This document shows positions 1 through 64,000 of a stretch of 64,000 bases of DNA, piece after piece; within the stretch, counting starts at the first letter, position 1, and each line of letters opens with the position of its first letter. The DNA comes from Nitrospira sp. ND1. Lineage in GTDB: Bacteria; Nitrospirota; Nitrospiria; Nitrospirales; Nitrospiraceae. The notes beneath the pieces are model-generated. The model did not search any database, was not told where the DNA came from, and worked only from the letters and a program-made list of their open reading frames with translations. The position numbers were made by a program, and so were the translations under genes. Location of the stretch: positions 1,573,089-1,637,088 of the forward strand of contig NZ_FWEX01000006.1 of NCBI RefSeq assembly GCF_900170025.1, read 5' to 3'.

Positions 1-114
1 GAGAAATGTTTCCTGCGGCAGAGGATACGGCTTGGCCAGCGCTGTAGAGATCACCGAACGCGGCTTTCCCCATATTGAAGATAGCGGGCTGGTGCTCACC
101 TTTACGTAGTACAT
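1..114 (-). CDS. Partial unknown protein, N-terminus only
   Basis: An open frame begins with ATG at 114 on the minus strand and runs off the window start, giving the first 38 residues (MYYVKVSTSPLSSIWGKPRS and on). A GGAGGG ribosome site lies about 6 bases upstream, which is the main support. The fragment is too short to place in a family and shows no signal peptide or membrane segment. Confidence 0.4.
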   Translation of the reverse strand, partial: MYYVKVSTSPLSSIWGKPRSVISTALAKPYPLPQETFL

Positions 115-156
115 AAGGTCCCTCCTTAGCTATCCCGTTGCTAAAGCTACACGAGG

Positions 157-327
157 TTAGGCCTCAATAGAAAGTAGTACGGATATAGGCTCACCTGACG
201 CAGTTACGTGGTGAACACAACGAAAATGCGAGGGAGGCCGCGTGCTCCGTTCCCGCCCGCCATACAGGACGAAGCCTAGAACCAGGGCTGCCAATCCACC
301 GAGATAAAGATAAATAATGTCTGCCAT
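157..327 (-). CDS. Small single-pass membrane protein, 56 aa
   Basis: ATG at 327 is preceded by a strong AGGAGG site. Residues 4-22 form one hydrophobic segment (IIYLYLGGLAALVLGFVLY) followed by a basic stretch (GGRERSTR), which suggests a membrane anchor with a cytoplasmic tail. The length and layout resemble tiny helper subunits of membrane complexes, but no family is recognised. It lies between the partial gene at the window edge and the repeat protein, all on the same strand, so the three may be co-transcribed. Confidence 0.5.
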   Translation of the reverse strand: MADIIYLYLGGLAALVLGFVLYGGRERSTRPPSHFRCVHHVTASGEPISVLLSIEA

Positions 328-400
328 CACGGCCTCCTGTCTCTTGTGGAGAGTAGCTTAGAGGCGGTGGTGAATGCACTTACCGAATAGAACACCCAGC

Positions 401-838
401 TCATCGGCCGCCTTCTATTCGCCAGCCGCGCCCATACGAATTCTTTGGACTTCCGGGATCGAGCGGGTTGCCAGCGCCGAGCGGATTCTTGAGTGAATCT
501 GGTGAAAGGGAGCTCCCATAGCGTCCAAGCGGATTACTGACCGAGTCGGGGTCCAGTGGATTCGTGCTGAGTTTACCGCGGTAGTTCCCTTCCTGGTCAT
601 AGAGGCGAGGAGCATCAATGGCAAGCGGATTCGTAGCGGAGAACGGACTGACGGGACTGCCGTACAGGCCAATCGAGTTCCTGGGACTTGTGGGACTCAG
701 GGCACCATAGGCCCCGATGTCATTAAAGATGGAATCAGGGTTCAGCTCATTCTCGCTGAGGTCGCCAAGATATTCGGCCTGGACAGTGAGTGGGAACAAC
801 AGGAGAAGAGCGAGAAGGGCGAGAAGGACGACTTGCAT
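401..838 (-). CDS. Secreted protein with NP..S..N..G.YGS repeats, 145 aa
   Basis: The start is placed at the ATG at 838, because GGAGGT lies 6 bases upstream and a good signal peptide (MQVVLLALLALLLLFPLTVQA) follows directly; an upstream in-frame ATG lacks both features. The mature part repeats short units of the type NPLDPDSVSNPLGRYGS: asparagine-proline, an acidic/serine step, asparagine, glycine, then YGS. A central APRLYDQEGNYRGKLS segment separates the two repeat halves. Proteins of this make-up occur in diverse bacteria as uncharacterised exported proteins; no enzymatic motif is seen. A surface or periplasmic structural role is only a guess. Confidence 0.75.
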   Translation of the reverse strand: MQVVLLALLALLLLFPLTVQAEYLGDLSENELNPDSIFNDIGAYGALSPTSPRNSIGLYGSPVSPFSATNPLAIDAPRLYDQEGNYRGKLSTNPLDPDSVSNPLGRYGSSLSPDSLKNPLGAGNPLDPGSPKNSYGRGWRIEGGR

Positions 839-955
839 GAGAGTACCTCCGTGGCTCTGAGGCATTATCCTCCGGTCCAATCCAGATGGGAATCAAACAC
901 TGATGGACTTTGGAGTGATCGAACCTACGACCTACTACAATACAAGGTTGAGCTA

Positions 956-1396
956 CTACTCAAGCTCCCTCTCAAGGTATTTCTCAATACGCTTATTGGT
1001 CCAATTCGTCGCAGCCAAAAGTACGAAGCCATCCAATATGTATTTGGCGATGTCTTCACAGACGATCGGAACATCCTGACCATCCTGGTCCTCGTTTTCG
1101 ACGCTCCAATCGGTGCCATCGTCGGTCTGCAGCCAAATAGCCTGCTTTGTTGCCGAATCAAGTCCTACCAGTTCACCCAGGATGAGGGATTCGATGGTGT
1201 CCAAATAGGCATCCCACATCACCGACTCCTGACCCTGAACTTGAACACATATTTCGTCCCAGATGTTCTTGAGGGGCGTGTCATCACCCGACTGCATTCC
1301 GTCAGTCATCTTTGTCAGAGAGCGAATCACCTTTCGAGAAAGAGTCTCGCATTCACTCCTTGCTAGATCGGCGATGATATTGTCCCGATAGTTCAT
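956..1396 (-). CDS. Hypothetical acidic protein, 146 aa
   Basis: The frame is uninterrupted and uses the ATG at 1396. The product is acidic, mainly helical in look, rich in D/E/W, and has no signal peptide or membrane segment. No family is recognised. It lies 88 bases downstream of another unknown gene on the same strand (1485-2048), and their similar acidic composition suggests they travel together as an accessory pair. Confidence 0.55.
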   Translation of the reverse strand: MNYRDNIIADLARSECETLSRKVIRSLTKMTDGMQSGDDTPLKNIWDEICVQVQGQESVMWDAYLDTIESLILGELVGLDSATKQAIWLQTDDGTDWSVENEDQDGQDVPIVCEDIAKYILDGFVLLAATNWTNKRIEKYLERELE

Positions 1397-1484
1397 ACTC
1401 TTGGTACTTAGTGTGCCTCTCTACACGGGGAGATGGGGAATCGGACAGGCATGTGGACCTCGTAGGGAGAGCGATTCACGCATC

Positions 1485-2048
1485 TTACCCCAGGTGCTCC
1501 AAGACCAATTGAGCGGCATCCTCCAGAGCGAGTGAGAGCAAGGATTCGGGTGTCACCTCAGCCTCTTCCAGCACCCAAATAGCTTTCTGCATGGTCCCAG
1601 GGCTGCGAGCCCAATCGCTCAGAGCCATCATACCATCATCCCAACTCGACACATCTTCATCTAGTGCAAATCGCGCAAGAGAGATCACGGAAATCTCGTT
1701 ACCCAGTGGGTGCTCACGGGCACTCTCCAGCAGAACACGCGCAGCTGCGTTTAGCGGGTGCTTGTCTAGGTCACGGATCTTGTCCATCCATTTTTGGCGA
1801 CTCTGTTCATGTAGTTGAGACAATTCGGCTTTAGACAGTTCAACGAGGAGCAAGGCTCCATCGGGCAATTTTCGATACGCCCACTTCCCAGGTTGATCTG
1901 GAAAGTAGTCAATTACCAACTCTCCGGGAAGCTCGACCATGAATGCCTCCGTCATAACTGCAAGTGCCATGAATCGCGTGAATGCCTTGGGTGGTTGTCC
2001 GATAACATCCAACAGGGCAGCGTCGGCGGAACCCAAGAAAGACGCCAA
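1485..2048 (-). CDS. Hypothetical protein, up to 187 aa
   Basis: The longest form starts at a TTG at 2048. In-frame ATGs exist at 1970, 1955 and 1940, and the last has GGAGG 6 bases upstream, so a 151-residue form is possible. The region before 1940 still reads like protein (GQPPKAFTRFMALAVMTEAF), so the longer form is kept. The product is cytoplasmic, with an all-helical C-terminal half containing HPLNAAARVLLESAREHPLG, reminiscent of helical-repeat adaptor proteins. No function can be assigned. Confidence 0.5.
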   Translation of the reverse strand: MASFLGSADAALLDVIGQPPKAFTRFMALAVMTEAFMVELPGELVIDYFPDQPGKWAYRKLPDGALLLVELSKAELSQLHEQSRQKWMDKIRDLDKHPLNAAARVLLESAREHPLGNEISVISLARFALDEDVSSWDDGMMALSDWARSPGTMQKAIWVLEEAEVTPESLLSLALEDAAQLVLEHLG

Positions 2049-2239
2049 TTAAACACCAAAAGGTTCCATGCGGTGCCTTGCCCCTGAAATGGGCCTGCGT
2101 TGTATGTGACGGAGTATTGCACAGGAAAGCAACGGTAGGGGCGAATCGAGAAAGGCATAGGGGCCTCACAGGATGGCGCATTCTAGGAGGGATACAAACG
2201 ATGGCGCAAGGGCCGAAAGGGGAATTGGTTGTATTTACG

Positions 2240-3508
2240 CTACGCCGTCACGATCGGCAACGCACCCCAATCCGTCGTATAGGCCGGCGAACGGTGCTGA
2301 AATTGCGTCTTCCAGGCTTTGCCAATACCGCTGGACGCATAGTGGAGAGTGTCTGCACCCCAGCGAGTATTGATCGCATCGAGCGCGGACATCAGCCGCT
2401 TGGACTTTCCCCTGTCTTGATAGTCGAACAGGTCGGCCTGTGCCTGACTGGCAGGGACCAGGCCTGTGAGGATCACCCCGGCTTTCTTGTAGCGATACCC
2501 CTCTCGATAGATCGTGCGGATTCCCTGCAGCGCCGACCTGATGAGGTCCGACGTGGAATCAGTTGCAACGGCCAGCTTCAGCGTCAGCACGTTGCTGTAT
2601 TGCGGCCCTTCTTTGAATTCGTTCGTCGTGAGACACACCGTTAGCACCGTCGCGGCCAGTCGTTCGCGCCTCAACTTCTCCGCCACACGCGACGTATAGG
2701 ACGAGACGGCCTCTTCCATGTCGGCCAGGGTACTGATGAGCTGTCCAAACGCCCGCGAGCACGTCAGGCTCTGCTTCGGGGCGGGGCACTCTTCCAGGTC
2801 TAAGCAGGAGATTCCACGTAACTCCATCACCAACCGAAGGCCCACGATGCCCAGATGCTTCCTGATCCATTGGTCATCAGCCTCGCGCAGCTGGAGCGCC
2901 GTCATGATGCCATGCTGATTCAGAAGCCTGGTGAGGTTTCGCCCGATCCCCCAGACATCTTCAACAGGTACTCGGCCTAGTAAGGCGTCTCGGTCCGGAC
3001 AGGCCAAGAGGTCGAACACCCCGTTCGTATCCGGTGTGCGTTTCGCCACACGGTTGGCAATCTTGGCAAGGGTCTTCGTCTCTGCGATGCCGACTGAAAC
3101 AGGGAGACCAGTCCAGCGTTTCACGGTGCTGCGAATGGTACGGCCATACTCAGTCAGGTTTCGTGAGGTAAAGCCCGACAGGCTCAAGAACGCTTCATCG
3201 ATCGAGTAGATTTCGAGATCCGGGCAGAACTGCTCTAAAGTCTCCATGACCCGCTGCGACATATCGCCGTACAGCATGTAGTTCGAGGAGAACACCTGCA
3301 CCTGATGAGCTCGGAGAACCGGGCGAATCTGAAACTCTGGAACGCCCATCGCAATGCCCAGCGCCTTGGCTTCATTCGACCGAGCCACCACACAGCCGTC
3401 ATTGTTGGACAAGACGACAATGGGCTTGCCCTCTAGCCTCGGATTAAACACCCGCTCGCAGGAGGCATAGAAGTTATTGCAATCAACCAGGGCAAAGATG
3501 GGAGGCAT
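2240..3508 (-). CDS. umuC: Y-family DNA polymerase V catalytic subunit UmuC
   Basis: The 422-residue product matches UmuC in length and motifs. The N-terminal catalytic aspartate motif is [16 protein letters not shown] (residues 6-21), the second acidic motif is YSIDEAF (about 101-107), and palm and helix-hairpin-helix regions follow. It carries out error-prone translesion synthesis on damaged DNA when partnered with processed UmuD and RecA. The start is set at the ATG at 3508, which gives the conserved MPPIFALVD opening; an upstream in-frame start would overlap umuD. It follows umuD by 8 bases, so the two are translationally coupled. SOS regulation is expected from the family, but no canonical LexA box was identified. 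Confidence 0.95.
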
Positions 3509-3516
3509 GGGACCGC

Positions 3517-3948
3517 TTAGAGTGCGTGAATGACGTTGGTGACGACGCCCCAAATCTCAAAGGATTGGTGGGCCTGAATCTCGATGGGCTGATAGCTCTT
3601 GTTGGCTGGAAGGAGACGGAGGGTGTGATCCCGCCTGTAGAGACGTTTGACCGTTAACTCTCCGTCCAGCGCCGCCACGATCACGTTGCCGTCAACGGCT
3701 TCCAGGGAACGATCCACGATCAGAATGTCACTCGAATGAATCCCGGCCTCCAGCATCGAGTCACCCGTCACGCGTACGAAGAATGTGGCGGCCGGGTGCT
3801 TAATGAGGTGCCGATTCAGATCGAGCTTCCCCTCGATATAGTCATCAGCCGGAGAGGGAAAACCTGCCGGCAGGCGACCAAGAAAGACTGGGAGCGCATA
3901 GCGCGTCGAGAGATCAGGGGAGTAGACGGCATCCACATTCATCGGCAT
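3517..3948 (-). CDS. umuD: UmuD-type S24 self-cleaving peptidase
   Basis: This 143-residue LexA-fold peptidase has the catalytic serine in GDSMLEAGI and the lysine in DGELTVKRL. The N-terminal arm holds the cleavage region [15 protein letters not shown], where autocleavage between Ala and Gly would produce active UmuD'. The start at 3948 ([10 protein letters not shown]) has GAGGG 6 bases upstream and matches the E. coli protein length. It belongs to an operon reading SRAP gene, umuD, umuC on the minus strand. The product joins UmuC to form polymerase V. Confidence 0.92.
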
Positions 3949-3985
3949 CGAAACCCTCACCAGATTGACCGCGCCTAGTGTAGTC

Positions 3986-4660
3986 CTAAACCGAGACAGG
4001 CTCAAGGCAGTCCGGGACATCATGTCGCGGGTTATTGACGAGCGTACTGACCGGATAGGCCATGAGATCCTCACTCGGATAGGGACGAAGCAGAGATTTC
4101 AGATTTTCTGTGTCATGGACGGTGGGGTCGAGCCACTGGTCGTAGGCCGAGGGTGCCAGAATGACCGGCATCCGATTGTGGATTGGTTGCAGCAACTTGT
4201 TTGGTTCCGTCGTGAGGATCGTACACGATTCGATGTCTGCGCCTTCCGGGGGGTGCCACCGTTCCCACAAGCCGGCAAAGGCAAGCGGACGGTGACTCTT
4301 CAATCCGATCCACATTGGCTGCTTCCTCAGGCCCTGAACCTGCCACTCATAGAACCCTGTCGCAATCACAAGACAGCGTCGAGTCTTGAACGCGGCACGA
4401 AAGGAGGGTTTCTCCGCCACGGTTTCCGCTTTGGCATTAATGCACTGATTCCCGATCTTGGGGTCTTTGGCCCAGGATGGGATAAGCCCCCAGCGTAACA
4501 GCACCAGCTGACGGGTCATCGTACCTGGCTCGATCCGTATCGCGGCCACCGGTTGTGAGGGAGCAATGTTGTACCGGGCAGTGAATAGCGGAGGGACTGT
4601 GACGCCAAACTGTTGGGCGATCACCGCTGGCGAGGCCGTTTGGGTAAAGCGTCCGCACAT
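3986..4660 (-). CDS. yedK: SRAP-domain abasic-site DNA-protein crosslink protein (YedK/HMCES type)
   Basis: The start at 4660 gives MCGRFTQT, exposing Cys2, the SRAP nucleophile that traps abasic sites in single-stranded DNA. Other SRAP marks are the RYNIAPSQ segment (about residues 29-36), WGLIPSWA (about 57-64), NAKAETV (about 73-79), FYEW (about 101-104) and the late PSAYDQWL. The length of 224 residues is typical. It is the first gene of an operon with umuD (37 bases downstream) and umuC, linking abasic-site shielding to translesion synthesis. The ATG one codon upstream is unlikely, as it would move Cys to position 3. Confidence 0.93.
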   Translation of the reverse strand: MCGRFTQTASPAVIAQQFGVTVPPLFTARYNIAPSQPVAAIRIEPGTMTRQLVLLRWGLIPSWAKDPKIGNQCINAKAETVAEKPSFRAAFKTRRCLVIATGFYEWQVQGLRKQPMWIGLKSHRPLAFAGLWERWHPPEGADIESCTILTTEPNKLLQPIHNRMPVILAPSAYDQWLDPTVHDTENLKSLLRPYPSEDLMAYPVSTLVNNPRHDVPDCLEPVSV

Positions 4661-5242
4661 CATGAGCCTCGTAGGAACGTAGATTCTAGGCAAGTTAGGG
4701 AACTAAGTCCAAAACGCTGGATGGGCAATGACCGGACGGTCATTGCATAGAACGTCAGGCTATCCACAAACCCTTAAGGATTGCCTATCTCTAAACTCTT
4801 GAAGTTTGAGCCCCGTGAGATTGGCAATTCGATTTCCTCAAAATGGACGATAAAAGGCCATTTTGCGGCCGTCGGCATCCGGCCACTTTGCGACAGTCGC
4901 TACGGCAATCTCCGCGCCGGAAAGCTGCCGTTCATGAGAGATTGTGCTGGCTTAGCGGTAAGCCAGCCTGGATTGGGTATGAGTCTGCTGGGGGAGGGTC
5001 GTAAAACAGTTATCTAACACGGGTGTCGGTGTCCACAAAACCTGCCCACATGTCTTCCCGCAAGTTCTCGAACTCATGTGACCAAGAACTCGACTTCCAC
5101 CGTCCAGAAATCAGATAATTGAAGGACTGATCCTGAACCTCGGTACATGCGGGTTAGGAGGTTCCTCCGATCTACACTCCGACATCCTAGGCCCACAAGG
5201 AGCCACGACTTAGGATAGTGAGCTCGCGGATGAAGAGGACGC
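4661..5242. other. Intergenic region, 582 bases, no convincing gene
   Basis: Only short, poorly supported frames are seen. The one distinct element is the 22-bp palindrome at 4725-4746, listed separately. The rest separates two accessory cassettes (SRAP-umuDC and mer). Confidence 0.6.
4725..4746. promoter_or_regulatory. Perfect inverted repeat upstream of the SRAP-umuDC operon, candidate operator
   Basis: The sequence gcaatgacc-ggac-ggtcattgc is a perfect 9-bp dyad with a 4-base centre, 64 bases upstream of the SRAP start codon. Its core GACC-N4-GGTC has the same spacing as Gram-positive-type LexA boxes (GAAC-N4-GTTC) but not the same bases. A LexA-like repressor site is an inference from position and geometry. 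Confidence 0.45.
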
Positions 5243-5641
5243 TTAATCCTGTTCGAGCACCTGAATGATTGGGCATCCCTCTACAGGTTGTTTCCTGTCG
5301 CACTGCTGAACCAGACCGGCTAACGCTTTCCGCATCGCCGCGAGGCCCGTCAGTTTCTGGTCAATCAATCGCATCTTGTGGGCAGCCAGGGTCCGAGTCT
5401 TCGCACAGGCACGGGCTTCCTCCAGCTGTAGCAGTTCGGCGATTTCCTCCAACGTGAACCCAAGCGCCTGCGCCCGCTTAATGAAGCGGATGTGTTTCAC
5501 GCTGTCCGCCGGATACCGCCGATAGCCCATGTGCGGCTTGTCCGGCTCGGCCAGGAGCCCTCGTCTCTGGTAATAACGGATCGTCTCGACATTCACCCCA
5601 GCCAGCTTCGCCACTCGGCCTATCGTTAATTCTGAAGCCAT
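5243..5641 (-). CDS. merR: Mercury-responsive transcriptional regulator MerR
   Basis: This 132-residue regulator has an N-terminal winged helix-turn-helix (LTIGRVAKLAGVNVETIRYY) and a dimerisation helix. It carries the three Hg(II)-binding cysteines of MerR: one in ARACAKTR and two in the C-terminal loop QQCDRKQPVEGCPII. It is divergent from merTPFA across a 206-base gap holding a MerR operator. In the family, MerR represses without mercury and activates by DNA distortion when Hg(II) binds. Confidence 0.95.
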   Translation of the reverse strand: MASELTIGRVAKLAGVNVETIRYYQRRGLLAEPDKPHMGYRRYPADSVKHIRFIKRAQALGFTLEEIAELLQLEEARACAKTRTLAAHKMRLIDQKLTGLAAMRKALAGLVQQCDRKQPVEGCPIIQVLEQD

Positions 5642-5652
5642 GAAGATTTCCC

Positions 5653-5684
5653 TTGATTCCGTACCGTAGTACGGAGTTTAGACT
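5653..5684 (+). promoter_or_regulatory. mer promoter-operator
   Basis: A TTGATT -35 (5653-5658) and a TTAGAC or TAGACT -10 (5678-5684) are separated by an over-long 19-20 bp spacer. The spacer carries the dyad tccgtac-cgta-gtacgga (5658-5675). Long spacers centred on such a dyad are the hallmark of promoters activated by MerR-family regulators. It reads toward merT. Confidence 0.9.
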
Positions 5685-5847
5685 GGAATCAATGGGCAAG
5701 AGTTGGAGATACAGGCCGTGTCTTCATAGAGTGGAAAGGGACCGCCGAGTTGGATCGTGCTGGCCGCCATGGCCCAGTGGTCTGCTGTGTCCGGCCGTTT
5801 GTACTGTGGGTTCTGAATGAAAATAGGTGGAGCAGAGACATATAGAT

Positions 5848-6228
5848 ATGTCGTCCAGATCGGAGAAAGAGAACCCTTGGTCTAAAGCGAAAAATGGTCA
5901 CGGCGCCTTGGGTATCGGCGGCCTCGCGGCGGTCCTCGCCTCGATCTGCTGTCTCGGCCCGCTCGTGTTGGTGACGATTGGCGTCAGCGGCGCGTGGATC
6001 AGCAATCTGACGATGCTCGAACCGTATCGTCCGATCTTAATCGGCGCAGCACTCGTGGCGCTCTTCTTCGCCTACTGGCGCATCTTCCGGCCCTCCGAAG
6101 CCTGCAAGCCGGGGGAGGTCTGTGCCGTGCCGCAAGTCAAGACGGCGTACAAGCTCATCTTTGGGATCGTGGCCGCACTGACGGGGCTCGCGCTGGCGTT
6201 CCCCTACCTTCTGCCGCTGTTGTACTGA
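5848..6228 (+). CDS. merT: Mercuric ion transporter MerT
   Basis: This inner-membrane Hg(II) importer has three membrane segments. The first carries the paired cysteines of MerT (ASICCLGPLVLV), and the loop between segments 2 and 3 holds a second pair (EACKPGEVCAVPQVKTAYK). The start at ATG 5848 gives 126 residues; a GTG at 5827 would add seven, and neither has a strong ribosome site. It is the first gene of the merT-P-F-A operon and receives Hg(II) from MerP. Confidence 0.95.
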   Translation: MSSRSEKENPWSKAKNGHGALGIGGLAAVLASICCLGPLVLVTIGVSGAWISNLTMLEPYRPILIGAALVALFFAYWRIFRPSEACKPGEVCAVPQVKTAYKLIFGIVAALTGLALAFPYLLPLLY

Positions 6229-6240
6229 AAGGAACACGTC

Positions 6241-6519
6241 ATGAACAAGCGCATCACTGTATTGGCCCTCTTGGCCGCCTTGAGCGCGCCCGCCTGGGCC
6301 GCCACGCAAACGGTTACCCTGTCGGTGCTCGGCATGAAATGCGCGACCTGCTCGATTACGCTGAAGAAAGCGCTGAACAAGGTCGAAGGCGTCGAGAACA
6401 TCGAGGTCAACTTGGAGAAGAAGGAAGCCCTGGTCACCTTCGATGACGCCAAGACCACGGTCGAGGCGCTGCTGGACGCGACCAAGAACGCGGGCTACCC
6501 TTCTACCGTTCATCCCTAA
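6241..6519 (+). CDS. merP: Periplasmic mercury-binding protein MerP
   Basis: The 92-residue product begins with a signal peptide (MNKRITVLALLAALSAPAWA) and then one heavy-metal-associated domain. Its metal site reads GMKCATCS; the usual MerP site is GMTCxxC, so Lys replaces Thr. It binds Hg(II) in the periplasm and passes it to MerT. It starts 12 bases after merT, with AAGGAA upstream. Confidence 0.95.
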   Translation: MNKRITVLALLAALSAPAWAATQTVTLSVLGMKCATCSITLKKALNKVEGVENIEVNLEKKEALVTFDDAKTTVEALLDATKNAGYPSTVHP

Positions 6520-6527
6520 CAGGTGCA

Positions 6528-6773
6528 ATGGACGCGAAAACCAATAGTCACGAGACGCCATCATGGTTGGGCCGAACGCTCATGACGGTCGGCATCAGCG
6601 GCGCCGCGTTTGCCGCACTCTGCTGCGTGGCGCCGTTTATGGTCGCCGGTCTGGTCACCGCGCTTGGCCTTGGGTTCATTCTCGATGATTCCATATTGAT
6701 CGGTCTTCTTATTGTGTTCATCGGCGTGGCCGCGCTGGGCTACTACTTCGTGCGGCGCCAGACGTGCGTGTGA
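6528..6773 (+). CDS. merF: Mercury transporter MerF
   Basis: This small inner-membrane protein (81 residues) has two transmembrane helices. The CC pair lies in the first helix (AALCCVAPFMVAGL) and a further cysteine lies near the C-terminus (RRQTCV). MerF offers a second route for Hg(II) entry to the cytoplasm beside MerT. It sits between merP and merA with gaps of 8 and 42 bases. Confidence 0.9.
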   Translation: MDAKTNSHETPSWLGRTLMTVGISGAAFAALCCVAPFMVAGLVTALGLGFILDDSILIGLLIVFIGVAALGYYFVRRQTCV

Positions 6774-6815
6774 CCTGAAGAAAATTCCCGGACAACCAAC
6801 CCAGGAGGGAAAATC

Positions 6816-8249
6816 ATGGCGAAGACATTTGACCTGGTAATTCTCGGATCCGGCTCGACGGCGTTTGCGGCGGCGCTTCGCGCGGCAGAACGCGGAAAAA
6901 CGGCAGCCATGACCGAGGTGCGAACGCTCGGTGGCACGTGTGTCAATCGTGGCTGCTTGCCCTCAAAGAACCTCATCGAAGCCGCAAAAACCCTCTACGA
7001 GTCGAAGCATCCGCGCTACCCAGGGCTCTCTCCTGCCTCGATGGGCCTGGACTTCCGTGCTCTGATCGAGCAGAAGGATGCCGTGATTGAAGACTACCGG
7101 GGAAAGAAGTATGAGAGCATTATCTCCAATTCTGAAAGCATCCGCGTTTTTGAAGGAGCAGCTCGCTTCAGTGGCCAGAACGAGGTGACAGTGAACGGGC
7201 AGGTGCTCTCAGCGCCTCGGTTCCTTGTCGCGACGGGAAGCGCGCCCACCGTGCCAGAGGTTCCAGGGCTTCGTGACACGCCGTATCTCACCAGCGACCT
7301 GCTCACCAGTCACGAAGACATCGAGATCACAGAGCTTCCGGCGTCGCTCATCATACTCGGTGGCGGTTACATCGCGCTTGAGCTGGGCCAGATGTTTTCG
7401 CGCTTCGGCACCCGCGTCACGATTCTGGCACGCGGAGAGCGAATTCTTTCGGCCTACGAGCCGGAGATTGCACAATCAGTGGCAGACGTATTTCGTGAGG
7501 AGGGCATTGCCATCCAGACGAACACCACGGTGAGCCGGGTGCAGGGCGATGAACGCCAAGTCGTCGTCACGCTCCAGGTGGACGGGCGGCAGAAGGAACT
7601 GAAAGCGGCGAAGCTCCTTGTGGCCACGGGGCGCACACCGAATACAGAACACCTGGGGCTTGACCTTCCAGGAGTCGATCTGGATGAACGTGGTTTCGTG
7701 AAGGTCAATGAGGAGCTTCGCACCTCTGCCGAGCACGTGTATGCCGCCGGAGATGTCATTGGTTCCAACACAGGAAGCCAGATGGCGACTCCTGTGGGGG
7801 CGCAGGACGGTGGGATTGCCGCCGAGAATGCGCTCAACGGCAAAGGGGGCCATAAGGTAAACCACGCCGTGATTCCGCGAGCGATTTTTACCGACCCGCA
7901 GGTGGGCGTCGTCGGACTGTCGGACGAGGAGGCCAATGCGCGCGGGTACGCGTGCGATTGTCGGGTTATTCCTATGTCTCTCGTTCCCAGAGCTGGGGCG
8001 GTCCGGGAGACCAGAGGGGTTCTGAAGATGGTGGCGGACCGGACAACGAAGAAGGTGCTGGGGGTGTCAATGCACGGAATGAACGCGGCAGAGGTGATTC
8101 ATGAGGCGGCAATGGGGCTTCATTTTGGTGCGAGTATCGACGACTTCGCCCACATGCTGCACGTCTATCCAACCATGTCCGAGGCGCTTAAAATCGCCGC
8201 GTTGTCGTACACAAAAGACGTGTCGAAAATGAGCTGCTGTGCAGACTAG
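6816..8249 (+). CDS. merA: Mercuric reductase MerA, short form
   Basis: This FAD-dependent pyridine nucleotide-disulphide oxidoreductase reduces Hg(II) to volatile Hg(0) with NADPH. It shows the FAD-binding [15 protein letters not shown], the redox-active disulphide [13 protein letters not shown] (about 42-54), the NADPH-binding [11 protein letters not shown], and the C-terminal SCCAD cysteine pair that hands Hg to the active site. At 477 residues it lacks the N-terminal MerP-like domain of longer MerAs. The gene has an AGGAGG site and closes the mer operon. Confidence 0.96.
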
Positions 8250-8334
8250 CGTCACGCCGATATGAGCTAACAAGCCTAGAGGGTCAGAAAAAGTCGTCGG
8301 CTCTGGTTAAGCACTGTCTCAGTATGGGGCCATA

Positions 8335-8575
8335 CGTCACCCCGATTACAGTTGCGGACCAGTGGCGGCTACTACCGCGCTTCCCTTAAAGTACATGGGT
8401 TAGAAATTCATTGGATTGAAAAATTTACTGCTCTAGTAGGCTTCCTTTCACTTACGCGACCCAATACTTTGCTCTCACCAGAGCTGCCAGAAACGCCGAC
8501 AGCACTGCTCCGAACACAGTGATCGTGAGACCCATGTCGCCAATCGGCAGAGCGACCGCAGTCAATCGACTTTAT
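8335..8575 (-). pseudogene. Decayed remnant of a Ni/Co transporter 3' end plus half a cobalamin riboswitch
   Basis: The stretch mirrors 12520-12740. At 8452 to about 8560 on the minus strand the translation LPIGDMGLTITVFGAVLSAF ends in a stop and parallels the C-terminus of the intact transporter at 12635-13435. It is followed, in the direction of transcription, by riboswitch-like sequence (complement of cagttgcggaccagtggcgg) that breaks off before the conserved 3' box. The many mismatches show an old, divergent copy. It occupies most of the gap between merA and the PepSY gene. Confidence 0.75.
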
Positions 8576-8704
8576 TGAGACCAAACATTTGTGAAACAGA
8601 TTTCTATGTCAACGACCGTTCACCATCGTGTGGATCTTGACGGATGAAAGCACGGACAATACCATGGTATCTGTCCTCCCGCCTCCTCGGAAGACCATGC
8701 ACTA

Positions 8705-10186
8705 TTAAGTGGCTGGTGGTTTCGGCTGCGACCGACCAACAAACACAGTAATCCCCAAATACACCCCGGACAAGCTGAACAGGAACCCAGCGACGCAGAA
8801 CACCAGGAGTAAGATCTTCCGTTGGCGGTCGTGCTCCAAAAGAAACGGGATATCCCAACTATGCAGACCATGGAATAGCCATCGATACACTCTCCTGCTG
8901 TGATCCATGAGCTCCATCAACTGGCCTGTCTTCATATCGATGTGAAGCCAGGTCTGTGCCGGATTGTCTAAAACAACTCGCAAACCAGGAAGCGGCCGAG
9001 GATTGTGGGTCGTGCTGTAGTAATACATGTCGCCGTAGGTGATTTCGCTCCTCTTAATTTCATGAGCTGGGAACACGGCCTTCGCCGCTTGACGAAGAGC
9101 CTGGAGACCAAATTCCAGAAACGGCGCGTGCGCCGTGACAGCGCTCATCACCACTTGCTGCTCAGGATCTGAGCGGAACACATAGTAGCTCACTCCCCCA
9201 ACCTTGCTAACCAGGATCTCTTTAACGGCATCACCGAGCTGGGCCTGCCGCATGGCGTCTCGTAACGGAACGGCAATATCTTCAGGCACCAACGTTCCAC
9301 CCATGAAGCGTTGACGCTGATCTACCGTTGGCTCGGGGATCGAGAACCAGCGCCCATGATCCATCGAGAACATGCCGCTCAAGAGCCACGTACAGACCAC
9401 AGATCCAATGGCCACGCCAAAAAGATGATGCCATCGCTTGATCCCCGAAAAGGGGCTGCTATGGCCTTGCCGTCTCCAGTGATGAAGATGCTGAAGACCG
9501 AGCACAAACCCGGTGGCGGCAGTGACCACGCCAGCCGCAGCCAGCCACCAGACCGTCTGATCCCACGCAGCCCAATGCCGACGTAGCACCGGCACATAGA
9601 GCCAGTGGATGACAGCACCTACCGTATTCCACCTTCGCTCGAACACCGTCGTCTCCATCACCACTTCCCCGGTTTTGGAAGAGACGTATACCTCATGCCC
9701 ATCCGCATCGTGTAATGGGACTTTCCACAAGGGCCGATAGGGGTCGAAACGCTGTTGGACCGTCCATTGATCGTCCTGCAGCGCCTCCGCCGCGATCTCG
9801 CCTTCGAACGGCACACCTTGTTGTGCAATACGTAAGGCATCGCTGTGTGTGATCCCTGACATGGGTTCTCCGCGATCCGCCCACAGACTCGTCAGCGTAC
9901 CGTCCAGAAAATGGATGACGTAGACCGGACGCCCGGCAGCCATCAGCAGACGCACCCGCTCGACCCCTTGGGGCAGCCCAACCTGATTCCAGACCGACTC
10001 CAGCGGCACACAGCAGTACTCCAACTGGAGTGGCTCAAGCCATCGGAATCGCTCCGCCTCGGTCAGGCTCGGATAGGGCACAAAGAGCAACACCGCGCCC
10101 GATCCGAACCAGAGCATGACGAGCAGACCGATCCCCACTCCCAACACACGGTGGATTCCTGTCAGTCCGGCACTCACCCAACGCAT
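8705..10186 (-). CDS. PepSY-associated transmembrane protein
   Basis: The 493-residue membrane protein has an N-terminal hydrophobic helix (about 13-35), two central helices (about 210-270, WWLAAAGVVTAATGFVLGL and FGVAIGSVVCTWLLSGMF) and a C-terminal one (LLLVFCVAGFLFSLSGVYLG), with periplasmic PepSY-like domains between. The repeated HH/GLH motifs next to the helices suggest haem or metal contacts. This layout is that of PepSY_TM proteins that accompany TonB receptors and act in ferri-siderophore or metal-chelate reduction. It starts 13 bases after the receptor gene and so shares its cobalamin riboswitch. Substrate unknown. Confidence 0.8.
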   Translation of the reverse strand: MRWVSAGLTGIHRVLGVGIGLLVMLWFGSGAVLLFVPYPSLTEAERFRWLEPLQLEYCCVPLESVWNQVGLPQGVERVRLLMAAGRPVYVIHFLDGTLTSLWADRGEPMSGITHSDALRIAQQGVPFEGEIAAEALQDDQWTVQQRFDPYRPLWKVPLHDADGHEVYVSSKTGEVVMETTVFERRWNTVGAVIHWLYVPVLRRHWAAWDQTVWWLAAAGVVTAATGFVLGLQHLHHWRRQGHSSPFSGIKRWHHLFGVAIGSVVCTWLLSGMFSMDHGRWFSIPEPTVDQRQRFMGGTLVPEDIAVPLRDAMRQAQLGDAVKEILVSKVGGVSYYVFRSDPEQQVVMSAVTAHAPFLEFGLQALRQAAKAVFPAHEIKRSEITYGDMYYYSTTHNPRPLPGLRVVLDNPAQTWLHIDMKTGQLMELMDHSRRVYRWLFHGLHSWDIPFLLEHDRQRKILLLVFCVAGFLFSLSGVYLGITVFVGRSQPKPPAT

Positions 10187-10199
10187 CCCTGCACCCCTG

Positions 10200-12395
10200 T
10201 CAGAATCGCGCCATCAGGCTCAATTCAACCGTCCGTGGCGCCCCGATGATGACTTCGCTGGGATAGAAATTATCGCCCCAACTCGCATACGTTTTATCGA
10301 ACAAGTTGCGCCCGCGCAGCGTGAACCACAGATTCTTGTATGGCACCGTCATCCAGGCATCGACCGTCATATACGCATGCATCCGTATGGCATTCGCCGC
10401 ATCGTTGTAGCGATCTCCCACATAGCGCAGCGCCGCGCCGAGATCGACCGGCACCGCCGTTGGGAGCCGATAGATCGACCAGAGGTTGGCCATCGCCTGC
10501 GGCACATTGAACGGGCGATTGCCGTTCCGGGAGACCACACTGCCTCCGGACAGTTCGGCAAAGTCGTCAAATTTGGCGGACAGAAAGGTCAGATTTCCCT
10601 GTACTCGCCACGCTTCGGTGGGACGCACCCCCATGGACAGCTCGACACCTTTAGACGACTGCCGACCGACGTTGACCGCTTCCGTCAGCGAGGTTTGCGT
10701 CAGAATGTTTTTCCGGAAGATATCAAAGTACGCAACTGTCCACTCGGCCCGTTTGTTCCAGAAGTCCCCTTTGGCGCCCACCTCCCACTGCGCCCCGGTC
10801 GCGAGTGCAAAACTTTCCTGACGTGTCACGAGGAAAATATTGCTGGCAGCCGGATCAGCCGCCGTCGCGTATTGCCCATAGAGCGTGACCTGCGGCAGCA
10901 CGTCATAGACAAGGCCTGCGCGCCAGGTGGTGGGATTGAAGTTCCGCGAGAAACTGCTCGACGTATCGAGGACGCCGGCGGTGTCGAACAACTCCCGAGT
11001 CAAATCGATACGATCATGTCGAAATCCGGCGATCAGCTTGAGCTGATCGGTCAGGCTAAGCTGATCCTCGGCAAACAGCGCGGTCGTGGTGACCATTGCC
11101 TTCTGCGTTGCTGCCGCGATCGGCCCGAACAGTCCGGCGACAGGGGCAAACGGGTCCACGCTCCCACCTGCCCCATTAAAAAAACTAGGCCTCGTGAAGT
11201 CGAGACGACTAAAGTCCAATCCCGTCACAAAACGATTCTTCAACGACGCGACGGGCTGGTTGACCTGAAACTCGAGTCGGTCGCCGATGATAGTCTGATC
11301 ATGCGCCACATAGAATCGATCACGATCAATAAGCTGCGTCCCAGTGTTAAATGTGTAGGTTTCAGCATTTTGCCAATGTCGCCTCGCCGTGTAGTAATAG
11401 GCTTGGTTCCGCACTTCGATCAGATCGGTCGGCTTCCAAGTCGTTTTGAGCTTCGTCCACGTGGTCAGCGCACTCATGTCGCTGTCCTGTGTGTTGTAGT
11501 TTTGCCGCAGCATCCGCCTATCGACAGTGCGCCCATCGAGCGTGCTTACGACTCCGTTGACCCCTTGGGTGGCAAACGACGAGGGCACCAGCGGCGTGCC
11601 AAAGTAGGGCTTGCTGCGATCGAACCCGAGATCGAAGGACGCTTCAACGCTGAGACGAGAGGTCACGTCATAGAGGAGGGCGCTGGTCCCATTCCAATAG
11701 GTATAGGGTGCCCGCTGCACGCCCAGAAAGTTGTCGGAGTTCTGATAACTCAGGTCCACTCGATAATGCAGCTTATCGGTCCCGAGCGTCCCTCCGCTGC
11801 CCACGCCGGCCCTAGTTGTATTGAAGCTGCCATACGAGAGAAAGGTCTCCGTTCCCTGTAACTCACGGACCGGTCGCTTGGTCACGAAGTTGATCGCGCC
11901 GGCAATCGCCCCTTCCCCATAGAGCACCGACGCGGGCCCCTTCAGGATCTCGATGCGATCAAGATTCCACGTGTCACGCGGGCGCGAGGTCATATTGGCC
12001 GGGCCGGTCATCAGTCCATCGTTCAGCAGTCGAATCTGGTTATTCGTGAACCCCCGCATGGAAAAGTTCGCGGGGTCTCCAGGTGCGTCGCCTACCGTCA
12101 CTCCCGTCGCGCCTTCGATCGCTTCGGAGATCGACCGAAACCCGCGCTCCTGAATAGTCTGTTGACCGATCACCTCAATACTGGCGGGAATCTCACGTAG
12201 CGTCAGACCCAAGCGGCTGGACGTCATACTTAGACTGTCGAGATTGAGCGTCCCCGTCCCCTGGCGCTCGACTGGCTGTCCAATCACCGTCACTTCCTGC
12301 ACTTCCACGGGATCCCCTTCACCTTCCTTGGCAAAAAGATTGAGGGGCATGAGACACAACACAATTCCTGAGGCCATGACAAGACGGCGAAGCAT
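10200..12395 (-). CDS. TonB-dependent outer-membrane receptor under cobalamin riboswitch
   Basis: The 731-residue product has a signal peptide (residues 1-22, ending LNLFA), a TonB-box-like VQEVTVIG, a plug domain (LREIPASIEVIGQQTI, then ILKGPASVLYGEGAIAGAINF) and a 22-strand-type beta barrel ending in aromatic LSLMARF. By sequence style it resembles ferri-siderophore receptors more than BtuB. A cobalamin riboswitch in its leader implies a cargo tied to B12 status: corrinoids, or a cobalt/nickel chelate. Downstream lies the PepSY protein; upstream lies the Ni/Co transporter. Confidence 0.88.
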   Translation of the reverse strand: MLRRLVMASGIVLCLMPLNLFAKEGEGDPVEVQEVTVIGQPVERQGTGTLNLDSLSMTSSRLGLTLREIPASIEVIGQQTIQERGFRSISEAIEGATGVTVGDAPGDPANFSMRGFTNNQIRLLNDGLMTGPANMTSRPRDTWNLDRIEILKGPASVLYGEGAIAGAINFVTKRPVRELQGTETFLSYGSFNTTRAGVGSGGTLGTDKLHYRVDLSYQNSDNFLGVQRAPYTYWNGTSALLYDVTSRLSVEASFDLGFDRSKPYFGTPLVPSSFATQGVNGVVSTLDGRTVDRRMLRQNYNTQDSDMSALTTWTKLKTTWKPTDLIEVRNQAYYYTARRHWQNAETYTFNTGTQLIDRDRFYVAHDQTIIGDRLEFQVNQPVASLKNRFVTGLDFSRLDFTRPSFFNGAGGSVDPFAPVAGLFGPIAAATQKAMVTTTALFAEDQLSLTDQLKLIAGFRHDRIDLTRELFDTAGVLDTSSSFSRNFNPTTWRAGLVYDVLPQVTLYGQYATAADPAASNIFLVTRQESFALATGAQWEVGAKGDFWNKRAEWTVAYFDIFRKNILTQTSLTEAVNVGRQSSKGVELSMGVRPTEAWRVQGNLTFLSAKFDDFAELSGGSVVSRNGNRPFNVPQAMANLWSIYRLPTAVPVDLGAALRYVGDRYNDAANAIRMHAYMTVDAWMTVPYKNLWFTLRGRNLFDKTYASWGDNFYPSEVIIGAPRTVELSLMARF

Positions 12396-12434
12396 AGTGC
12401 TCTTCCTTTGATCACGAAAGGGGTTTCTGGAGTC

Positions 12435-12600
12435 TCCATATACCCAGGTCTCCTGACTCTCGGCTCGTCCTACTCTCTGCGCCTTCCCATCCTTGTGGAC
12501 AGTGGCTGAGTGCAGATTTCGTCCCCGATCACAGTTGCGGACCAGTGGCGGCTTCTACCGCGCTTCCCTTGGGGTACATGGGCTATCGATGCATTGGATT
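12435..12600 (-). ncRNA. Cobalamin riboswitch in the leader of the TonB receptor
   Basis: Reading the minus strand, the conserved parts occur in order: AAGGGAAGCGCGGT, GCCGCCACTGGTCCGCAACTGTGATC and, near the 3' end, GAGTCAGGAGACCTGG. These are the core and kissing-loop partner boxes of the adenosylcobalamin riboswitch. It starts just behind the stop codon of the Ni/Co transporter and ends about 40 bases before the receptor ATG. Repression by B12 is expected. Confidence 0.92.
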
Positions 12601-12634
12601 GAAAAAGTTACTGCTCTAGTAGGCCTCCCTTCTG

Positions 12635-13435
12635 TTACGCCACCCGGCACTTGGGTTTGATCAGTGCGGTCAGAAACGCCAGCAACACCGCGCCGAGCAC
12701 CATAATCGTGAGACCCAGATCGCTGATCGGCAACGCAAACGAGGTGGGCTGGAGTAATTTGATGATCCCGACGACGTAAGCCAGCCCTACGACGGTCAGC
12801 GTCATCATGCGATTGCCTTGGATCGCCATCGTGGTCGCCGCCAAATACATCCGGCGTACAACAAGGCCGTTGAGGGAATCGGTAACGACCATCCCCAGAC
12901 TGAAGGCCACGCCGATCAGCAGCGCGCCCAGCAGGCCATAGCCCATCGTGCCGGCCAAGGCCCAGGCCGACATCTGGCTGGCGGTCTCGAACCCCAGCCC
13001 GAACAACGCGCCGATCGGCACGGCGCTCATCGGGTGTGTGATGTTGAGCAACTGTCTGGGCAAAAAATGGCCGATGACCCCGTGGCTCGGAACCGTCATT
13101 CCAGCCGGCAATGTCATCAGCCTGGCGAGGTTTAATGTCCCAATGGCGAACAACAGGCAGGCCGACAACACCCCACTCACGTGCAGCACAGAGTCGTTGA
13201 ACGATTGCAGATACTCCGCCGCCAATGCGATCAACCCCGCAATCAACAGGACGGAGAGGGCATGCCCGAACGCAAACCATGTCCCCACCCACCGGCTCAT
13301 TCTCGGATGCCGATCGACAGACGCCCTCGTCATGCCATCGATGGCGGTGAGATGGTCTGGGTCGGCTCCATGGCTCAAGCCCAATGCGAAGGCGAGACCG
13401 AGCAAGGCCCAGAGACTGCCATCAGCTGGATTCAT
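12635..13435 (-). CDS. NiCoT-type nickel/cobalt transporter
   Basis: This integral membrane protein of 266 residues carries the metal-recognition signature LSHGADPDHLTAIDGMTR (about 19-36), followed by FAFGHALSV and six to eight hydrophobic segments. The HxxxxDH motif is typical of nickel/cobalt permeases. It follows cbiP by 50 bases, with AAGGGAG before the ATG, at the end of the cobalamin operon, so cobalt import for corrin synthesis is the likely role. Nickel cannot be excluded from sequence. Confidence 0.88.
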   Translation of the reverse strand: MNPADGSLWALLGLAFALGLSHGADPDHLTAIDGMTRASVDRHPRMSRWVGTWFAFGHALSVLLIAGLIALAAEYLQSFNDSVLHVSGVLSACLLFAIGTLNLARLMTLPAGMTVPSHGVIGHFLPRQLLNITHPMSAVPIGALFGLGFETASQMSAWALAGTMGYGLLGALLIGVAFSLGMVVTDSLNGLVVRRMYLAATTMAIQGNRMMTLTVVGLAYVVGIIKLLQPTSFALPISDLGLTIMVLGAVLLAFLTALIKPKCRVA

Positions 13436-13485
13436 AGGCTCCCTTGTGGCCCATAGTTCTCACCCCGAAAACTCTGACGCATCAT

Positions 13486-15036
13486 TCACCGTGGTAACAC
13501 CGGGCAGAGGCCGGTAAGACGCCAGAGCAGCTCACAGTCGAGATGCCCACGCACCACGGCGTCCAGCCGGTCGTACTCGTCCTGTTTCGTGGGAATGCGC
13601 CGGATGATGTCGCCTGCGAAAATCCCCTTGCGCCGACGCAGGAAAGAAAGAGTCCGCGCCCTGATCACCTCATTCTCGAACAGGCCATGCAACATGGTAC
13701 CCACCACCATCCCATCGCTGCTGAGAGCCCCGTCACTGCGTACCTCTGTGCGCCCGTTCCGCGACTGAATCTCGAAGGGGCTCGCCTGCTGATTATGTGG
13801 CACCACCATTCCCATATGGATTTCATATCCATGGACCGCTTCTTCGAGCCCCACGCCATCGGTGAGAAACGAGGGGCACAGCACGCGGGCTAGAACCTGC
13901 GTCGTGACTTTCTCCTGCTCGAAGTGGGTTCCTAGGGCCAGCAGTCCCAATCCCCGTACGTGAGGCTCCGCCGATTCCACTCCGTGCGGATCGTCGATCA
14001 TCTCACCAAGCATTTGGCATCCGCCGCATACACCTAAGAGCGGTCCACCCTCACGGGCGCGCGCCTCAATCGCGCCGGCGAAGCCACTGGCACGGAGCCA
14101 CGCGAGATCTGCCACTGTGCTCTTCGAACCGGGAAGAATCACGAGATCGGCACCCGCAACTTCGTCAGGCTGCTCAACGAAACGCACAACAACACCAGAT
14201 TCATGTTCCAATGCTTCGACATCGTCGTAGTTGGAGAGGTGCGGCACGCGCACGACCACGACATCTAGTTCCTGCTGGGAGGGTCTACGCCGAGCCATCC
14301 GCGCTTCAAGCGATACGGAATCCTCGTCGGCAACGCGGAGGTCTTTGATATAGGGCACGACACCCAGCACCGGCTTGCCTGTGCGCTCGCTCAAAAACTC
14401 GAGCCCCGGTGTGAGCAACGCCAGGTCGCCGCGAAATTTATTCACGACAAAGGCCGCAACCCTGTCCCGCTCGTCCGGCTCGAGCAGTTCCATCGTCCCG
14501 ACAAAGGAGGCGAAGACGCCGCCTCGATCGATATCCCCCACCAGAATAACCGGCGCATCCGCCAGCTTGGCCACATGCATGTTAACGATGTCGCGATCCT
14601 TCAAATTGATCTCAGCCGGGCTCCCCGCCCCCTCGATCACAACCAGATCGTAGTTCGATCGAAGCCGAGTCAACGACTCCGCAATCACGGTCGTGAGGCG
14701 CGGCTTATACTCGTGATACTCGGTCGCCAGCATGCTGCCGATCGACTTGCCGAGTACCACGACTTGGCTGCGTCGATCACCTTCGGGCTTGAGCAGGATC
14801 GGATTCATGTCCACGCAGGACAGAATACCGGAGGCCTCGGCCTGCACCGCTTGCGCCCGCCCGATCTCCAGGCCATCGATGGTGACGGCCGAGTTCAGCG
14901 ACATGTTCTGCGACTTGAAGGGAGCGACGCGCAGTCCTTCGCGGCGGAAAAACCGGCAGAGGGCCGTGACCAGGAGACTCTTCCCTGCAGACGAAGCCGT
15001 CCCCTGGACCATGATCGTGGGGGCCAGTCCGCTCAC
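13486..15036 (-). CDS. cobQ: Cobyric acid synthase CbiP/CobQ
   Basis: This glutamine-dependent amidase adds four amide groups to adenosylcobyrinic acid a,c-diamide. The N-terminal P-loop synthetase domain reads MVQGTASSAGKS and FKSQNMSLNS. The C-terminal class I glutaminase carries the Cys nucleophile in LLGVCGGCQMLGE and the His in GTMLHGLFE. The GTG start at 15036 overlaps the cbiA stop (GTGA) and has AGGAGGG just upstream; a longer open frame continues upstream only because it runs antiparallel inside cbiA. 516 residues, normal length. Confidence 0.95.
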   Translation of the reverse strand: MSGLAPTIMVQGTASSAGKSLLVTALCRFFRREGLRVAPFKSQNMSLNSAVTIDGLEIGRAQAVQAEASGILSCVDMNPILLKPEGDRRSQVVVLGKSIGSMLATEYHEYKPRLTTVIAESLTRLRSNYDLVVIEGAGSPAEINLKDRDIVNMHVAKLADAPVILVGDIDRGGVFASFVGTMELLEPDERDRVAAFVVNKFRGDLALLTPGLEFLSERTGKPVLGVVPYIKDLRVADEDSVSLEARMARRRPSQQELDVVVVRVPHLSNYDDVEALEHESGVVVRFVEQPDEVAGADLVILPGSKSTVADLAWLRASGFAGAIEARAREGGPLLGVCGGCQMLGEMIDDPHGVESAEPHVRGLGLLALGTHFEQEKVTTQVLARVLCPSFLTDGVGLEEAVHGYEIHMGMVVPHNQQASPFEIQSRNGRTEVRSDGALSSDGMVVGTMLHGLFENEVIRARTLSFLRRRKGIFAGDIIRRIPTKQDEYDRLDAVVRGHLDCELLWRLTGLCPVLPR

Positions 15037-16409
15037 CGGACCCTCCTGGCATGGGCCGAGCAGGCCTGCACGAAACCCTGAGCCAAGCGCGGGTTCGAGG
15101 CCCAATGGGCATGGACATAGGACGCCAGCGTATTGCCCTGACGATAGCCCTCCTGAAACGGCTCTCCCCCGCGGCGACGGCGGACATGGTAGGTGCACTC
15201 GACTTCTGCCGGAAGGCGAAAGTCCGAATAGCGAAATTGATGGCCTCGAAATTTTAAGCCCGCCGGACCGAGCATCGTCGCGTCCTTCGTGTCCACCTCG
15301 ACATATCCGAGCGCCTGCAAACGATCTTTCATTTCCGCTTCGCCTGGAATGAGCCCCACCATGGGATGCAGCACGCCATCGAGCGTCTTGATGCCGTTGG
15401 ACAAATACATGAGCCCGCCGCATTCTCCATAGATGGGGCCATGAGCTTCGGCAAACGAGACCACATCCCTACGCATCGAAAGATTCCGCGACAGCTCCTC
15501 CGCATGAACCTCCGGGTAGCCGCCACCGAAATACAGACCGTCCACATCCGGCAGATGCGTATCGTGAATGGGAGAAAACCGCACGAGCTCCGCACCAAGA
15601 CTCTCAAGACGGCGGAGGTTGTCGTCATAATAGAAATGGAACGCCTCGTCGAACGCGAGACCAATTCGACAGCTGGCTCCCTCACCGACGATCCGTTCCA
15701 TGGTAGGAATTTCAGGAAGAACCGGCGTGGATTGCGCCAGCGCGATGATCGCATCGACATCGCACCACTCACTCACCCGATCGCCCCACGACACAAAGAC
15801 ATCCTCCGGGACCGTCGCCCGGTCTGCGCTGCGTAGACCCAGATGCCGATCCGCGAACGCCAAAGTAGGTTCCTTAAGAAGCCCCCCCATGACGGGAGGC
15901 TCGCCACCCGTCGCCTTGCGGAGCAATTCCAAATGCCCGCGGCTGCCGAGCTTGTTACAAATGAGACCGGCAATCTGCAAGCCTGCGTCGAAGGTCGAAA
16001 ACCCTTTGGCTAGCGCCGCAATGCTGCGAGCCATCCCTCCCGCATCGCACACGAGCAGCACCGGCGCTTGGAGCCACTTGGCGATCTCGGCCGTCGAGCC
16101 TTCATCGCCCGTCGGTGACGCGCCGTCGAACAACCCCATCACCCCTTCGATTAATGCAATGTCTGCCCCTTGCGACGCGCGCATAAACGTCGAAAGGACC
16201 GCCTCACGCCCCATCATCCATCCGTCGAGATTGTGACACGGCGCATCAGCCGCACGAACATGATAGGTCGGATCGAGATAATCGGGGCCACACTTGAAGA
16301 CGGCCACTCGCAACCCCCGCGCACGTAACGCCCGAACGAGCCCGACCATGACGGTCGTCTTGCCGACGTTGCTAGCAGTGCCGGCGATGACGAGCCGTGG
16401 AATCGTCAC
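15033..16409 (-). CDS. cbiA: Cobyrinic acid a,c-diamide synthase CbiA/CobB
   Basis: The enzyme amidates the a and c side chains of cobyrinic acid using glutamine and ATP. The P-loop is GTASNVGKTTV (about 10-20), and a CGPDYLDPTYH substrate segment and EGVMGLFDG follow. The glutaminase domain has the nucleophile in GPIYGECGGLMYLS. The length is 458 residues. It lies 46 bases after bluB and overlaps cobQ by a GTGA junction. Confidence 0.95.
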   Translation of the reverse strand: MTIPRLVIAGTASNVGKTTVMVGLVRALRARGLRVAVFKCGPDYLDPTYHVRAADAPCHNLDGWMMGREAVLSTFMRASQGADIALIEGVMGLFDGASPTGDEGSTAEIAKWLQAPVLLVCDAGGMARSIAALAKGFSTFDAGLQIAGLICNKLGSRGHLELLRKATGGEPPVMGGLLKEPTLAFADRHLGLRSADRATVPEDVFVSWGDRVSEWCDVDAIIALAQSTPVLPEIPTMERIVGEGASCRIGLAFDEAFHFYYDDNLRRLESLGAELVRFSPIHDTHLPDVDGLYFGGGYPEVHAEELSRNLSMRRDVVSFAEAHGPIYGECGGLMYLSNGIKTLDGVLHPMVGLIPGEAEMKDRLQALGYVEVDTKDATMLGPAGLKFRGHQFRYSDFRLPAEVECTYHVRRRRGGEPFQEGYRQGNTLASYVHAHWASNPRLAQGFVQACSAHARRVR

Positions 16410-16455
16410 GAACCAATCTCCGGCTGAGCCTTAACCGCACATTCGAATGGATAGG

Positions 16456-17205
16456 TCATTGGGCTCTGCCTTCCGCGGAGTGTATCGGTGCAGGTGTCGC
16501 TTGCGCTCCGTCGATCCGGCTCGACTCAAGTGCGCGGAGGAGATCGGGCCTGGGCCGCGCGTCCCAGCGGTCATGAAACACCAACTCATGCAGCGGCAGT
16601 CGTGGCAACCAGCCATTACTCTCAAAAATTGGCCGCTCAGGAAAACTCTCCACGAACCCGACGCAGAGATAGGCCACCGGAACAATCCGTTCCGGAATTC
16701 CGAGGATCGTGCGAAGGACCGCCGGCTCCATAATACTCACCCACCCGACACCGACCCCTTCTGCCCGAGCTGCCAACCAGAGGTTTTGGATCGCGCAGCA
16801 CGTGCTATACACCGCCGTTTCTGGAATGGTGTTCCGCCCGATCACCGTCGGCCCGAACCGCTCCTGGTCGCAGGTGACACAGAGATTGAGGGGCGCATCA
16901 AGGATCCCTTCCAGCTTGAAGGAGAGATACTTCTCGCGGCGTTCCTGATCGAACGTCTCCGCCGCGCGCAGCCGTTCGGCCTCAACATGGGCTCGCACCT
17001 GCGCACGAACCTCACGATTCTCGACCACAAGAAAGTTCCAAGGCTGCGAGAGCCCAACCGACCCGGCCTGATGCGCTGCTAGGAGAATACGGGCCAGGAT
17101 CTCGTTTGGAATGGGATCGGGGAGAAACGCTCGCATGTCGCGGCGGCGCGTGATCGTTTCGTACAGGCCGCGGCGCCAGGCTTCCGGAAAGGCATGATCC
17201 GTCAT
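16456..17205 (-). CDS. bluB: 5,6-dimethylbenzimidazole synthase BluB
   Basis: BluB cannibalises reduced FMN with O2 to form DMB, the lower ligand of cobalamin. The nitroreductase-like fold is shown by RRRDMRAFLPDPIP near the N-terminus, the SVGLSQPWNFLVV segment, and AIQNLWLAARAEGVGVGWVS. The start at 17205 (MTDHAFPEAW) has GGTGGGGAAAC upstream and gives a 249-residue protein; its ATGA overlaps the cobA-hemD stop. Its presence shows that the cell makes its own DMB and uses an oxygen-dependent step beside an otherwise anaerobic-type corrin route. Confidence 0.93.
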   Translation of the reverse strand: MTDHAFPEAWRRGLYETITRRRDMRAFLPDPIPNEILARILLAAHQAGSVGLSQPWNFLVVENREVRAQVRAHVEAERLRAAETFDQERREKYLSFKLEGILDAPLNLCVTCDQERFGPTVIGRNTIPETAVYSTCCAIQNLWLAARAEGVGVGWVSIMEPAVLRTILGIPERIVPVAYLCVGFVESFPERPIFESNGWLPRLPLHELVFHDRWDARPRPDLLRALESSRIDGAQATPAPIHSAEGRAQ

Positions 17206-18674
17206 AGTTTCCCCACCATCGACACCACAAGCGAGACCAACGAGATCACAGTATCTTCCTTCGCCAACGATACAGACCGAGCCCCACATTGACGCGCCGC
17301 GGCCTCGGTCTGAGGCCCGATCGCCGCCATCGGCAGACCCAACAGAGGCTTGCCGACATCACCAGAAAGCACGGTGCGAGCCGCCGAGGAGCTGGGCAGC
17401 ACCACAAGATCGATTGGCGGCAAGGGAGCCGTCGGCATCCGGTGCACATACCGATAGGCGGCCACCGCTTCGACCTCCGCGCCGACCTTCGTGAGTTCGT
17501 TGTATAAGTTGGGGCGGCCCCCCTCCGCTGTTACGAGAAGGAATCGCCCCTTCTGAAAAAACGACGACTGCTCTTCCACCGCTTCCTGACAGGCGCCTCG
17601 CAGCGAAACTTCGGCAGCGAGGCCATGGCGTGACAACGCCTGCGCCGCCGCTGCCCCGACTGCGATGACCGGCACGTCAAGGGTGGGACCATGGGACAAG
17701 ATCGCATCGACACCGGCCGCGCAGCCGAAGACGATGCCGCGGAATTCATGGAGGCGAACTAGCGCGGTATCGAGGGGAGACCCTCCACTGAGAGAGACCG
17801 CTTCGACCTCGGGACTTTCCAGCACCTCGGCACCGAGCGCGCGGAAATCGCTAGCCATGGCAGAGCGGCCAGGGCGCGCGCGGGCGACCAGCAGGCGGCG
17901 TCCCGCCAACGGACGGCGCTCGAACCAGGCAATCCGTTCACGCAATCCGACGACATCACCCACGATGACGAGAGCCGGAATAGCAAGATCAACGTGCTGT
18001 ATTTTTTCCGGAAGGGTCGCCAGGGTTCCGACAATGACGTTCTGTTCTGAAGTGGTGGCGGAAGCGATATAGGCAGCGGGAGTCTCAGCGGAGCGGCCTG
18101 CCTGAATCAATCGCTGAAGATTCGCCGAAAGTTTTCTGGCAGCCATGAACAACACCAGAGTGCCCTTGCCGCTGGCAGCCTTGGACCAATCAGTGAGACT
18201 CCGGCTCCCCTCGACATCGTGGCCGCTCAGGAAGGTCACATCGGAGGCATGCAGCCGATGGGTCAGAGGAATGCCCGCATAGGCAGCGGCGCCAAGAGCC
18301 GAAGAAATGCCTGGAACGATCGTGCAGGGAATGCCTGCTTCCGCCAGCTCCTCCGCTTCCTCCCCGCCCCGCCCGAAGATCAGCGGATCTCCCGCCTTCA
18401 AGCGAATGACGGTCCTGCCTGCCTTGACGCGAGCCAGCACCTCCGGATGCAATCGATAGCCTATCGCGCCCTCACCATGACGCCGGCCCACCGGCAGCAG
18501 TTCAGCCTCCGACCTGACGAGAGAAAGAATAGCTTGCGAGACCAACTCATCGTAGGCCACGACATCTGCGGCACGCAGCAATTCCAGCGCACGGACCGTG
18601 AGCAACCCTGGATCGCCTGGTCCTGCCCCGACCAGATAGACCATGCCTGTTCGAGTTTCCGGCTCAGTCGGCAC
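17202..18674 (-). CDS. cobA-hemD: Fused uroporphyrinogen-III methyltransferase and uroporphyrinogen-III synthase
   Basis: Residues 1-250 are a SAM-dependent SUMT (VYLVGAGPGDPGLLT, then LKAGDPLIFGRGGEE and VPGISSALGAAAYAGIP) that converts uroporphyrinogen III to precorrin-2. Residues 255-490 are a HemD-type domain (PLAGRRLLVARARPG, VTAEGGRPNLYNEL, VVLPSSSAARTVL) that would close the tetrapyrrole ring. The fusion puts the branch-point enzyme and its substrate supplier in one chain. It overlaps cbiF by several bases upstream and bluB by ATGA downstream. Confidence 0.93.
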   Translation of the reverse strand: MPTEPETRTGMVYLVGAGPGDPGLLTVRALELLRAADVVAYDELVSQAILSLVRSEAELLPVGRRHGEGAIGYRLHPEVLARVKAGRTVIRLKAGDPLIFGRGGEEAEELAEAGIPCTIVPGISSALGAAAYAGIPLTHRLHASDVTFLSGHDVEGSRSLTDWSKAASGKGTLVLFMAARKLSANLQRLIQAGRSAETPAAYIASATTSEQNVIVGTLATLPEKIQHVDLAIPALVIVGDVVGLRERIAWFERRPLAGRRLLVARARPGRSAMASDFRALGAEVLESPEVEAVSLSGGSPLDTALVRLHEFRGIVFGCAAGVDAILSHGPTLDVPVIAVGAAAAQALSRHGLAAEVSLRGACQEAVEEQSSFFQKGRFLLVTAEGGRPNLYNELTKVGAEVEAVAAYRYVHRMPTAPLPPIDLVVLPSSSAARTVLSGDVGKPLLGLPMAAIGPQTEAAARQCGARSVSLAKEDTVISLVSLVVSMVGKL

Positions 18675-19455
18675 GCATCTCTCCTTGCGTCTTCACCGCA
18701 GGCTCGCCCTTCCGGAACCGATGGGTAAACTCTGGATCGTACAACTTCGAATTGGCAAACTCGGTCGCCGTGAGCACACGCCCCACCAATACCATCGAGG
18801 TCGAATTGAGCTTGGCCGCTCTCACTTTGTCGGCAATATCCGCCAGGGTCCCTGTGACAATCACCTGATCTGGCCACGACGCCTTATGCACCACCGCCAC
18901 GGGACAATCGGCTCCATACGACGGAGTCAAATCACGAACGACATCCTTGAGAAGCGTGATACTTAAAAATAGCGCCAAGGTTGCTTGATGCTTCGCCAGG
19001 GCTTCCAGTTTTTCTCCCTCCGGCATCGAGGTCCGCCCCTCCGCCCTGGTCAGAATCACCGTCTGAGACAGTTCCGGCAGGGTGAGTTCTCGGCCCAACG
19101 CCGCCGCCGCCGCGGTGAAGGAGGAGACACCGGGAATAATCTCGTAGCCGATCCCCAACTCCGTCAACCGGCGCATCTGTTCGGCAGTGGACCCGAAGAT
19201 CATCGGATCACCCGTATGGACCCGCGCCACATCCTGGTCCGCATCGTGGGCGGCCACGATCACCTCGACGATCTGTTCGAGCGTCATCCCCGACGAGTCC
19301 ATCACCTTCGCGTCAGCCCTGGCACGGGCGATGACTTCCTTGGGGACCAGCGAGCCTGTGTAGAGCACGACGGGACAAGACGCGATCAACTCCGCTCCGC
19401 GAAGCGTGAGCAGTTTGGGATCGCCCGGACCCGCTCCAATAATATAGACACGCAT
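18664..19455 (-). CDS. cbiF: Cobalt-precorrin-4 C11-methyltransferase CbiF/CobM
   Basis: A SAM methyltransferase of the tetrapyrrole family with VYIIGAGPGDPKLLTLRGAE at the start, YTGSLVPKE, the HTGDPMIFGSTAEQMR loop and IIPGVSSFTAAAAALGREL, all diagnostic of CbiF/CobM. The ATG at 19455 is chosen because AAAGGAG lies 5 bases upstream; a TTG one codon earlier is also possible. It methylates C11 after ring contraction. It follows an unknown gene of the operon by 10 bases. Confidence 0.95.
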   Translation of the reverse strand: MRVYIIGAGPGDPKLLTLRGAELIASCPVVLYTGSLVPKEVIARARADAKVMDSSGMTLEQIVEVIVAAHDADQDVARVHTGDPMIFGSTAEQMRRLTELGIGYEIIPGVSSFTAAAAALGRELTLPELSQTVILTRAEGRTSMPEGEKLEALAKHQATLALFLSITLLKDVVRDLTPSYGADCPVAVVHKASWPDQVIVTGTLADIADKVRAAKLNSTSMVLVGRVLTATEFANSKLYDPEFTHRFRKGEPAVKTQGEMRAD

Positions 19456-19465
19456 CAAAACTCCT

Positions 19466-19879
19466 TTACGTACACTTCAACACGGTCTCTCGCACAATCT
19501 GCCAAATCTCTGCCGGGATTTCGCCTAGCCACCGCGCGTCGATCGTGCCACCAGGCACCGCGCGGTTTTCCTGCTTGGGATCGGTCACCAAACGCCAAAG
19601 GCGATCGCTCACCGATCCATTCCGCTGGATGACGAACCGATCGACCAGCAACCGAACCAAGACTTCTCCCTCGACGTTCATGGTCACGTACGGTTGCGGA
19701 ATCTGAACCGGACGAAGGGGCGAGAGCCTGATAAAGGGCCGCTCCATGGCATCGATCACGCCAGGAGACTCGAACCCCACCGCGACGAAATCGCAGGGCT
19801 CCTTGGGATTGCCCACCAGAAAGAACTGCCCTTCCGTCTCGGCCAGAATGGCCCCGGCTAAACGTCCGACCAGCGCCAT
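19466..19879 (-). CDS. Unknown protein inside the cobalamin operon, 137 aa
   Basis: The start codon overlaps the stop of cbiH (TGATG), and the gene ends 10 bases before cbiF, so it is clearly translated as part of the operon. The product is soluble, with a hydrophobic N-terminal strand (ALVGRLAGAILAETEGQFFLVG), a PCDFVAVGFESPGVIDAMERP segment and two Trp-rich C-terminal helices. It holds no SAM-binding glycine loop, P-loop or Cys cluster. The location suggests a corrin-pathway accessory role; function unknown. Confidence 0.8.
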   Translation of the reverse strand: MALVGRLAGAILAETEGQFFLVGNPKEPCDFVAVGFESPGVIDAMERPFIRLSPLRPVQIPQPYVTMNVEGEVLVRLLVDRFVIQRNGSVSDRLWRLVTDPKQENRAVPGGTIDARWLGEIPAEIWQIVRETVLKCT

Positions 19880-20715
19880 CAGTCCGCCTCCGACGCAGGA
19901 GGCACGACGAGCGAGAACCCCGGCCTCTGACCGGGAAGCACGGCCCCGTCGAAACGATACTTGTTGGTATAGCCGCGCGGCGTGACCATGTAGCCTTCGA
20001 ACATGAAGGTATTGCTCGACCCGATAATGACGGTGGTCAACATCCCGATCTCGTAATCCAAGAAGGTGTCCAGATCGGTCAGAATGACCTGCTCCATATC
20101 GCGATAGGCGCTCTTCACGAGGGCCACTGGCGTGTCTCCCTCACGATGACGCCGGATAATCGCCTGGGCATCCACGATCTGCCTCGTGCGCCTGCCGCTG
20201 GCCGGATTGTATAAACCGATCACGAAGTCCGCGCTGGCCGCCGCCTCGATCCTGCGCTCGATCACAGACCAGGGGGTCAGCAGATCCGACAGCGAAATCG
20301 AGCACGAGTCATGGACCAGCGGCGCGCCGACCAGGGAGGCGCAGGAATTGAGCGCGGTCATCCCTGGAATGAGCCGGAGCTCCGGTGAATCGCCCCTCTT
20401 CCAGCCCATTTCTTTCAACACCTGAAAGACCAAACCTGCCATGCCGTAGACTCCCGCATCGCCAGAGGAGATCAACGACACCGTCGCGCCATCTCGTGCC
20501 CGTTCAATGGCGGCACGGGCACGGCCAATCTCTTCCGTCATCCCGGTCTTGATGATCTCTTTTCCTTCGAGCAGATGGCGGACCAGCTTAATATAGGTGC
20601 TGTAGCCGACCACGAGCTGGGACTCGGCAATCGCCTTCAAGGCCGCCGGAGTCGCATGGTCCTGCGCGCCAGGCCCAATCCCCACGACATAAAGAATTCC
20701 TCTTGCCTCGCTCAT
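19879..20715 (-). CDS. cbiH: Precorrin-3B C17-methyltransferase CbiH/CobJ
   Basis: This methylase performs C17 methylation with ring contraction. Signatures are LYVVGIGPGAQDHATPAA at the start, VVGYSTYIKLV, LISSGDAGVYGMAGL and IPGMTALNSCASLVGAPLVHD. At 278 residues it lacks the extra C-terminal domain of CbiH60-type fusions. It overlaps cbiG by ATGA. In the anaerobic route it works with CbiG, which opens the lactone it forms; CbiG is next upstream. Confidence 0.94.
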   Translation of the reverse strand: MSEARGILYVVGIGPGAQDHATPAALKAIAESQLVVGYSTYIKLVRHLLEGKEIIKTGMTEEIGRARAAIERARDGATVSLISSGDAGVYGMAGLVFQVLKEMGWKRGDSPELRLIPGMTALNSCASLVGAPLVHDSCSISLSDLLTPWSVIERRIEAAASADFVIGLYNPASGRRTRQIVDAQAIIRRHREGDTPVALVKSAYRDMEQVILTDLDTFLDYEIGMLTTVIIGSSNTFMFEGYMVTPRGYTNKYRFDGAVLPGQRPGFSLVVPPASEAD

Positions 20716-21851
20716 AGGCTGCCCACCTCCATCGGCCGTTTCACGAAGGCCCGCCGCGCCACGGCCAAGGTCATCGAGCGCCCCGCTCCCGGCTCCGTAT
20801 AAATCTGCTTGGGCACGAGGAGCTCCTCCACCCCTGCCGCGAGCAATGCCGCCGGCTCCGAAACCCCGCGCGAGCCGACATGCTGCTTCACCGTCTCCGA
20901 GGGATTCTGGATGCCCGGCACCGCGTCCAATTGCGCAGCCGGATAGAGACGCAACGGCCAGCCATATTTCTCGCTCAAGGCCAGCAATGCCGGCTCATCC
21001 TTCTTGACGTCGATCGTCGCCAGCTCTTTCACCGACTTGGGGGAGAGGCCCTGTTTGGCCAAGAGGGCCAAGACTCCCCGCTCTACCAGATCGGGAGCCG
21101 TTCCCCTGTCGCAGCCGATCCCCAACACGAGACTCTTCGGACGATAGATCACGGCATTCGTCCAATGGGCCGGATGCGACAAGCCGATCTCGCGATCCGT
21201 GGCGATCAGCAGAATTTCAAACTCGTTCGGATCCACTCCCTCTAGCGACGTCGCATAGCGGACACCTTCCGGCAAGGGCTTCTCAGCCGGCCACCAGTCC
21301 GGCTCTCCCGTTTCCTGCACAAACAGCACCTTGGTCGCATTCACCACCGCGGCGCAGCCCCTCGTCACATTGCGGTCCATATCGTCGAGCGTCCATCCAA
21401 GATCGCGGCCCAGAATATCTACGGTCAACGTGCCAATTGCATCAGACGCAGTCGTTACCACCGACTGCGCACCCAAGGCGGTCGCGACTCGTTCGGTAAA
21501 GATATTGCCGCGCCCGACGTGGCCCGACAGGACACAGATCGAAAACCGCGCGGCGTCGTCGATGCAGACTACCGCCGGATCGACCTTCTTGTTCTTCAAG
21601 AGCGGCGCAATCATCCGCACCACGGCTCCGACACTGATAATGAAAATATGGCAATCGTACGCAGAAAAGGTCTCGGTCAACGCCGGGCCCATCGGAAGCG
21701 GCAAGCGTCGCGCACCGGCCGGCGCCGAGGCGATCAGCTTCTCCGAAACGAAGAGGTCCGCGCCGGACAGGTGCGGCAGCAAGCGGGAGGCAATCGCAAT
21801 CCCATGCTTCGTAATGGCATAGACGGCAAACGGTGTGCGTTCGGCGGTCAT
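20712..21851 (-). CDS. cbiG: Cobalt-precorrin-5A hydrolase CbiG
   Basis: The start at 21851 (MTAERTPFAVYAITKHGI) forms an ATGA overlap with cbiL and removes an unsupported N-terminal extension. The product has 379 residues. It shows the CbiG N-terminal FISVGAVVRMIAPLL-type segment, ICVLSGHVGRGN, ASDAIGTLTVD, and the C-terminal domain LVLGIGCDRGTAPDLVE with PAALLAAGVEELLVPKQ. It hydrolyses the delta-lactone of cobalt-precorrin-5A, releasing acetaldehyde, and marks the early-cobalt pathway. Confidence 0.94.
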   Translation of the reverse strand: MTAERTPFAVYAITKHGIAIASRLLPHLSGADLFVSEKLIASAPAGARRLPLPMGPALTETFSAYDCHIFIISVGAVVRMIAPLLKNKKVDPAVVCIDDAARFSICVLSGHVGRGNIFTERVATALGAQSVVTTASDAIGTLTVDILGRDLGWTLDDMDRNVTRGCAAVVNATKVLFVQETGEPDWWPAEKPLPEGVRYATSLEGVDPNEFEILLIATDREIGLSHPAHWTNAVIYRPKSLVLGIGCDRGTAPDLVERGVLALLAKQGLSPKSVKELATIDVKKDEPALLALSEKYGWPLRLYPAAQLDAVPGIQNPSETVKQHVGSRGVSEPAALLAAGVEELLVPKQIYTEPGAGRSMTLAVARRAFVKRPMEVGSL

Positions 21852-22630
21852 GCCCTGGTCTCTCTGACGGCCGGGCGCGGCGTGGCCGGGACCACACCTG
21901 CCAACAATCCGCTCCGTTCCTTGCGCGACACAATCATCATCGCAAAGCAATCGCCCCGCTCGGTTTGGATCGTGCGGATGTCCCGAACGATCCGCTGTTC
22001 AGCCATCGTGGCCTTCGACACATAGACCGCCCGGTCAGTCAGACCCTGCTGCTCCAGCGCCTCAACGACCTTGGGGATCTCGGTGCCCATCTTCATCAAG
22101 ACGACGGTGTCGAACAGTTCCAGCACCTGACTCAAATCCTCGACTCCGTAGCTTGCGGGGAGGATGGCGATCCGCTCTTGCCCGTCGGCCAGAGGAATGC
22201 CGGTCACGGACGGCACGGCCATGATCGACGAGACGCCTGGAACGACTTCGATACGGATACCCGGCCAGCGCAGCGGAGCTTCCCGCCGCAGATAGATGAA
22301 TGTGCTAAAGAGCGAGGGATCGCCTTCCGTCGCAAAGGCGACCGACAGCCCTTTTCCCAAACGCTCCCCGATAGCCGTGAAGGCCGCATCCCAGGCAGGC
22401 CGCAACCGCTCCGGATCCTTGTTCATCGGGAACGTCAGAAAGATGCGTTCCTGTCCGGGAATCTCGCCCAAGGTCGGCTTGAGAATTTTCCAGGCCATCG
22501 ACTCTCCGTAATCGGAGCTGCGCGGCAGGGCAAGAACCTGCGCCTGCTTCAGCACGGTGAGCGCACGCAGCGTGATCAGATCCGGCGCACCGGGACCGAC
22601 CCCGACGCCATATAATGTTCCGTAGTTCAT
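21848..22630 (-). CDS. cbiL: Precorrin-2 C20-methyltransferase CbiL/CobI
   Basis: A SAM methyltransferase of 260 residues with LYGVGVGPGAPDLITLRAL at the start, FATEGDPSLFSTFIYL in the middle and VVPGVSSIMAVPSVTGIPLADG. These are the C20-methylase forms of the family loops. It adds the second ring methyl of the corrin path to (cobalt-)precorrin-2. It overlaps cbiET upstream and cbiG downstream by ATGA. Confidence 0.94.
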   Translation of the reverse strand: MNYGTLYGVGVGPGAPDLITLRALTVLKQAQVLALPRSSDYGESMAWKILKPTLGEIPGQERIFLTFPMNKDPERLRPAWDAAFTAIGERLGKGLSVAFATEGDPSLFSTFIYLRREAPLRWPGIRIEVVPGVSSIMAVPSVTGIPLADGQERIAILPASYGVEDLSQVLELFDTVVLMKMGTEIPKVVEALEQQGLTDRAVYVSKATMAEQRIVRDIRTIQTERGDCFAMMIVSRKERSGLLAGVVPATPRPAVRETRA

Positions 22631-23883
22631 GAGACCGCTCCTGTCTGACTGGGCTTCTCGACGGCAAAAATTTGAATCGGGTTCAAGGCTTCGTAACGAA
22701 GGTAATGGGCCAAGGGTTCGGCGCGCGAGACTTGCAGCAACGTGACATCCGGCACCAACCCGCGCTTCCGCAAGGTCTGATAGGTCTCCGCGACATTCTC
22801 CAACGTGATGGCATTCACGACGAGGCGTCCACCTGGTTGCAGCCGGTCCATGACAACGTCGATGATCTCTTCCATGCTCCCTTTGCTGCCCCCGATGAAG
22901 ACGGCATCGGGCGCTTCCAAGCCTGCCAGCGCCTCCGGCGCCCGGCCTGCGATGACGCGCACATTGTCCACCGCATGGGCCAACAGATTGTCGCGGCAGA
23001 TCTCGACGCCCTCCGAATCGACCTCGATCGCGTAGACCAGGCCTTTCGGCGCAAGCAACGCCGCCTCGATCGACACCGATCCGGAACCGGCCCCGATATC
23101 CCAGACCACGCTGTCCGGTCTGATCCCCATCGCGGCCAGCGACAACAATCGCACTTCACGCTTCGTAATGAGGCCCTTCTTCGGCATCCGCTTCGCGAAT
23201 TGATCCTCATGGAGAAACGGAATGGTGCAGGGCGCGCGCCAGGAGGGATCGGAGCGGACGAGCACCAACACATTGAGCGGCCCGACATCCTGACAAGTCG
23301 CAAGCGCCGCGATGTCGAATCGCCGAACCTTTTCATCCGGACCGCCAAGATTCTCACAGACCCAGGCCTCCCAGGCCGTCTCTCCATGGAGGACCATGCG
23401 CTGAGCTAACACCGATGGCGAATTCTTTTCATCAGTGAAAATCGCCACCTTCGCCTGCCCCTTGAGCCTGGTGAGAAATCCCTCGGACGAGCGGCCATGC
23501 AGAGACACAAAGGCTGCGTCGTCCCACTTCAATCCAGCTCGCGCAAAGGCCCATTGCATCGAACTGGGCTGCGGCAACACCTCGACATGCTCGGCACCTA
23601 GCCGCTGAATCACCAGGCTGCCGATGCCGAAAAACAACGGATCGCCGGACGCCACCACACAAACATTCTGTTCCTCTGCCAGTTCCGCCACCCGGTCGAG
23701 CACCGACACCACGCCGCTCTTGAGGACAATCTTCTCGCCCTGAAACTGCGGGAAGAATTCAAGATGGCGCTCCCCGCCCACGAGCACCCCCGCCTTCATG
23801 ACCGCATTCACGGCGCGGCTCGTCAGGCTCGCACAGCCGTCGTCCCCGATCCCGATCAAGGTAATGGGGCACCTTGGACTCAT
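22627..23883 (-). CDS. cobL: Fused precorrin-6Y methyltransferase/decarboxylase CbiET (CobL)
   Basis: Residues 1-200 are the CbiE methylase (ITLIGIGDDGCASLTSRA, VASGDPLFFGIG). Residues 225-410 are the CbiT class I methyltransferase (WDIGAGSGSVSIEAALLAP, FIGGSKGSMEEIID). Together they methylate C5 and C15 and decarboxylate the C12 acetate. The substrate is made by precorrin-6A reductase, for which no gene is visible here. It overlaps cbiC and cbiL by ATGA junctions. Confidence 0.95.
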   Translation of the reverse strand: MSPRCPITLIGIGDDGCASLTSRAVNAVMKAGVLVGGERHLEFFPQFQGEKIVLKSGVVSVLDRVAELAEEQNVCVVASGDPLFFGIGSLVIQRLGAEHVEVLPQPSSMQWAFARAGLKWDDAAFVSLHGRSSEGFLTRLKGQAKVAIFTDEKNSPSVLAQRMVLHGETAWEAWVCENLGGPDEKVRRFDIAALATCQDVGPLNVLVLVRSDPSWRAPCTIPFLHEDQFAKRMPKKGLITKREVRLLSLAAMGIRPDSVVWDIGAGSGSVSIEAALLAPKGLVYAIEVDSEGVEICRDNLLAHAVDNVRVIAGRAPEALAGLEAPDAVFIGGSKGSMEEIIDVVMDRLQPGGRLVVNAITLENVAETYQTLRKRGLVPDVTLLQVSRAEPLAHYLRYEALNPIQIFAVEKPSQTGAVS

Positions 23884-24530
23884 GCAGGAACCTTTGCTGA
23901 TAGGAGCAATAGAGCATGGATAATCGCGACGGCAATGGGGCTGCCCCCCTTGCGGCCGCGCGCCACGATAGAAGGAGTCAAAAGTTCTAATATGACTTCC
24001 TTGGACTCAGCCGCCGACACGAACCCGACCGGCACCCCGATGATGAGAGCCGGCGTCGCTCCCTCCTCGCGAATCAAGCGGGCCAACTCCAATAAGGCAG
24101 TCGGGGCATTGCCGATCGCCACCACCGCTCCATCGAGCAGATTGAGGCGATGCGCCTTTTTCATGGCCTCGATCGCGCGTGTCGAGTTGTTGGCCTTGGC
24201 CGTCGCAATCACATCCTCGTCCGAAATAAACGAGTAGACCTTGCAGCCATAGGAGGAGAGCCGCTCCTCGTTCAGGCCGGCAGAAATCATCTTCACATCG
24301 ACCAAGAGAGGGCAGCCTCCTTGAAGGGCCGCCACCCCGGCGCGCACCGCATCGGGATGGAATCGCATCAGGGTCTTAAACTCGAAGTCCGCCGTAGCAT
24401 GGATCACCCGGCGCACGACTTGCCATTCGTCCGGGCCGAAATCGTGCAGACCCGACTCCTGGTCGATGATCGCGAAACTGCCATCCTCGATGCTCCGTCC
24501 GAGCGCGGTCATCTGTCTCATATCGTTCAT
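23880..24530 (-). CDS. cbiC: Cobalt-precorrin-8X methylmutase CbiC/CobH
   Basis: The start at 24530 (MNDMRQMTALGRSIED) overlaps the cbiD stop by ATGA and gives the normal 216 residues; a longer upstream frame lies inside cbiD. Motifs are VRRVIHATADFEF with the conserved active-site His, DVKMISAGLNEERL, and IGNAPTALLEL, typical of the methylmutase that moves a methyl from C11 to C12 to yield cobyrinic acid. Confidence 0.94.
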   Translation of the reverse strand: MNDMRQMTALGRSIEDGSFAIIDQESGLHDFGPDEWQVVRRVIHATADFEFKTLMRFHPDAVRAGVAALQGGCPLLVDVKMISAGLNEERLSSYGCKVYSFISDEDVIATAKANNSTRAIEAMKKAHRLNLLDGAVVAIGNAPTALLELARLIREEGATPALIIGVPVGFVSAAESKEVILELLTPSIVARGRKGGSPIAVAIIHALLLLSAKVPA

Positions 24531-25633
24531 ATCTGAACCTCCGGGTAACGACCGAGCAACGAGCCGCCGAAATCTACCAGACAGGTTTCCACCGCCAGCT
24601 TGCCGCCCGCGTGAACCTGACAATGTTCGACAACCCTCTTGCAAACCAACGACGTGATACCGACGAGGCCTGCCTCGCGGCATAATTCCAACACATGGCG
24701 GGCTGTAATGGCCTGGCGGATAGCGGCCACCAACTCGTCCGACGCCGATAACTCGGCTGCCAGCGACGCCAGAAATTCCATATCCACTTCCGATCCGGCG
24801 GCATGCGTCTGCATCTTGCCGTTGGCCATCTTCGACAATTTTCCCATCATCCCGACGATGATGGCTCGCGCGATCCCTCGCTTCGCACATTGTTTGATTC
24901 CGACGCCGATGAAGTCGCCCACCTGGATAAAGGCCTGCTCCGGCAACTGCGGATAGAGCGCCATCGCATACTGCTCCGATTTGCCGCCGGTCGTGAGCAC
25001 CAGCTCGCGCAGACCACCGGCCGCGGCCACATCGATCTCTTGCATGACGCTCGCCTTGAACGCCGCCGTCGAATAGGGCCGCACAATGCCGGTTGTGCCG
25101 AGTATGGAGATGCCGCCCAGGAGGCCAAGCCGCGCGTTGGTGGTCTTCTTAGCCATCTCTTCACCGCCCGGCACGCTGATCGTCACCACCGCGCCCTCGT
25201 AGGGAGCGCCGGCCAATTCCTCCCCCACCATCTCCGTAATATTGCGCCGTGGAACCGGATTGATCGCAGGCCCGCCAATCTCCAAGCCCAACCCAGTCTT
25301 GGTGACGGTGGCTACGCCCTGGCCTCCCCTGATCTCGATGCCTGGTTCTGCTCGCAGCTCCACTTCTGCTGTCAACTCGGCCCCATGTGTACAATCAGGA
25401 TCGTCGCCGGCATCCTTGATGATGCTGCAAATCGCGCGGCGGTCCATTCGCTCACAACGGGCGAGCGCGAACGTGACGCGCGTCCGATTCGGCAGGGTCG
25501 TTTCAATTTCAGACAGCATGGCACCCTTCACGAGACAGCGGGTCGCAGCCTTGGCCGCTGCCGCGGCACAGGCGCCTGTGGTAAATCCTGTGCGCAGCCC
25601 CTTTCGATCTTTCGGCGGTACGCTCTTATCCAT
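24527..25633 (-). CDS. cbiD: Cobalt-precorrin-5B C1-methyltransferase CbiD
   Basis: The N-terminal LRTGFTTGACAAAAAKAAT is the CbiD signature. KDAGDDPDCTHG, GVATVTKTGLGLEIGGPAINPVPR and GTTGIVRPYSTAAF follow. CbiD methylates C1 in the anaerobic, cobalt-first path and has no counterpart in the aerobic CobF route. The ATG at 25633 shares one base with the preceding stop. 368 residues. Confidence 0.95.
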   Translation of the reverse strand: MDKSVPPKDRKGLRTGFTTGACAAAAAKAATRCLVKGAMLSEIETTLPNRTRVTFALARCERMDRRAICSIIKDAGDDPDCTHGAELTAEVELRAEPGIEIRGGQGVATVTKTGLGLEIGGPAINPVPRRNITEMVGEELAGAPYEGAVVTISVPGGEEMAKKTTNARLGLLGGISILGTTGIVRPYSTAAFKASVMQEIDVAAAGGLRELVLTTGGKSEQYAMALYPQLPEQAFIQVGDFIGVGIKQCAKRGIARAIIVGMMGKLSKMANGKMQTHAAGSEVDMEFLASLAAELSASDELVAAIRQAITARHVLELCREAGLVGITSLVCKRVVEHCQVHAGGKLAVETCLVDFGGSLLGRYPEVQI

Positions 25634-26004
25634 CACTCATGTCCCGCTAGCCCACTAAAACACTCACGAATCTTTGCCGCACGTTCAGGGCTGTAATGCT
25701 CTGCCTTCGCCCGATTCGTACCCCGGAACGTCACCCGACAGAGCAACTCCCCATCCGGCCCTGCTAATTCCAGCGCCGCATTGGCCTCATCCTGCTGTCG
25801 ATAGAGAAGCCTGCTTCCAGCCTCGATCTTGAGATGCACATGGGTCTGTCCCTCTTCGCCCAGCGTGACCCACTCAGCCCCCTGCCGCACAGTGAGGAGG
25901 CCATGGACCTCGGCGATCGCGCCGGACGAACGAACGATGACGCTCGTCTCCCCAAACCCAAGTGCAGTTTCCAGCGCGGCAAGCATCTGCTCCCGTCCGG
26001 TCAT
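25633..26004 (-). CDS. Small protein, possibly HutX/ChuX-like, in the cobalamin operon
   Basis: The 123-residue soluble product overlaps the flavin-reductase gene by ATGA and cbiD by one base, so it is an integral operon member. The arrangement of SVIVRSSGAIAEVHGLLTV, a HVHLKI segment and a final ELLCRVTFRGTNRAKAEHYS recalls the haem-carrier HutX/ChuX fold (HxHLR strand, then a kinked arginine-rich strand). This is a by-eye resemblance and not a firm assignment. A tetrapyrrole-binding or delivery role would fit the context. Confidence 0.65.
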   Translation of the reverse strand: MTGREQMLAALETALGFGETSVIVRSSGAIAEVHGLLTVRQGAEWVTLGEEGQTHVHLKIEAGSRLLYRQQDEANAALELAGPDGELLCRVTFRGTNRAKAEHYSPERAAKIRECFSGLAGHE

Positions 26005-26726
26005 GCGGACTTCTTCGGCATATTGAAGAACGACTCCACCTGCTCCTTGCTCACGGCCACTCCTGCCGCCACCAAATCGTCGAGCAATGCCAGGTTCACG
26101 ACTCCATCGCCCGCAATGAAGGCCTGAGTGAGATCGCCACGCGACAACACTTCACAAAGCATGGCTCTGGCATGAGGAACCCGCTCCGGATGACCAACTG
26201 CGGGAATCGCCTCGATTCGCACCTCGCCACAAGCCGCGGGAACCTGATTCTTCACGAACTCGTCCGGGAGAAAATACTCCGCCGAGTCGCGCAGCCACAT
26301 GAGCCGGGCCTGAGGGAGCAACGGCGCAAAACGGGTCGCGCGTAAGAGTCCCAGCGCAGCGGTGATCCCTGTATCCGTCGCCAGGATCAAAGTCCTGCCT
26401 GAGACATCCTCTCTCGGGAAAAACTTGCCCCAGGGTCCGCTGAACGAAACGTCCGTTCCCGCTGCCAGTCCGTGCACGAAGGCGGAACCCAATCCATCGG
26501 GAATACGCTTCACCGCGAGTTGAAAGCGACATTGTTCCGCATCGCCGGTGAGGAGCGAGTAGGCCCGCTTGACGGCTTTGCCGTTCGGCAACACGATTCG
26601 ACTATCAAGGATGAGGTACTGTCCGCCGACGAACCCCAAGGGCTCGGCCGCGCACAGATCGAGGAGCAGAGTATCGGGCCCCAGCCTCTCGGTTCCCACC
26701 ACTCTGGCGATCTTCGCTACGGCCAT
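26001..26726 (-). CDS. Ferredoxin-NADP reductase-like flavoprotein
   Basis: This two-domain FNR-type oxidoreductase has 241 residues. The flavin-binding barrel has RAYSLLTGD (the RxYS motif), and the nucleotide domain has LILATDTGITAALGLLRA. It lacks an Fe-S domain of its own. In the operon it follows the DUF3209-like gene by 5 bases, and the first gene of the operon encodes a ferredoxin fusion. It may supply electrons for cobalt reduction or for the missing precorrin-6A reduction step. Both roles are inferences; the fold assignment is firm. Confidence 0.82.
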   Translation of the reverse strand: MAVAKIARVVGTERLGPDTLLLDLCAAEPLGFVGGQYLILDSRIVLPNGKAVKRAYSLLTGDAEQCRFQLAVKRIPDGLGSAFVHGLAAGTDVSFSGPWGKFFPREDVSGRTLILATDTGITAALGLLRATRFAPLLPQARLMWLRDSAEYFLPDEFVKNQVPAACGEVRIEAIPAVGHPERVPHARAMLCEVLSRGDLTQAFIAGDGVVNLALLDDLVAAGVAVSKEQVESFFNMPKKSA

Positions 26727-26731
26727 TGCTG

Positions 26732-27106
26732 CTACTCCGCCGGATAAATCTCATGAACAAAGTCATGCATCTCATCGAGGTCGCGATAGAGGTGAGTGAG
26801 CCCTTCGATCTGATGGGCCAGATCGAGATCGACCTTCTTCGTGAGCACCACCAGCGTACGCAGATAGGGCAGCTTCGGATCGTCGGCGCGGGTGGCAGAC
26901 ACGCGCTCTTCAAGCGCAGCTACCGCCGTCTCATAAAACTGCTTGAGCGTGGCCAAGTCCTTGGCGCCGCACATGGAACGAATCGGTCCCGGTTGATCGG
27001 CCCCGGTCCCCAGCTCCGCCAACTCATGCTGCCGTTCGGCTTCGTTCTTCACTCCCAACACTTCCATCAAACCTAGCCGCAGCCCTGCGATTTCATGACA
27101 GGCCAT
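26732..27106 (-). CDS. DUF3209-like protein of the cobalamin operon
   Basis: The start at 27106 gives MACHEIAGLRLGLMEVLG, the opening I associate with DUF3209, a family repeatedly seen in corrin gene clusters. GGAGGAG lies upstream. The helical 124-residue product has conserved-looking His4, Cys3 and Cys46 (IRSMCGAKDL) and an acidic C-terminus (DEMHDFVHEIYPAE). Metal binding is possible from these residues. No reaction is known. Confidence 0.78.
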   Translation of the reverse strand: MACHEIAGLRLGLMEVLGVKNEAERQHELAELGTGADQPGPIRSMCGAKDLATLKQFYETAVAALEERVSATRADDPKLPYLRTLVVLTKKVDLDLAHQIEGLTHLYRDLDEMHDFVHEIYPAE

Positions 27107-27119
27107 CGTCTCTCCTCCG

Positions 27120-28301
27120 TTACTGCATAATGTTATCGACCAGGCGACTGACGAGCCGATCGCCGAGCAGATGCTCCTCGACCAACTCCTTCGCATCCGT
27201 CTCTTTCACACCCCGATACCAAATGCCATCAGGATAGACCGCGACCGTCGGTCCTTCCCCGCAGCGGCCCATGCAGGAGGTCTTCGTCACGCGAATATCC
27301 TGATCCCGCCCGGCGTCCTTCAACAGCCGCCGCAATGTGGCAATGAGGGGAATGCTCCCGCCATCGGCGCAATCGACATTCCCGCAGACCAGGACATGTT
27401 TAGCCAGCGGGCGGTGGGCATGCACGTGCGGCATGGCCTGCGCATGGGTGAATCCGTGCCGCAGACTCCAGAGCAGCGCTTTGAGCCCGCCCACATGCTC
27501 GGTCACAGCGGATACCGGCACACGATACTGACAGGTATCGCAGGGGAGTGGCCGTTCCCCTGCCGTCGCTTGCGCAAGGCGCTCGTCCATCAAGCGGAGC
27601 AACCGGTCGTCGACGCCCAAATGGGGTGCCAATTCGGTCTTGATCCAGGGATAGCGAGCTTGAAACGATTCCACCTGCTCGCGAATTTTCGTGATCAGTC
27701 TTCCGCCGAAGAGAAAGTAGGGAGCCACGATGATCCGCTCTGGGCGCGCGCGCGCGACCAGCTCCACCGTCTCGTCAAACAGCGGTCTCGTCACGCCGAT
27801 GAAACAGGGCACCACCCACCCGATCTCGCGCCCCTCGGCAAGAAGACGAACAACTTTACAGAAGTCCCCGTTCGCATCCGGGTCGCTTGAACCACGGCCC
27901 ACGACCACGACGGCAGTCTTCGCGGATTCACGGGCACCCTCCAGCGCCGCCCGCGCCCGCTCAAAGGCCAGCTCCACGAGATTGGGATGGATGCCCAAGG
28001 CATTGGCCACGATAAAACGGACGGAGGGAAACTCTTGCCGAGCCTGCGAGAGCGCGAGCGGGATATCGTTCTTCACATGCCCCGCGGCAAAAAGGAACAA
28101 CGGCAGGACCACAACGGAATCGGCTCGCTGCGCCAACTCACGAAGCGCGGTGGCCAACGACGGGCGGGCCAACTCCACATAGCCATGCGCCACATCGAGA
28201 TCAGGACGCGCCACGCGATAGGCATTGACTAAGGACTCGAACTCAACATTGGCATTGGGATCACGACTGCCGTGCCCGACGATGAGCAATCCCGTCGTCA
28301 T
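27120..28301 (-). CDS. cbiX: CbiX cobaltochelatase fused to a [2Fe-2S] ferredoxin
   Basis: Residues 1-240 contain two CbiX/SirB halves. The first keeps the metal-binding His (LLIVGHGSRDPNAN and AAGHVKNDIP); the second has GRGSSDPDAN, where Arg replaces His. A linker with CDTCQYR and HVHAHRP follows. Residues 300-393 are a thioredoxin-like ferredoxin with CGNVDC and CMGRC cysteines. The enzyme inserts Co(II) into sirohydrochlorin at the start of the early-cobalt route. The start at 28301 (MTTGLLIVGHG) is the first codon after the riboswitch terminator. Confidence 0.93.
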   Translation of the reverse strand: MTTGLLIVGHGSRDPNANVEFESLVNAYRVARPDLDVAHGYVELARPSLATALRELAQRADSVVVLPLFLFAAGHVKNDIPLALSQARQEFPSVRFIVANALGIHPNLVELAFERARAALEGARESAKTAVVVVGRGSSDPDANGDFCKVVRLLAEGREIGWVVPCFIGVTRPLFDETVELVARARPERIIVAPYFLFGGRLITKIREQVESFQARYPWIKTELAPHLGVDDRLLRLMDERLAQATAGERPLPCDTCQYRVPVSAVTEHVGGLKALLWSLRHGFTHAQAMPHVHAHRPLAKHVLVCGNVDCADGGSIPLIATLRRLLKDAGRDQDIRVTKTSCMGRCGEGPTVAVYPDGIWYRGVKETDAKELVEEHLLGDRLVSRLVDNIMQ

Positions 28302-28332
28302 GCAACACAAACCGTGGGAGAGGCTGCCGGCA

Positions 28333-28369
28333 TAAAAAAACCTCCAGCTCCACAACAGGAACAAGAGGT
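28333..28369 (-). terminator. Intrinsic terminator of the cobalamin-operon riboswitch
   Basis: On the minus strand, ACCTC pairs with GAGGT around a mostly paired inner stem (TTGTTCC with GGAGCTG), and seven T residues follow (28334-28340). It lies between the riboswitch and the cbiX start codon, so premature termination is the likely expression platform. Confidence 0.75.
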
Positions 28370-28429
28370 CGCATGCCAAAAAGGCAGGAGAGATCCTCCG
28401 TTACCGCGCGGAGAAACCGTACTATGTCA

Positions 28430-28612
28430 GCTCGGATAGGTCTCCTGGCTCATAGGTTCAGAAGGTCGAACCTTCAACGCTACCCCCAGCCTTCCCCAAC
28501 AAGTTTGTCGAGTGGCTAAAACGGGGGAGCTTCCCACTTACAGTGGCGGGACCGCGCCGGTTTTTCACCGGACTTCCCTGTTACGCCCTAGCGGGCATCC
28601 GAGAGATTACTC
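28430..28612 (-). ncRNA. Cobalamin riboswitch controlling the corrin operon
   Basis: The minus strand carries, in order, ACAGGGAAGTCCGGTGAAAA, CGCGGTCCCGCCACTGTAAG and GAGCCAGGAGACCTATCC, which are the diagnostic cobalamin riboswitch boxes. It precedes the cbiX fusion and the downstream genes. High adenosylcobalamin should favour the terminator at 28333-28369. Confidence 0.95.
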
Positions 28613-28626
28613 ATATCAGCCAAGAT

Positions 28627-28655
28627 ACCTAACGCGGGCTAGTCCACCCTGTCAA
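28627..28655 (-). promoter_or_regulatory. Sigma70-type promoter of the cobalamin operon
   Basis: On the minus strand, TTGACA (28655-28650) is followed after 17 bases by TTAGGT (28632-28627). The transcript would begin just upstream of the riboswitch. The -35 is perfect and the -10 is weak. Confidence 0.6.
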
Positions 28656-28912
28656 GGCTGAAATATCATGAGTGCACGCGATCCGAAGCAGCTTTACGCG
28701 AACTGCGCGACCACAAAGCCCAATAACTTACCAAGACATGCACTGAGACCGGTTGTTTATTTAGTTGCCCAGGCTCACCACAGTGAAAAAGCGCAAATAT
28801 TTTCAGCTCCTTATAAAGATACAGCGCGGGCATGTCCTGAAAAGGCGAGTATCGTTGCAGTAACAATCTCAAAAGTGATTGTCAGTAAAACAGTGTTTCC
28901 TTCGTGCGTTTA

Positions 28913-29176
28913 ATGAAACCTCTGTTTTCCGAGAAGCAAATTGCGACGGCCTTGCGGCAAATCGATGCGGGGGCACTGATTCCGGAGGTAACGCGGAAGC
29001 TGGGGATCAGTGAGGCGACGTACTACGTCTGGCGGAAACGCTACGGCCAGATGGCGATCGCCGAGATTCGGCGGTTACGGCAACTGGAGGCAGAGAACAG
29101 CAGACTCAAGCAGCTCGTGGCGGATCTGACCTTGGACAAAGTCATCCTGCAAGAGGTGCTCGCACAAAAGGCCTGA
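28913..29176 (+). CDS. IS3-family transposase OrfA
   Basis: The 87-residue product has a helix-turn-helix (FSEKQIATALRQIDAGALIP, ISEATYYVWRKRYG) and a leucine-zipper-like C-terminus (LRQLEAENSRLKQLVADLTL). The end of the frame carries ACAAAAGG, an A4G slip site where a -1 shift joins the frame of orfB, as in other IS3 elements. ATG at 28913 is preferred to GTG at 28904. Terminal inverted repeats were not found by eye. Confidence 0.88.
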   Translation: MKPLFSEKQIATALRQIDAGALIPEVTRKLGISEATYYVWRKRYGQMAIAEIRRLRQLEAENSRLKQLVADLTLDKVILQEVLAQKA

Positions 29177-30035
29177 AGCCCACGCGCAAACGCGCCCTCG
29201 TGCGGGAGGTGCTCGGGCACTGTCCGATTGGAGTGCGACGGGCCTGTGGGCTCCTGCGGTTGAATCGAGCGTCGTGGTATTACCGACGCCATGGGCGGGA
29301 CGATACGGCGATTCGCATGCGGCTGCGGGAGCTGGCCCAAGCTCGCCCGCGCTTTGGCTATCTCCGTCTGCACGTCATGCTTCGCCGCGAAGGCTGGGTA
29401 GTGAATCGGAAGCGGGTGCATCGGATCTATCGGGAAGAAGGGCTTACGATGAGATTACCGCGCCGTCGCAAACGGTCGAGTCATCTGCGGGTCGTGCCAC
29501 CACACCCGAGTGAGATGAATGAGCGGTGGAGCATGGATTTTGTGGCGGACACGTTGCTGGATGGGCGGCGGTTTCGCGCACTGACCGTCGTGGATACCTA
29601 TAGCCGGCACAGTCAATTAATCGAGTCCGATTTCACCCTCCCGGGAACGAAAGTCGTGGCGGCTCTGGAACGGGTGGCGAACCGGAGCGGCTACCCGCAG
29701 ATGATCACAGTGGACAATGGGAGCGACTTGACCTCGAAGGCACTTGACGCCTGGGCATACGAGCACGGAGTGAAACTCGATTTATTCGGCCCGGGAAACC
29801 CGTGGAGAATGCGGTGATTGAGAGTTTCAATGGGCACTTTCGAGACGAATGTTTGAACGCGCAGGTGTTCGTGTCGTTACACGATGCGCGACAGAAGATT
29901 GAAGCGTGGCGAATCGATTACAATGAGCACCGGCCGCATGGTTCACTGGGGGACTTAACGCCCCAGGAGTTTGTCGAACAGGCGGTCCAAACCGGGCTGC
30001 AGGAAGCATCGAATTTCCAGCACGGCGTGGACTAG
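29170..30035 (+). pseudogene. IS3-family transposase OrfB, frameshifted
   Basis: This is a DDE integrase-type transposase in the -1 frame relative to OrfA. The first catalytic Asp is in WSMDFVADTL, the second in MITVDNGSDLTS, and the Glu in AVIESFNGHFRDECLN. The frame breaks near 29795, where the expected run FGPGKPVENAV is read as FGPGNPWRMR; one base appears to be missing from the gggaaaccc tract. The C-terminal part continues at 29802-30035 in another frame. The element is therefore probably inactive unless a second element supplies transposase. Confidence 0.88.
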
Positions 30036-30363
30036 TTTTCAGGGAAGGGTCAGAAGGAGCGCATTTCCAGTTTTCAGCAGTCTAGTTTCTGGGGAGGTCT
30101 CATCATTTGTCCTATCCCCCGCTCCATCTGCACAAAATATGGGAGCAGCGGCGCAGCGCCCAGACCGTCAGATCAAGCCGAAACGGCTGCACCGGATACA
30201 ATGCAAAGCCGATCTCCTTCATGATTCACAACCGCCTGCCCGCCCCGATGTGCCGATTATTCCTGCATCGCCTGCCGCCTCTCCCACGCCAGCTCTCTCA
30301 TGATCCTTCCTCTTGTCCGTCATTCAATCGGCCGGCGATGAATTGCTCGGCCCGTGAGGCTGC
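30036..30363. other. Intergenic region, 328 bases
   Basis: It contains the right flank of the IS3 element and the tail of the PLP-enzyme transcript. No gene, clear terminator or obvious target duplication was seen. Confidence 0.5.
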
Positions 30364-31530
30364 TCAAATCGCTTCCAGCGCGTCCTCAAGATCGGCGATG
30401 ACATCTTCGATATCCTCGCAGCCAACGGAGATTCTTACGAGCCCGCTCGTAATCCCCTGCCGCTCCATGATGTCTTTCGGTGTCGCGACATGGGTCATCG
30501 ACGCCGGATGTTCGATCAACGTATCGACCGTGCCCAAGGATACCGCCAAGGTGCAGAGTTTCAGTTTACTCAACAACCGCGTGGCCGCCTCGAACCCGTC
30601 GGCAAGCTCGAAACTGAAGCAGCCGCCAAAGCCGGTCATCTGTCGGGCTGCGACATGGTGGCCGGGGAACTGGGGGTCGCCTGGATAGTACAGCTTGCCG
30701 ACTTTGGGAACGCTGGAAAGAAACTCAAAGAGCTTCATCGCGTTGTCGTGATGCCGCAGCATGCGCAAGGAAAGGGTTCTGATGCCCCGCAACAGCAGAT
30801 AGGCATCGAACGGGCTCAGAATGCCTCCGGTGTCACGACGATAAATGCGAATTTTTTCGGCCAGCTCTGAGCGCGCCACAACAATCCCCCCGATCACGTC
30901 CCCATGGCCGTTAAGATACTTCGTGGCGCTATGGAGGGAGATATCCGCGCCGTGATCCAGTGGTCGCTGAAAGTAAGGACTGGAGAAGGTGTTATCGACA
31001 ATCGTCAAGATGCCTTTGGGCCTGGCCAGTTCGGCGATTGCCCGGATATCCGTGATCTTGCACGTAGGATTGGCGGGGGTTTCAAAGAAAATCACTTTTG
31101 TCTTGTCCCGTATGGCATCTCTTACGGCCTGCTCATTCGAAGTATCGACCACCGTGGAGGTAATCCCCAGATCTGCCAGGCGCTCCGTGATCAGATGGAG
31201 GCTTGGACTATAGAGCACCTCCCCGCAGATCACATGATCACCGGCTTTCAGAATACTCAATAAGCTCGCATGGATAGCCGCCATTCCCGAGCCCAATGCG
31301 ACAGCGGCCTCCCCGTTTTCCAGGTTCGCAATCACCTGCTCGAGACCTTCGACGGTCGGATTTCCCACCCGACTGTAGATATGCCCGGCGCGACGCCCCA
31401 GAAAAAGATCCGCGCCTGCTTCGGGAGAATCGAACGAAAACGTCGACGTTAGGAACAGGGGCATCGCATGCGCGTTCAACGGCTTCTGTTGTCCATCGGC
31501 ATGCAGTTGTCTGGTTGTAAACCCATGCAT
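30364..31530 (-). CDS. Cystathionine gamma-synthase/lyase-family PLP enzyme
   Basis: The 388-residue product belongs to the Cys/Met metabolism PLP family. It has YSRVGNPTVEGLEQVIANLE near residue 52, GSGMAAIHASLLS, FFETPANPT, VDNTFSSPYFQRPLDHGAD, and the PLP lysine in SLHSATKYLNGHGD. The C-terminal VRISVGCEDIEDVIADLE is typical. Members split into gamma-synthases, gamma-lyases and O-acylhomoserine sulphhydrylases, and sequence alone does not decide here. A GGAGG site precedes the ATG, 16 bases after a small upstream reading frame. Confidence 0.92.
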   Translation of the reverse strand: MHGFTTRQLHADGQQKPLNAHAMPLFLTSTFSFDSPEAGADLFLGRRAGHIYSRVGNPTVEGLEQVIANLENGEAAVALGSGMAAIHASLLSILKAGDHVICGEVLYSPSLHLITERLADLGITSTVVDTSNEQAVRDAIRDKTKVIFFETPANPTCKITDIRAIAELARPKGILTIVDNTFSSPYFQRPLDHGADISLHSATKYLNGHGDVIGGIVVARSELAEKIRIYRRDTGGILSPFDAYLLLRGIRTLSLRMLRHHDNAMKLFEFLSSVPKVGKLYYPGDPQFPGHHVAARQMTGFGGCFSFELADGFEAATRLLSKLKLCTLAVSLGTVDTLIEHPASMTHVATPKDIMERQGITSGLVRISVGCEDIEDVIADLEDALEAI

Positions 31531-31545
31531 GGCTCGCCTCCTCTG

Positions 31546-31755
31546 TCAGTGTTCGTCGAGCTTATGAGCGAGCAACCTTGTCTCACACAGCATACCGTAA
31601 TCATCCCAGCTCTCAGGCGGAATTGCCACATCGGTAATCTTGTTCTTCTCATCCAGGAGCAGAATTACCCATCTCCTTTTCAGCAAGTGGCCGAGCTTTT
31701 CTTCGACAGAGGGCCGGACTTCCGTATGGTGTTCTTTCCCGGTTCCTGCTGCACA
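31546..31755 (-). other. Possible small coding fragment upstream of the PLP enzyme
   Basis: A minus-strand frame is open from after a stop at 31756 to a TGA at 31546, with protein-like content (EEKLGHLLKRRWVILLLDE, then ITDVAIPPESWDDYGML). No ATG or GTG is in frame, so it is either a fragment of a decayed gene or uses a weak TTG. The stop lies 16 bases before the PLP-enzyme start, as in an operon. Confidence 0.3.
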
Positions 31756-32332
31756 TCATGGTCATCAGGACGGGGGCTTCCCCTATTGCGGCCTCGATGT
31801 CGCTCCTTTCGTTGTCGTGACCTGCCCGGGCAAATTGGGTCCAGGGTGAATGTTAGACTGGACCAGTGAGATGCGAGCTCTTTTTAGGCTAAGCGAAATC
31901 ATCCGTTGTATTCCGCCAGAGGACAACTGAGCTTGCCTATGAATTGACCAGATTTTTTCGGGAGTATCTACTCGCGACGTGAATTTCGACTGAACCTCAG
32001 GCCCGCAGGGGCCCACCGTCTTGCAGAAACAGAACGGCCTTGGCCGCTGATCGTTCGACAACGGGCGACACGTGAGGAATGTCATTCCGGCCGGATAGGG
32101 CCCACGCACTGCAACAACGCATAATGGGCGCCGCCCGTCATCGACGGCTTCCTGGGCACTGTCGCCCACGGCAAACGCTACTGAAAATGTGAAAACGGAT
32201 CGTTGGAACTGACGCGTTTCTTGAAGGCCGGTAGTCGGTCGTTGGCAGCATATGTGCCGCCGGGTGAGTGTCTCAGTTCGGCCAACACCGGTCGGTGGCT
32301 CTTGTTTCCCAAAGCGGTCGTTCGGCTCGAAA
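31756..32332. other. Intergenic region, 577 bases, no convincing gene
   Basis: Only short, non-convincing frames occur on both strands, with no recognisable motif. It separates the PLP enzyme from the integrase stub and looks like decayed accessory DNA. Confidence 0.5.
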
Positions 32333-32715
32333 CTACGTCATCAAGATATCTGCCGGACTGCGCACTCCCGCCAGCGAATTATTCATTAAGTGAGTGTAGA
32401 TCATTGTAGTCTTGACGTCTTTGTGTCCCATCAACTGCTGAACCACGCGAATGTTGTGACCGGCCTCCAGCAGGTGAGTCGTAAAAGCATGCCTAAAGGT
32501 ATGGCAACCGACTGGCTTGCCAATGTTGGCACGTCGTACCGCTTCCTTGACCGTTCGTTGCAGCGTCTTCTCATGGATGTGGAATCGCACTGTTCGCCCT
32601 GTATAGGGATCGCGGCAATGCGATGTCGATGGAAAGATAAACTGCCAAGCCCAAAGATAACCTGCCTTGGGATATTTGCCCGCAAGAGCAAGCGGTCGTG
32701 GCGCCTCACCCAGTC
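32333..32715 (-). pseudogene. Integron integrase (IntI), C-terminal stub
   Basis: Reading the minus strand, the product covers about the last 120 residues of an IntI-type tyrosine recombinase. It has LALAGKYPKAGYLWAWQFIF with the Trp-rich patch, then IHEKTLQRTVKEAV, and the catalytic CHTFRHAFTTHLLEAGH, QLMGHKDVKTTMIYTH (Tyr nucleophile) and the integron-type ending GVRSPADIL. The catalytic core box is intact but about 200 N-terminal residues are absent. Homology stops about where the adjacent gene cassette begins (near 32716-32720), so the gene was cut at a cassette boundary. It cannot be active. Confidence 0.88.
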
Positions 32716-32757
32716 CCCTGTTATACTGCTTTCAGTTCAATTCGCACGGAGAACAAC

Positions 32758-33045
32758 ATGAGCACAAATGTAATAGTCACTTTTAAATCGAAGCCAGAAA
32801 AATTAGCGGAGTTTGTAAACCTGCTGAGCCAAGCAAAAAATGATCTCCCTAAAGTCGCTGGCTGCAAGGTCTTTCGAGTATTCAATGATGTCAACGATCC
32901 TTGTACTTTTACGCTGGTCGAGACCTGGGAATCTGAAACCGATCATAAAAAAAATATCGAAAGCATGGTGGCATCGGGTTTTTGGAGCCACCTTGCTACA
33001 CATCTAGCTTGCGATCCAACCAGCGGTTACTACAAAGAGCTCTAA
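32758..33045 (+). CDS. Antibiotic-biosynthesis monooxygenase (ABM)-domain protein, cassette gene
   Basis: This 95-residue ferredoxin-like-fold protein begins MSTNVIVTFKSKPEKLAEF and contains GCKVFRVFNDVNDPCTFTLV and ETWESETDHKKNIES, typical of small cofactor-free ABM oxygenases or related YgiN-type quinol enzymes. The start at 32758 follows a CGGAGAA site. Codon use is more A/T-rich than in the neighbours. It lies between a GTTATAC core at 32720 and an attC-like palindrome that overlaps its stop codon, so it is read as a mobile integron cassette. Substrate unknown. Confidence 0.85.
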   Translation: MSTNVIVTFKSKPEKLAEFVNLLSQAKNDLPKVAGCKVFRVFNDVNDPCTFTLVETWESETDHKKNIESMVASGFWSHLATHLACDPTSGYYKEL

Positions 33046-33120
33046 GGCATTGCAATAGCCTACCATGGTGTTCAAGAGGGTCGCGCCAAAAGCGGCGCGT
33101 CCCTCAACTTTACCTTAAAC
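33040..33120 (+). other. attC-like recombination site of the gene cassette
   Basis: An 81-bp imperfect palindrome begins at the stop codon of the cassette gene. Its outer boxes are CTCTAAG (33040-33046) and CTTAAAC (33114-33120), resembling the integron core RYYYAAC/GTTRRRY with mismatches. The inner stem gaggg-t-cgcgcc / ggcgcg-t-ccctc (33076-33105) has one T-T mismatch and a six-base loop. Position, size and orientation fit a 59-base element; the degenerate core makes this probable, not certain. Confidence 0.6.
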
Positions 33121-33645
33121 GTCCGCTTTTCGAATCCTGCTACTTCCGCTTTGGGTCGGAAGCAGCCATTCAGAACAGCGAGCAAACCTCAATCCAGCGC
33201 CCAACCTGACCCGATTCGGGGAGTCAATCAAGACTCGCACGACACTCTTCGCCTTGGGCAGTGAGGGCGGCTGGTTTGCAGCATTTTGAGTGGCTGCGTT
33301 GGAGCAGAATCGGTGGCCGGTTTGAGCAGAATACGCAATCAGAACGCAGATACTCATTCGATCCCCGTTCCACATGGATAGAAAGAGCACAATCCTAAGA
33401 AGGAAGAGAGTATCCCTTCAGAGGGCCCAGTGAGTGAAACGAGCACAGATACATAGACTTATGGACTAGTGCGGGGATTGTCCAAGCTACCAACAGCTTG
33501 AACAACCCCCGGGTGATGCACTCTTAATCAGGGAGCACCCTGTGTCATGTAGTGACTTGAGTGAAACGCCATAATCAGAATGGATAACTATGCCGCAGCA
33601 AACTTAAGTAGACCAAGAGACAATCCCCAAAACCAGGTACCGTAA

Positions 33646-33671
33646 AAGGTACCGCTGTACCTTCGGTTTTT
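33646..33671 (+). terminator. Terminator-like hairpin with T-tract
   Basis: aaggtac-cgct-gtacctt forms a perfect 7-bp stem with a 4-base loop, and cggttttt follows. It would end plus-strand transcripts from the cassette region. A direct repeat of ggtaccg lies just upstream. Confidence 0.55.
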
Positions 33672-33673
33672 CC

Positions 33674-33742
33674 GTTTACGCATCGTTTACGGTCGATCGC
33701 GTAACTAGTTTACGCGGATCAGTCAATCGAAGAGGCGTAAAC
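33674..33742. repeat. Cluster of GTTTACG repeats in both orientations
   Basis: Three direct copies of gtttacg (33674-33680, 33685-33691, 33708-33714) and one inverted copy cgtaaac (33736-33742), plus a shortened cgtaac (33700-33705), lie within 69 bases. It is next to AT-rich sequence and has no gene. It resembles an iteron or regulator-binding cluster; no function is established. Confidence 0.6.
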
Positions 33743-34238
33743 AATTTTACAACCCTGGCAGGGAGACTGCATTAATATATATATAAAACAATGGGTTCGA
33801 TAAGTACTGTTTGAAGGAATCCAGTCCCCGCAACCAACCTTCTCTCCTCTCTTTCAACCACATACAGCAGTTTCAGTCCAGACATCGGCACTCGCACGAG
33901 CAGCCATGGACTGCTCCCCTAGAGTGAGACGCAACGGATTGGCGCACTTAGCACCAGACGGATGGTGAAGAAACGCGCGGGGGAATTTGCAGTACCTTTC
34001 GGCAGGTGGCAGTGGAGCGGCCCACGCCGTACGACGCTCGCAGGGAACTCGACGTCAGTCTAAAGGGACTTTGAGCGCTGACATCAGCCAGGAATCATGT
34101 TGAACCAGCAGGAAGGGGTGCGAGGTTTACCTGGAATGGCTTGCCCGCTTACCAGCAAGGACTGTCCCGATATGCCTCCAACGGCTTCAGTGTGTGCCCG
34201 AATGTGATCCAAATAGAAGTAGCTTTGTTTCGGTCGTA

Positions 34239-35132
34239 CTAGCGCAAGTAGGTCTTTGCCAGGTCCCAATAGAGGTTATATCGGAACGGTGCTCGCTGTA
34301 TCAGTCTCATAAGTCGCTGCCTCGCGCTACTCAGATGCCCTTCTATGCAATCCATATATGCCAATTCGCGTTCAACCTGCAGAAATCTCTTGCGTATGAT
34401 GGCCAAATCCGGTGCTTGGGGACGATTCTCGTATAAAGCGGGCAGTAGTACACCAAACATCTTCCCATACTCCTCCAGGAAGAGTCGCTTGTTGGACGAA
34501 ACGCTTCCGCCTCGCCAACGATACTTCGCTAACGGCTCATTGATGTATCCAAATTCCCATCCCTTCAGTGACACCATAATCCAATGCAAATAATCTTCTG
34601 TTGCCATAAATTGCTCATCAAACCCACCAACCTCTTCGATACACTCCCGTCGTTCAATGACCGATGGAACCTGGATGTGACAGCGTCGCAGAAGGTCTTG
34701 CAGACAATAGCCTGAGGGAACGGGCCTAGCGGTTTCCACATTAAAGCGCGCACGGATGACCTTCTCCTGTTCATCAATAACGGTTACATCGCTGTGCACA
34801 AGGCCGCATTGGGGATGGGCATCCAAGAACGCGATTTGACATTCGAGCTTCTGCGAATACCACATATCATCGGCGTCCAGATACGCGATAAATTCGCCGG
34901 TCGATACGCTCAGGCCGCGGTTTCTAGCGTTGGATACACCAGCATTGGCTTGATAAATACATCGTATTTTTCTGCCGTAGGACTCAAGAACGTCTGCCGT
35001 CTGATCGGTTGACCCATCGTCAATCACAACCACTTCGTAGTCCCGATAACCCTGGTTCAGGACGCTGTCGATGGCAGCAGAGACCCACTGCATAGAATTA
35101 TAGGCGGGGATGATGACGGATACACGTGGCAT
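34239..35132 (-). CDS. Family 2 glycosyltransferase
   Basis: The 297-residue cytoplasmic product has a GT-A nucleotide-sugar fold: VSVIIPAYNSMQWVSAAIDS at the N-terminus, VVVIDDGSTDQTADVL, NAGVSNARNRGL and the metal-binding AYLDADDMW. An acceptor-side ATEDYLHW (about residue 180) supplies the likely catalytic acid. It probably adds a sugar to a surface glycan. No polysaccharide cluster surrounds it; the only related neighbour is the DegT-type aminotransferase upstream, so the two may be an orphan remnant of a glycan locus. Confidence 0.9.
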   Translation of the reverse strand: MPRVSVIIPAYNSMQWVSAAIDSVLNQGYRDYEVVVIDDGSTDQTADVLESYGRKIRCIYQANAGVSNARNRGLSVSTGEFIAYLDADDMWYSQKLECQIAFLDAHPQCGLVHSDVTVIDEQEKVIRARFNVETARPVPSGYCLQDLLRRCHIQVPSVIERRECIEEVGGFDEQFMATEDYLHWIMVSLKGWEFGYINEPLAKYRWRGGSVSSNKRLFLEEYGKMFGVLLPALYENRPQAPDLAIIRKRFLQVERELAYMDCIEGHLSSARQRLMRLIQRAPFRYNLYWDLAKTYLR

Positions 35133-35463
35133 GCGGGCGTTCCCTGAACAATGCTCTGCAACGCACGATGCGCAGATCAGGGAAGAACTACTCTGATCCC
35201 CGCGAACGTTGCAATTGTCCCCTGGAGTGCTTTGTCACAAGAATAACTGCCTTGTGCTCACTGCCCTCAACATGTCCGGGAATGGCCTGCGAATACGGCG
35301 CACGATCCTCTCGGCTGACGGCCTCTTTGGGTCACACAGCTGCTTATGCGCCGACACATCTTTTATCGCAAATGTGACCTTCAGCAATAACCACGATTAC
35401 CTACCAGTGCCTTTGAAGAACGCAATTATTCCGTGGATACAGTGATCACATCGGACGCTGTAT
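35133..35463. other. Gap between aminotransferase and glycosyltransferase, with a hairpin
   Basis: 331 bases without a gene. The leader side holds an inverted repeat ttccctga...tcagggaa (35140-35184) with an inner tctgc/gcaga pairing, directly before the glycosyltransferase start. It could be a terminator of readthrough or a structured leader. Nothing else stands out. Confidence 0.45.
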
Positions 35464-36576
35464 TCACATGTACTGTTCATTAAATTTTTGCAAACTTAAT
35501 AAAATCGCATCAATGTCGCTATCAGAAAGGTTTGGGTGAAGTGGAAGACTAAGTATTTCATCGTTAAGCTGCTCACAAATGGGAAGCCTGTAAGATGATT
35601 TATAAATAGGATTCAGATGCAATGGATGGAATCGAACAGTTGTATAGATACCGCGGGAATAGAGGTATTTAGCCAATTGATCGCGCTTTCCTTTGGCAAC
35701 CCGAATGGAGTAAGTGAAATAGGAATGCTGTTCATCTGAAGCAGGGTCTTGAGGTCTTATCAGCCAGTCGAAATCAGCTAATTGAGCTTGATATATATTC
35801 CAAATTTTCTTACGGATCGTTTGAAATTTATCTATCTTGCGTAGCTGCGCCAGTCCGATTGAAGCCGCAATGTCATTGGGAAGAAGTTTAGGAAAAACAT
35901 CTACGATGTCATATTCCCACCAGCGCTCTTTCATTGCCGCAGCCTCAAATCCTGCGCGTCCAATACCGCAATACCGCAACTGTCGGGCCCGAGTCATTAA
36001 TTCGGAATCTCTGGTTGTAATTCCTCCTCCCTCACCTGTTGTTATATTTTTGACAGGATCAAAACTATAGACGCCTATTGTTCCAATAGAGCCGCAATAT
36101 TTATTGCCTAGTTTGGAATCTACGGCTTGAGCCGCATCTTCTATCACTGGTTGTCCAAACGATAACACTGGCTCCATACGGACCGGTTTGCCTGCATAAT
36201 GTACAACCATAATAGCCCTGGTCTTTGAGGAAATATGCGGGGCAATTGTGTCAGCAGTCACGTTTTGAGTATTCACGTCTACATCGCAAAATACGGGAAT
36301 ACCTCCAGCGAGGATGATAGCGTGGGCGCATGCGACCCATGTAAAAGAGGGCAGTATGACTTCCGATCCAGGGGATAGGTTTAATAGTTTTACAGCCATG
36401 TATAAACTATTGGAACCGTTGTCCAGAAACACGAAATCCTTGAGCCCCAACCTGTGAGCGAAGAGAGATTCAAATGATCTTGTTTTCAGACCGATTCCGA
36501 GCCATTGCTTTTCAAAGCTGGTGCGTATCTCGTCAATTTCCTCTTGTCCTACGCATGAACCGAATACTGAGATCAT
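35464..36576 (-). CDS. DegT/DnrJ/EryC1-family sugar aminotransferase
   Basis: This PLP enzyme of the nucleotide-sugar aminotransferase family has about 370 residues. Motifs are FLDNGSNSLYMAV, EVILPSFTWVACAHAI, VIEDAAQAVDSKLG and the PLP lysine in YSFDPVKNITTGEGGGI. The start at 36576 is preferred because AGGGG lies 7 bases upstream; an ATG at 36600 has no site. It would transaminate a keto-sugar for glycan building. Base composition is clearly more A/T-rich than in the surroundings, a sign of transfer. Confidence 0.9.
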   Translation of the reverse strand: MISVFGSCVGQEEIDEIRTSFEKQWLGIGLKTRSFESLFAHRLGLKDFVFLDNGSNSLYMAVKLLNLSPGSEVILPSFTWVACAHAIILAGGIPVFCDVDVNTQNVTADTIAPHISSKTRAIMVVHYAGKPVRMEPVLSFGQPVIEDAAQAVDSKLGNKYCGSIGTIGVYSFDPVKNITTGEGGGITTRDSELMTRARQLRYCGIGRAGFEAAAMKERWWEYDIVDVFPKLLPNDIAASIGLAQLRKIDKFQTIRKKIWNIYQAQLADFDWLIRPQDPASDEQHSYFTYSIRVAKGKRDQLAKYLYSRGIYTTVRFHPLHLNPIYKSSYRLPICEQLNDEILSLPLHPNLSDSDIDAILLSLQKFNEQYM

Positions 36577-37252
36577 AGTAAGGCCCCTATTCAAGGACAT
36601 ACTGAGGATCGGATGAGCCGCGGCGGCTGGAAATTACAGTGTCAGTCGGTAATAACGTGACCCCGCCGCACAATTCTCGCCTTCACGGCATCAATCATGT
36701 CGCGAAGTGCTATGGCTAGATCACCGTGCCCCTATTCAGTCTCGTCCGCCGCGATTTGCATTGCTATCGAGCACAAACCGTCGTTTATTTCGGCGATGTG
36801 CGACTTCAGCAAAGCTCTCCCTTGCCCCTCGTTTGCCCTATCAAAACCGTCACCACATGTGACGCATCATAGCCGAACCAGTTCATTACTTCATGGCCCA
36901 TGTGATGACGGACTTGTGCGATGATGCGGTCGCACATGGTTACGGTTGAGCGTGACCGAGCGCGCAGCATTTGCCGAATGAAGGGCGCCCTATTACCCTG
37001 ATGAAACCACCCAAGCTTGCACGGCAAAGAAGGCCGGGAGTGTTGAAGATTGAACAGGCAAGAGAGCCACGCTGGTCGTGGCCACCCAGCACTGGTGGCT
37101 GTTGACCAACGCCACGCATTCGGTCTGCTAAATGTGCGCTACGCCTCGTAACCCTATCTTGAGGATGTGATGTATCGGCCGACCGAATGGTCGGCCTGGT
37201 TATTTGTCCGCCTCGTCTGGGAACGTTAGAGAAGATGAGATACTCGGCCCCC
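36577..37252. other. Gene-free region, 676 bases
   Basis: Short frames here lack ribosome sites and recognisable motifs. A perfect hairpin ggccgacc-gaat-ggtcggcc (37177-37196) lies 56 bases behind the transglycosylase stop. The rest is likely decayed DNA. Confidence 0.5.
37177..37196. terminator. Perfect 8-bp hairpin downstream of the transglycosylase gene
   Basis: ggccgacc-gaat-ggtcggcc is a strong stem with a 4-base loop. No T-run follows on the minus strand, so it may protect the transcript end more than terminate it. Confidence 0.35.
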
Positions 37253-38026
37253 CTATTTCCTGACCGCAGGTGGTGAGTTTCGCACATCAGTAGAGACAGG
37301 CAGTGGCTCAAGTTGCAGCGGCTTGTGATACATAGCGAGCAACACGGCCTTCCCGGGGCTCGCCTGGTAGTCACCACGGAAGCTCTTGTAATAGATCATC
37401 ACCTTCCTGACATAGTCGCGAGTTTCCGGATAGGGCGGAATTGCGCGATACCGCTCCACGCGCCGTTCACCTGCATTATACGCAGCGACCGCCAACCGCA
37501 CGTTCCCGTTAAATCGATCCAGTAAGTACCGCAGGTGCCGCGCGCCGCCTCGAATGTTGTCGTCGGTGTCATAGAGATTGAGCACCCCGTGCCTGATGGC
37601 GGTTTCGGGTATCAGCTGCATCAGTCCAACCGCCCCGGATCGTGAAATGACGGTGGGATTAAAGTCCGACTCCGCCTTGATCACCGCCAGCAGTAAGGCC
37701 GGATGAAGTTGAAACTGGAAGGCGTAGCGCTTGACGGCTTCCTCCACTTCCTCCGCCGAGGCGCGATGCGACAGGCGGCGCACCTGCGATTCCGCCGAGC
37801 GAAACCGTTGGTCGGTCGGAACATTCGTCATTTCGAACACCCCGTTCGGCCCCACATAGCCATAAATCTCGCTGTCTGCAGAGGCGGGCTCCCCGGCCAC
37901 CAGCACCCCCGCAAGCGCCAGAGGAAGCGCCCACGTGGCAGTCACACGCCCGCCATCGTCACTCTGGCCGCCAAGGTTATGGCTCACTACTCGCAACTCC
38001 TGCCGGACAGCTTTTTCGTGATCCAT
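37253..38026 (-). CDS. Lytic transglycosylase (SLT domain), exported
   Basis: The start at 38026 (MDHEKAVRQE) has GAGGAGGAAGAG before it. A hydrophobic export segment lies at about residues 34-50 (WALPLALAGVLVAGEPASA). A short IYGYVGPNGVFEMTNVPTD domain of the DUF4124-like type follows. The SLT domain has the catalytic Glu in AVIKAESDFNP, then SRSGAVGLMQLIPETA and LAVAAYNAGERRVERY. It cleaves peptidoglycan glycan strands by an intramolecular mechanism. 257 residues; stands alone. Confidence 0.92.
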   Translation of the reverse strand: MDHEKAVRQELRVVSHNLGGQSDDGGRVTATWALPLALAGVLVAGEPASADSEIYGYVGPNGVFEMTNVPTDQRFRSAESQVRRLSHRASAEEVEEAVKRYAFQFQLHPALLLAVIKAESDFNPTVISRSGAVGLMQLIPETAIRHGVLNLYDTDDNIRGGARHLRYLLDRFNGNVRLAVAAYNAGERRVERYRAIPPYPETRDYVRKVMIYYKSFRGDYQASPGKAVLLAMYHKPLQLEPLPVSTDVRNSPPAVRK

Positions 38027-38661
38027 CTCTTCCTCCTCTTGTTCCCGCAGCAACCCATAGCCGGGGAATCCACAGCGTCGCGAACCCCAGGCTAAAGCGC
38101 AGCTTTCATGCCATCCGTCCTGACGTGTACAAAAACGGGCAGCTCCAATAACTTCGTACGGTTAGGGCGTTCACAAGGAGTCTCTCCCCTGGTGAGCGGG
38201 GAGAGGAACCGAACCGTTTTGTGCCACCATTTGGCCGGATTTTGTTCTTTGTTTCGTTGCTGTTCGTTACCAACATGACGCGCCATCGCAGATTTACGGG
38301 CAGGGCATGCATCTGTAGACCCGAACTGAGGAGGTTTCTTCACATGAGGCATTGTCGGTCGACACCAGGACGCAGGGCATGCCGGCAGATCACGCACGAT
38401 CATCGTGAAGAAGTGCGCTCTTGTTTGAAGCTTCAGAGTGACGTGCTAGAATCGATTTCGGGCTGGTCCCTCAATCACGCACTGCCTGCAGCCACAGGGA
38501 GATTCCCGCACTGAATACGCCCCTCGGCCGTCACCACCATTTGAGATGAAAATTCCACACTCGATAGCTCCGGCGCGCAGCATCACGGTGATCTGTCAGC
38601 CATCCGCTTGTGCGCAGCACATCGCCTCGCCAGATTGTCTTACGGACGCGAGCACGCACCG
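38027..38661. other. Divergent intergenic region, 635 bases
   Basis: It lies between the divergently read transglycosylase and REC-GGDEF genes. A hairpin ctctcccc-tggtgagc-ggggagag (38182-38205) is present. No frame in it has both a ribosome site and a protein-like sequence. Confidence 0.5.
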
Positions 38662-39594
38662 ATGATCAAACTGCTGTTGGTCGAAGACAATCCCGTCGAT
38701 GCCCTGCTCACCCGAGACCTCCTGGCCGAATGGCCGCTCGACCAGTTCGAGATCACCCATGCCCCCATTCTGGCGGACGGCTTGACCAGATTAGGCCGGG
38801 ACCGGTTTGATGTGGTACTCCTCGATCTCTCCCTTCCCGACACCCATGGCTTGAGTACCGTGACCCAGGTCTTAGCGACCAGTCCAGGCGTGCCGGTGGT
38901 GGTGCTGAGCGGGCACGACGATCACCCGCTGGCCCTCAAAGCGCTGCAACACGGGGCGCAGGATTATCTGGTGAAGGGAGAAGGCGGAACCGACTTTCTT
39001 GCACGCTCGATTCTCTATGCCATCGAACGCAAGCGGGCACAGGAACGCCTGACCTATCTTGCCCAGCACGATCAGCTTACCGGCCTGATCAACCGCGCCC
39101 TCTTCCGCGACCGCTTAATCCATGCCATGGCGCGCAGCAAACGGAAAGATCACCCCCTGGCGATCATGCTGCTCGACCTGGATCGATTCAAAGCCGTCAA
39201 TGATACGCTGGGGCACGATGTCGGCGATCAGTTGCTGAAACTCGTGGCGACCCGACTGCTGGAGTGCGTTCGTGAAGTGGATACCGTCGCGCGCATGGGC
39301 GGCGATGAGTTCACCGCCATCCTGGAAGGTATTTCCGGCGTCGCCGATGTACTCGTGGTGGCCAAAAGAATCGTGGAGTCGATCAGCACCCCGTTCGAGA
39401 TCGGACCGCACCGGATCTCGATCGGCGTGAGCATCGGCATCACGCTCTACCCGTTAGACGATGAGGATATCGACGAACTTCTCAGACATGCCGATAAGGC
39501 CATGTATGCCGCCAAGCAGCAAGGCGGGAGCCGATTTCACTTTCATTCTACGACCGGACAACCTCCCTCCGGTACCCCCGCCCCGGTACAGTAG
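38662..39594 (+). CDS. Response regulator with diguanylate cyclase output (REC-GGDEF)
   Basis: Residues 1-120 are a receiver domain (LLLVEDNPVDALL, phospho-acceptor Asp in VVLLDLSLPDTHG, and Lys in DYLVKGEGG). Residues 145-295 are a GGDEF domain with the active-site MGGDEF and the inhibitory I-site REVD placed exactly five residues before GGDEF. It should make c-di-GMP when phosphorylated, with product feedback. The start at 38662 (MIKLLLVEDN) fits the domain edge. No partner kinase is adjacent. Confidence 0.93.
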   Translation: MIKLLLVEDNPVDALLTRDLLAEWPLDQFEITHAPILADGLTRLGRDRFDVVLLDLSLPDTHGLSTVTQVLATSPGVPVVVLSGHDDHPLALKALQHGAQDYLVKGEGGTDFLARSILYAIERKRAQERLTYLAQHDQLTGLINRALFRDRLIHAMARSKRKDHPLAIMLLDLDRFKAVNDTLGHDVGDQLLKLVATRLLECVREVDTVARMGGDEFTAILEGISGVADVLVVAKRIVESISTPFEIGPHRISIGVSIGITLYPLDDEDIDELLRHADKAMYAAKQQGGSRFHFHSTTGQPPSGTPAPVQ

Positions 39595-39673
39595 CGAGAA
39601 GCCGCTTCGGGAGCCGTTCTTTCTTCAAAGATCGACCGCCGCGACAAGCACCCCCTCCGCACGGCATGTCTGC

Positions 39674-40507
39674 TTAGCGACCGATATCGGCGAGCGGCTG
39701 CTCTGTCACGACCAACGACCCTCGGGGATTCGGCAGCAACACATTAGAGGTGACCAAGTCCTCGCGAGGCGGAGTCGGATGCGTATCCGGGGTCATGACC
39801 AAACCCCAGTGCTGGTTGTCCCGACAGGTGTTGTCGAGCAGGAGCGCCTCCGCATGATGGAACAGGAGGATCCCGCTGAGCATGTTGCTGTGACAGACGT
39901 TGCGCACACATTCCGGATGGCTGCCGGGATCTCGCACGGCCAAGCCGAAATGATGATTCCCATAACACTGGTTTTGCGCCACACGCGGTTGTGCGCCCGC
40001 AAAAACAAAAATGCCTGACTCGCGGTTGTAACAGACCTCATTCTCGACAAACGTCGCACGGGCCTCAGGACCATAAATCACCACTCCTGACAACACGCCT
40101 TCCGTCGCCCGGCATTGCGTAATCGTGCAGACTGAGTCCAGGACGTTGATCGCGGAATGTTGATCACTGCCCACATAGCGGAAGGTAATCCCGCTGATCA
40201 TGCCCGAGGGGACCCGCTGGAGATAGAGCGGCCCTCCGCGACGGCTGTAAATCTGCACGTGATCACGCCCGGCGCCGATGAGGAGCACAGGACGGTCCGC
40301 GACAAAGACTTTGTCTTCATACACTCCCGGTCGAATGAAGACCTGATCAGTCTCACCGGCCCCCTTCAGTGCCGCGCTCGGCCTGATGTAGGCGTGGGGA
40401 TCGCGGGCGTCGACAATCAACGTCCGGCCCCCCTTCGGATTGGGAGGTGGCTCGCTGAGCGGCTCCCTTCGGCCACCGACCGCGCCTGACTCCTGTGGTC
40501 TTTCCAT
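39674..40507 (-). CDS. Right-handed parallel beta-helix repeat protein
   Basis: The 277-residue product opens with a disordered proline/glycine-rich region, then coils of a pectate-lyase-like helix: PSAALKGAGETDQVFIRPGVYED, ISGITFRYVGS, and repeated NxCxxNxxxGI/G turns (ENEVCYNRESGIFVF, QNQCYGNHHFGLAV, RNVCHSNMLSGILLF, DNTCRDNQHWGLVM). The pattern is that of CASH-domain proteins that bind or process carbohydrate. No signal peptide is seen, and no catalytic set is clear. Confidence 0.85.
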   Translation of the reverse strand: MERPQESGAVGGRREPLSEPPPNPKGGRTLIVDARDPHAYIRPSAALKGAGETDQVFIRPGVYEDKVFVADRPVLLIGAGRDHVQIYSRRGGPLYLQRVPSGMISGITFRYVGSDQHSAINVLDSVCTITQCRATEGVLSGVVIYGPEARATFVENEVCYNRESGIFVFAGAQPRVAQNQCYGNHHFGLAVRDPGSHPECVRNVCHSNMLSGILLFHHAEALLLDNTCRDNQHWGLVMTPDTHPTPPREDLVTSNVLLPNPRGSLVVTEQPLADIGR

Positions 40508-40834
40508 ACCGACTTTCTCGATCCTCTACAGACTCGGAATCAGCACACCCGCCGCCATGGCCGGCTGCCTGCTAACCGACAACAAGTGAAAACATGCGAT
40601 CTGTCAACCGGCCAGAGCAGCGCCTCATGGCTGGCGCTTTCCGTACAATACTGTCTGCTTTCCGCCCCTGTTGTTCCGGCACATCTAGGCCACTCCGCCT
40701 TCAATTCCACGCGAACTATACAATTTCACAACGGGTTCACTTGTCGAGCCTCGCTGGTGCGGTTCTTTCATATCGGAAGGCACAACGACCGTGTGAACCC
40801 AGACTCGTCCAACAGGGAAGAAAGAGGGGCACTC
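40508..40834. other. Divergent intergenic region, 327 bases
   Basis: Nothing recognisable beyond the expected promoters of the two divergent genes. An open frame that extends the downstream gene into it lacks a ribosome site. Confidence 0.5.
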
Positions 40835-41356
40835 ATGACCAGGACTCATACCAAGCTCGGTCCCGTGCGAGGCATCTGTCTCATCTTGGCGTTGATCGGC
40901 AACCTCACGACCGTTCCAGTTCTGTTCGCAGCTTCACCTCAACCGCCGGATGACGCACACCGCCTCTACGATCGCGTGATGGAAGAGTTCCGCCACAAGG
41001 ACTATGCCGCAGCCCTCGCCGGGTTTCGCTTCTTCCTCGAACTCCACGGGCAATCGTCCCTGTCCGCCAACGCTCAATACTGGAAAGGCGAGTGCCAGTA
41101 CCGTATGGGGCGCTACAAAGACGCGCTGGACTCGTTCTACAACCTCATCTCCGATTACCCGATGAGCCAGAAGCTCGCCGCCTCGACGCTCAAGATCGGG
41201 CAGATCTACACGAAGCAAGGCGACCGCGAAAAAGCGCAGATGATGTTCGAGCGGGTGACGGACCAGTACCCCGATAGCACAGAGGCCGAGGTGGCTCGCA
41301 AAGCCTTGGAGGCCGCTGCCGCAAAGGGTGAACCGGTCGCTGCCGAGCCAAGCTGA
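40835..41356 (+). CDS. YbgF/CpoB-like periplasmic tetratricopeptide protein
   Basis: The start at 40835 (MTRTHTKLGPVRG) has AGAGGGG upstream and leads into a signal peptide (GICLILALIGNLTTVPVLFA). The mature part has about three TPR units: DAHRLYDRVMEEFRHKDYAA, SANAQYWKGECQYRMGRYKD, and KLAASTLKIGQIYTKQGDRE. Such proteins coordinate outer-membrane constriction with the Tol-Pal system or act as assembly adaptors. It lacks the N-terminal coiled coil of full CpoB, and no tol genes are near. Confidence 0.85.
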   Translation: MTRTHTKLGPVRGICLILALIGNLTTVPVLFAASPQPPDDAHRLYDRVMEEFRHKDYAAALAGFRFFLELHGQSSLSANAQYWKGECQYRMGRYKDALDSFYNLISDYPMSQKLAASTLKIGQIYTKQGDREKAQMMFERVTDQYPDSTEAEVARKALEAAAAKGEPVAAEPS

Positions 41357-41406
41357 TCCGGATTGCGCGCCCTTTCGGCACAGGCCCGTTGACAGTCGAA
41401 CCGGCG

Positions 41407-41925
41407 TTAGTCCGGATCGGCAAGATCCAACACGGTAACGAGACCGGGAACCGTATAGGCATGCAGCGGGCTCAGCCGCACGAGTTGCACCCCTGCCGCA
41501 CGAAGCGCCGACTCAAAGAGTGAATCGTGCGACCCGTCCGGGGCATCATCCGGCACCGGCCGCTCGACTTGTACCACCTTCTCGACCAAACGGCTGCCCG
41601 GATGCACCAGCACGAAGGTGGCGCGTTTGAGCGCCAGTTCCCGCAACATCTCGGCAGGCGGCGTTCCCGAGGGAAGACGCAAATCCAACAAGCTCCAAAG
41701 AGGAATCTGCGTGAACAGCAGGTACCGGTCTTCCACGGCGAGGCGCAGCAGATTGTAGAGCTGCACTTCCTGGTCGGTCAGCAACGGCTTGGCCTTAAAA
41801 CTCATACCGGCAGGAGCCTCTGCCGTGGACGCGCCAGGTGAACGGCGCCGCCCGAAACTCTCCCAGGCCAGGCTTCCCAGAAACACCAGCGCCCCGATAC
41901 CAAGGATAGGATACAGCAATTCCAT
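41407..41925 (-). CDS. Membrane-anchored DUF2726-like protein
   Basis: One N-terminal membrane helix (LLYPILGIGALVFLGSLAW) is followed by a soluble domain with KPLLTDQEVQLYNLLRLAV, YLLFTQIPLWSLLDLRLP and RATFVLVHPGSRLVEKVVQVE. The order resembles DUF2726, a domain distantly related to restriction-endonuclease-like folds. The usual acidic residue of the kxDFvl strand is Thr here (RATFVL), so nuclease activity is doubtful. It lies 15 bases downstream of anmK on the same strand and is likely co-transcribed. Confidence 0.7.
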   Translation of the reverse strand: MELLYPILGIGALVFLGSLAWESFGRRRSPGASTAEAPAGMSFKAKPLLTDQEVQLYNLLRLAVEDRYLLFTQIPLWSLLDLRLPSGTPPAEMLRELALKRATFVLVHPGSRLVEKVVQVERPVPDDAPDGSHDSLFESALRAAGVQLVRLSPLHAYTVPGLVTVLDLADPD

Positions 41926-41940
41926 GACAAGCCAATCGGA

Positions 41941-43125
41941 TCAGCGGGCGAGACGCGCCCATTTCGTCAGCATGTGAGGGGATCCCGGAACCACAGCGCC
42001 AAGGAGCACGGGGTGATGGGCACCCGTCACCTGCGGCACGTTGGTGCATTGTCCGTGATAGGTGTCGTGAGCCAGCAGGGCAAACGCCGTCGCTTCAAAG
42101 GCCTTGCTGCTCCATCCACATTCGTCAAACGTCAACACAGATGTCGGCGCAAATACCTGCCGGAGAGAGGCCATAATGGCGCGATTGTACACACCGCCCC
42201 CTCCGACGATCACATCATGGATCTCGCCGGTGACCCACCGTCGGGACGAACCGATGGCCTCCGCCGTCCAGGCCGCACAGGTCGCCAGCAGATCCTCGAC
42301 GGACAGACGCGCCTGACGTTGTTTCACGAGAACACTTCGAACAAAGGGCGCACCGAACTCTTCCCGACCCGTCGACTTGGGCGGACGCCGCGTCAGGAAC
42401 GGATGGGCCATCAACTCGGTGAGCAGAGGCCGGTTCACTGTCCCCTTACGTGCGCGCCGCCCGCCGGCGTCGTAGGCACTCTGCCCCTTCGACGTTTCGT
42501 GCACAATCGCATCCAGCACCATATTCCCGGGGCCGGTGTCGAACGCGCGGAGGTCGGCGACATCACCGCCCGGCGGCAGATAGGTCACGTTACTGATCCC
42601 GCCGATATTCACCACCAGACGACCCCGACGCGCATGGCCAAAGGCCACCGCATGGGCATAGGGGACCAGCGGAGCGCCCTCGCCCCCCGCCGCCATATCG
42701 CGCGGCCTGAAATTCGCGACGGTGGTGATGCCTGTGCGTTCCGCGATCACAGCCGGCTCACCGATCTGCAGGGTGGACCGGACCAACCCGACACCAGGCT
42801 CACGTCGCCCCTTCGGCAAATGGTGAATCGTTTGGCCGTGCGATCCGATCAAATCAATATCGGCCGGGCGGCATTTCGATTGCTGAATGACCCGCAGAGC
42901 CGCCTTGGCGAACAGTTCCCCGAGATACGTGTTCAGGTGGCAGATGTCGTCCACGCGGCCATGGAGCGAGAGTTCAACAATTCGTTGCTGGAGCGAGCGC
43001 GGGTACGGCAGGGAGGCAAATGCCAGGGGGGTGATCCGCGGCGTTCCGCCGCGCCGGACGATGCTGACCAGCGCCGCGTCCACACCATCCGCCGATGTCC
43101 CGGACATGAGTCCGACAACTTTCAT
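41941..43125 (-). CDS. anmK: Anhydro-N-acetylmuramic acid kinase AnmK
   Basis: This peptidoglycan-recycling kinase hydrolyses the 1,6-anhydro ring and phosphorylates to MurNAc-6-phosphate. The start at 43125 gives MKVVGLMSGTSADGVDAAL, the ATP-binding N-terminal motif, with AAGGGG upstream. Others are LIGSHGQTIHHLP, VNIGGISNVTYLP, FDTGPGNMVLDAIVH and VGGGGVYNRAIM. 394 residues. It consumes products of lytic transglycosylases, one of which is encoded at 37253. Confidence 0.95.
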   Translation of the reverse strand: MKVVGLMSGTSADGVDAALVSIVRRGGTPRITPLAFASLPYPRSLQQRIVELSLHGRVDDICHLNTYLGELFAKAALRVIQQSKCRPADIDLIGSHGQTIHHLPKGRREPGVGLVRSTLQIGEPAVIAERTGITTVANFRPRDMAAGGEGAPLVPYAHAVAFGHARRGRLVVNIGGISNVTYLPPGGDVADLRAFDTGPGNMVLDAIVHETSKGQSAYDAGGRRARKGTVNRPLLTELMAHPFLTRRPPKSTGREEFGAPFVRSVLVKQRQARLSVEDLLATCAAWTAEAIGSSRRWVTGEIHDVIVGGGGVYNRAIMASLRQVFAPTSVLTFDECGWSSKAFEATAFALLAHDTYHGQCTNVPQVTGAHHPVLLGAVVPGSPHMLTKWARLAR

Positions 43126-43287
43126 CGCGCCCCTTCTCCGGCACACAACCGGGAGATTTCTTCCTGTTCGGTTCGCTACGCTAATCGAAACCCCGGCAAC
43201 GGGTCAAGCATCGCGCGTATCATCCGCGCACAATCTCCACCGGCCTTCGCGTTGACTTTGCAGAAATCGGGTGTTACCGTCCGCCGG

Positions 43288-44214
43288 ATGTTTCGCCTGA
43301 TCGCCTTGGCCATGTTTCTCGCATTTGCGATGCCCTGTGAATGGGGCTCCTCCGCTACAGCTTTTGCTGCATCCGCTGCCGAACCGCTTCGTGTTGTTGT
43401 GACGCTCCCGGTCCTGAAGGACTGGGTGCAACAAATCGGCGGTTCGTATGTGCATGTGAACTCGCTCATGACCGGGTATGAGAGTGAACATACCTATTCG
43501 CCGAAACCAAGCGATCTTGTCGCGGTTCGCAAAGCCGCGCTCTTGTTCGAAGTCGGTGCCGGACTCGAAGTCTGGGTGGCCTCACTGGTGAAGAACGCCG
43601 GCAATGGCTCGTTGCGTGTCGTGACGACCTCCAAAGACATCGAGCTGATCCAGGATCACCCCGAGCCGGCAGGGACGAGCCATTCGCACGAGCACGCGGC
43701 GGGTAATCCGCATGTCTGGCTGGATCCGGCGGCCGCAGCCACGATGGTCCAACACATTTCCGATGCCATGGCCGCCGCAGACCCGGCCCATGCAACCGAC
43801 TATCGGACCAACACCGCGACATACCTCCAGGCACTCACGCGCGTGCAGGACGAGTCGCTGGCACGGCTCCGCTCGTTGCCGAGCCGCGCGATAATCGTCC
43901 ACCACCCGGCCTGGCCCTATTTTGCCCGACGCTACGATCTGCACATCGCCGGCACGATTCAGACACAACCGGGGGGAGAACCGTCCGCGCGGCATCTACA
44001 CACATTGATCGAAACCATCAAACGAGACCACGTCCGCGTGATTATCTCCGAGGTACAACTGAATCAGAAGGTTCCACAGTTGCTGGCGCGGGAAACCGGT
44101 GCCCGCATCGCCGTGTTGACGACCTTGCCCGGAGGCGTACCGGGGACCGAGACCTACCTCGACATGCTCCGCTATAATGTGCTCCAATTGGCCCAGGCGC
44201 TTGAGCAAACCTGA
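43288..44214 (+). CDS. Metal ABC transporter substrate-binding protein (ZnuA family)
   Basis: The 308-residue exported protein has a signal peptide over residues 1-30 and a cluster A-I fold. Metal-site candidates are the His in ESEHTYSPKPSD, the His-rich loop TSHSHEHAAGNPHVWLDP, and VHHPAWPYFARRY. The His-rich loop favours zinc, but manganese cannot be excluded. It heads a plus-strand group with an ATPase 60 bases downstream and a permease further on. A much longer reading frame upstream is antisense to anmK and was not used. Confidence 0.92.
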   Translation: MFRLIALAMFLAFAMPCEWGSSATAFAASAAEPLRVVVTLPVLKDWVQQIGGSYVHVNSLMTGYESEHTYSPKPSDLVAVRKAALLFEVGAGLEVWVASLVKNAGNGSLRVVTTSKDIELIQDHPEPAGTSHSHEHAAGNPHVWLDPAAAATMVQHISDAMAAADPAHATDYRTNTATYLQALTRVQDESLARLRSLPSRAIIVHHPAWPYFARRYDLHIAGTIQTQPGGEPSARHLHTLIETIKRDHVRVIISEVQLNQKVPQLLARETGARIAVLTTLPGGVPGTETYLDMLRYNVLQLAQALEQT

Positions 44215-44274
44215 CCGCCGCAGCCACCCGGACATCGACCGACAAACCAGCATTTTCAACGTACACCGCCGCGC

Positions 44275-45054
44275 ATGACCCATCCCATTATTCGTTTCGA
44301 CCATGCCACCTTCGGTTTTCCCGGTATCGTGGCCCTGGAGGACATCTCCCTGACCATTCCGGAATCGGAATTTGTCGGGGTGATCGGCCCCAACGGCTCC
44401 GGGAAAACGACACTCTGTCGTGCCGTGCTCGGCCTGATGGCCCCGCTGAGCGGAACCCTCCGTGTCCTCGACTGTGCCTGCGAAGAACTCCGCTGTCACC
44501 ATCGGGCGCTCATCGGTTATCTGCCGCAAAAAGGCATGATCGACCGGAACTTTCCCGTGACTGTACTGGAAGCGGCCATGATGGGACGATACGGCGCGCT
44601 CGGCCTCTTCCGGCGACCGTCACAAAAGGATCGGGACATCGCCCGTCAGGCGCTGGCCCAGGTCGGCATGGATCATCACAGAGACTCCGCCTTAGGTGCC
44701 CTTTCCGGCGGACAGCAGCAACGTGTGTTCATCGCACGGGCGCTGGCGCAGCAGCCCCGGATTCTCTTGCTAGACGAGCCGACGACCGGGTTGGACCTCA
44801 CCGCGCAGCACAGTGTGGTGGAATTGATCCAGCAGCTACATCACGAGCTGAAGTTGACCATTCTCATGATCACTCACGACATCAACATGATCCGGTCGCG
44901 GGTGGACCGATTGGTGTTGCTCAAGACGAAGCTCTTTGCCGAAGGGCCGCCGCAAGAGGTTCTGAAGCCGGAAATTCTGAGTCAGGTATACGGGAAAGAA
45001 CTGGTTATTACGGACAAGGACTTCGTTCTCGTCGAGGATTATCATCACCACTGA
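44275..45054 (+). CDS. Metal ABC transporter ATP-binding protein (ZnuC family)
   Basis: This ATPase has Walker A GVIGPNGSGKTTLCRAVLG, Q-loop YLPQKGMIDRNFPVTV, signature LSGGQQQRVFIARAL, Walker B RILLLDEPTTGLDL and switch His ITHDINMI. The KGMIDRNFPVTVLEAAMMGRYG segment is typical of the zinc/manganese ABC subfamily. 259 residues with a short His tail (YHHH). It powers the adjacent transporter. Confidence 0.93.
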   Translation: MTHPIIRFDHATFGFPGIVALEDISLTIPESEFVGVIGPNGSGKTTLCRAVLGLMAPLSGTLRVLDCACEELRCHHRALIGYLPQKGMIDRNFPVTVLEAAMMGRYGALGLFRRPSQKDRDIARQALAQVGMDHHRDSALGALSGGQQQRVFIARALAQQPRILLLDEPTTGLDLTAQHSVVELIQQLHHELKLTILMITHDINMIRSRVDRLVLLKTKLFAEGPPQEVLKPEILSQVYGKELVITDKDFVLVEDYHHH

Positions 45055-45101
45055 AGCACATACGATGAATCGATCTGGCGACGGTCCTGATTCGAGGGCC
45101 G

Positions 45102-45278
45102 AGCCCGGATTATTCACGAATACCGTCGCGAGGCGTTCGAGACGGAAGCCCGCCGGGGCTTCTCGCAAGTGAGGCCGACGCAGGCGTACTGGCAGTCCGT
45201 CGAGGAGGCCGAACGAGAACAGCCTCGCCGGGCGAGAGGATCGGACGCCGGAGCAGGTATTCATGAATAGTCCGGGCT
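45102..45278. repeat. 177-bp inverted-repeat (MITE-like) element
   Basis: Two 23-bp terminal inverted repeats (agcccggattattcacgaat at the left, with its mirror ending gaatagtccgggct at the right) match except for two positions. The interior is GC-rich and has short self-complementary patches (gcccgccggggc) and no gene. It lies between the ATPase and permease genes of one transporter. The structure is that of a non-autonomous transposable or REP-like element; no target duplication was found by eye. Confidence 0.75.
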
Positions 45279-45334
45279 AGACTCAGTCATCGCACTCATT
45301 CATTCACGAGATTATTCGGTCACCACATATTACG

Positions 45335-46156
45335 ATGCTCGAACTGCTCGCGTACGATTTCATGCAACGCTCACTTCTGGCCGCCGCACTGGTCGGCGCG
45401 GTCTGCTCCGTCATCGGCGTGTTCGTCGTCTTACGGGGCCTCGCGTTCGCAGGGGCCGGGACCGCCCATGCTGCATTTGCCGGTGTCACCCTCGCCTATC
45501 TCCTCGGCCTTCCGCCGCTCAGTCTCGCCATTGTGTTCGGACTGGCGACGGTCTGGATCACGGGTTGGGTCGAGGAGAAGGGGCGCATGAAACTGGACGT
45601 GTCCATCGGCATCCTCTACACCGCCACCATGGCGCTGGCCATTCTTTTCCTCGGACTCATGAAGACCTATAACCCCGAGGTCTACGGGTACCTGTTCGGC
45701 AGCGTGCTTTCCGTAACCACGGAAGAACTCATGACCATCGGCGGGCTCAGCGTGGTGGTGCTGGGAACTATCCTTCTGCTCTCGAAGGAACTGTACTTCA
45801 TCGCCTTCGACCAGGAGATGGCGGCAGCGTCCGGCGTCCCCGCGCGGCAAATCTTCTACCTCCTGCTAACACTCGTGGCGCTCACCGTGGTGATTGCGCT
45901 GAAAACCGTCGGGGCGATTCTCGTGTTTGCGATGATTCTGATCCCCGCATCGACCGCATACCAGCTTACGCACAGCCTGACTCAGATGACGCTCTACTCC
46001 ATGCTCATCGGCATCTTCTGCGCCGTGAGCGGCGTACTGCTCTCCTATGCCTTTGATCTTCCCTCCGGTCCGTCCATTGTCCTCTTGGCCACCAGCCTTT
46101 TCTTTCTCGCGGTCTGCTGTTCGCCCAAACGGTTGCATCGAATTCAGCCGACATAG
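45335..46156 (+). CDS. Metal ABC transporter permease (ZnuB family)
   Basis: This 273-residue membrane protein has eight to nine hydrophobic segments. Family marks are FMQRSLLAAALVGAVCSVIG at the start, AHAAFAGVTLAYLLGLPP, the EVYGYLFGSVL segment, and ALKTVGAILVFAMILIPAST. It forms the channel of the zinc/manganese importer. It is separated from the ATPase gene by 280 bases containing the inverted-repeat element, so it may need its own promoter. Confidence 0.93.
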   Translation: MLELLAYDFMQRSLLAAALVGAVCSVIGVFVVLRGLAFAGAGTAHAAFAGVTLAYLLGLPPLSLAIVFGLATVWITGWVEEKGRMKLDVSIGILYTATMALAILFLGLMKTYNPEVYGYLFGSVLSVTTEELMTIGGLSVVVLGTILLLSKELYFIAFDQEMAAASGVPARQIFYLLLTLVALTVVIALKTVGAILVFAMILIPASTAYQLTHSLTQMTLYSMLIGIFCAVSGVLLSYAFDLPSGPSIVLLATSLFFLAVCCSPKRLHRIQPT

Positions 46157-46262
46157 AACAACCCGGCAGGACCGTTCCCCTCACAGGCAAGGATAGGCGA
46201 ACCAGGGATCGTCGACAGGGACTGGATGAGTACGGAAAAGAAAACCGTTGGAGGCGGATGGA

Positions 46263-46706
46263 CTATGAAGCTTGCGGCTCAGACTTCTTCCGAGACCAGA
46301 CCATACCGGTCTGCTCTTTCGCGCTGAACCCGAGCCGTTCATAAAACCCGGGCATGCGCGTGCAGAGCCAAAACAGTTCAACGTGCTGAAGGGTGGGATG
46401 GTCGAGAATCCGTCGAACGATCTCGGTGCCGATCTTTCGTTTCTGATACTCGCGATCGACGATCACGTCCCAAATCGACGCCCGGAATACGTAGTCGGTC
46501 AGCACGCGGCCGAAGCCCACCAGGCGAGTGCCATCCCAGGCCGAAATGACTACATCCGTCTTCGCCAGCATCGCCTGCGCCTGTTCAAGCGCACGATGCT
46601 TGGCCCAGGGAGCCTGCCGGTACAAATGAATCAGTTGTGCAGCGTCGAAATCGTTGCGGTCGGAGAATGTGATGGGATGCTGATCGGTCTTGAGAGCGGG
46701 AGGCAT
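46263..46706 (-). CDS. GNAT-family N-acetyltransferase
   Basis: This 147-residue single-domain enzyme has a C-terminal AcCoA site (VIVDREYQKRKIGTEIVRRIL, the R/Q-x-x-G-x-G/A type), then LFWLCTRMPGFYERLGF. The substrate amine is unknown. It stands alone, convergent with the permease gene. Confidence 0.88.
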   Translation of the reverse strand: MPPALKTDQHPITFSDRNDFDAAQLIHLYRQAPWAKHRALEQAQAMLAKTDVVISAWDGTRLVGFGRVLTDYVFRASIWDVIVDREYQKRKIGTEIVRRILDHPTLQHVELFWLCTRMPGFYERLGFSAKEQTGMVWSRKKSEPQAS

Positions 46707-46769
46707 CTTGTACTAAATTAATCCCTCCGAACGGGGTGAGTCGGTTAACCGTAGTGTAAGGGGAAGACC

Positions 46770-46949
46770 ATGGGAACGCAAGTGCGAAGCTGTCCGAAGT
46801 GTTTTCAATTAATGTGGCTGAAGCAGGATCATTATGATGTCCTCGACGAGGAGACGGTCCGCGCGAAATGTCCGCACTGTGGATCGACGGTCCGCTTCCA
46901 ACTGGTCACCGCCGGCGCCAACGCGGCCGGCCCGAAGATGGGACATTGA
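46770..46949 (+). CDS. Small zinc-ribbon protein, 59 aa
   Basis: ATG at 46770 follows AAGGGGA at good spacing. The product starts MGTQVRSCPKCFQLMWLK and has a second CPHC pair (VRAKCPHCGSTVRFQ), forming a four-cysteine zinc ribbon, with a short unstructured tail. Such ribbons bind nucleic acid or protein partners. No operon partner is visible. Confidence 0.75.
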   Translation: MGTQVRSCPKCFQLMWLKQDHYDVLDEETVRAKCPHCGSTVRFQLVTAGANAAGPKMGH

Positions 46950-47007
46950 CCGTTCCCGGCATGTTGAACGGATGATCCTGCTTCAGTGAACATGACCGCT
47001 CCGAGCG

Positions 47008-47430
47008 TCACATGCCCCGTCCTGCGCCCTCCAACTCCGGCTGACTGCCCGGCAGGATCTTAACCAGCGCCGCGCGATACTCCCCCATCCGCTTCTCCTC
47101 GGCTGGACCGACTTTGATCTCCCTGTCCCGATGCATGCGCTCCACCTGATCAAGGACGGCCAGAAGCGGTTGAACCACGCCCAGCACATTGCCGACCTCG
47201 AACGCTTCGAGCGACTCGATCAGATAATCCTGCAGACTCTTAAACGGAGAGCGGCCGCTTTGCTCCCGAAACCGCAGAAGGGCCTGCTCGAACACTTCCA
47301 CCGCCTCAGGTTTCGGTTTAACCCCGGTCGGCACCGACGCGAGATGTACCACCGGCGGCAATTTTGAGGCGTACCCTTTCAGCTGCGCGATCAACTCACC
47401 GATCCGATCAAGCACGGCACTGGTTTCCAT
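47008..47430 (-). CDS. Hypothetical helical protein, 140 aa
   Basis: The start at 47430 (METSAVLDRIGELIAQLKG) has GAGGAG upstream, while the longer open frame runs into rluD in antisense style. The product is cytoplasmic and mainly helical, with a Pro-rich linker (KLPPVVHLASVPTGVKPKPE) and a final charged helix. No family is recognised. It lies 79 bases downstream of a pseudouridine synthase gene. Confidence 0.6.
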   Translation of the reverse strand: METSAVLDRIGELIAQLKGYASKLPPVVHLASVPTGVKPKPEAVEVFEQALLRFREQSGRSPFKSLQDYLIESLEAFEVGNVLGVVQPLLAVLDQVERMHRDREIKVGPAEEKRMGEYRAALVKILPGSQPELEGAGRGM

Positions 47431-47509
47431 CGTTCGTCGCTCCTCACTCTCGCCGACCGTCATGTTCGGCATGTTCTTCAATCTGGCTCGGGCCGATCGC
47501 CCGGGACTC

Positions 47510-48493
47510 CTAATGCGCCGTGGCTGCGCGAAGGAGATCCTGCACCTGCTCCATATCAGGCGGACAGGGCACATCGAACTGATGGTACTCCCCGCCGGTG
47601 GGATGCGTAAATCCCAGCGTACGCGCGTGGAGCATGACACGGGGAATCGGCACCCCCGCCACCGACATCACTTTGGCCCCGCCGTATGTCTTATCCCCCA
47701 GGATGGGATGATCGATCGACGTGAGATGGACCCGCAGCTGATGGGTGCGTCCGGTTCTGGGGGAGAGGCGCACATGGGCCGCGATCTTGCCGTACCGCTC
47801 ATCAACCTGATAGTCGGTCGCCGAAGGTTTCGGTTTGGTCGTCCGCGCCGAAAACTTTTTCCGCTCTTTGGTATCGCGCCCGATCGCCAGTTCAATGAGG
47901 CCATGCCCCTTTTTGGGTACGCCCCAAATCAAGGCTTCGTACACCCTGGTGATCGTGTGGAGCTTGAACTGCGCGGCCAGCGCGCGATGCGCCTGGTCCG
48001 TTTTCGCAATCACCATGACGCCCGAGGTTTCTTTGTCCAATCGGTGAACGAGTCCTGGGCGTTCCTTACCTCCGATATGCGACGGGGTGACACCCGAGGT
48101 CGCAAAGTGATGCAAGAGGGCGTTCACTAACGTCCCGGACCAATTCCCCGGCGCCGGGTGCACCACGAGGCCGGCCGGCTTATGGAGCACGAGTAAGTCC
48201 GCATCTTCGTGCAGAATATCAAAGGGGATGGCCTCCGGTTTGAGATCCAGCGGTTCAGGCCGCGGCACCTCCAGCCGGATGCGGTCACCCGGTTTGATCT
48301 TCTGACTTGGCCGGATCGTCTGGCCATTGATGAGAATGCGCCCTTCTCCGATCAAGCGCTGCAAGGCCGAACGAGAGAAGGTCGGGTCGCGGTTGGCAAG
48401 GAAGACATCGATCCGCTTGGACGATTCTCCTCCGGTCACGACAATTTCAACCGGAGTGCTACTGATCCTATTCACGTGGTGACTGCCTGACAT
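47510..48493 (-). CDS. rluD: RluD-type 23S rRNA pseudouridine synthase
   Basis: The N-terminal S4 domain (KRIDVFLANRDPTFSRSALQ, then GRILINGQ) precedes the catalytic domain with GLVHRLDKETSGVMVIAKT, which carries the catalytic Asp, and RTGRTHQLRVHL. RluD modifies U1911/1915/1917 of helix 69 in the model organism. The start at 48493 is a choice among several in-frame codons. A second member of the family lies at 49327. Confidence 0.92.
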   Translation of the reverse strand: MSGSHHVNRISSTPVEIVVTGGESSKRIDVFLANRDPTFSRSALQRLIGEGRILINGQTIRPSQKIKPGDRIRLEVPRPEPLDLKPEAIPFDILHEDADLLVLHKPAGLVVHPAPGNWSGTLVNALLHHFATSGVTPSHIGGKERPGLVHRLDKETSGVMVIAKTDQAHRALAAQFKLHTITRVYEALIWGVPKKGHGLIELAIGRDTKERKKFSARTTKPKPSATDYQVDERYGKIAAHVRLSPRTGRTHQLRVHLTSIDHPILGDKTYGGAKVMSVAGVPIPRVMLHARTLGFTHPTGGEYHQFDVPCPPDMEQVQDLLRAATAH

Positions 48494-48858
48494 CCTGCGA
48501 CATGCGTGGGCATAGGCTGCCACAGAGGCCGGTCAAACACAAGGTACCCGCCGCTCCATCCCCATCCTCTGCACACCTCACACACATGTCGTCCACAATC
48601 CATCCACATGTGGTGCGGCACACGCGCATCCTTCAGCGCCGGCACGAATGTACGTTTGCCTGTTCATTTCTGTCAGTGGTGCGTTGGATTTGACACCATG
48701 ATACTGCGCATTCCGCTGATGTCGCATGATGGCACACTCGCACTCCAGAAAAAATTCATGTTGTTAGCATGATGCCTGTCTCTCCCGCTACAGGCACCTG
48801 ACTTGCTTATTTATTAAGAAGGTTTGGCGCTTCAACAGTTGAAGATTGTGACGATCCA
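48494..48858. other. Intergenic region, 365 bases
   Basis: It separates the divergent rluD and PilZ genes. A perfect palindrome ccacatgtgg lies at 48603-48612, and a possible TTGACA -35 for the PilZ gene is near 48689. Nothing else is supported. Confidence 0.45.
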
Positions 48859-49344
48859 ATGGCTGCTGATTTTATCCACAGAATCCTCAGGTCGCTGCAA
48901 GGAACGTTCGTTCCAACACCGGTCGCTCAGCCCGCCATTGTGGACAACCTGACTGAGCAACCGACGCCACCCCCCGTGCGCGAACGGCGCATCGACACTC
49001 GGTTTGCCGTCAGGACTCCTTGCGTCTACGAACTGGTGGAGGGACATGGCTCCGACGCCTCCACAATACTCGGGAAGGCCTATTCGTTGAATGTCAGTTC
49101 GGACGGCATTCTCCTCTTGCTTGACCAGAAACCTCAGAGCAGACAATTACTCAACATTCGGAATCCGGCACTGCAACGACAGCGCTCACTGACATTGTTC
49201 GAGGTGCGCTGGTCCACTCACCTCCCGGTGGGCACCACCCACCCGCGCTACCTGGTCGGTTGCCGCCTCGCATTCGGCCGGTTCCCCTACTTCCTCGTCC
49301 AGCGCCAACACTTGGACCGCGACATCTCAGGTCTTTCGCTCTAA
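48859..49344 (+). CDS. PilZ-domain protein
   Basis: The 161-residue product carries the two c-di-GMP motifs of PilZ: RERRIDTRF (RxxxR, about 41-49) and LNVSSDGILLLL (D/NxSxxG), with a barrel strand RYLVGCRLAF later. A proline-rich leader precedes it. It probably acts as a c-di-GMP receptor; the REC-GGDEF protein at 38662 is a possible source of signal. The 3' end overlaps the convergent pseudouridine synthase gene by 18 bases. Confidence 0.8.
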   Translation: MAADFIHRILRSLQGTFVPTPVAQPAIVDNLTEQPTPPPVRERRIDTRFAVRTPCVYELVEGHGSDASTILGKAYSLNVSSDGILLLLDQKPQSRQLLNIRNPALQRQRSLTLFEVRWSTHLPVGTTHPRYLVGCRLAFGRFPYFLVQRQHLDRDISGLSL

Positions 49345-50262
49345 TCGCCCGGCGCATAGCACTCCTCGTACCCTGTCAAAATCGGACGGCGTGGCAGCCG
49401 TCCACTCGCCATACATCCCGGTGACAGGATGTGTGAACCCCAACCGACGCGCATGTAGCATCACTCGGGGAATCTCATACCCTGCTATCGCACCGACCCG
49501 CTCACCCCCATAGACCTGGTCCCCGAGGATGGGATGGTTGATGCTTTGAAGATGGGCCCGTATCTGGTGCGTACGGCCTGTGTGAGGACTGAGCACGATG
49601 CGCGCCGCCGCTTCGCCAAAGGCTTCTTCGACTCGATAGTCTGTGACCGCACGCTTCGGCTGAAGCGTCTGGGTTGAGGTGCGTTTGGGATGGTGCCGAT
49701 CCGGACCAAGCGCAGCCTCGATCCGGCCTTCCGATTTAGCCGGCACGCCCACGACGAGCGCTTCATAGTGACGGGTAATGGAATGTCGTTCGAACTGCAC
49801 CGACAGTTTTCGATGCGCCTCCTCTGTCTTGGCCACCACCATCACGCCAGATGTATCTTTATCCAAACGATGCACCACGCCGGGCGTCGCCACCGCACCT
49901 CCGCGGGCGCAATGGTCTAGTAATGCATTCAGCAGCGTGTTGGACCAATGTCCAGGGGACGGGTGGACCACGATCCCGACGGGCTTATTCAGCACCAGGC
50001 ACGCATGATCCTCAAACAGAATCTCCAGCTGTTTTGTCTCGCCATCGATCCGTAACGGGGCAGCCTGAGGCGCATCAAAGACGATGACATCTCCCGCTTT
50101 GATTCGCTGACTCGATTTGGCGATCAGACTATTAACCCGCACCCAGCCCGCAGTAATCATCCGCTGCAAGGCCGCGCGCGAGAGCTTCGGCTCGCGGTGC
50201 ACGAGGAATACGTCCAACCGTTTGGGCTGCTCCCCGGCAGAGATGACAAATTCCGTTTGCAT
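49327..50262 (-). CDS. RluA/RluD-family pseudouridine synthase, second copy
   Basis: The 311-residue product has an S4 domain (KRLDVFLVHREPKLSRAALQ, GWVRVN) and a catalytic domain with GVVHRLDKDTSGVMVVAKT and HTGRTHQIRAHL. It is clearly paralogous to the copy at 47510 over its full length but divergent. The target RNA position is not deducible. Convergent overlap with the PilZ gene. Confidence 0.9.
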   Translation of the reverse strand: MQTEFVISAGEQPKRLDVFLVHREPKLSRAALQRMITAGWVRVNSLIAKSSQRIKAGDVIVFDAPQAAPLRIDGETKQLEILFEDHACLVLNKPVGIVVHPSPGHWSNTLLNALLDHCARGGAVATPGVVHRLDKDTSGVMVVAKTEEAHRKLSVQFERHSITRHYEALVVGVPAKSEGRIEAALGPDRHHPKRTSTQTLQPKRAVTDYRVEEAFGEAAARIVLSPHTGRTHQIRAHLQSINHPILGDQVYGGERVGAIAGYEIPRVMLHARRLGFTHPVTGMYGEWTAATPSDFDRVRGVLCAGRLERKT

Positions 50263-50392
50263 AACGCTGTTACGCTACGGCAGCGCGGCAACCGAATGCA
50301 ATCGTAGAAGGCCGACCGATTGCCTCTCGACGACAATCGGCCTATGCTGAGCGTTGCGAGGCCGGTTCGACTTATGAGAAGGAGGGTGGACC

Positions 50393-50971
50393 ATGGGAGG
50401 GAAGCTCGCGTTCGTCGCAACGTGCCTGATCCTGGTGAGCGGACTCGCGAAAACAGGACTAGCAGCAGAGCTGCCGGAAATCCCCCCCGAAGTAGTCGCT
50501 GACTACCTACATGCAGTGATTGAAGCGGACCGAACGTTTTACACCATCCATGTTGTCGAGCGAATGCAGAAACAGGGCGGTACACCCGCATCGGAAACCT
50601 GGCGGAAGGACAAGACCACGTTGCCGCTGCCGGCCCAATTTCTGCGGGAGGCCAGTGAATTGGCAACCTTGACCGGAACCAGGGTGCGCTACCGCCTCAT
50701 GAGCTTGTGGCCGATCAACCCTCAGAACGCACCGGCGAGCAACTCGGAGCGAAACAGCCTGGAAGCCGTGCGACTCCACCCCGAACGGTCTGTTTCCGGC
50801 ACCGTCACCATCGGTAGTCAGTCTTATTTCCAAGCCGTCTATGCCGACCGCGCCGTAACACAGGCCTGCATCGCTTGCCACAATGCGCACCCGCAAAGCC
50901 CGAAACACGATTTCAAGATCGATGACGTCATGGGCGGGATGGTGATAGAAATTCCCCTGAGCAAGGAGTAG
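50393..50971 (+). CDS. DUF3365 (Tll0287-like) one-haem c-type protein
   Basis: The start follows AAGGAGGGTGG. A signal peptide (residues 1-24) leads into a periplasmic sensor-like domain with VVADYLHAVIEADRTFYTIH and a single c-type haem site ACIACHNAHPQSPKHDFK near the C-terminus. Tll0287-like domains bind haem with a cysteine-linked fold and are suspected redox sensors. It lies directly upstream of the ATP-grasp operon and has a paralogue at 55108 beyond it. Confidence 0.85.
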   Translation: MGGKLAFVATCLILVSGLAKTGLAAELPEIPPEVVADYLHAVIEADRTFYTIHVVERMQKQGGTPASETWRKDKTTLPLPAQFLREASELATLTGTRVRYRLMSLWPINPQNAPASNSERNSLEAVRLHPERSVSGTVTIGSQSYFQAVYADRAVTQACIACHNAHPQSPKHDFKIDDVMGGMVIEIPLSKE

Positions 50972-51058
50972 GTTCGGACGGCAGCGTCGATACGCCGCGG
51001 GGAAACGGCGCTCCCTGCCGAGCCGTCCGAAGAACGACGGAAGGCACTGACACCTGAC

Positions 51059-52483
51059 ATGAAGTTTTCCACCTACGACCCAGGCGAGTTCTACGACGAA
51101 TTGTTTGAAGGGATCGGCCGGCCCCGGCGGGGAAGCGCGTTACTGCTGCGGAAGTTTGCATCGCTCCCCGATGGAGAACTTAGAAAGCGCCAGCAAGCAG
51201 CGGAACGCGTCATCCTGAACATGGGCATGACGTTCGGCGTGTACGGCAGCGACGAGGGGCACGAGCAGATCTTTCCCTTCGACATCGTACCGCGGATTGT
51301 GGAGGCACCGGATTGGACGCTCATCGACACTGGCCTTCGCCAACGCCTGCGCGCACTAAACCTATTTATCGATGATGTGTATGACGAGCAAAAGATCCTC
51401 AAAGATAACGTCATCCCGAGCGAACTGATCTATTCCAGCAAAGGGTTTCTGAAAGCCTGCTGGGGGCTCAATCCCCCTCGCGGCATCTGGTGTCACATCG
51501 CCGGGATCGACCTGGTGCGCATCAGCGACGGCCGCTATTATGTCCTTGAGGATAATATGCGCTGCCCGTCCGGGGTGGCGTATGTGCTGGAAGCCAGACA
51601 GGTGATGAAACGAACTTTTCCAGAGCTGTTTGAGGCCTATCGCGTCAGACCGGTCGATGAATACCCAAGCCGCCTGCTGGAAACCCTTCGGTCCTTGTCG
51701 GACCTCCCCGATCCGACGATCGTGATCCTCACGCCCGGCAGCTACAATTCCGCCTACTACGAACATTCACTTCTGGCTCAAAAAATGGGTGTGGAACTGG
51801 TGGAAGCCAGTGACCTGGTCGTCATCGATGGCTCGGTCCACATGCGCACCACGAAGGGCTCTCAACGGGTGGACGTGATCTATCGGCGGATCAATGACGA
51901 ATATTTGGACCCGTTGGTGTTCCGTCCCGATTCTCTGCTGGGAGTTCCCGGTGTCATGGAGGCCTATAAGAACGGCCGCGTGGCGATCGCGAATGCGCCC
52001 GGCACCGGCGTCGCCGATGATAAGGCGATCTATGCCTACGTCCCCAAGATCATCAACTACTACTTGGCAGAGGAACCGATACTCCCCAACGTGCCCACCT
52101 ACGTCTGCTGGGAACGCCGGGATCGAGACTACGTGCTGGAACATCTCGATCAGTTGGTAGTCAAGGCGACGAACGAAGCCGGTGGGTACGGCATGATGAT
52201 CGGCCCCCAGGCCTCTCAGCAAGAACGAGAAGACTGTGCCCGTCGCATCCAGGCCGACCCTCGCAACTACATCGCTCAGCCCACGCTCGCGCTCTCCCGA
52301 TCGCCGACTCTGGTGGAAGACCATATCGAGGGACGACATGTCGATCTTCGTCCGTACGTCTTGCAGGGGAAAGGGTTCTATGTGTTGCCGGGCGGCATGA
52401 CTCGCGTGGCCTTGAGAAAAGGGTCCTTGGTCGTCAATTCCTCCCAAGGTGGCGGCAACAAAGATACGTGGGTGCTGTCATGA
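51059..52483 (+). CDS. Circularly permuted ATP-grasp protein (type 2)
   Basis: This 474-residue ATP-grasp ligase-like protein contains FDIVPRIVEAPDW, RPSGVAYVLE-type RCPSGVAYVLEAR, the nucleotide strand VIDGSVHMRTTKGSQRVDVI, and QLVVKATNEAGGYGMMIG near the C-terminus. Families of this kind (formerly DUF404/DUF407) are linked with alpha-E and Anbu genes and are presumed to make a peptide-like bond. The next gene begins 73 bases on. Substrate unknown. Confidence 0.9.
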   Translation: MKFSTYDPGEFYDELFEGIGRPRRGSALLLRKFASLPDGELRKRQQAAERVILNMGMTFGVYGSDEGHEQIFPFDIVPRIVEAPDWTLIDTGLRQRLRALNLFIDDVYDEQKILKDNVIPSELIYSSKGFLKACWGLNPPRGIWCHIAGIDLVRISDGRYYVLEDNMRCPSGVAYVLEARQVMKRTFPELFEAYRVRPVDEYPSRLLETLRSLSDLPDPTIVILTPGSYNSAYYEHSLLAQKMGVELVEASDLVVIDGSVHMRTTKGSQRVDVIYRRINDEYLDPLVFRPDSLLGVPGVMEAYKNGRVAIANAPGTGVADDKAIYAYVPKIINYYLAEEPILPNVPTYVCWERRDRDYVLEHLDQLVVKATNEAGGYGMMIGPQASQQEREDCARRIQADPRNYIAQPTLALSRSPTLVEDHIEGRHVDLRPYVLQGKGFYVLPGGMTRVALRKGSLVVNSSQGGGNKDTWVLS

Positions 52484-52556
52484 GTCTTGCGCGCGCACAC
52501 GCCTCCTGCCGATCGGTCGGCCGGCGGCTCTGCGAACACCTTGGTCGGAGACCGCG

Positions 52557-53537
52557 ATGCTGAGCAGAGTGGCCAGTTCCATCTATTGGGTGAACCGCTA
52601 CATCGAACGGGCGGAAAACTATGCCCGGTTCATCGAGGTCAATTTGAATCTCTCTCTTGACCTTCCTCGCGGCACGGTCGAGCAGTGGGAGCCGCTGGTC
52701 GCGACGACGGGCGATCATGAGATGTTTGTCGCGCGCTATGGAAAAGCGACGAAGGAGACGGTGCTTCATTTCCTTGTGGCGGATGCCGAGAACCAGAATT
52801 CCATTCTGTCCTGTCTCCTGGGCGCGCGGGAAAACGCACGGTCGATCAAGGAAATCATCCCCAGTGAAATGTGGGAACAGGTCAACCGCTTTTACCTGAT
52901 GGTCAGGGACGCCGTCACTCGCGGGATGTCGCACCATGACCTCCACGCATTTTTGGCCGACGTCAAAGCCGCGAGCCATCTACTGTGGGGAATCACCGAT
53001 GCCACCATGTCCCATGGAGAGGGTTGGCACTTTGCACGGCTCGGCCGCCTCCTCGAACGAGCGGACAAAACCTCTCGCATTCTCGATGTCAAATATTTCA
53101 TCCTCTTGCCGACCGCCGATGAAGTCGGCACGCCGTTCGACATCATCCAATGGTCGGATTTATTGAAATCCGCGAGCGCCTTAGAGATGTATTACAAACG
53201 GTATGGACGCATCGCTCCGGATGACGTGGCCGCCTTTCTCATCCTTGAACCCACCTTCCCGCGGGCAATCCGCTATTGCCTCATTAAAGCGGAGGACTCC
53301 CTGCACGCGATTAGCGGATCCGAACGGGGATCCTATCAAAACTTGGCCGAAAAACGATTGGGACGCCTGCGCGCCGAACTAGACTTTGTCGACATCGAAG
53401 ACTGCGTCACAAGGGGTCTGCATGAATTTGTGGACCACTTTCAAGCACGACTCAACCAAGTAGGCGAGGCTATTTCTGAAACGTTCTTCGTGCCTCGCCG
53501 AGTTCACTACACAGAGTCCGTCACGGAGGAGCAATGA
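52557..53537 (+). CDS. Alpha-E domain protein (DUF403)
   Basis: The start at 52557 gives MLSRVASSIYWVNRYIERAE, the typical alpha-E opening. The protein is almost all helical (326 residues) with MSHHDLHAFLADVKAASHLL, FARLGRLLERADKTSRILD and a C-terminal LAEKRLGRLRAELDF helix. It always accompanies circularly permuted ATP-grasp proteins in the family. The end overlaps the Anbu start by four bases. Confidence 0.9.
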   Translation: MLSRVASSIYWVNRYIERAENYARFIEVNLNLSLDLPRGTVEQWEPLVATTGDHEMFVARYGKATKETVLHFLVADAENQNSILSCLLGARENARSIKEIIPSEMWEQVNRFYLMVRDAVTRGMSHHDLHAFLADVKAASHLLWGITDATMSHGEGWHFARLGRLLERADKTSRILDVKYFILLPTADEVGTPFDIIQWSDLLKSASALEMYYKRYGRIAPDDVAAFLILEPTFPRAIRYCLIKAEDSLHAISGSERGSYQNLAEKRLGRLRAELDFVDIEDCVTRGLHEFVDHFQARLNQVGEAISETFFVPRRVHYTESVTEEQ

Positions 53538-54304
53538 CGTTTTGCTTGGGAATGAAGGTGGAGGAGGGGCTGGTCGGGATCGCCGACACGCGGGTGACGA
53601 CAGGGGCGGAATGCATCACCGCGGGAAAGGTATCCATCCATCAACATGGCCGCCACTCGATGTTTCTCATGACATCAGGATTACGATCGGTTCGAGACAA
53701 AGCTGTGACCTATTTCGATGAGGCCATCAGCGAGAGCGACCAAACGTTCGACAAACTGTTCAAAGCGGTCAACGTGTTTGCCGCACAGATCCGCCGTGTG
53801 GCCGAGGAAGATAAAAGCGCCTTATATAATGCTGGACTGACCTTCAATCTCCACGCCCTGGTGGGCGGGCAACTGGAAAACGACCTCACCCACAAACTTT
53901 ATCTGATCTACCCTCAAGGCAATTGGGTCGAAGTCAGTGAAGGCACCCCCTACTGTATCATCGGCGAATCCGGCTACGGAAAGCCGCTCCTCGATCGCGT
54001 GCTGAGGTATAACTCCAGCATGGACCTCGCGCTGAAGGTCGGCTTCCTCGCCTTCGATGCTACACGGACGAGCTCCACCAGCGTCGAATATCCGCTCGAT
54101 GTCGTGCTGTATCGGCACGATACGTTCGACATTCTCGAACACCGCTTTCAAAAAGAGGACCTAGCTGAGATTTCTTCTTGGTGGCAATCGCGCATTGCCG
54201 ATTCAGTGGAAAAGCTTCCCGCCTCGTGGGTAGATCGTTTGCTGGAGGCTCTGCCGAAAGGCACTCGCTCTTCCCCTCAGGACCACGGCAATTCAGCATC
54301 GTAA
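53534..54304 (+). CDS. Anbu, ancestral-type proteasome-like peptidase
   Basis: The product opens MTFCLGMKVEEGLVGIADTRV, exposing Thr2 as the N-terminal nucleophile; the Asp of GIADTRV and Lys of ITAGKVSIHQ follow in proteasome-like order. It has 256 residues, longer than HslV, as Anbu is. Anbu forms helical ring-like assemblies and is genetically tied to the ATP-grasp and alpha-E partners just upstream, here by an ATGA overlap. The transglutaminase-like gene often present in such operons is missing. Confidence 0.9.
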   Translation: MTFCLGMKVEEGLVGIADTRVTTGAECITAGKVSIHQHGRHSMFLMTSGLRSVRDKAVTYFDEAISESDQTFDKLFKAVNVFAAQIRRVAEEDKSALYNAGLTFNLHALVGGQLENDLTHKLYLIYPQGNWVEVSEGTPYCIIGESGYGKPLLDRVLRYNSSMDLALKVGFLAFDATRTSSTSVEYPLDVVLYRHDTFDILEHRFQKEDLAEISSWWQSRIADSVEKLPASWVDRLLEALPKGTRSSPQDHGNSAS

Positions 54305-55107
54305 GTCCGGCTCGCGATTCTCCGCTAGCCCGGCCAACGACCGACAAACTGTGTCCCGATGACACGTCACGATCAATCGCGCCGTCGACCAAGCTCGATG
54401 CACTGGCCGCGCCACATATCTCTTCCCAGTCCAAAGGTCGATATCACCGGGAAGGATCGCCACTGCGTTTCAATCGAAGAATTTCCGCTTCCGGCTCAGC
54501 CATCTGCAGTTTCAATCGCTTGATCTTTTCTTGGAGTCGACCGAGCACACGGTCGTGATCGAGTCCCCACTGACCAGCGAATGGCGTACGGTTTGACGCG
54601 ACCTCGCCGCTCGCCCACGTTGCCCTGATCTCGTGCGCACCGAAGGTCGTACTTCACATCATGGCCCGAGCCATTGCGATATATGCGACAAGATGACGGG
54701 TAAAGAAATGGACGTATTTCCCCTAGTGGCCACCGATGGTGTCGTGCCCTCCCATAAGATGATTAGACAGCGTATAGATCGAAGCGTAATATGATGAGTG
54801 ACCGTATGATCTGGTGGGCACGTTGGTTCGTACGGGCAAGGAGCTGGGGCGATGCCTTCGGTACCTTCCCACGACCGGTCGTTTTTTCAGGAGGCCATCG
54901 ATAGGGCCGGCATCCCGGCTCATCGCTCCGCCCCGTCCTCCGCGTCGATACCTCTCAACTCATTATCCTCATTCACCCGGCGATCGATCCCGTTCGTCCT
55001 CTCCACTTCACCAAGCACTCACCGGCCAGACCGTATGGTGCAATTCATCTGCTCACGTGGTGCGCCGGCCAGACCGGATCACCCGTGTGCGCAACAAGGA
55101 GGTTGGT
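54305..55107. other. Region between Anbu and the second DUF3365 gene
   Basis: 803 bases with no intact gene. A coiled-coil-coding remnant (54444-54653, minus) is the only protein-like element. The rest shows nothing recognisable. Confidence 0.5.
54444..54653 (-). pseudogene. Possible remnant encoding a coiled-coil C-terminus
   Basis: A minus-strand frame with no start codon reads FAGQWGLDHDRVLGRLQEKI followed by a heptad-like helix (KRLKLQMAEPEAEILRLKR) and a stop. The helix is similar in style to the C-terminus of the lipoprotein at 55823. It may be what remains of a related gene. Confidence 0.3.
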
Positions 55108-55704
55108 ATGACATCCTCTCAAAAATTGCTGCGGGTCACGACCTTGCTGGGATTCGCATTGGTCTGCGCGACTGTGTTGTGGCCCAGTCACGCACTGCCT
55201 GAGAATGCACCGGTCACCCTGCCGATCGAAACGGTGGCTAACTATCTACACGCCGTGATTGAAGCAGACCGGGATGTGTATACCAGACATGTCGTCGAGC
55301 GCTTGCAAACAAAGGGTGTGGTCGTGGCATCGGAGAACTGGGAGCAGAAGAATACGCTGCCCCTACCGGCTCAATTTTTGATGGAGTCGGGACGGTACAT
55401 CGCCAAGAAAGGGTTAGGAATTCAGTACCGGCTGATCAGCTTGTGGCCGATCAACAAGCGCAATGTCGCGGCGAACGAGCTTGAGAAGGCCGGGCTCGGA
55501 ACCATCTTGACGCAACCGAATCGACCCCACACCGGCTTTATGAAGATCGGGGAGACGCGCTATTTTCAAGCGGTGTATGCCGATCTCGCGGCCACCCAAG
55601 CCTGCCTCGGTTGCCACAACGCGCATCCCGACAGCCCCAAACGTGATTTCAAGCTGAATGATGTGATGGGTGCAATCGTGATTACGATCCCCGTCGGGCA
55701 ATAA
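55108..55704 (+). CDS. DUF3365 (Tll0287-like) one-haem c-type protein, second copy
   Basis: The start follows AAGGAGG. The layout is the same as the protein at 50393: signal peptide (residues 1-31), VANYLHAVIEADRDVYTRHVV, a central LPLPAQFLMESGRYIA, and the haem site QACLGCHNAHPDSPKRDFK. The two proteins are full-length paralogues. Its position behind the Anbu operon suggests duplication around that unit. Confidence 0.85.
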   Translation: MTSSQKLLRVTTLLGFALVCATVLWPSHALPENAPVTLPIETVANYLHAVIEADRDVYTRHVVERLQTKGVVVASENWEQKNTLPLPAQFLMESGRYIAKKGLGIQYRLISLWPINKRNVAANELEKAGLGTILTQPNRPHTGFMKIGETRYFQAVYADLAATQACLGCHNAHPDSPKRDFKLNDVMGAIVITIPVGQ

Positions 55705-55748
55705 TGCCGCGGATGTTCGGCACTCTGTCACTCAGGCGCCACGACAAT

Positions 55749-55778
55749 ACCGGCAGGACGGACCACGATCCTGCCGGT
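55749..55778. terminator. Bidirectional hairpin terminator between convergent genes
   Basis: accggcagga...tcctgccggt is a perfect 10-bp stem with a 10-base loop. It lies between the ends of the DUF3365 gene (plus) and the lipoprotein gene (minus). No clear T-tract accompanies it. Confidence 0.5.
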
Positions 55779-55822
55779 GGGAACAGGTCCGGTCCTTCAC
55801 CTGAAACCTTGTCGAGTCTGTT

Positions 55823-56725
55823 TCAGGGAGGAGTACGGATCACGGGAGCCGGTGTGGTGCGGATCTCGCGTGGCTTCAATCGATCAATCTCTGCGTCCTT
55901 GTCTGCGAGTTGCTGCTTCAGTACTTCGATCTCTTCCCGAAGTTGAAGAATGATCTGTTCTGAATCCACCTGGCCGGAGTGGAATGATCCCGGCCCTGGT
56001 GCATCAGCTTCTGGTGCCGAGACTGGCGCGTGCGATCCACTGACAGGAACGGGAGCCGCCGCTGATCCCCTGTGCTGGAGAGAGGAAAGAAATGCAGCAT
56101 GATCGAGGATCAATTCGCTGGCGGACGCTCGATGCCCACCTGACCAATTGGCTTTTGTCCCGATCACAAATCGAGGTAAGTCAAAGACCAAGGCGCCGCC
56201 GCTGCCTTGAACGGAATGGAGAGGATTCGCCCGCACACGCGCAAGCTCTTCCGAATTCTCCGCGAGCGCGAGACGGTGATTGGCGATCACCAGATGGAGC
56301 TTGCCCTCCTCAACAAACATGCCGCCGGACGTGGTCTCACGACCCGTCCCCTCTTGGCCAACCAACATAAAGACGATCCATTCACGGGATGTTGCTTCTT
56401 GAAAGGACTTACGCACAGTGGGCATAAGGAGGTTGATCTCTTCCAACGAGAATACCGAACGCGGCGGTCTCGCGTTATCCATAAGACCGACTCGTTCCTG
56501 AAGCAACAATCGGCTGAGGATGGCAAAGAGTTCTTCATCCCTCCAAACACTCGGATGATCATATCGTGGGGATGCACTGCCGGCTTCGAGAAGGGAGTCG
56601 AGCCGCACAAACCAGGAGGAGTCCTGTTCAATGACACGACTCGTTAGCGTGGGCGCGGTACAACCGAGACAGAGGAGGATCGTGAGACCAAGGAAGTAAG
56701 AATTGAATGACGTGGTTCGTAACAC
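55823..56725 (-). CDS. Hypothetical lipoprotein with C-terminal coiled coil
   Basis: A lipobox (LTILLCLGC, Cys22) marks lipid anchoring. The 300-residue mature protein has a mixed domain (residues 60-200), a Ser/Pro/Ala-rich linker (PVPVSGSHAPVSAPEAD), then a heptad helix LREEIEVLKQQLADKDAEI. No catalytic motif is seen. Such lipoproteins often tether envelope complexes; no partner is indicated by neighbours. Confidence 0.72.
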   Translation of the reverse strand: MLRTTSFNSYFLGLTILLCLGCTAPTLTSRVIEQDSSWFVRLDSLLEAGSASPRYDHPSVWRDEELFAILSRLLLQERVGLMDNARPPRSVFSLEEINLLMPTVRKSFQEATSREWIVFMLVGQEGTGRETTSGGMFVEEGKLHLVIANHRLALAENSEELARVRANPLHSVQGSGGALVFDLPRFVIGTKANWSGGHRASASELILDHAAFLSSLQHRGSAAAPVPVSGSHAPVSAPEADAPGPGSFHSGQVDSEQIILQLREEIEVLKQQLADKDAEIDRLKPREIRTTPAPVIRTPP

Positions 56726-56793
56726 CGGAGGTCCCCCGACGACGGATCAGGGAGGTGCAATCGGCAGACTACGTGAAGTATCGGGAAGAGAGG

Positions 56794-57216
56794 TTAGGCG
56801 TGCCCGGCTTTTTTGGCACGGTCCGCGATCTTTTTTCGGAGACGGGCCTTTTCGAGGCTGATCTGAGCTTCCTTCACTTCGGAAGGGAGCCCACCGGCCT
56901 GCAGTCTCTGTTCGGCCTTTTCGACGGCCTGTTGCGCACGACCGACATCGATGTCTTCGGCCTTCTCGGCGATCTCCGCCATCACAGTCACTTTGGATGG
57001 TGTGACCTCGGCGTAGCCCCACAGGATCGACATGTAGTGCCACGCGTCCTGAGTCTTGTACCGCAGCTCTCCGATGCGCAGGCTGGAGAGAAGATGGCAG
57101 TGTCCAGGCAGGACGCCGAATTCTCCCTCGCTACCCGGAGCGATGACTTCATCGACCTCCTGGCTCAGGAGCAACTTCTCCGGCGTCACGACTTCTAATA
57201 GAATCTTCCCGGCCAT
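56794..57216 (-). CDS. atpC: ATP synthase F1 epsilon subunit
   Basis: The 140-residue product has an N-terminal beta sandwich (LLEVVTPEKLLLSQEVDEVI, GEFGVLPGHCHLLSSL) and a C-terminal helical hairpin (AQQAVEKAEQRLQAGG). It couples rotation of the central stalk and can inhibit hydrolysis. Last gene of the F1 operon, 125 bases after atpD. Confidence 0.94.
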   Translation of the reverse strand: MAGKILLEVVTPEKLLLSQEVDEVIAPGSEGEFGVLPGHCHLLSSLRIGELRYKTQDAWHYMSILWGYAEVTPSKVTVMAEIAEKAEDIDVGRAQQAVEKAEQRLQAGGLPSEVKEAQISLEKARLRKKIADRAKKAGHA

Positions 57217-57341
57217 CTTCTCTTACGACTCCCTTGTCCCACTTGAGCGGGAATCAATGCGTCTTCTTCTGCGCGCGTTCAACGAGGTCTTCCAAAACTT
57301 CGCGTGGCGACGAGCACCGAGGACGCGCGGTTTCCGCGCTC

Positions 57342-58820
<1,479 letters not shown>

Positions 58821-58852
58821 TTACCGTGATGCAGCATTCCTCATTCCACATT

Positions 58853-59740
58853 TTATTTCAGGGCTTCTGCGCCGCCCACGATGTCCATGAGTTCTTTGGT
58901 GATAGCCGCCTGGCGAGTCTTGTTGTAATACAAGGTGACTTTTTTGATGAGTTGCCCTGCATTGCGAGTCGCACCGTCCATGGCTGCCATGCGTGCCCCG
59001 TGTTCGGCCGCCGCCGACTCCAGAAGGATGCGATAGGCTTGAATCTGAAAATGCTTCGGGACCAAGACATTCAGAAGCTCGCCCTCATCCGGCTCATACA
59101 AGTAACTACCGCCGACTGCGGACTGCTCGGTCGCAGTCGGCGCCGCTCCGAATTCGGCGGCCGCATCGATGGGGAACAATTTCTCAACGATCACCCGCTG
59201 CTGGATCGCAGACTTGAACTCGTTGTAGACGACGTAGAGTTCGTCGAACGTGCCCTTCACAAAATTTTCCGTCAGGTCGCCGCCGATGTCGATGGCATGT
59301 TCGAAGCTCAGCTTGTCGAAGATTCCGGTCCACTCCTGTCGGATCGGCCAGGCACGACGGCGGAAATAGTCACGCCCCTTACGGCCGATCAGGCTGAGAT
59401 TGACCGAGAGCCCCTGCGCTTCGCACTGTCGGACGAACTCTGAGCTCTTCCGCACGATGTTGCCGTTAAATCCGCCGCACAAGCCGCGGTCGCTCGTGAC
59501 AACGAGAATTTCGATTTTCTTCCCCTCGCGTTTTTGAAGCAGCGGGTGGGAGGTACGGTTGACGCGCTGACTGAGATTGCTGAGCACCCCGCGCATTTTA
59601 TGGGCGTAAGGCCTCGCAGCCAAAATGCGATCCTGCGAACGCTTGAGCTTCGCGGCCGCGACCATTTTCATGGCCTTGGTAATCTTCTGCGTATTCTTGA
59701 AGGCGGCGATTTTCCGCCGGAGAGATTGTAAGCTCGGCAT
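58853..59740 (-). CDS. atpG: ATP synthase F1 gamma subunit
   Basis: The central-stalk rotor subunit (295 residues) starts MPSLQSLRRKIAAFKNTQKI and ends with TRQAAITKELMDIVGGAEAL, the long paired helices inside the hexamer. TSDRGLCGGFNGNIVR is the conserved core. Confidence 0.96.
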   Translation of the reverse strand: MPSLQSLRRKIAAFKNTQKITKAMKMVAAAKLKRSQDRILAARPYAHKMRGVLSNLSQRVNRTSHPLLQKREGKKIEILVVTSDRGLCGGFNGNIVRKSSEFVRQCEAQGLSVNLSLIGRKGRDYFRRRAWPIRQEWTGIFDKLSFEHAIDIGGDLTENFVKGTFDELYVVYNEFKSAIQQRVIVEKLFPIDAAAEFGAAPTATEQSAVGGSYLYEPDEGELLNVLVPKHFQIQAYRILLESAAAEHGARMAAMDGATRNAGQLIKKVTLYYNKTRQAAITKELMDIVGGAEALK

Positions 59741-59804
59741 TCTTGTACGCTCTCAGCAGTCAGCGCTCAGACCTCAGCTCCATGCTGAAGGCGAAGGCTG
59801 ATTG

Positions 59805-61322
59805 CTATTTTGCTCCGTAGCCCATTTTCTGCTTAAAGGTCGTGATGATTTCTTTCAGCTTGCCGCCGACCTTGTCATCGATCTTTCCGACCGTGGCGAT
59901 ATCTTTCCGCATGTCCTGGTGATTCTGCGCCACGTAATGGAGCAGGTCCGCCTCGAATTGCAGCACCTTGTCTACGGGGACATCGTCCAGGAATCCGTTG
60001 ACGCCCGCGTAAATCGACAAGACTTGATCGGCAACCGGCATCGGCTTGTATTGCCCTTGTTTGAGCAATTCCACCATACGTACGCCACGGGCGAGCTGCA
60101 TCTGGGTCGCCTTGTCGAGTTCGCTCCCGAACTGGGAGAAGGCGGCCATTTCACGATATTGCGCGAGATCTAACCGGAGCGTACCTGCGACCTGCTTCAT
60201 AGTTTTGATCTGCGCGGATCCGCCGACACGTGACACCGACAATCCGACGTTGATCGCGGGACGAATACCGGAATAGAACAAGTCGCTGCCCAGGTAAATC
60301 TGTCCATCGGTAATAGAAATGACGTTGGTCGGAATGTAGGCCGACACGTCGCCGGCTTGCGTCTCGATGATCGGAAGGGCCGTCAGGCTGCCTCCGCCCA
60401 ACTTATCGCTCAACTTCGCCGCGCGCTCCAGCAAGCGGGAGTGCAGATAGAACACGTCGCCCGGATAGGCTTCACGGCCCGGCGGACGGCGCAGCAGCAA
60501 GGACAGCTGACGATAGGCCACCGCGTGCTTGGACAAATCGTCGTACACAATCAACGCATGCTTGCCGTTGTCGCGGAAATATTCACCGATCGCGGCGCCG
60601 GAGAAGGGGGCCAGGAACTGCATCGGCGCCGGATCGCTGGCCGTCGCCGCCACGACCATGGTGTATTCCATGGCGTGATTTTCTTCGAGGGTCTTGACCA
60701 CCCGCGCAACCGTAGAACGCTTCTGACCGACGGCGACGTAGATACAGAATACACCGAGGCCCTTCTGGTTGATGATGGTATCGACGGCGATAGCTGTTTT
60801 TCCGGTCTGCCGGTCTCCGATGATCAACTCACGCTGACCACGACCGATGGGGATCATGGCGTCGATGGCCTTGATGCCCGTTTGCAGCGGCTCACGCACC
60901 GACTGTCTCGTGTTCACACCGGGTGCCACGACTTCGATACGGGAAGAATGTTGGGAATTGATCGGGCCTTTGCCGTCGATCGGCTGACCGATCGCGTTCA
61001 CCACCCGTCCGATCAACGCTTCACCAACCGGGATTTCCGCAATACGCCCAGTGCGCTTGACCGGATCGCCTTCCTTGATCCCGACATCATCACCCATCAA
61101 CACGGCGCCGACATTGTCTTCTTCGAGGTTCAACGCGATGCCGTACAGGCCCCCCGGGAACTCGAGCATTTCTCCGGCCATCGCGCCGTCTAATCCGTAG
61201 ATTTTCGCGATGCCGTCTCCGACCTGGATGACGGAACCGGTCTGGCTGACATCGACCTGTTGATCGAAGCCCTTGATCTTCTCTTTAATGATGGAGCTGA
61301 TCTCTTCTGCCTTGATCTGCAT
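59805..61322 (-). CDS. atpA: ATP synthase F1 alpha subunit
   Basis: The 505-residue product has a P-loop in [52 protein letters not shown] and the arginine-finger region [20 protein letters not shown]. It alternates with beta in the F1 head. It starts 2 bases after atpH ends. Confidence 0.97.
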
Positions 61323-61324
61323 GG

Positions 61325-61864
61325 CTACTCCTTGGTCAACACACGCTGCATGGCGCTCAGTCGGCCCCGGACCGTGCTGTCTACGACGGTGCTGCCCAGG
61401 CGGATGTGGAGGCCGGCGACATGTTCAGGTTCTGTATGGAAGGTGACATCGACGTCGCGCTGTAAAAGATCGCGCAATCGGGTGGTGATCCGATCCTGCT
61501 CGGCCGCGGGCAAGGCATTCGCGGATGACACGAGCACTTGCTGCGTCCCCTTGGATTGATCCACGAGCTTGGCGAAGGCCTCGGCGATGTCCGGCAGGAA
61601 ACTGACCCGATTCTTTTTGACCAAGAGTTCGAGAAATCTCTGGCCGACCGGCGGGCATCCGAGTCGAGTGGCCAATTCAATCAGCGCACCCAATTTGGTT
61701 TCTTCCGGGAACACAGGAGAAGCGATGGCATGGCGTAACGCAGCGGACTGCGTGAAGGCCTCTCCCAGCCCGTTCAACGCCGAGCGGGCGGGCTCGATGC
61801 TTGGGGTATCAAGAAGTTCGAACAGAGCTTTTGCGTATCGACGTGCGACGGCTGTCTTAATCAC
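61325..61864 (-). CDS. atpH: ATP synthase F1 delta subunit
   Basis: The stator subunit (179 residues) starts [17 protein letters not shown] and has a C-terminal sheet region with [20 protein letters not shown]. It heads the operon in this window; atpF, normally just upstream, is not present, and the next gene upstream is mnmA, 249 bases away. Confidence 0.94.
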
Positions 61865-62113
61865 AATGGACTATCCGCTACGGTTAACCGTGTTTTGATC
61901 AAACGGGAAGCTTGCGTGCGGTGGGCACGACAAAAAGCGCGCCAAGTTAGCATTCAAAAGCGGGTACTGTCAAGAAGTGATGCGTGGGGAGACCGCAGAT
62001 GAGACATCGCAACAAGCATGAGACCCGCGCCAGTGCCGCTTGCGCACGGCCTCCACTGAGCCCCCGCTTCGCAAAATTGATTTACTGGAGAAAAAATTGG
62101 AGAGTGGCACTGG

Positions 62114-63196
62114 CTATGACCGCTGAATGATGCCGCCACCGAGTACGCGGTCGCCATCATAAAACACGGCGGACTGACCTGGGCTCAAGGCGCGCTGCGG
62201 CTGATGAAATTGAACCTGAAGCGTGCCGCTTTCAGACGGTAGAAGGGTCGCCGGGCAGGGAGGCGTGGCGTAACGAATCTTCACGTCCGCCTCAACCGGC
62301 TGCCGACCGAGGGCGTGATCAAACAGACTGAGATCGGCGACCTGACACTCTGACTGCACAAGCTGATCTTCCGCACATAACACCACCTGACCGGATTCAG
62401 GCACCACTTTCTGCACGTACAACCGCTGCCCCACGGCAATACCCAGGCCGCGGCGTTGCCCCGGCGTATAGAACGCGATACCCTCATGCTGCCCGAGGAC
62501 CTCGCCATCCACCCCCACAAAGGGTCCGGGCTTCTTAGCCTCCGGCATTTCCTGCTCGATGAACGTTCGATAGTCGCCGTGGCTCACGAAACAAATCTCT
62601 TGGCTTTCCTTGAGTTCCTCCACGGGCAATCCGAGCGATTCGGCCTCTTGCCACACATCGCACTTCTGCATATGGCCCACCGGAAACAGCAGGTGCGGCA
62701 ACCAGGCAGGATTGATCCGATAGAGAAAGTAACTTTGGTCTTTGCGCGCATCGAGCGCCCGATGCAGCGACCACTGCCCATCGATCTGCTGCACGCGGGC
62801 ATAGTGCCCCGTCGCCACATAGTCCAGGCCTCGCTCATGTGCCAAGGCATACAGGGAGCGCAATTTCACCCGCTCATTGCACCGCACGCAGGGATTGGGC
62901 GTGGTGCCGGAGGCATACCCGGCGACGAAATCATCGATCACGCCCTGCTGAAAGACTTCGCGACGATCGACAACCTCATATGGAATACGTAGACGTTGCG
63001 CGACATACTTCGCGATCCCGATCTTGCAGCATCCCCGCTCTTCCCAGCGCTTGGAGACGGCGACCTGGTCATCCTCATGCTCCCATACCTGGAGCGTGAC
63101 GCCGTGGACATCGTACCCCTGCCGCACGAGGAGCGAGGCAGCGACGGAGCTATCCACTCCGCCGCTCATACCTAGCAGTACGGTCTGACGTGTCAT
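62114..63196 (-). CDS. mnmA: tRNA-specific 2-thiouridylase MnmA
   Basis: This enzyme thiolates U34 of Lys, Glu and Gln tRNAs. P-loop GMSGGVDSSVAASLL is at residues 9-23, the first catalytic Cys in NPCVRCN (about 102-108), and the second in KESQEICFVSHGD. DARKDQSYFLYRI and YTPGQRRGLGIAVG are typical. 360 residues. Confidence 0.96.
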   Translation of the reverse strand: MTRQTVLLGMSGGVDSSVAASLLVRQGYDVHGVTLQVWEHEDDQVAVSKRWEERGCCKIGIAKYVAQRLRIPYEVVDRREVFQQGVIDDFVAGYASGTTPNPCVRCNERVKLRSLYALAHERGLDYVATGHYARVQQIDGQWSLHRALDARKDQSYFLYRINPAWLPHLLFPVGHMQKCDVWQEAESLGLPVEELKESQEICFVSHGDYRTFIEQEMPEAKKPGPFVGVDGEVLGQHEGIAFYTPGQRRGLGIAVGQRLYVQKVVPESGQVVLCAEDQLVQSECQVADLSLFDHALGRQPVEADVKIRYATPPCPATLLPSESGTLQVQFHQPQRALSPGQSAVFYDGDRVLGGGIIQRS

Positions 63197-63228
63197 AAAT
63201 GGTACCGGAGGAACAATGCGCCGAGCAC

Positions 63229-63684
63229 CTACGGCTCTTGCGTTTTGACTTTGCCGCGATGGGCTACGAGGTCGCGCACGCCGGGATCCTGCGGAGCACC
63301 GAATTCAGAGGACTCGTCCTCCGTCCACTTTTCGGCGCCCATATTGCTCATGCCGTGAAAATGCGCGCCTTCTTCGATCATGATCACCGGGCTCTGGATA
63401 TCCCCGATGAGAATCCCCGGCTTTTGAATCTCGACCTTCTGCAGAGCCGTCACCGACCCCTTCACGCGTCCACTGATCGAGACGGATCCGGCAGCAATCA
63501 CGCCCTTGATGACGGCGCTTTCTCCGACGATCACCGCCCCGCCCGTATGCACTTCCCCCTCGACACGGCCATCGATTCGGACGGTGCCATCAAACGTAAC
63601 AATGCCCTTAAAGCTGGTCCCCTTGCCGAGAAAGGTAAATTTATCGTCTTCCGCGACCGGCTGCTTTTTGGTCTCACCCCACAT
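63229..63684 (-). CDS. Bactofilin
   Basis: This beta-helical cytoskeletal protein of 151 residues has the bactofilin core GTSFKGIVTFDGTVRIDGRV, VIVGESAVIKGVIAAGS, SISGRVKGSVTALQKVEI and GILIGDIQSPVIMIEEGA, between disordered tails. It polymerises without nucleotides and organises envelope processes. A second bactofilin gene ends 130 bases upstream. Confidence 0.93.
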   Translation of the reverse strand: MWGETKKQPVAEDDKFTFLGKGTSFKGIVTFDGTVRIDGRVEGEVHTGGAVIVGESAVIKGVIAAGSVSISGRVKGSVTALQKVEIQKPGILIGDIQSPVIMIEEGAHFHGMSNMGAEKWTEDESSEFGAPQDPGVRDLVAHRGKVKTQEP

Positions 63685-63813
63685 CGGCGTCCTCCTTCAC
63701 ACACCCCACACATCCTAGAGGCCGGGGCGCAGGCTGAATGGAACCTTGCTATGCCTACCTCTTGCTTACAAGGCAAGCCAGACCCTGTCCAACAAATTCG
63801 TCGTTGAGCCGAG

Positions 63814-64000
63814 TTATCCGTTGACCAACTTGACGCCCTGTCCGCGCGTGGATCCCTGCCCCTGCGGCTCGCGCGTTCCCGACTGGCTCATCTCCAACGT
63901 GCCGTTGAAGACCACCCCTTCTTCCATGGCCAACAGCGGCGCCTTCACGCCGGCATTCACCACGGCAGGCGCGCGCAACTTCACCTTCTCCCGGGCGCTG
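63814..64000 (-). CDS. Partial bactofilin-like protein, C-terminal end
   Basis: The window edge cuts off the start. The visible 61 residues contain VKLRAPAVVNAGVKAPLLA and MEEGVVFNGTLEMSQ, the last beta-helix turns and capping region of a bactofilin, then a Gly/Gln-rich tail ending KLVNG. It lies just upstream of the complete bactofilin gene on the same strand, making a tandem pair. Confidence 0.8.
   Translation of the reverse strand, partial: SAREKVKLRAPAVVNAGVKAPLLAMEEGVVFNGTLEMSQSGTREPQGQGSTRGQGVKLVNG

Follow-up and report, generated by a model that had tools for sequence, protein, structure and literature searches.

We describe an integron relic in Nitrospira sp. ND1 in which a one-gene cassette lies flush against a truncated integron integrase gene, intI. 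The relic is located in the window, the whole 64,000-nt stretch of DNA that was analysed, and consists of the C-terminal part of intI, a cassette for a protein of the antibiotic biosynthesis monooxygenase (ABM) family and an attC site with changed cores, all of it within a tRNA island (Table 1). The edge of the intI stub is placed to within 12 nt, and the left core of the cassette falls inside that interval. We infer that the integron integrase (IntI) itself made the join. Exchange at a site inside intI, by either of two routes, explains the flush join best, and we regard this explanation as an even call.

Table 1 Features of the integron relic and its surroundings in the window
Feature	Position	Strand	Evidence
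Segment of 389 bp to the left of the stub, an 86% copy of G000:C6:1572389-1572778	31866-32254	+	
intI stub, ~129 C-terminal residues of an integron integrase	32333-32722	-	TIGR02249; IntI4 structure (PDB 2a3v); 31 IntI rows
Left core (GTTATAC) of the ABM cassette, differing from GTTRRRY at one base	32720-32726	+	sequence; G037 copy
ABM-domain gene, 95 aa, cassette cargo	32758-33045	+	PF03992; G037 and L049 copies
attC relic: R' GCCTACC 33058-33064, hairpin 33076-33105, R'' CTTAAAC 33114-33120	33058-33120	+	alignment to G028:C20, G037 and L049; fold
Stretch right of attC, parts recurring in genomes of the genus (G003, G005, G014 and G019); dispersed repeat, marks rearrangement	33142-33337	+	
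tRNA-Met(CAU) 3' end, 17/19 nt; right end of the island, chromosome resumes to its right	33818-33836	+	

An integrase stub whose edge contains the cassette core

The minus-strand frame 32333-32731 aligns to positions 189-314 of the TIGR02249 profile (E 5e-52), and a TIGR02249 search of the whole 4.45-Mb genome aligns the stub at positions 186-314 (E 3e-51). Because it is a fragment, the stub scores 175-177 bits, below the TIGR02249 cut-off of 265, and does not qualify as an intact intI. The best solved structure for it is IntI4 (PDB 2a3v, E 4.5e-32), and the extra region between the catalytic patches that is specific to IntI is kept (KYP region, 31/31 IntI rows, as well as the TIGR02249 and IntI4 alignments). 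Together with the attC-ended cassette, these matches bear out the integron remnant that a sequence-only reading of the locus had proposed. The same reading took the catalytic boxes to be intact, which holds for box II alone: everything before TIGR02249 position 186 is gone, including box I, the first arginine box, and an arginine invariant in all 31 IntI rows is a glycine in the stub.

No N-terminal half of intI was found by the TIGR02249 search of the 4.45-Mb genome. The remaining matches are weaker (E 1.8e-22 and up), and those covering the part missing from the stub come from frames 319-460 aa long, which we read as other recombinases. The closest intact intI genes are 54-59% identical to the stub. 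Near a contig end in G015 (L162:2750-2788), a genome with no IntI match at E 1e-30, 39 bp match the end of the stub at 87%.

The edge of the stub was placed column by column against 31 IntI proteins of related genomes, two rows of which (L074 and L144) are the same gene. The final conserved match is a glycine at 32714-32716 (26/31 rows); the next strongly conserved column, an aspartate at 32726-32728 (30/31 rows), is lost, and the three codons between them are variable. Homology had been said to stop at about 32716, just at GTTATAC; the core is indeed inside the edge interval, and the edge itself is fixed only to 32716-32728. Alignment of the stub to IntI proteins, proposed earlier as a check and run on the 31 rows, shows homology ending at the core, with the box I part absent. 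The claim that a cassette abuts a truncated intI is supported.

The cassette proper starts at TT 32721. Its copy in G037, a genome of the same family and another genus, likewise begins at a core of the GTTRRRY type (GTTAGGC), and similarity between the two vanishes left of the core; GTTATAC is therefore the true left end of the cassette. On the 5' side, there is no room for attI between the stub and the cassette core, and no recognisable attI or leader; the 3' side of the stub was scanned with R1, the attC model described below, only. Among 5000 dinucleotide-shuffled versions of 32660-32760, 5.6% had a core, defined by an exact GTT and no more than one mismatch elsewhere, within 6 nt of the edge. 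An exact G|TT crossover with intI on its left has to be read against these two figures, an edge known to 12 nt and a nearby-core chance of 5.6%.

The ABM cassette and its attC site

The ABM gene matches PF03992 (E 2.6e-10), with its start codon (ATG, 32758-32760) 38 nt past the core and its stop codon at 33043-33045. The G037 unit (L153:8432-8805) encodes an ABM protein of 80% amino acid identity to that of the window, and has its core 54 nt ahead of the ATG and the 3' attC cores GCTTAAC and GTTAGGT; similarity to the window ends beyond the attC as well. This copy is a lone cassette, with glutamate-synthase-like genes on one side and a PilZ-like gene on the other (frames read by eye); there is no intI in the genome at E 1e-25 and no IntI match in the 17 kb around the cassette. 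The gammaproteobacterial MAG contig L049 holds the last third of the ABM gene (85% over residues 61-94), followed by an attC of the form GCCTAAC ... GTTATAT and then another reading frame. Because the G037 and L049 copies end in attC sites, the ABM unit is a true gene cassette, and the one-gene ABM cassette of the sequence-only reading stands. At L049:5222 the ABM gene lacks its first 60 residues, which are replaced by unrelated sequence, and the attC and the following frame are kept.

The cassette occurs in 1 of 29 genomes of the genus and 2 of 395 genomes of the phylum sample, the window's own being counted in both. Phages, E. coli genomes and viral contigs gave no match to it, and Rhizobium plasmids gave two ABM matches of 40-43% identity. 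Among five ABM loci in genome_contigs, L049 alone shares the 3' end and the attC; the other four are 38-45% identical, with no attC seen by eye in the 150 nt examined.

An attC-like palindrome of 81 bp overlapping the stop codon had been reported at the end of the cassette. An attC is present there, with a strong hairpin at 33076-33105; it spans 33058-33120, begins 12 nt after the ABM stop codon and leaves that codon outside. Its cores depart from the consensus by one wrong base per conserved AAC/GTT triplet (R' GCCTACC against RYYYAAC, R'' CTTAAAC against GTTRRRY). A 54-bp sequence in G028:C20, from the same genus, matches window 33064-33117 at 87% and belongs to a full attC (GTCCAAC ... GTTAGAG) that is flanked by two genes, one oxidoreductase-like and one small and SnoaL-like (by eye). 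Across L161:4407-6723 of this contig, single genes (VOC-like, oxidoreductase-like and SnoaL-like by eye) alternate with two attC sites, the second of which is 1.7 kb off and scores 24.5 bits with R1. There is no IntI match in the 8.6 kb of G028:C20 examined, and this part of the contig is a cassette array that lacks an integrase there and has attC of the window's type.

When the four attC sites are aligned, 31 of 32 stem cells are paired and two of the eight pairs are changed on both sides; the covariation score is reached by 14 of 500 shuffles, a figure that comes from four sequences only, which are few. The window attC is an imperfect hairpin in which structure is kept more than sequence, and its fold gives z -3.1 against shuffles (-0.8 for L049 and -1.7 for G037, both without clear excess). 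Rfam gave no match at the window hairpin at E up to 1.

R1 is an attC covariance model made from 18 attCs of related genomes. It gave 63 matches at E up to 10 on 40 loci of relatives and 11 matches at E up to 0.3 on 44 further loci, partly the same genome stretches, and its training sites are among these matches. In the window, R1 made no call at 33058-33120, which says little, because it also misses the related attC of L049, G037 and G028:C20. The attC call that the sequence-only reading had asked for is thus absent with R1, and the cassette reading is upheld instead by the other copies.

The relic lies at the edge of a tRNA-Met island

The integron relic is part of a ~69.6-kb island at tRNA-Met(CAU) and lies 0.7 kb in from the island's right end. 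A 570-aa serine recombinase (PF00239, PF07508), the 3' end of which overlaps the tRNA, lies by the intact gene (G000:C6:1537188-1537264), the 3' end of the tRNA is repeated at the far end, and both flanks are syntenic. The 44-nt 3' half of the tRNA has no other match in G000 with up to 3 mismatches. Left of the intact tRNA, the chromosome is 92-95% identical to G001, G012 and G019, and the match ends at the last base of the tRNA; in G001 and G012, the downstream side has its counterpart in the block that starts right of 33818, and once more from ~37253-37269 on. From 33818 rightwards, the sequence recurs in further genomes of the genus, G025 being 96.5% identical over 33818-37495. The simplest reading is a 69.6-kb island of which window 1-33817 is the distal part, and older nested insertions within it are possible.

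Since the relic is inside the tRNA-Met island, the end-point of a chromosomal integron that the sequence-only reading saw here is not supported. The search for an uninterrupted intI in relatives found none at this site: G025 and G019 share the right flank, and the site holds other DNA or none.

Several further features of this neighbourhood were recorded. An 88-bp block downstream of tRNA-Met (33818-33905), on the chromosomal side of the island site, is matched whole or partly in many genomes of the genus. L066:301-6893 carries a run of long frames (323, 271, 863 and 754 aa), followed at 7390-7779 by an 86% copy of window 31866-32254; the 863- and 754-aa frames have no Pfam match and look recombinase-like by eye. 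The serine recombinase at the opposite island end has, ~5 kb away, cyclase, HORMA and TRIP13 genes (L158:13765-16225; CBASS-type defence, PADLOC E 6e-148, 3e-83 and 4e-133). A cobalamin riboswitch is found on the minus strand of the window at 28418-28617 (Rfam RF00174, 108 bits).

Integron layouts and stub edges among relatives

We counted layouts at the 24 loci of the phylum where intI and attC were both called with E no worse than 0.05; reverse denotes cassettes co-oriented on the 3' side of intI. Twenty loci are reverse and four classical, a count in which some of the loci had also served to train both the model and the orientation rule, two loci share one intI end and one locus has a single attC fitting neither layout. 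In the window's family, 18 of the 19 scored loci are reverse (L034, L035, L036, L038, L040, L041, L043, L072, L101, L108, L114, L115, L130, L134, L139, L140, L142 and L144) and one is classical. G022 has one reverse integron (L036) and one classical (L037). L081, L088, L091 and L094 are classical by attC side and strand; three of them are in the count (L091 as L146), and L088, at E 0.11, was left out. In the tree, the five rows nearest to the stub by path are all of reverse layout, on a long branch and with group support of 32/67, and grouping of the stub with the classical G022 clade is unrejected (AU p 0.23).

We tested 24 stub edges, that of the window and 23 others, each taken as the start of the best protein alignment; some of these are rough, five (L099, L103, L107, L127 and L132) have <250 nt upstream, and further listed stubs, some ending at contig ends, were left out of the set. 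None of the 23 other stubs has a divergent core 6 nt or less from its edge, so the window is the only one of 24; L041, one of the 23, has a co-oriented GTT-type match 3 nt from its edge. One case in 24 is near the chance expectation, because 5.6% of shuffles place a core this near, and the absence of such a core at all 23 indicates that the other stubs arose otherwise.

Profile start positions hinted at a recurrent truncation at codon 186-191, much of which was removed on reading the DNA: homology runs on upstream in L033, L097 has an internal deletion with reference residues 2-22 kept, L038 has only a stop, and L034 is a copy of the L035 C-terminus. L099 (G133), an unrelated stub, starts ~10 nt or less from the same codon and has nine bases, GCAGTATAA, in common with the window edge. 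Its GTATAAT has two mismatches to the core, so it was not counted by the scripted core test; TTGATT lies 17 nt before TATAAT (by eye), and TATAAT may be the -10 box of a promoter. It seems to us quite improbable that intI in this phylum contains, near TIGR02249 codon 186, an internal site for integrase recombination with cassette cores, which would let an integron switch itself off in one step.

Two other loci of the survey have unusual arrangements. L127 (G313:C48) holds three same-strand intI C-terminal stubs at ~1.83 kb spacing (6477-6298, 4647-4468 and 2818-2639), as if a unit holding the intI end were tandemly repeated. On one contig, L106 (G145:C39) has a full intI (323-1783) and, on the same strand, the C-terminal fragment of another, different intI (6381-6731); a candidate attC is present at 7464-7550 (16.9 bits, E 0.28).

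How the join may have formed

In the mechanism that we favour, the one-gene ABM cassette would once have been part of an integron array. The integron integrase would then have carried out an exchange at a non-canonical site inside intI, near TIGR02249 codon 186, joining the leading core of the cassette directly to the C-terminal part of the gene; with the N-terminal domain and box I lost, the reaction would have ended its own activity. By route (i), which we consider the likeliest, a single deletion would have recombined the internal site with the attI/cassette junction, and attI and the 5' half of intI would have left as a circle, which requires a divergent layout. By route (ii), a free cassette would have inserted into intI and the N-terminal side would have been lost later. 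Route (i) is slightly preferred because it needs a single event. Afterwards the attC would have lost one conserved-triplet base per core, probably fixing the cassette.

The sequence-only reading had offered both a cassette entering a secondary site in intI and a recombination that deleted attI and the N-terminus. The first is right in that a cassette is joined to a truncated intI, and it fails as a simple insertion with the N-terminus still adjacent: the frame obtained by joining the flanks across the empty site is not IntI-like, with a mean BLOSUM of -0.85 to -1.32, where 30 of 31 true IntI rows score 2.0 or more (the exception, F_L035 at -1.12, is seemingly out of register). As removal of the cassette does not restore IntI, simple insertion is excluded unless a second deletion followed. 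The second needs the divergent layout, in a family where 18 of 19 scored loci are reverse.

An att-site exchange that cut intI is plausible. It is consistent with a stub that keeps box II in a genome where no N-terminal half was found, with an edge interval that contains the core, with the lone cassette in G037, and with an attC homologous to three other sites and bearing paired changes in its stem. Against it stand the 5.6% chance of a core near the window edge and the 23 other stubs that are not alike, the mostly reverse integrons of the family, in which cassettes are not on the 5' side of intI, and the lack of a close intact intI (best 54-59%) to show the site before the event.

The same chance figure and the same 23 stubs favour ordinary decay, to which we give a substantial minority chance: an illegitimate deletion or rearrangement of intI would have ended by coincidence at the first base of the cassette, with no integrase reaction. 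Such a deletion is a real option because the stretch is visibly rearranged, with repeated segments on both sides of the relic. Published intI pseudogenes are common (PMC2426708), and large intI deletions are reported in Xanthomonas (PMC12444791). What decay would leave to coincidence is that the stub directly meets an undamaged left cassette end, with neither attI nor a leader recognisable in between.

Another possibility, which we find rather unlikely, is an off-target insertion of the attG kind, in which a free ABM circle would have entered a reverse-layout intI, whether still a gene or already a pseudogene, with later loss of the N-terminal side. This account overlaps route (ii), and the two are not mutually exclusive. 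It sits well with the reverse layout of 18 of the 19 scored family loci and, weakly, with that of the five nearest tree rows, and in G037 the same cassette occurs singly at a different site. However, a second deletion starting near the attC would be required, and no IntI N-terminal sequence is seen to the right; the support of the stub with the reverse group is 32/67, and the classical group has AU p 0.23.

Finally, that the unit is no cassette at all, with the hairpin at 33076-33105 a transcription terminator and GTTATAC a chance match, would suit the changed cores of a lone site and the lack of an R1 call and of an Rfam match at E up to 1, but is largely refuted, and to us barely credible: the ABM unit has two copies with a 3' attC, one with a 5' core too, in unrelated neighbourhoods, G028:C20 has an attC of this kind flanked by other single genes, and the stem shows paired changes.

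If the integrase made the join, as we favour, the locus would be the physical scar of an integron switching itself off by its own reaction, and would represent an exit route. If it did not, the locus still shows plainly what becomes of integron pieces: one cassette, its attC altered in the cores, and a stub of the enzyme at an island edge. The same ABM cassette is found alone in another genome of the family, G037.

Comparison with known systems

Degraded integrons (intI pseudogenes, CALIN and SALIN, the IntegronFinder classes) are like the window in having a broken intI and few or single attC sites. Pseudogenes amount to nearly one third of intI genes in PMC2426708, SALIN is a single attC without an integrase (PMC12690207), and the IntegronFinder 2.0 paper lists two CALIN in the phylum Nitrospira, to which this genome belongs. 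Unlike in CALIN and SALIN, the stub in the window is still attached and flush with the cassette, all within a tRNA island. Chromosomal integrons of Xanthomonas with inactivated intI are also alike, with intI damaged by frameshifts, stops or large deletions and identical arrays in such groups (PMC12444791); there the integron is mostly a resident one at ilvD, whereas the window relic is in an island.

Off-target IntI1 exchange at GNT/GTTRRRY-like sites and cassette insertion at attG sites (PMC10127599 and PMC12901181) resemble the window in a cassette or att junction on non-att DNA at a GTT-like triplet. In the window, by contrast, the target would be the integrase gene itself, and the event is deduced from one scar. 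Reverse (Treponema-type) integrons, described in PMC7691350 and PMC3607928, have the commonest layout among the scored relatives of the window, whereas its stub and cassette are divergent, the classical layout or else the product of an insertion. A cassette flush with its own intI and truncating it was not found described in the literature searched, a search mostly outside subscription papers. Relics, lone cassettes and off-target exchange are already known kinds, and what the window holds is an unusually clean join.
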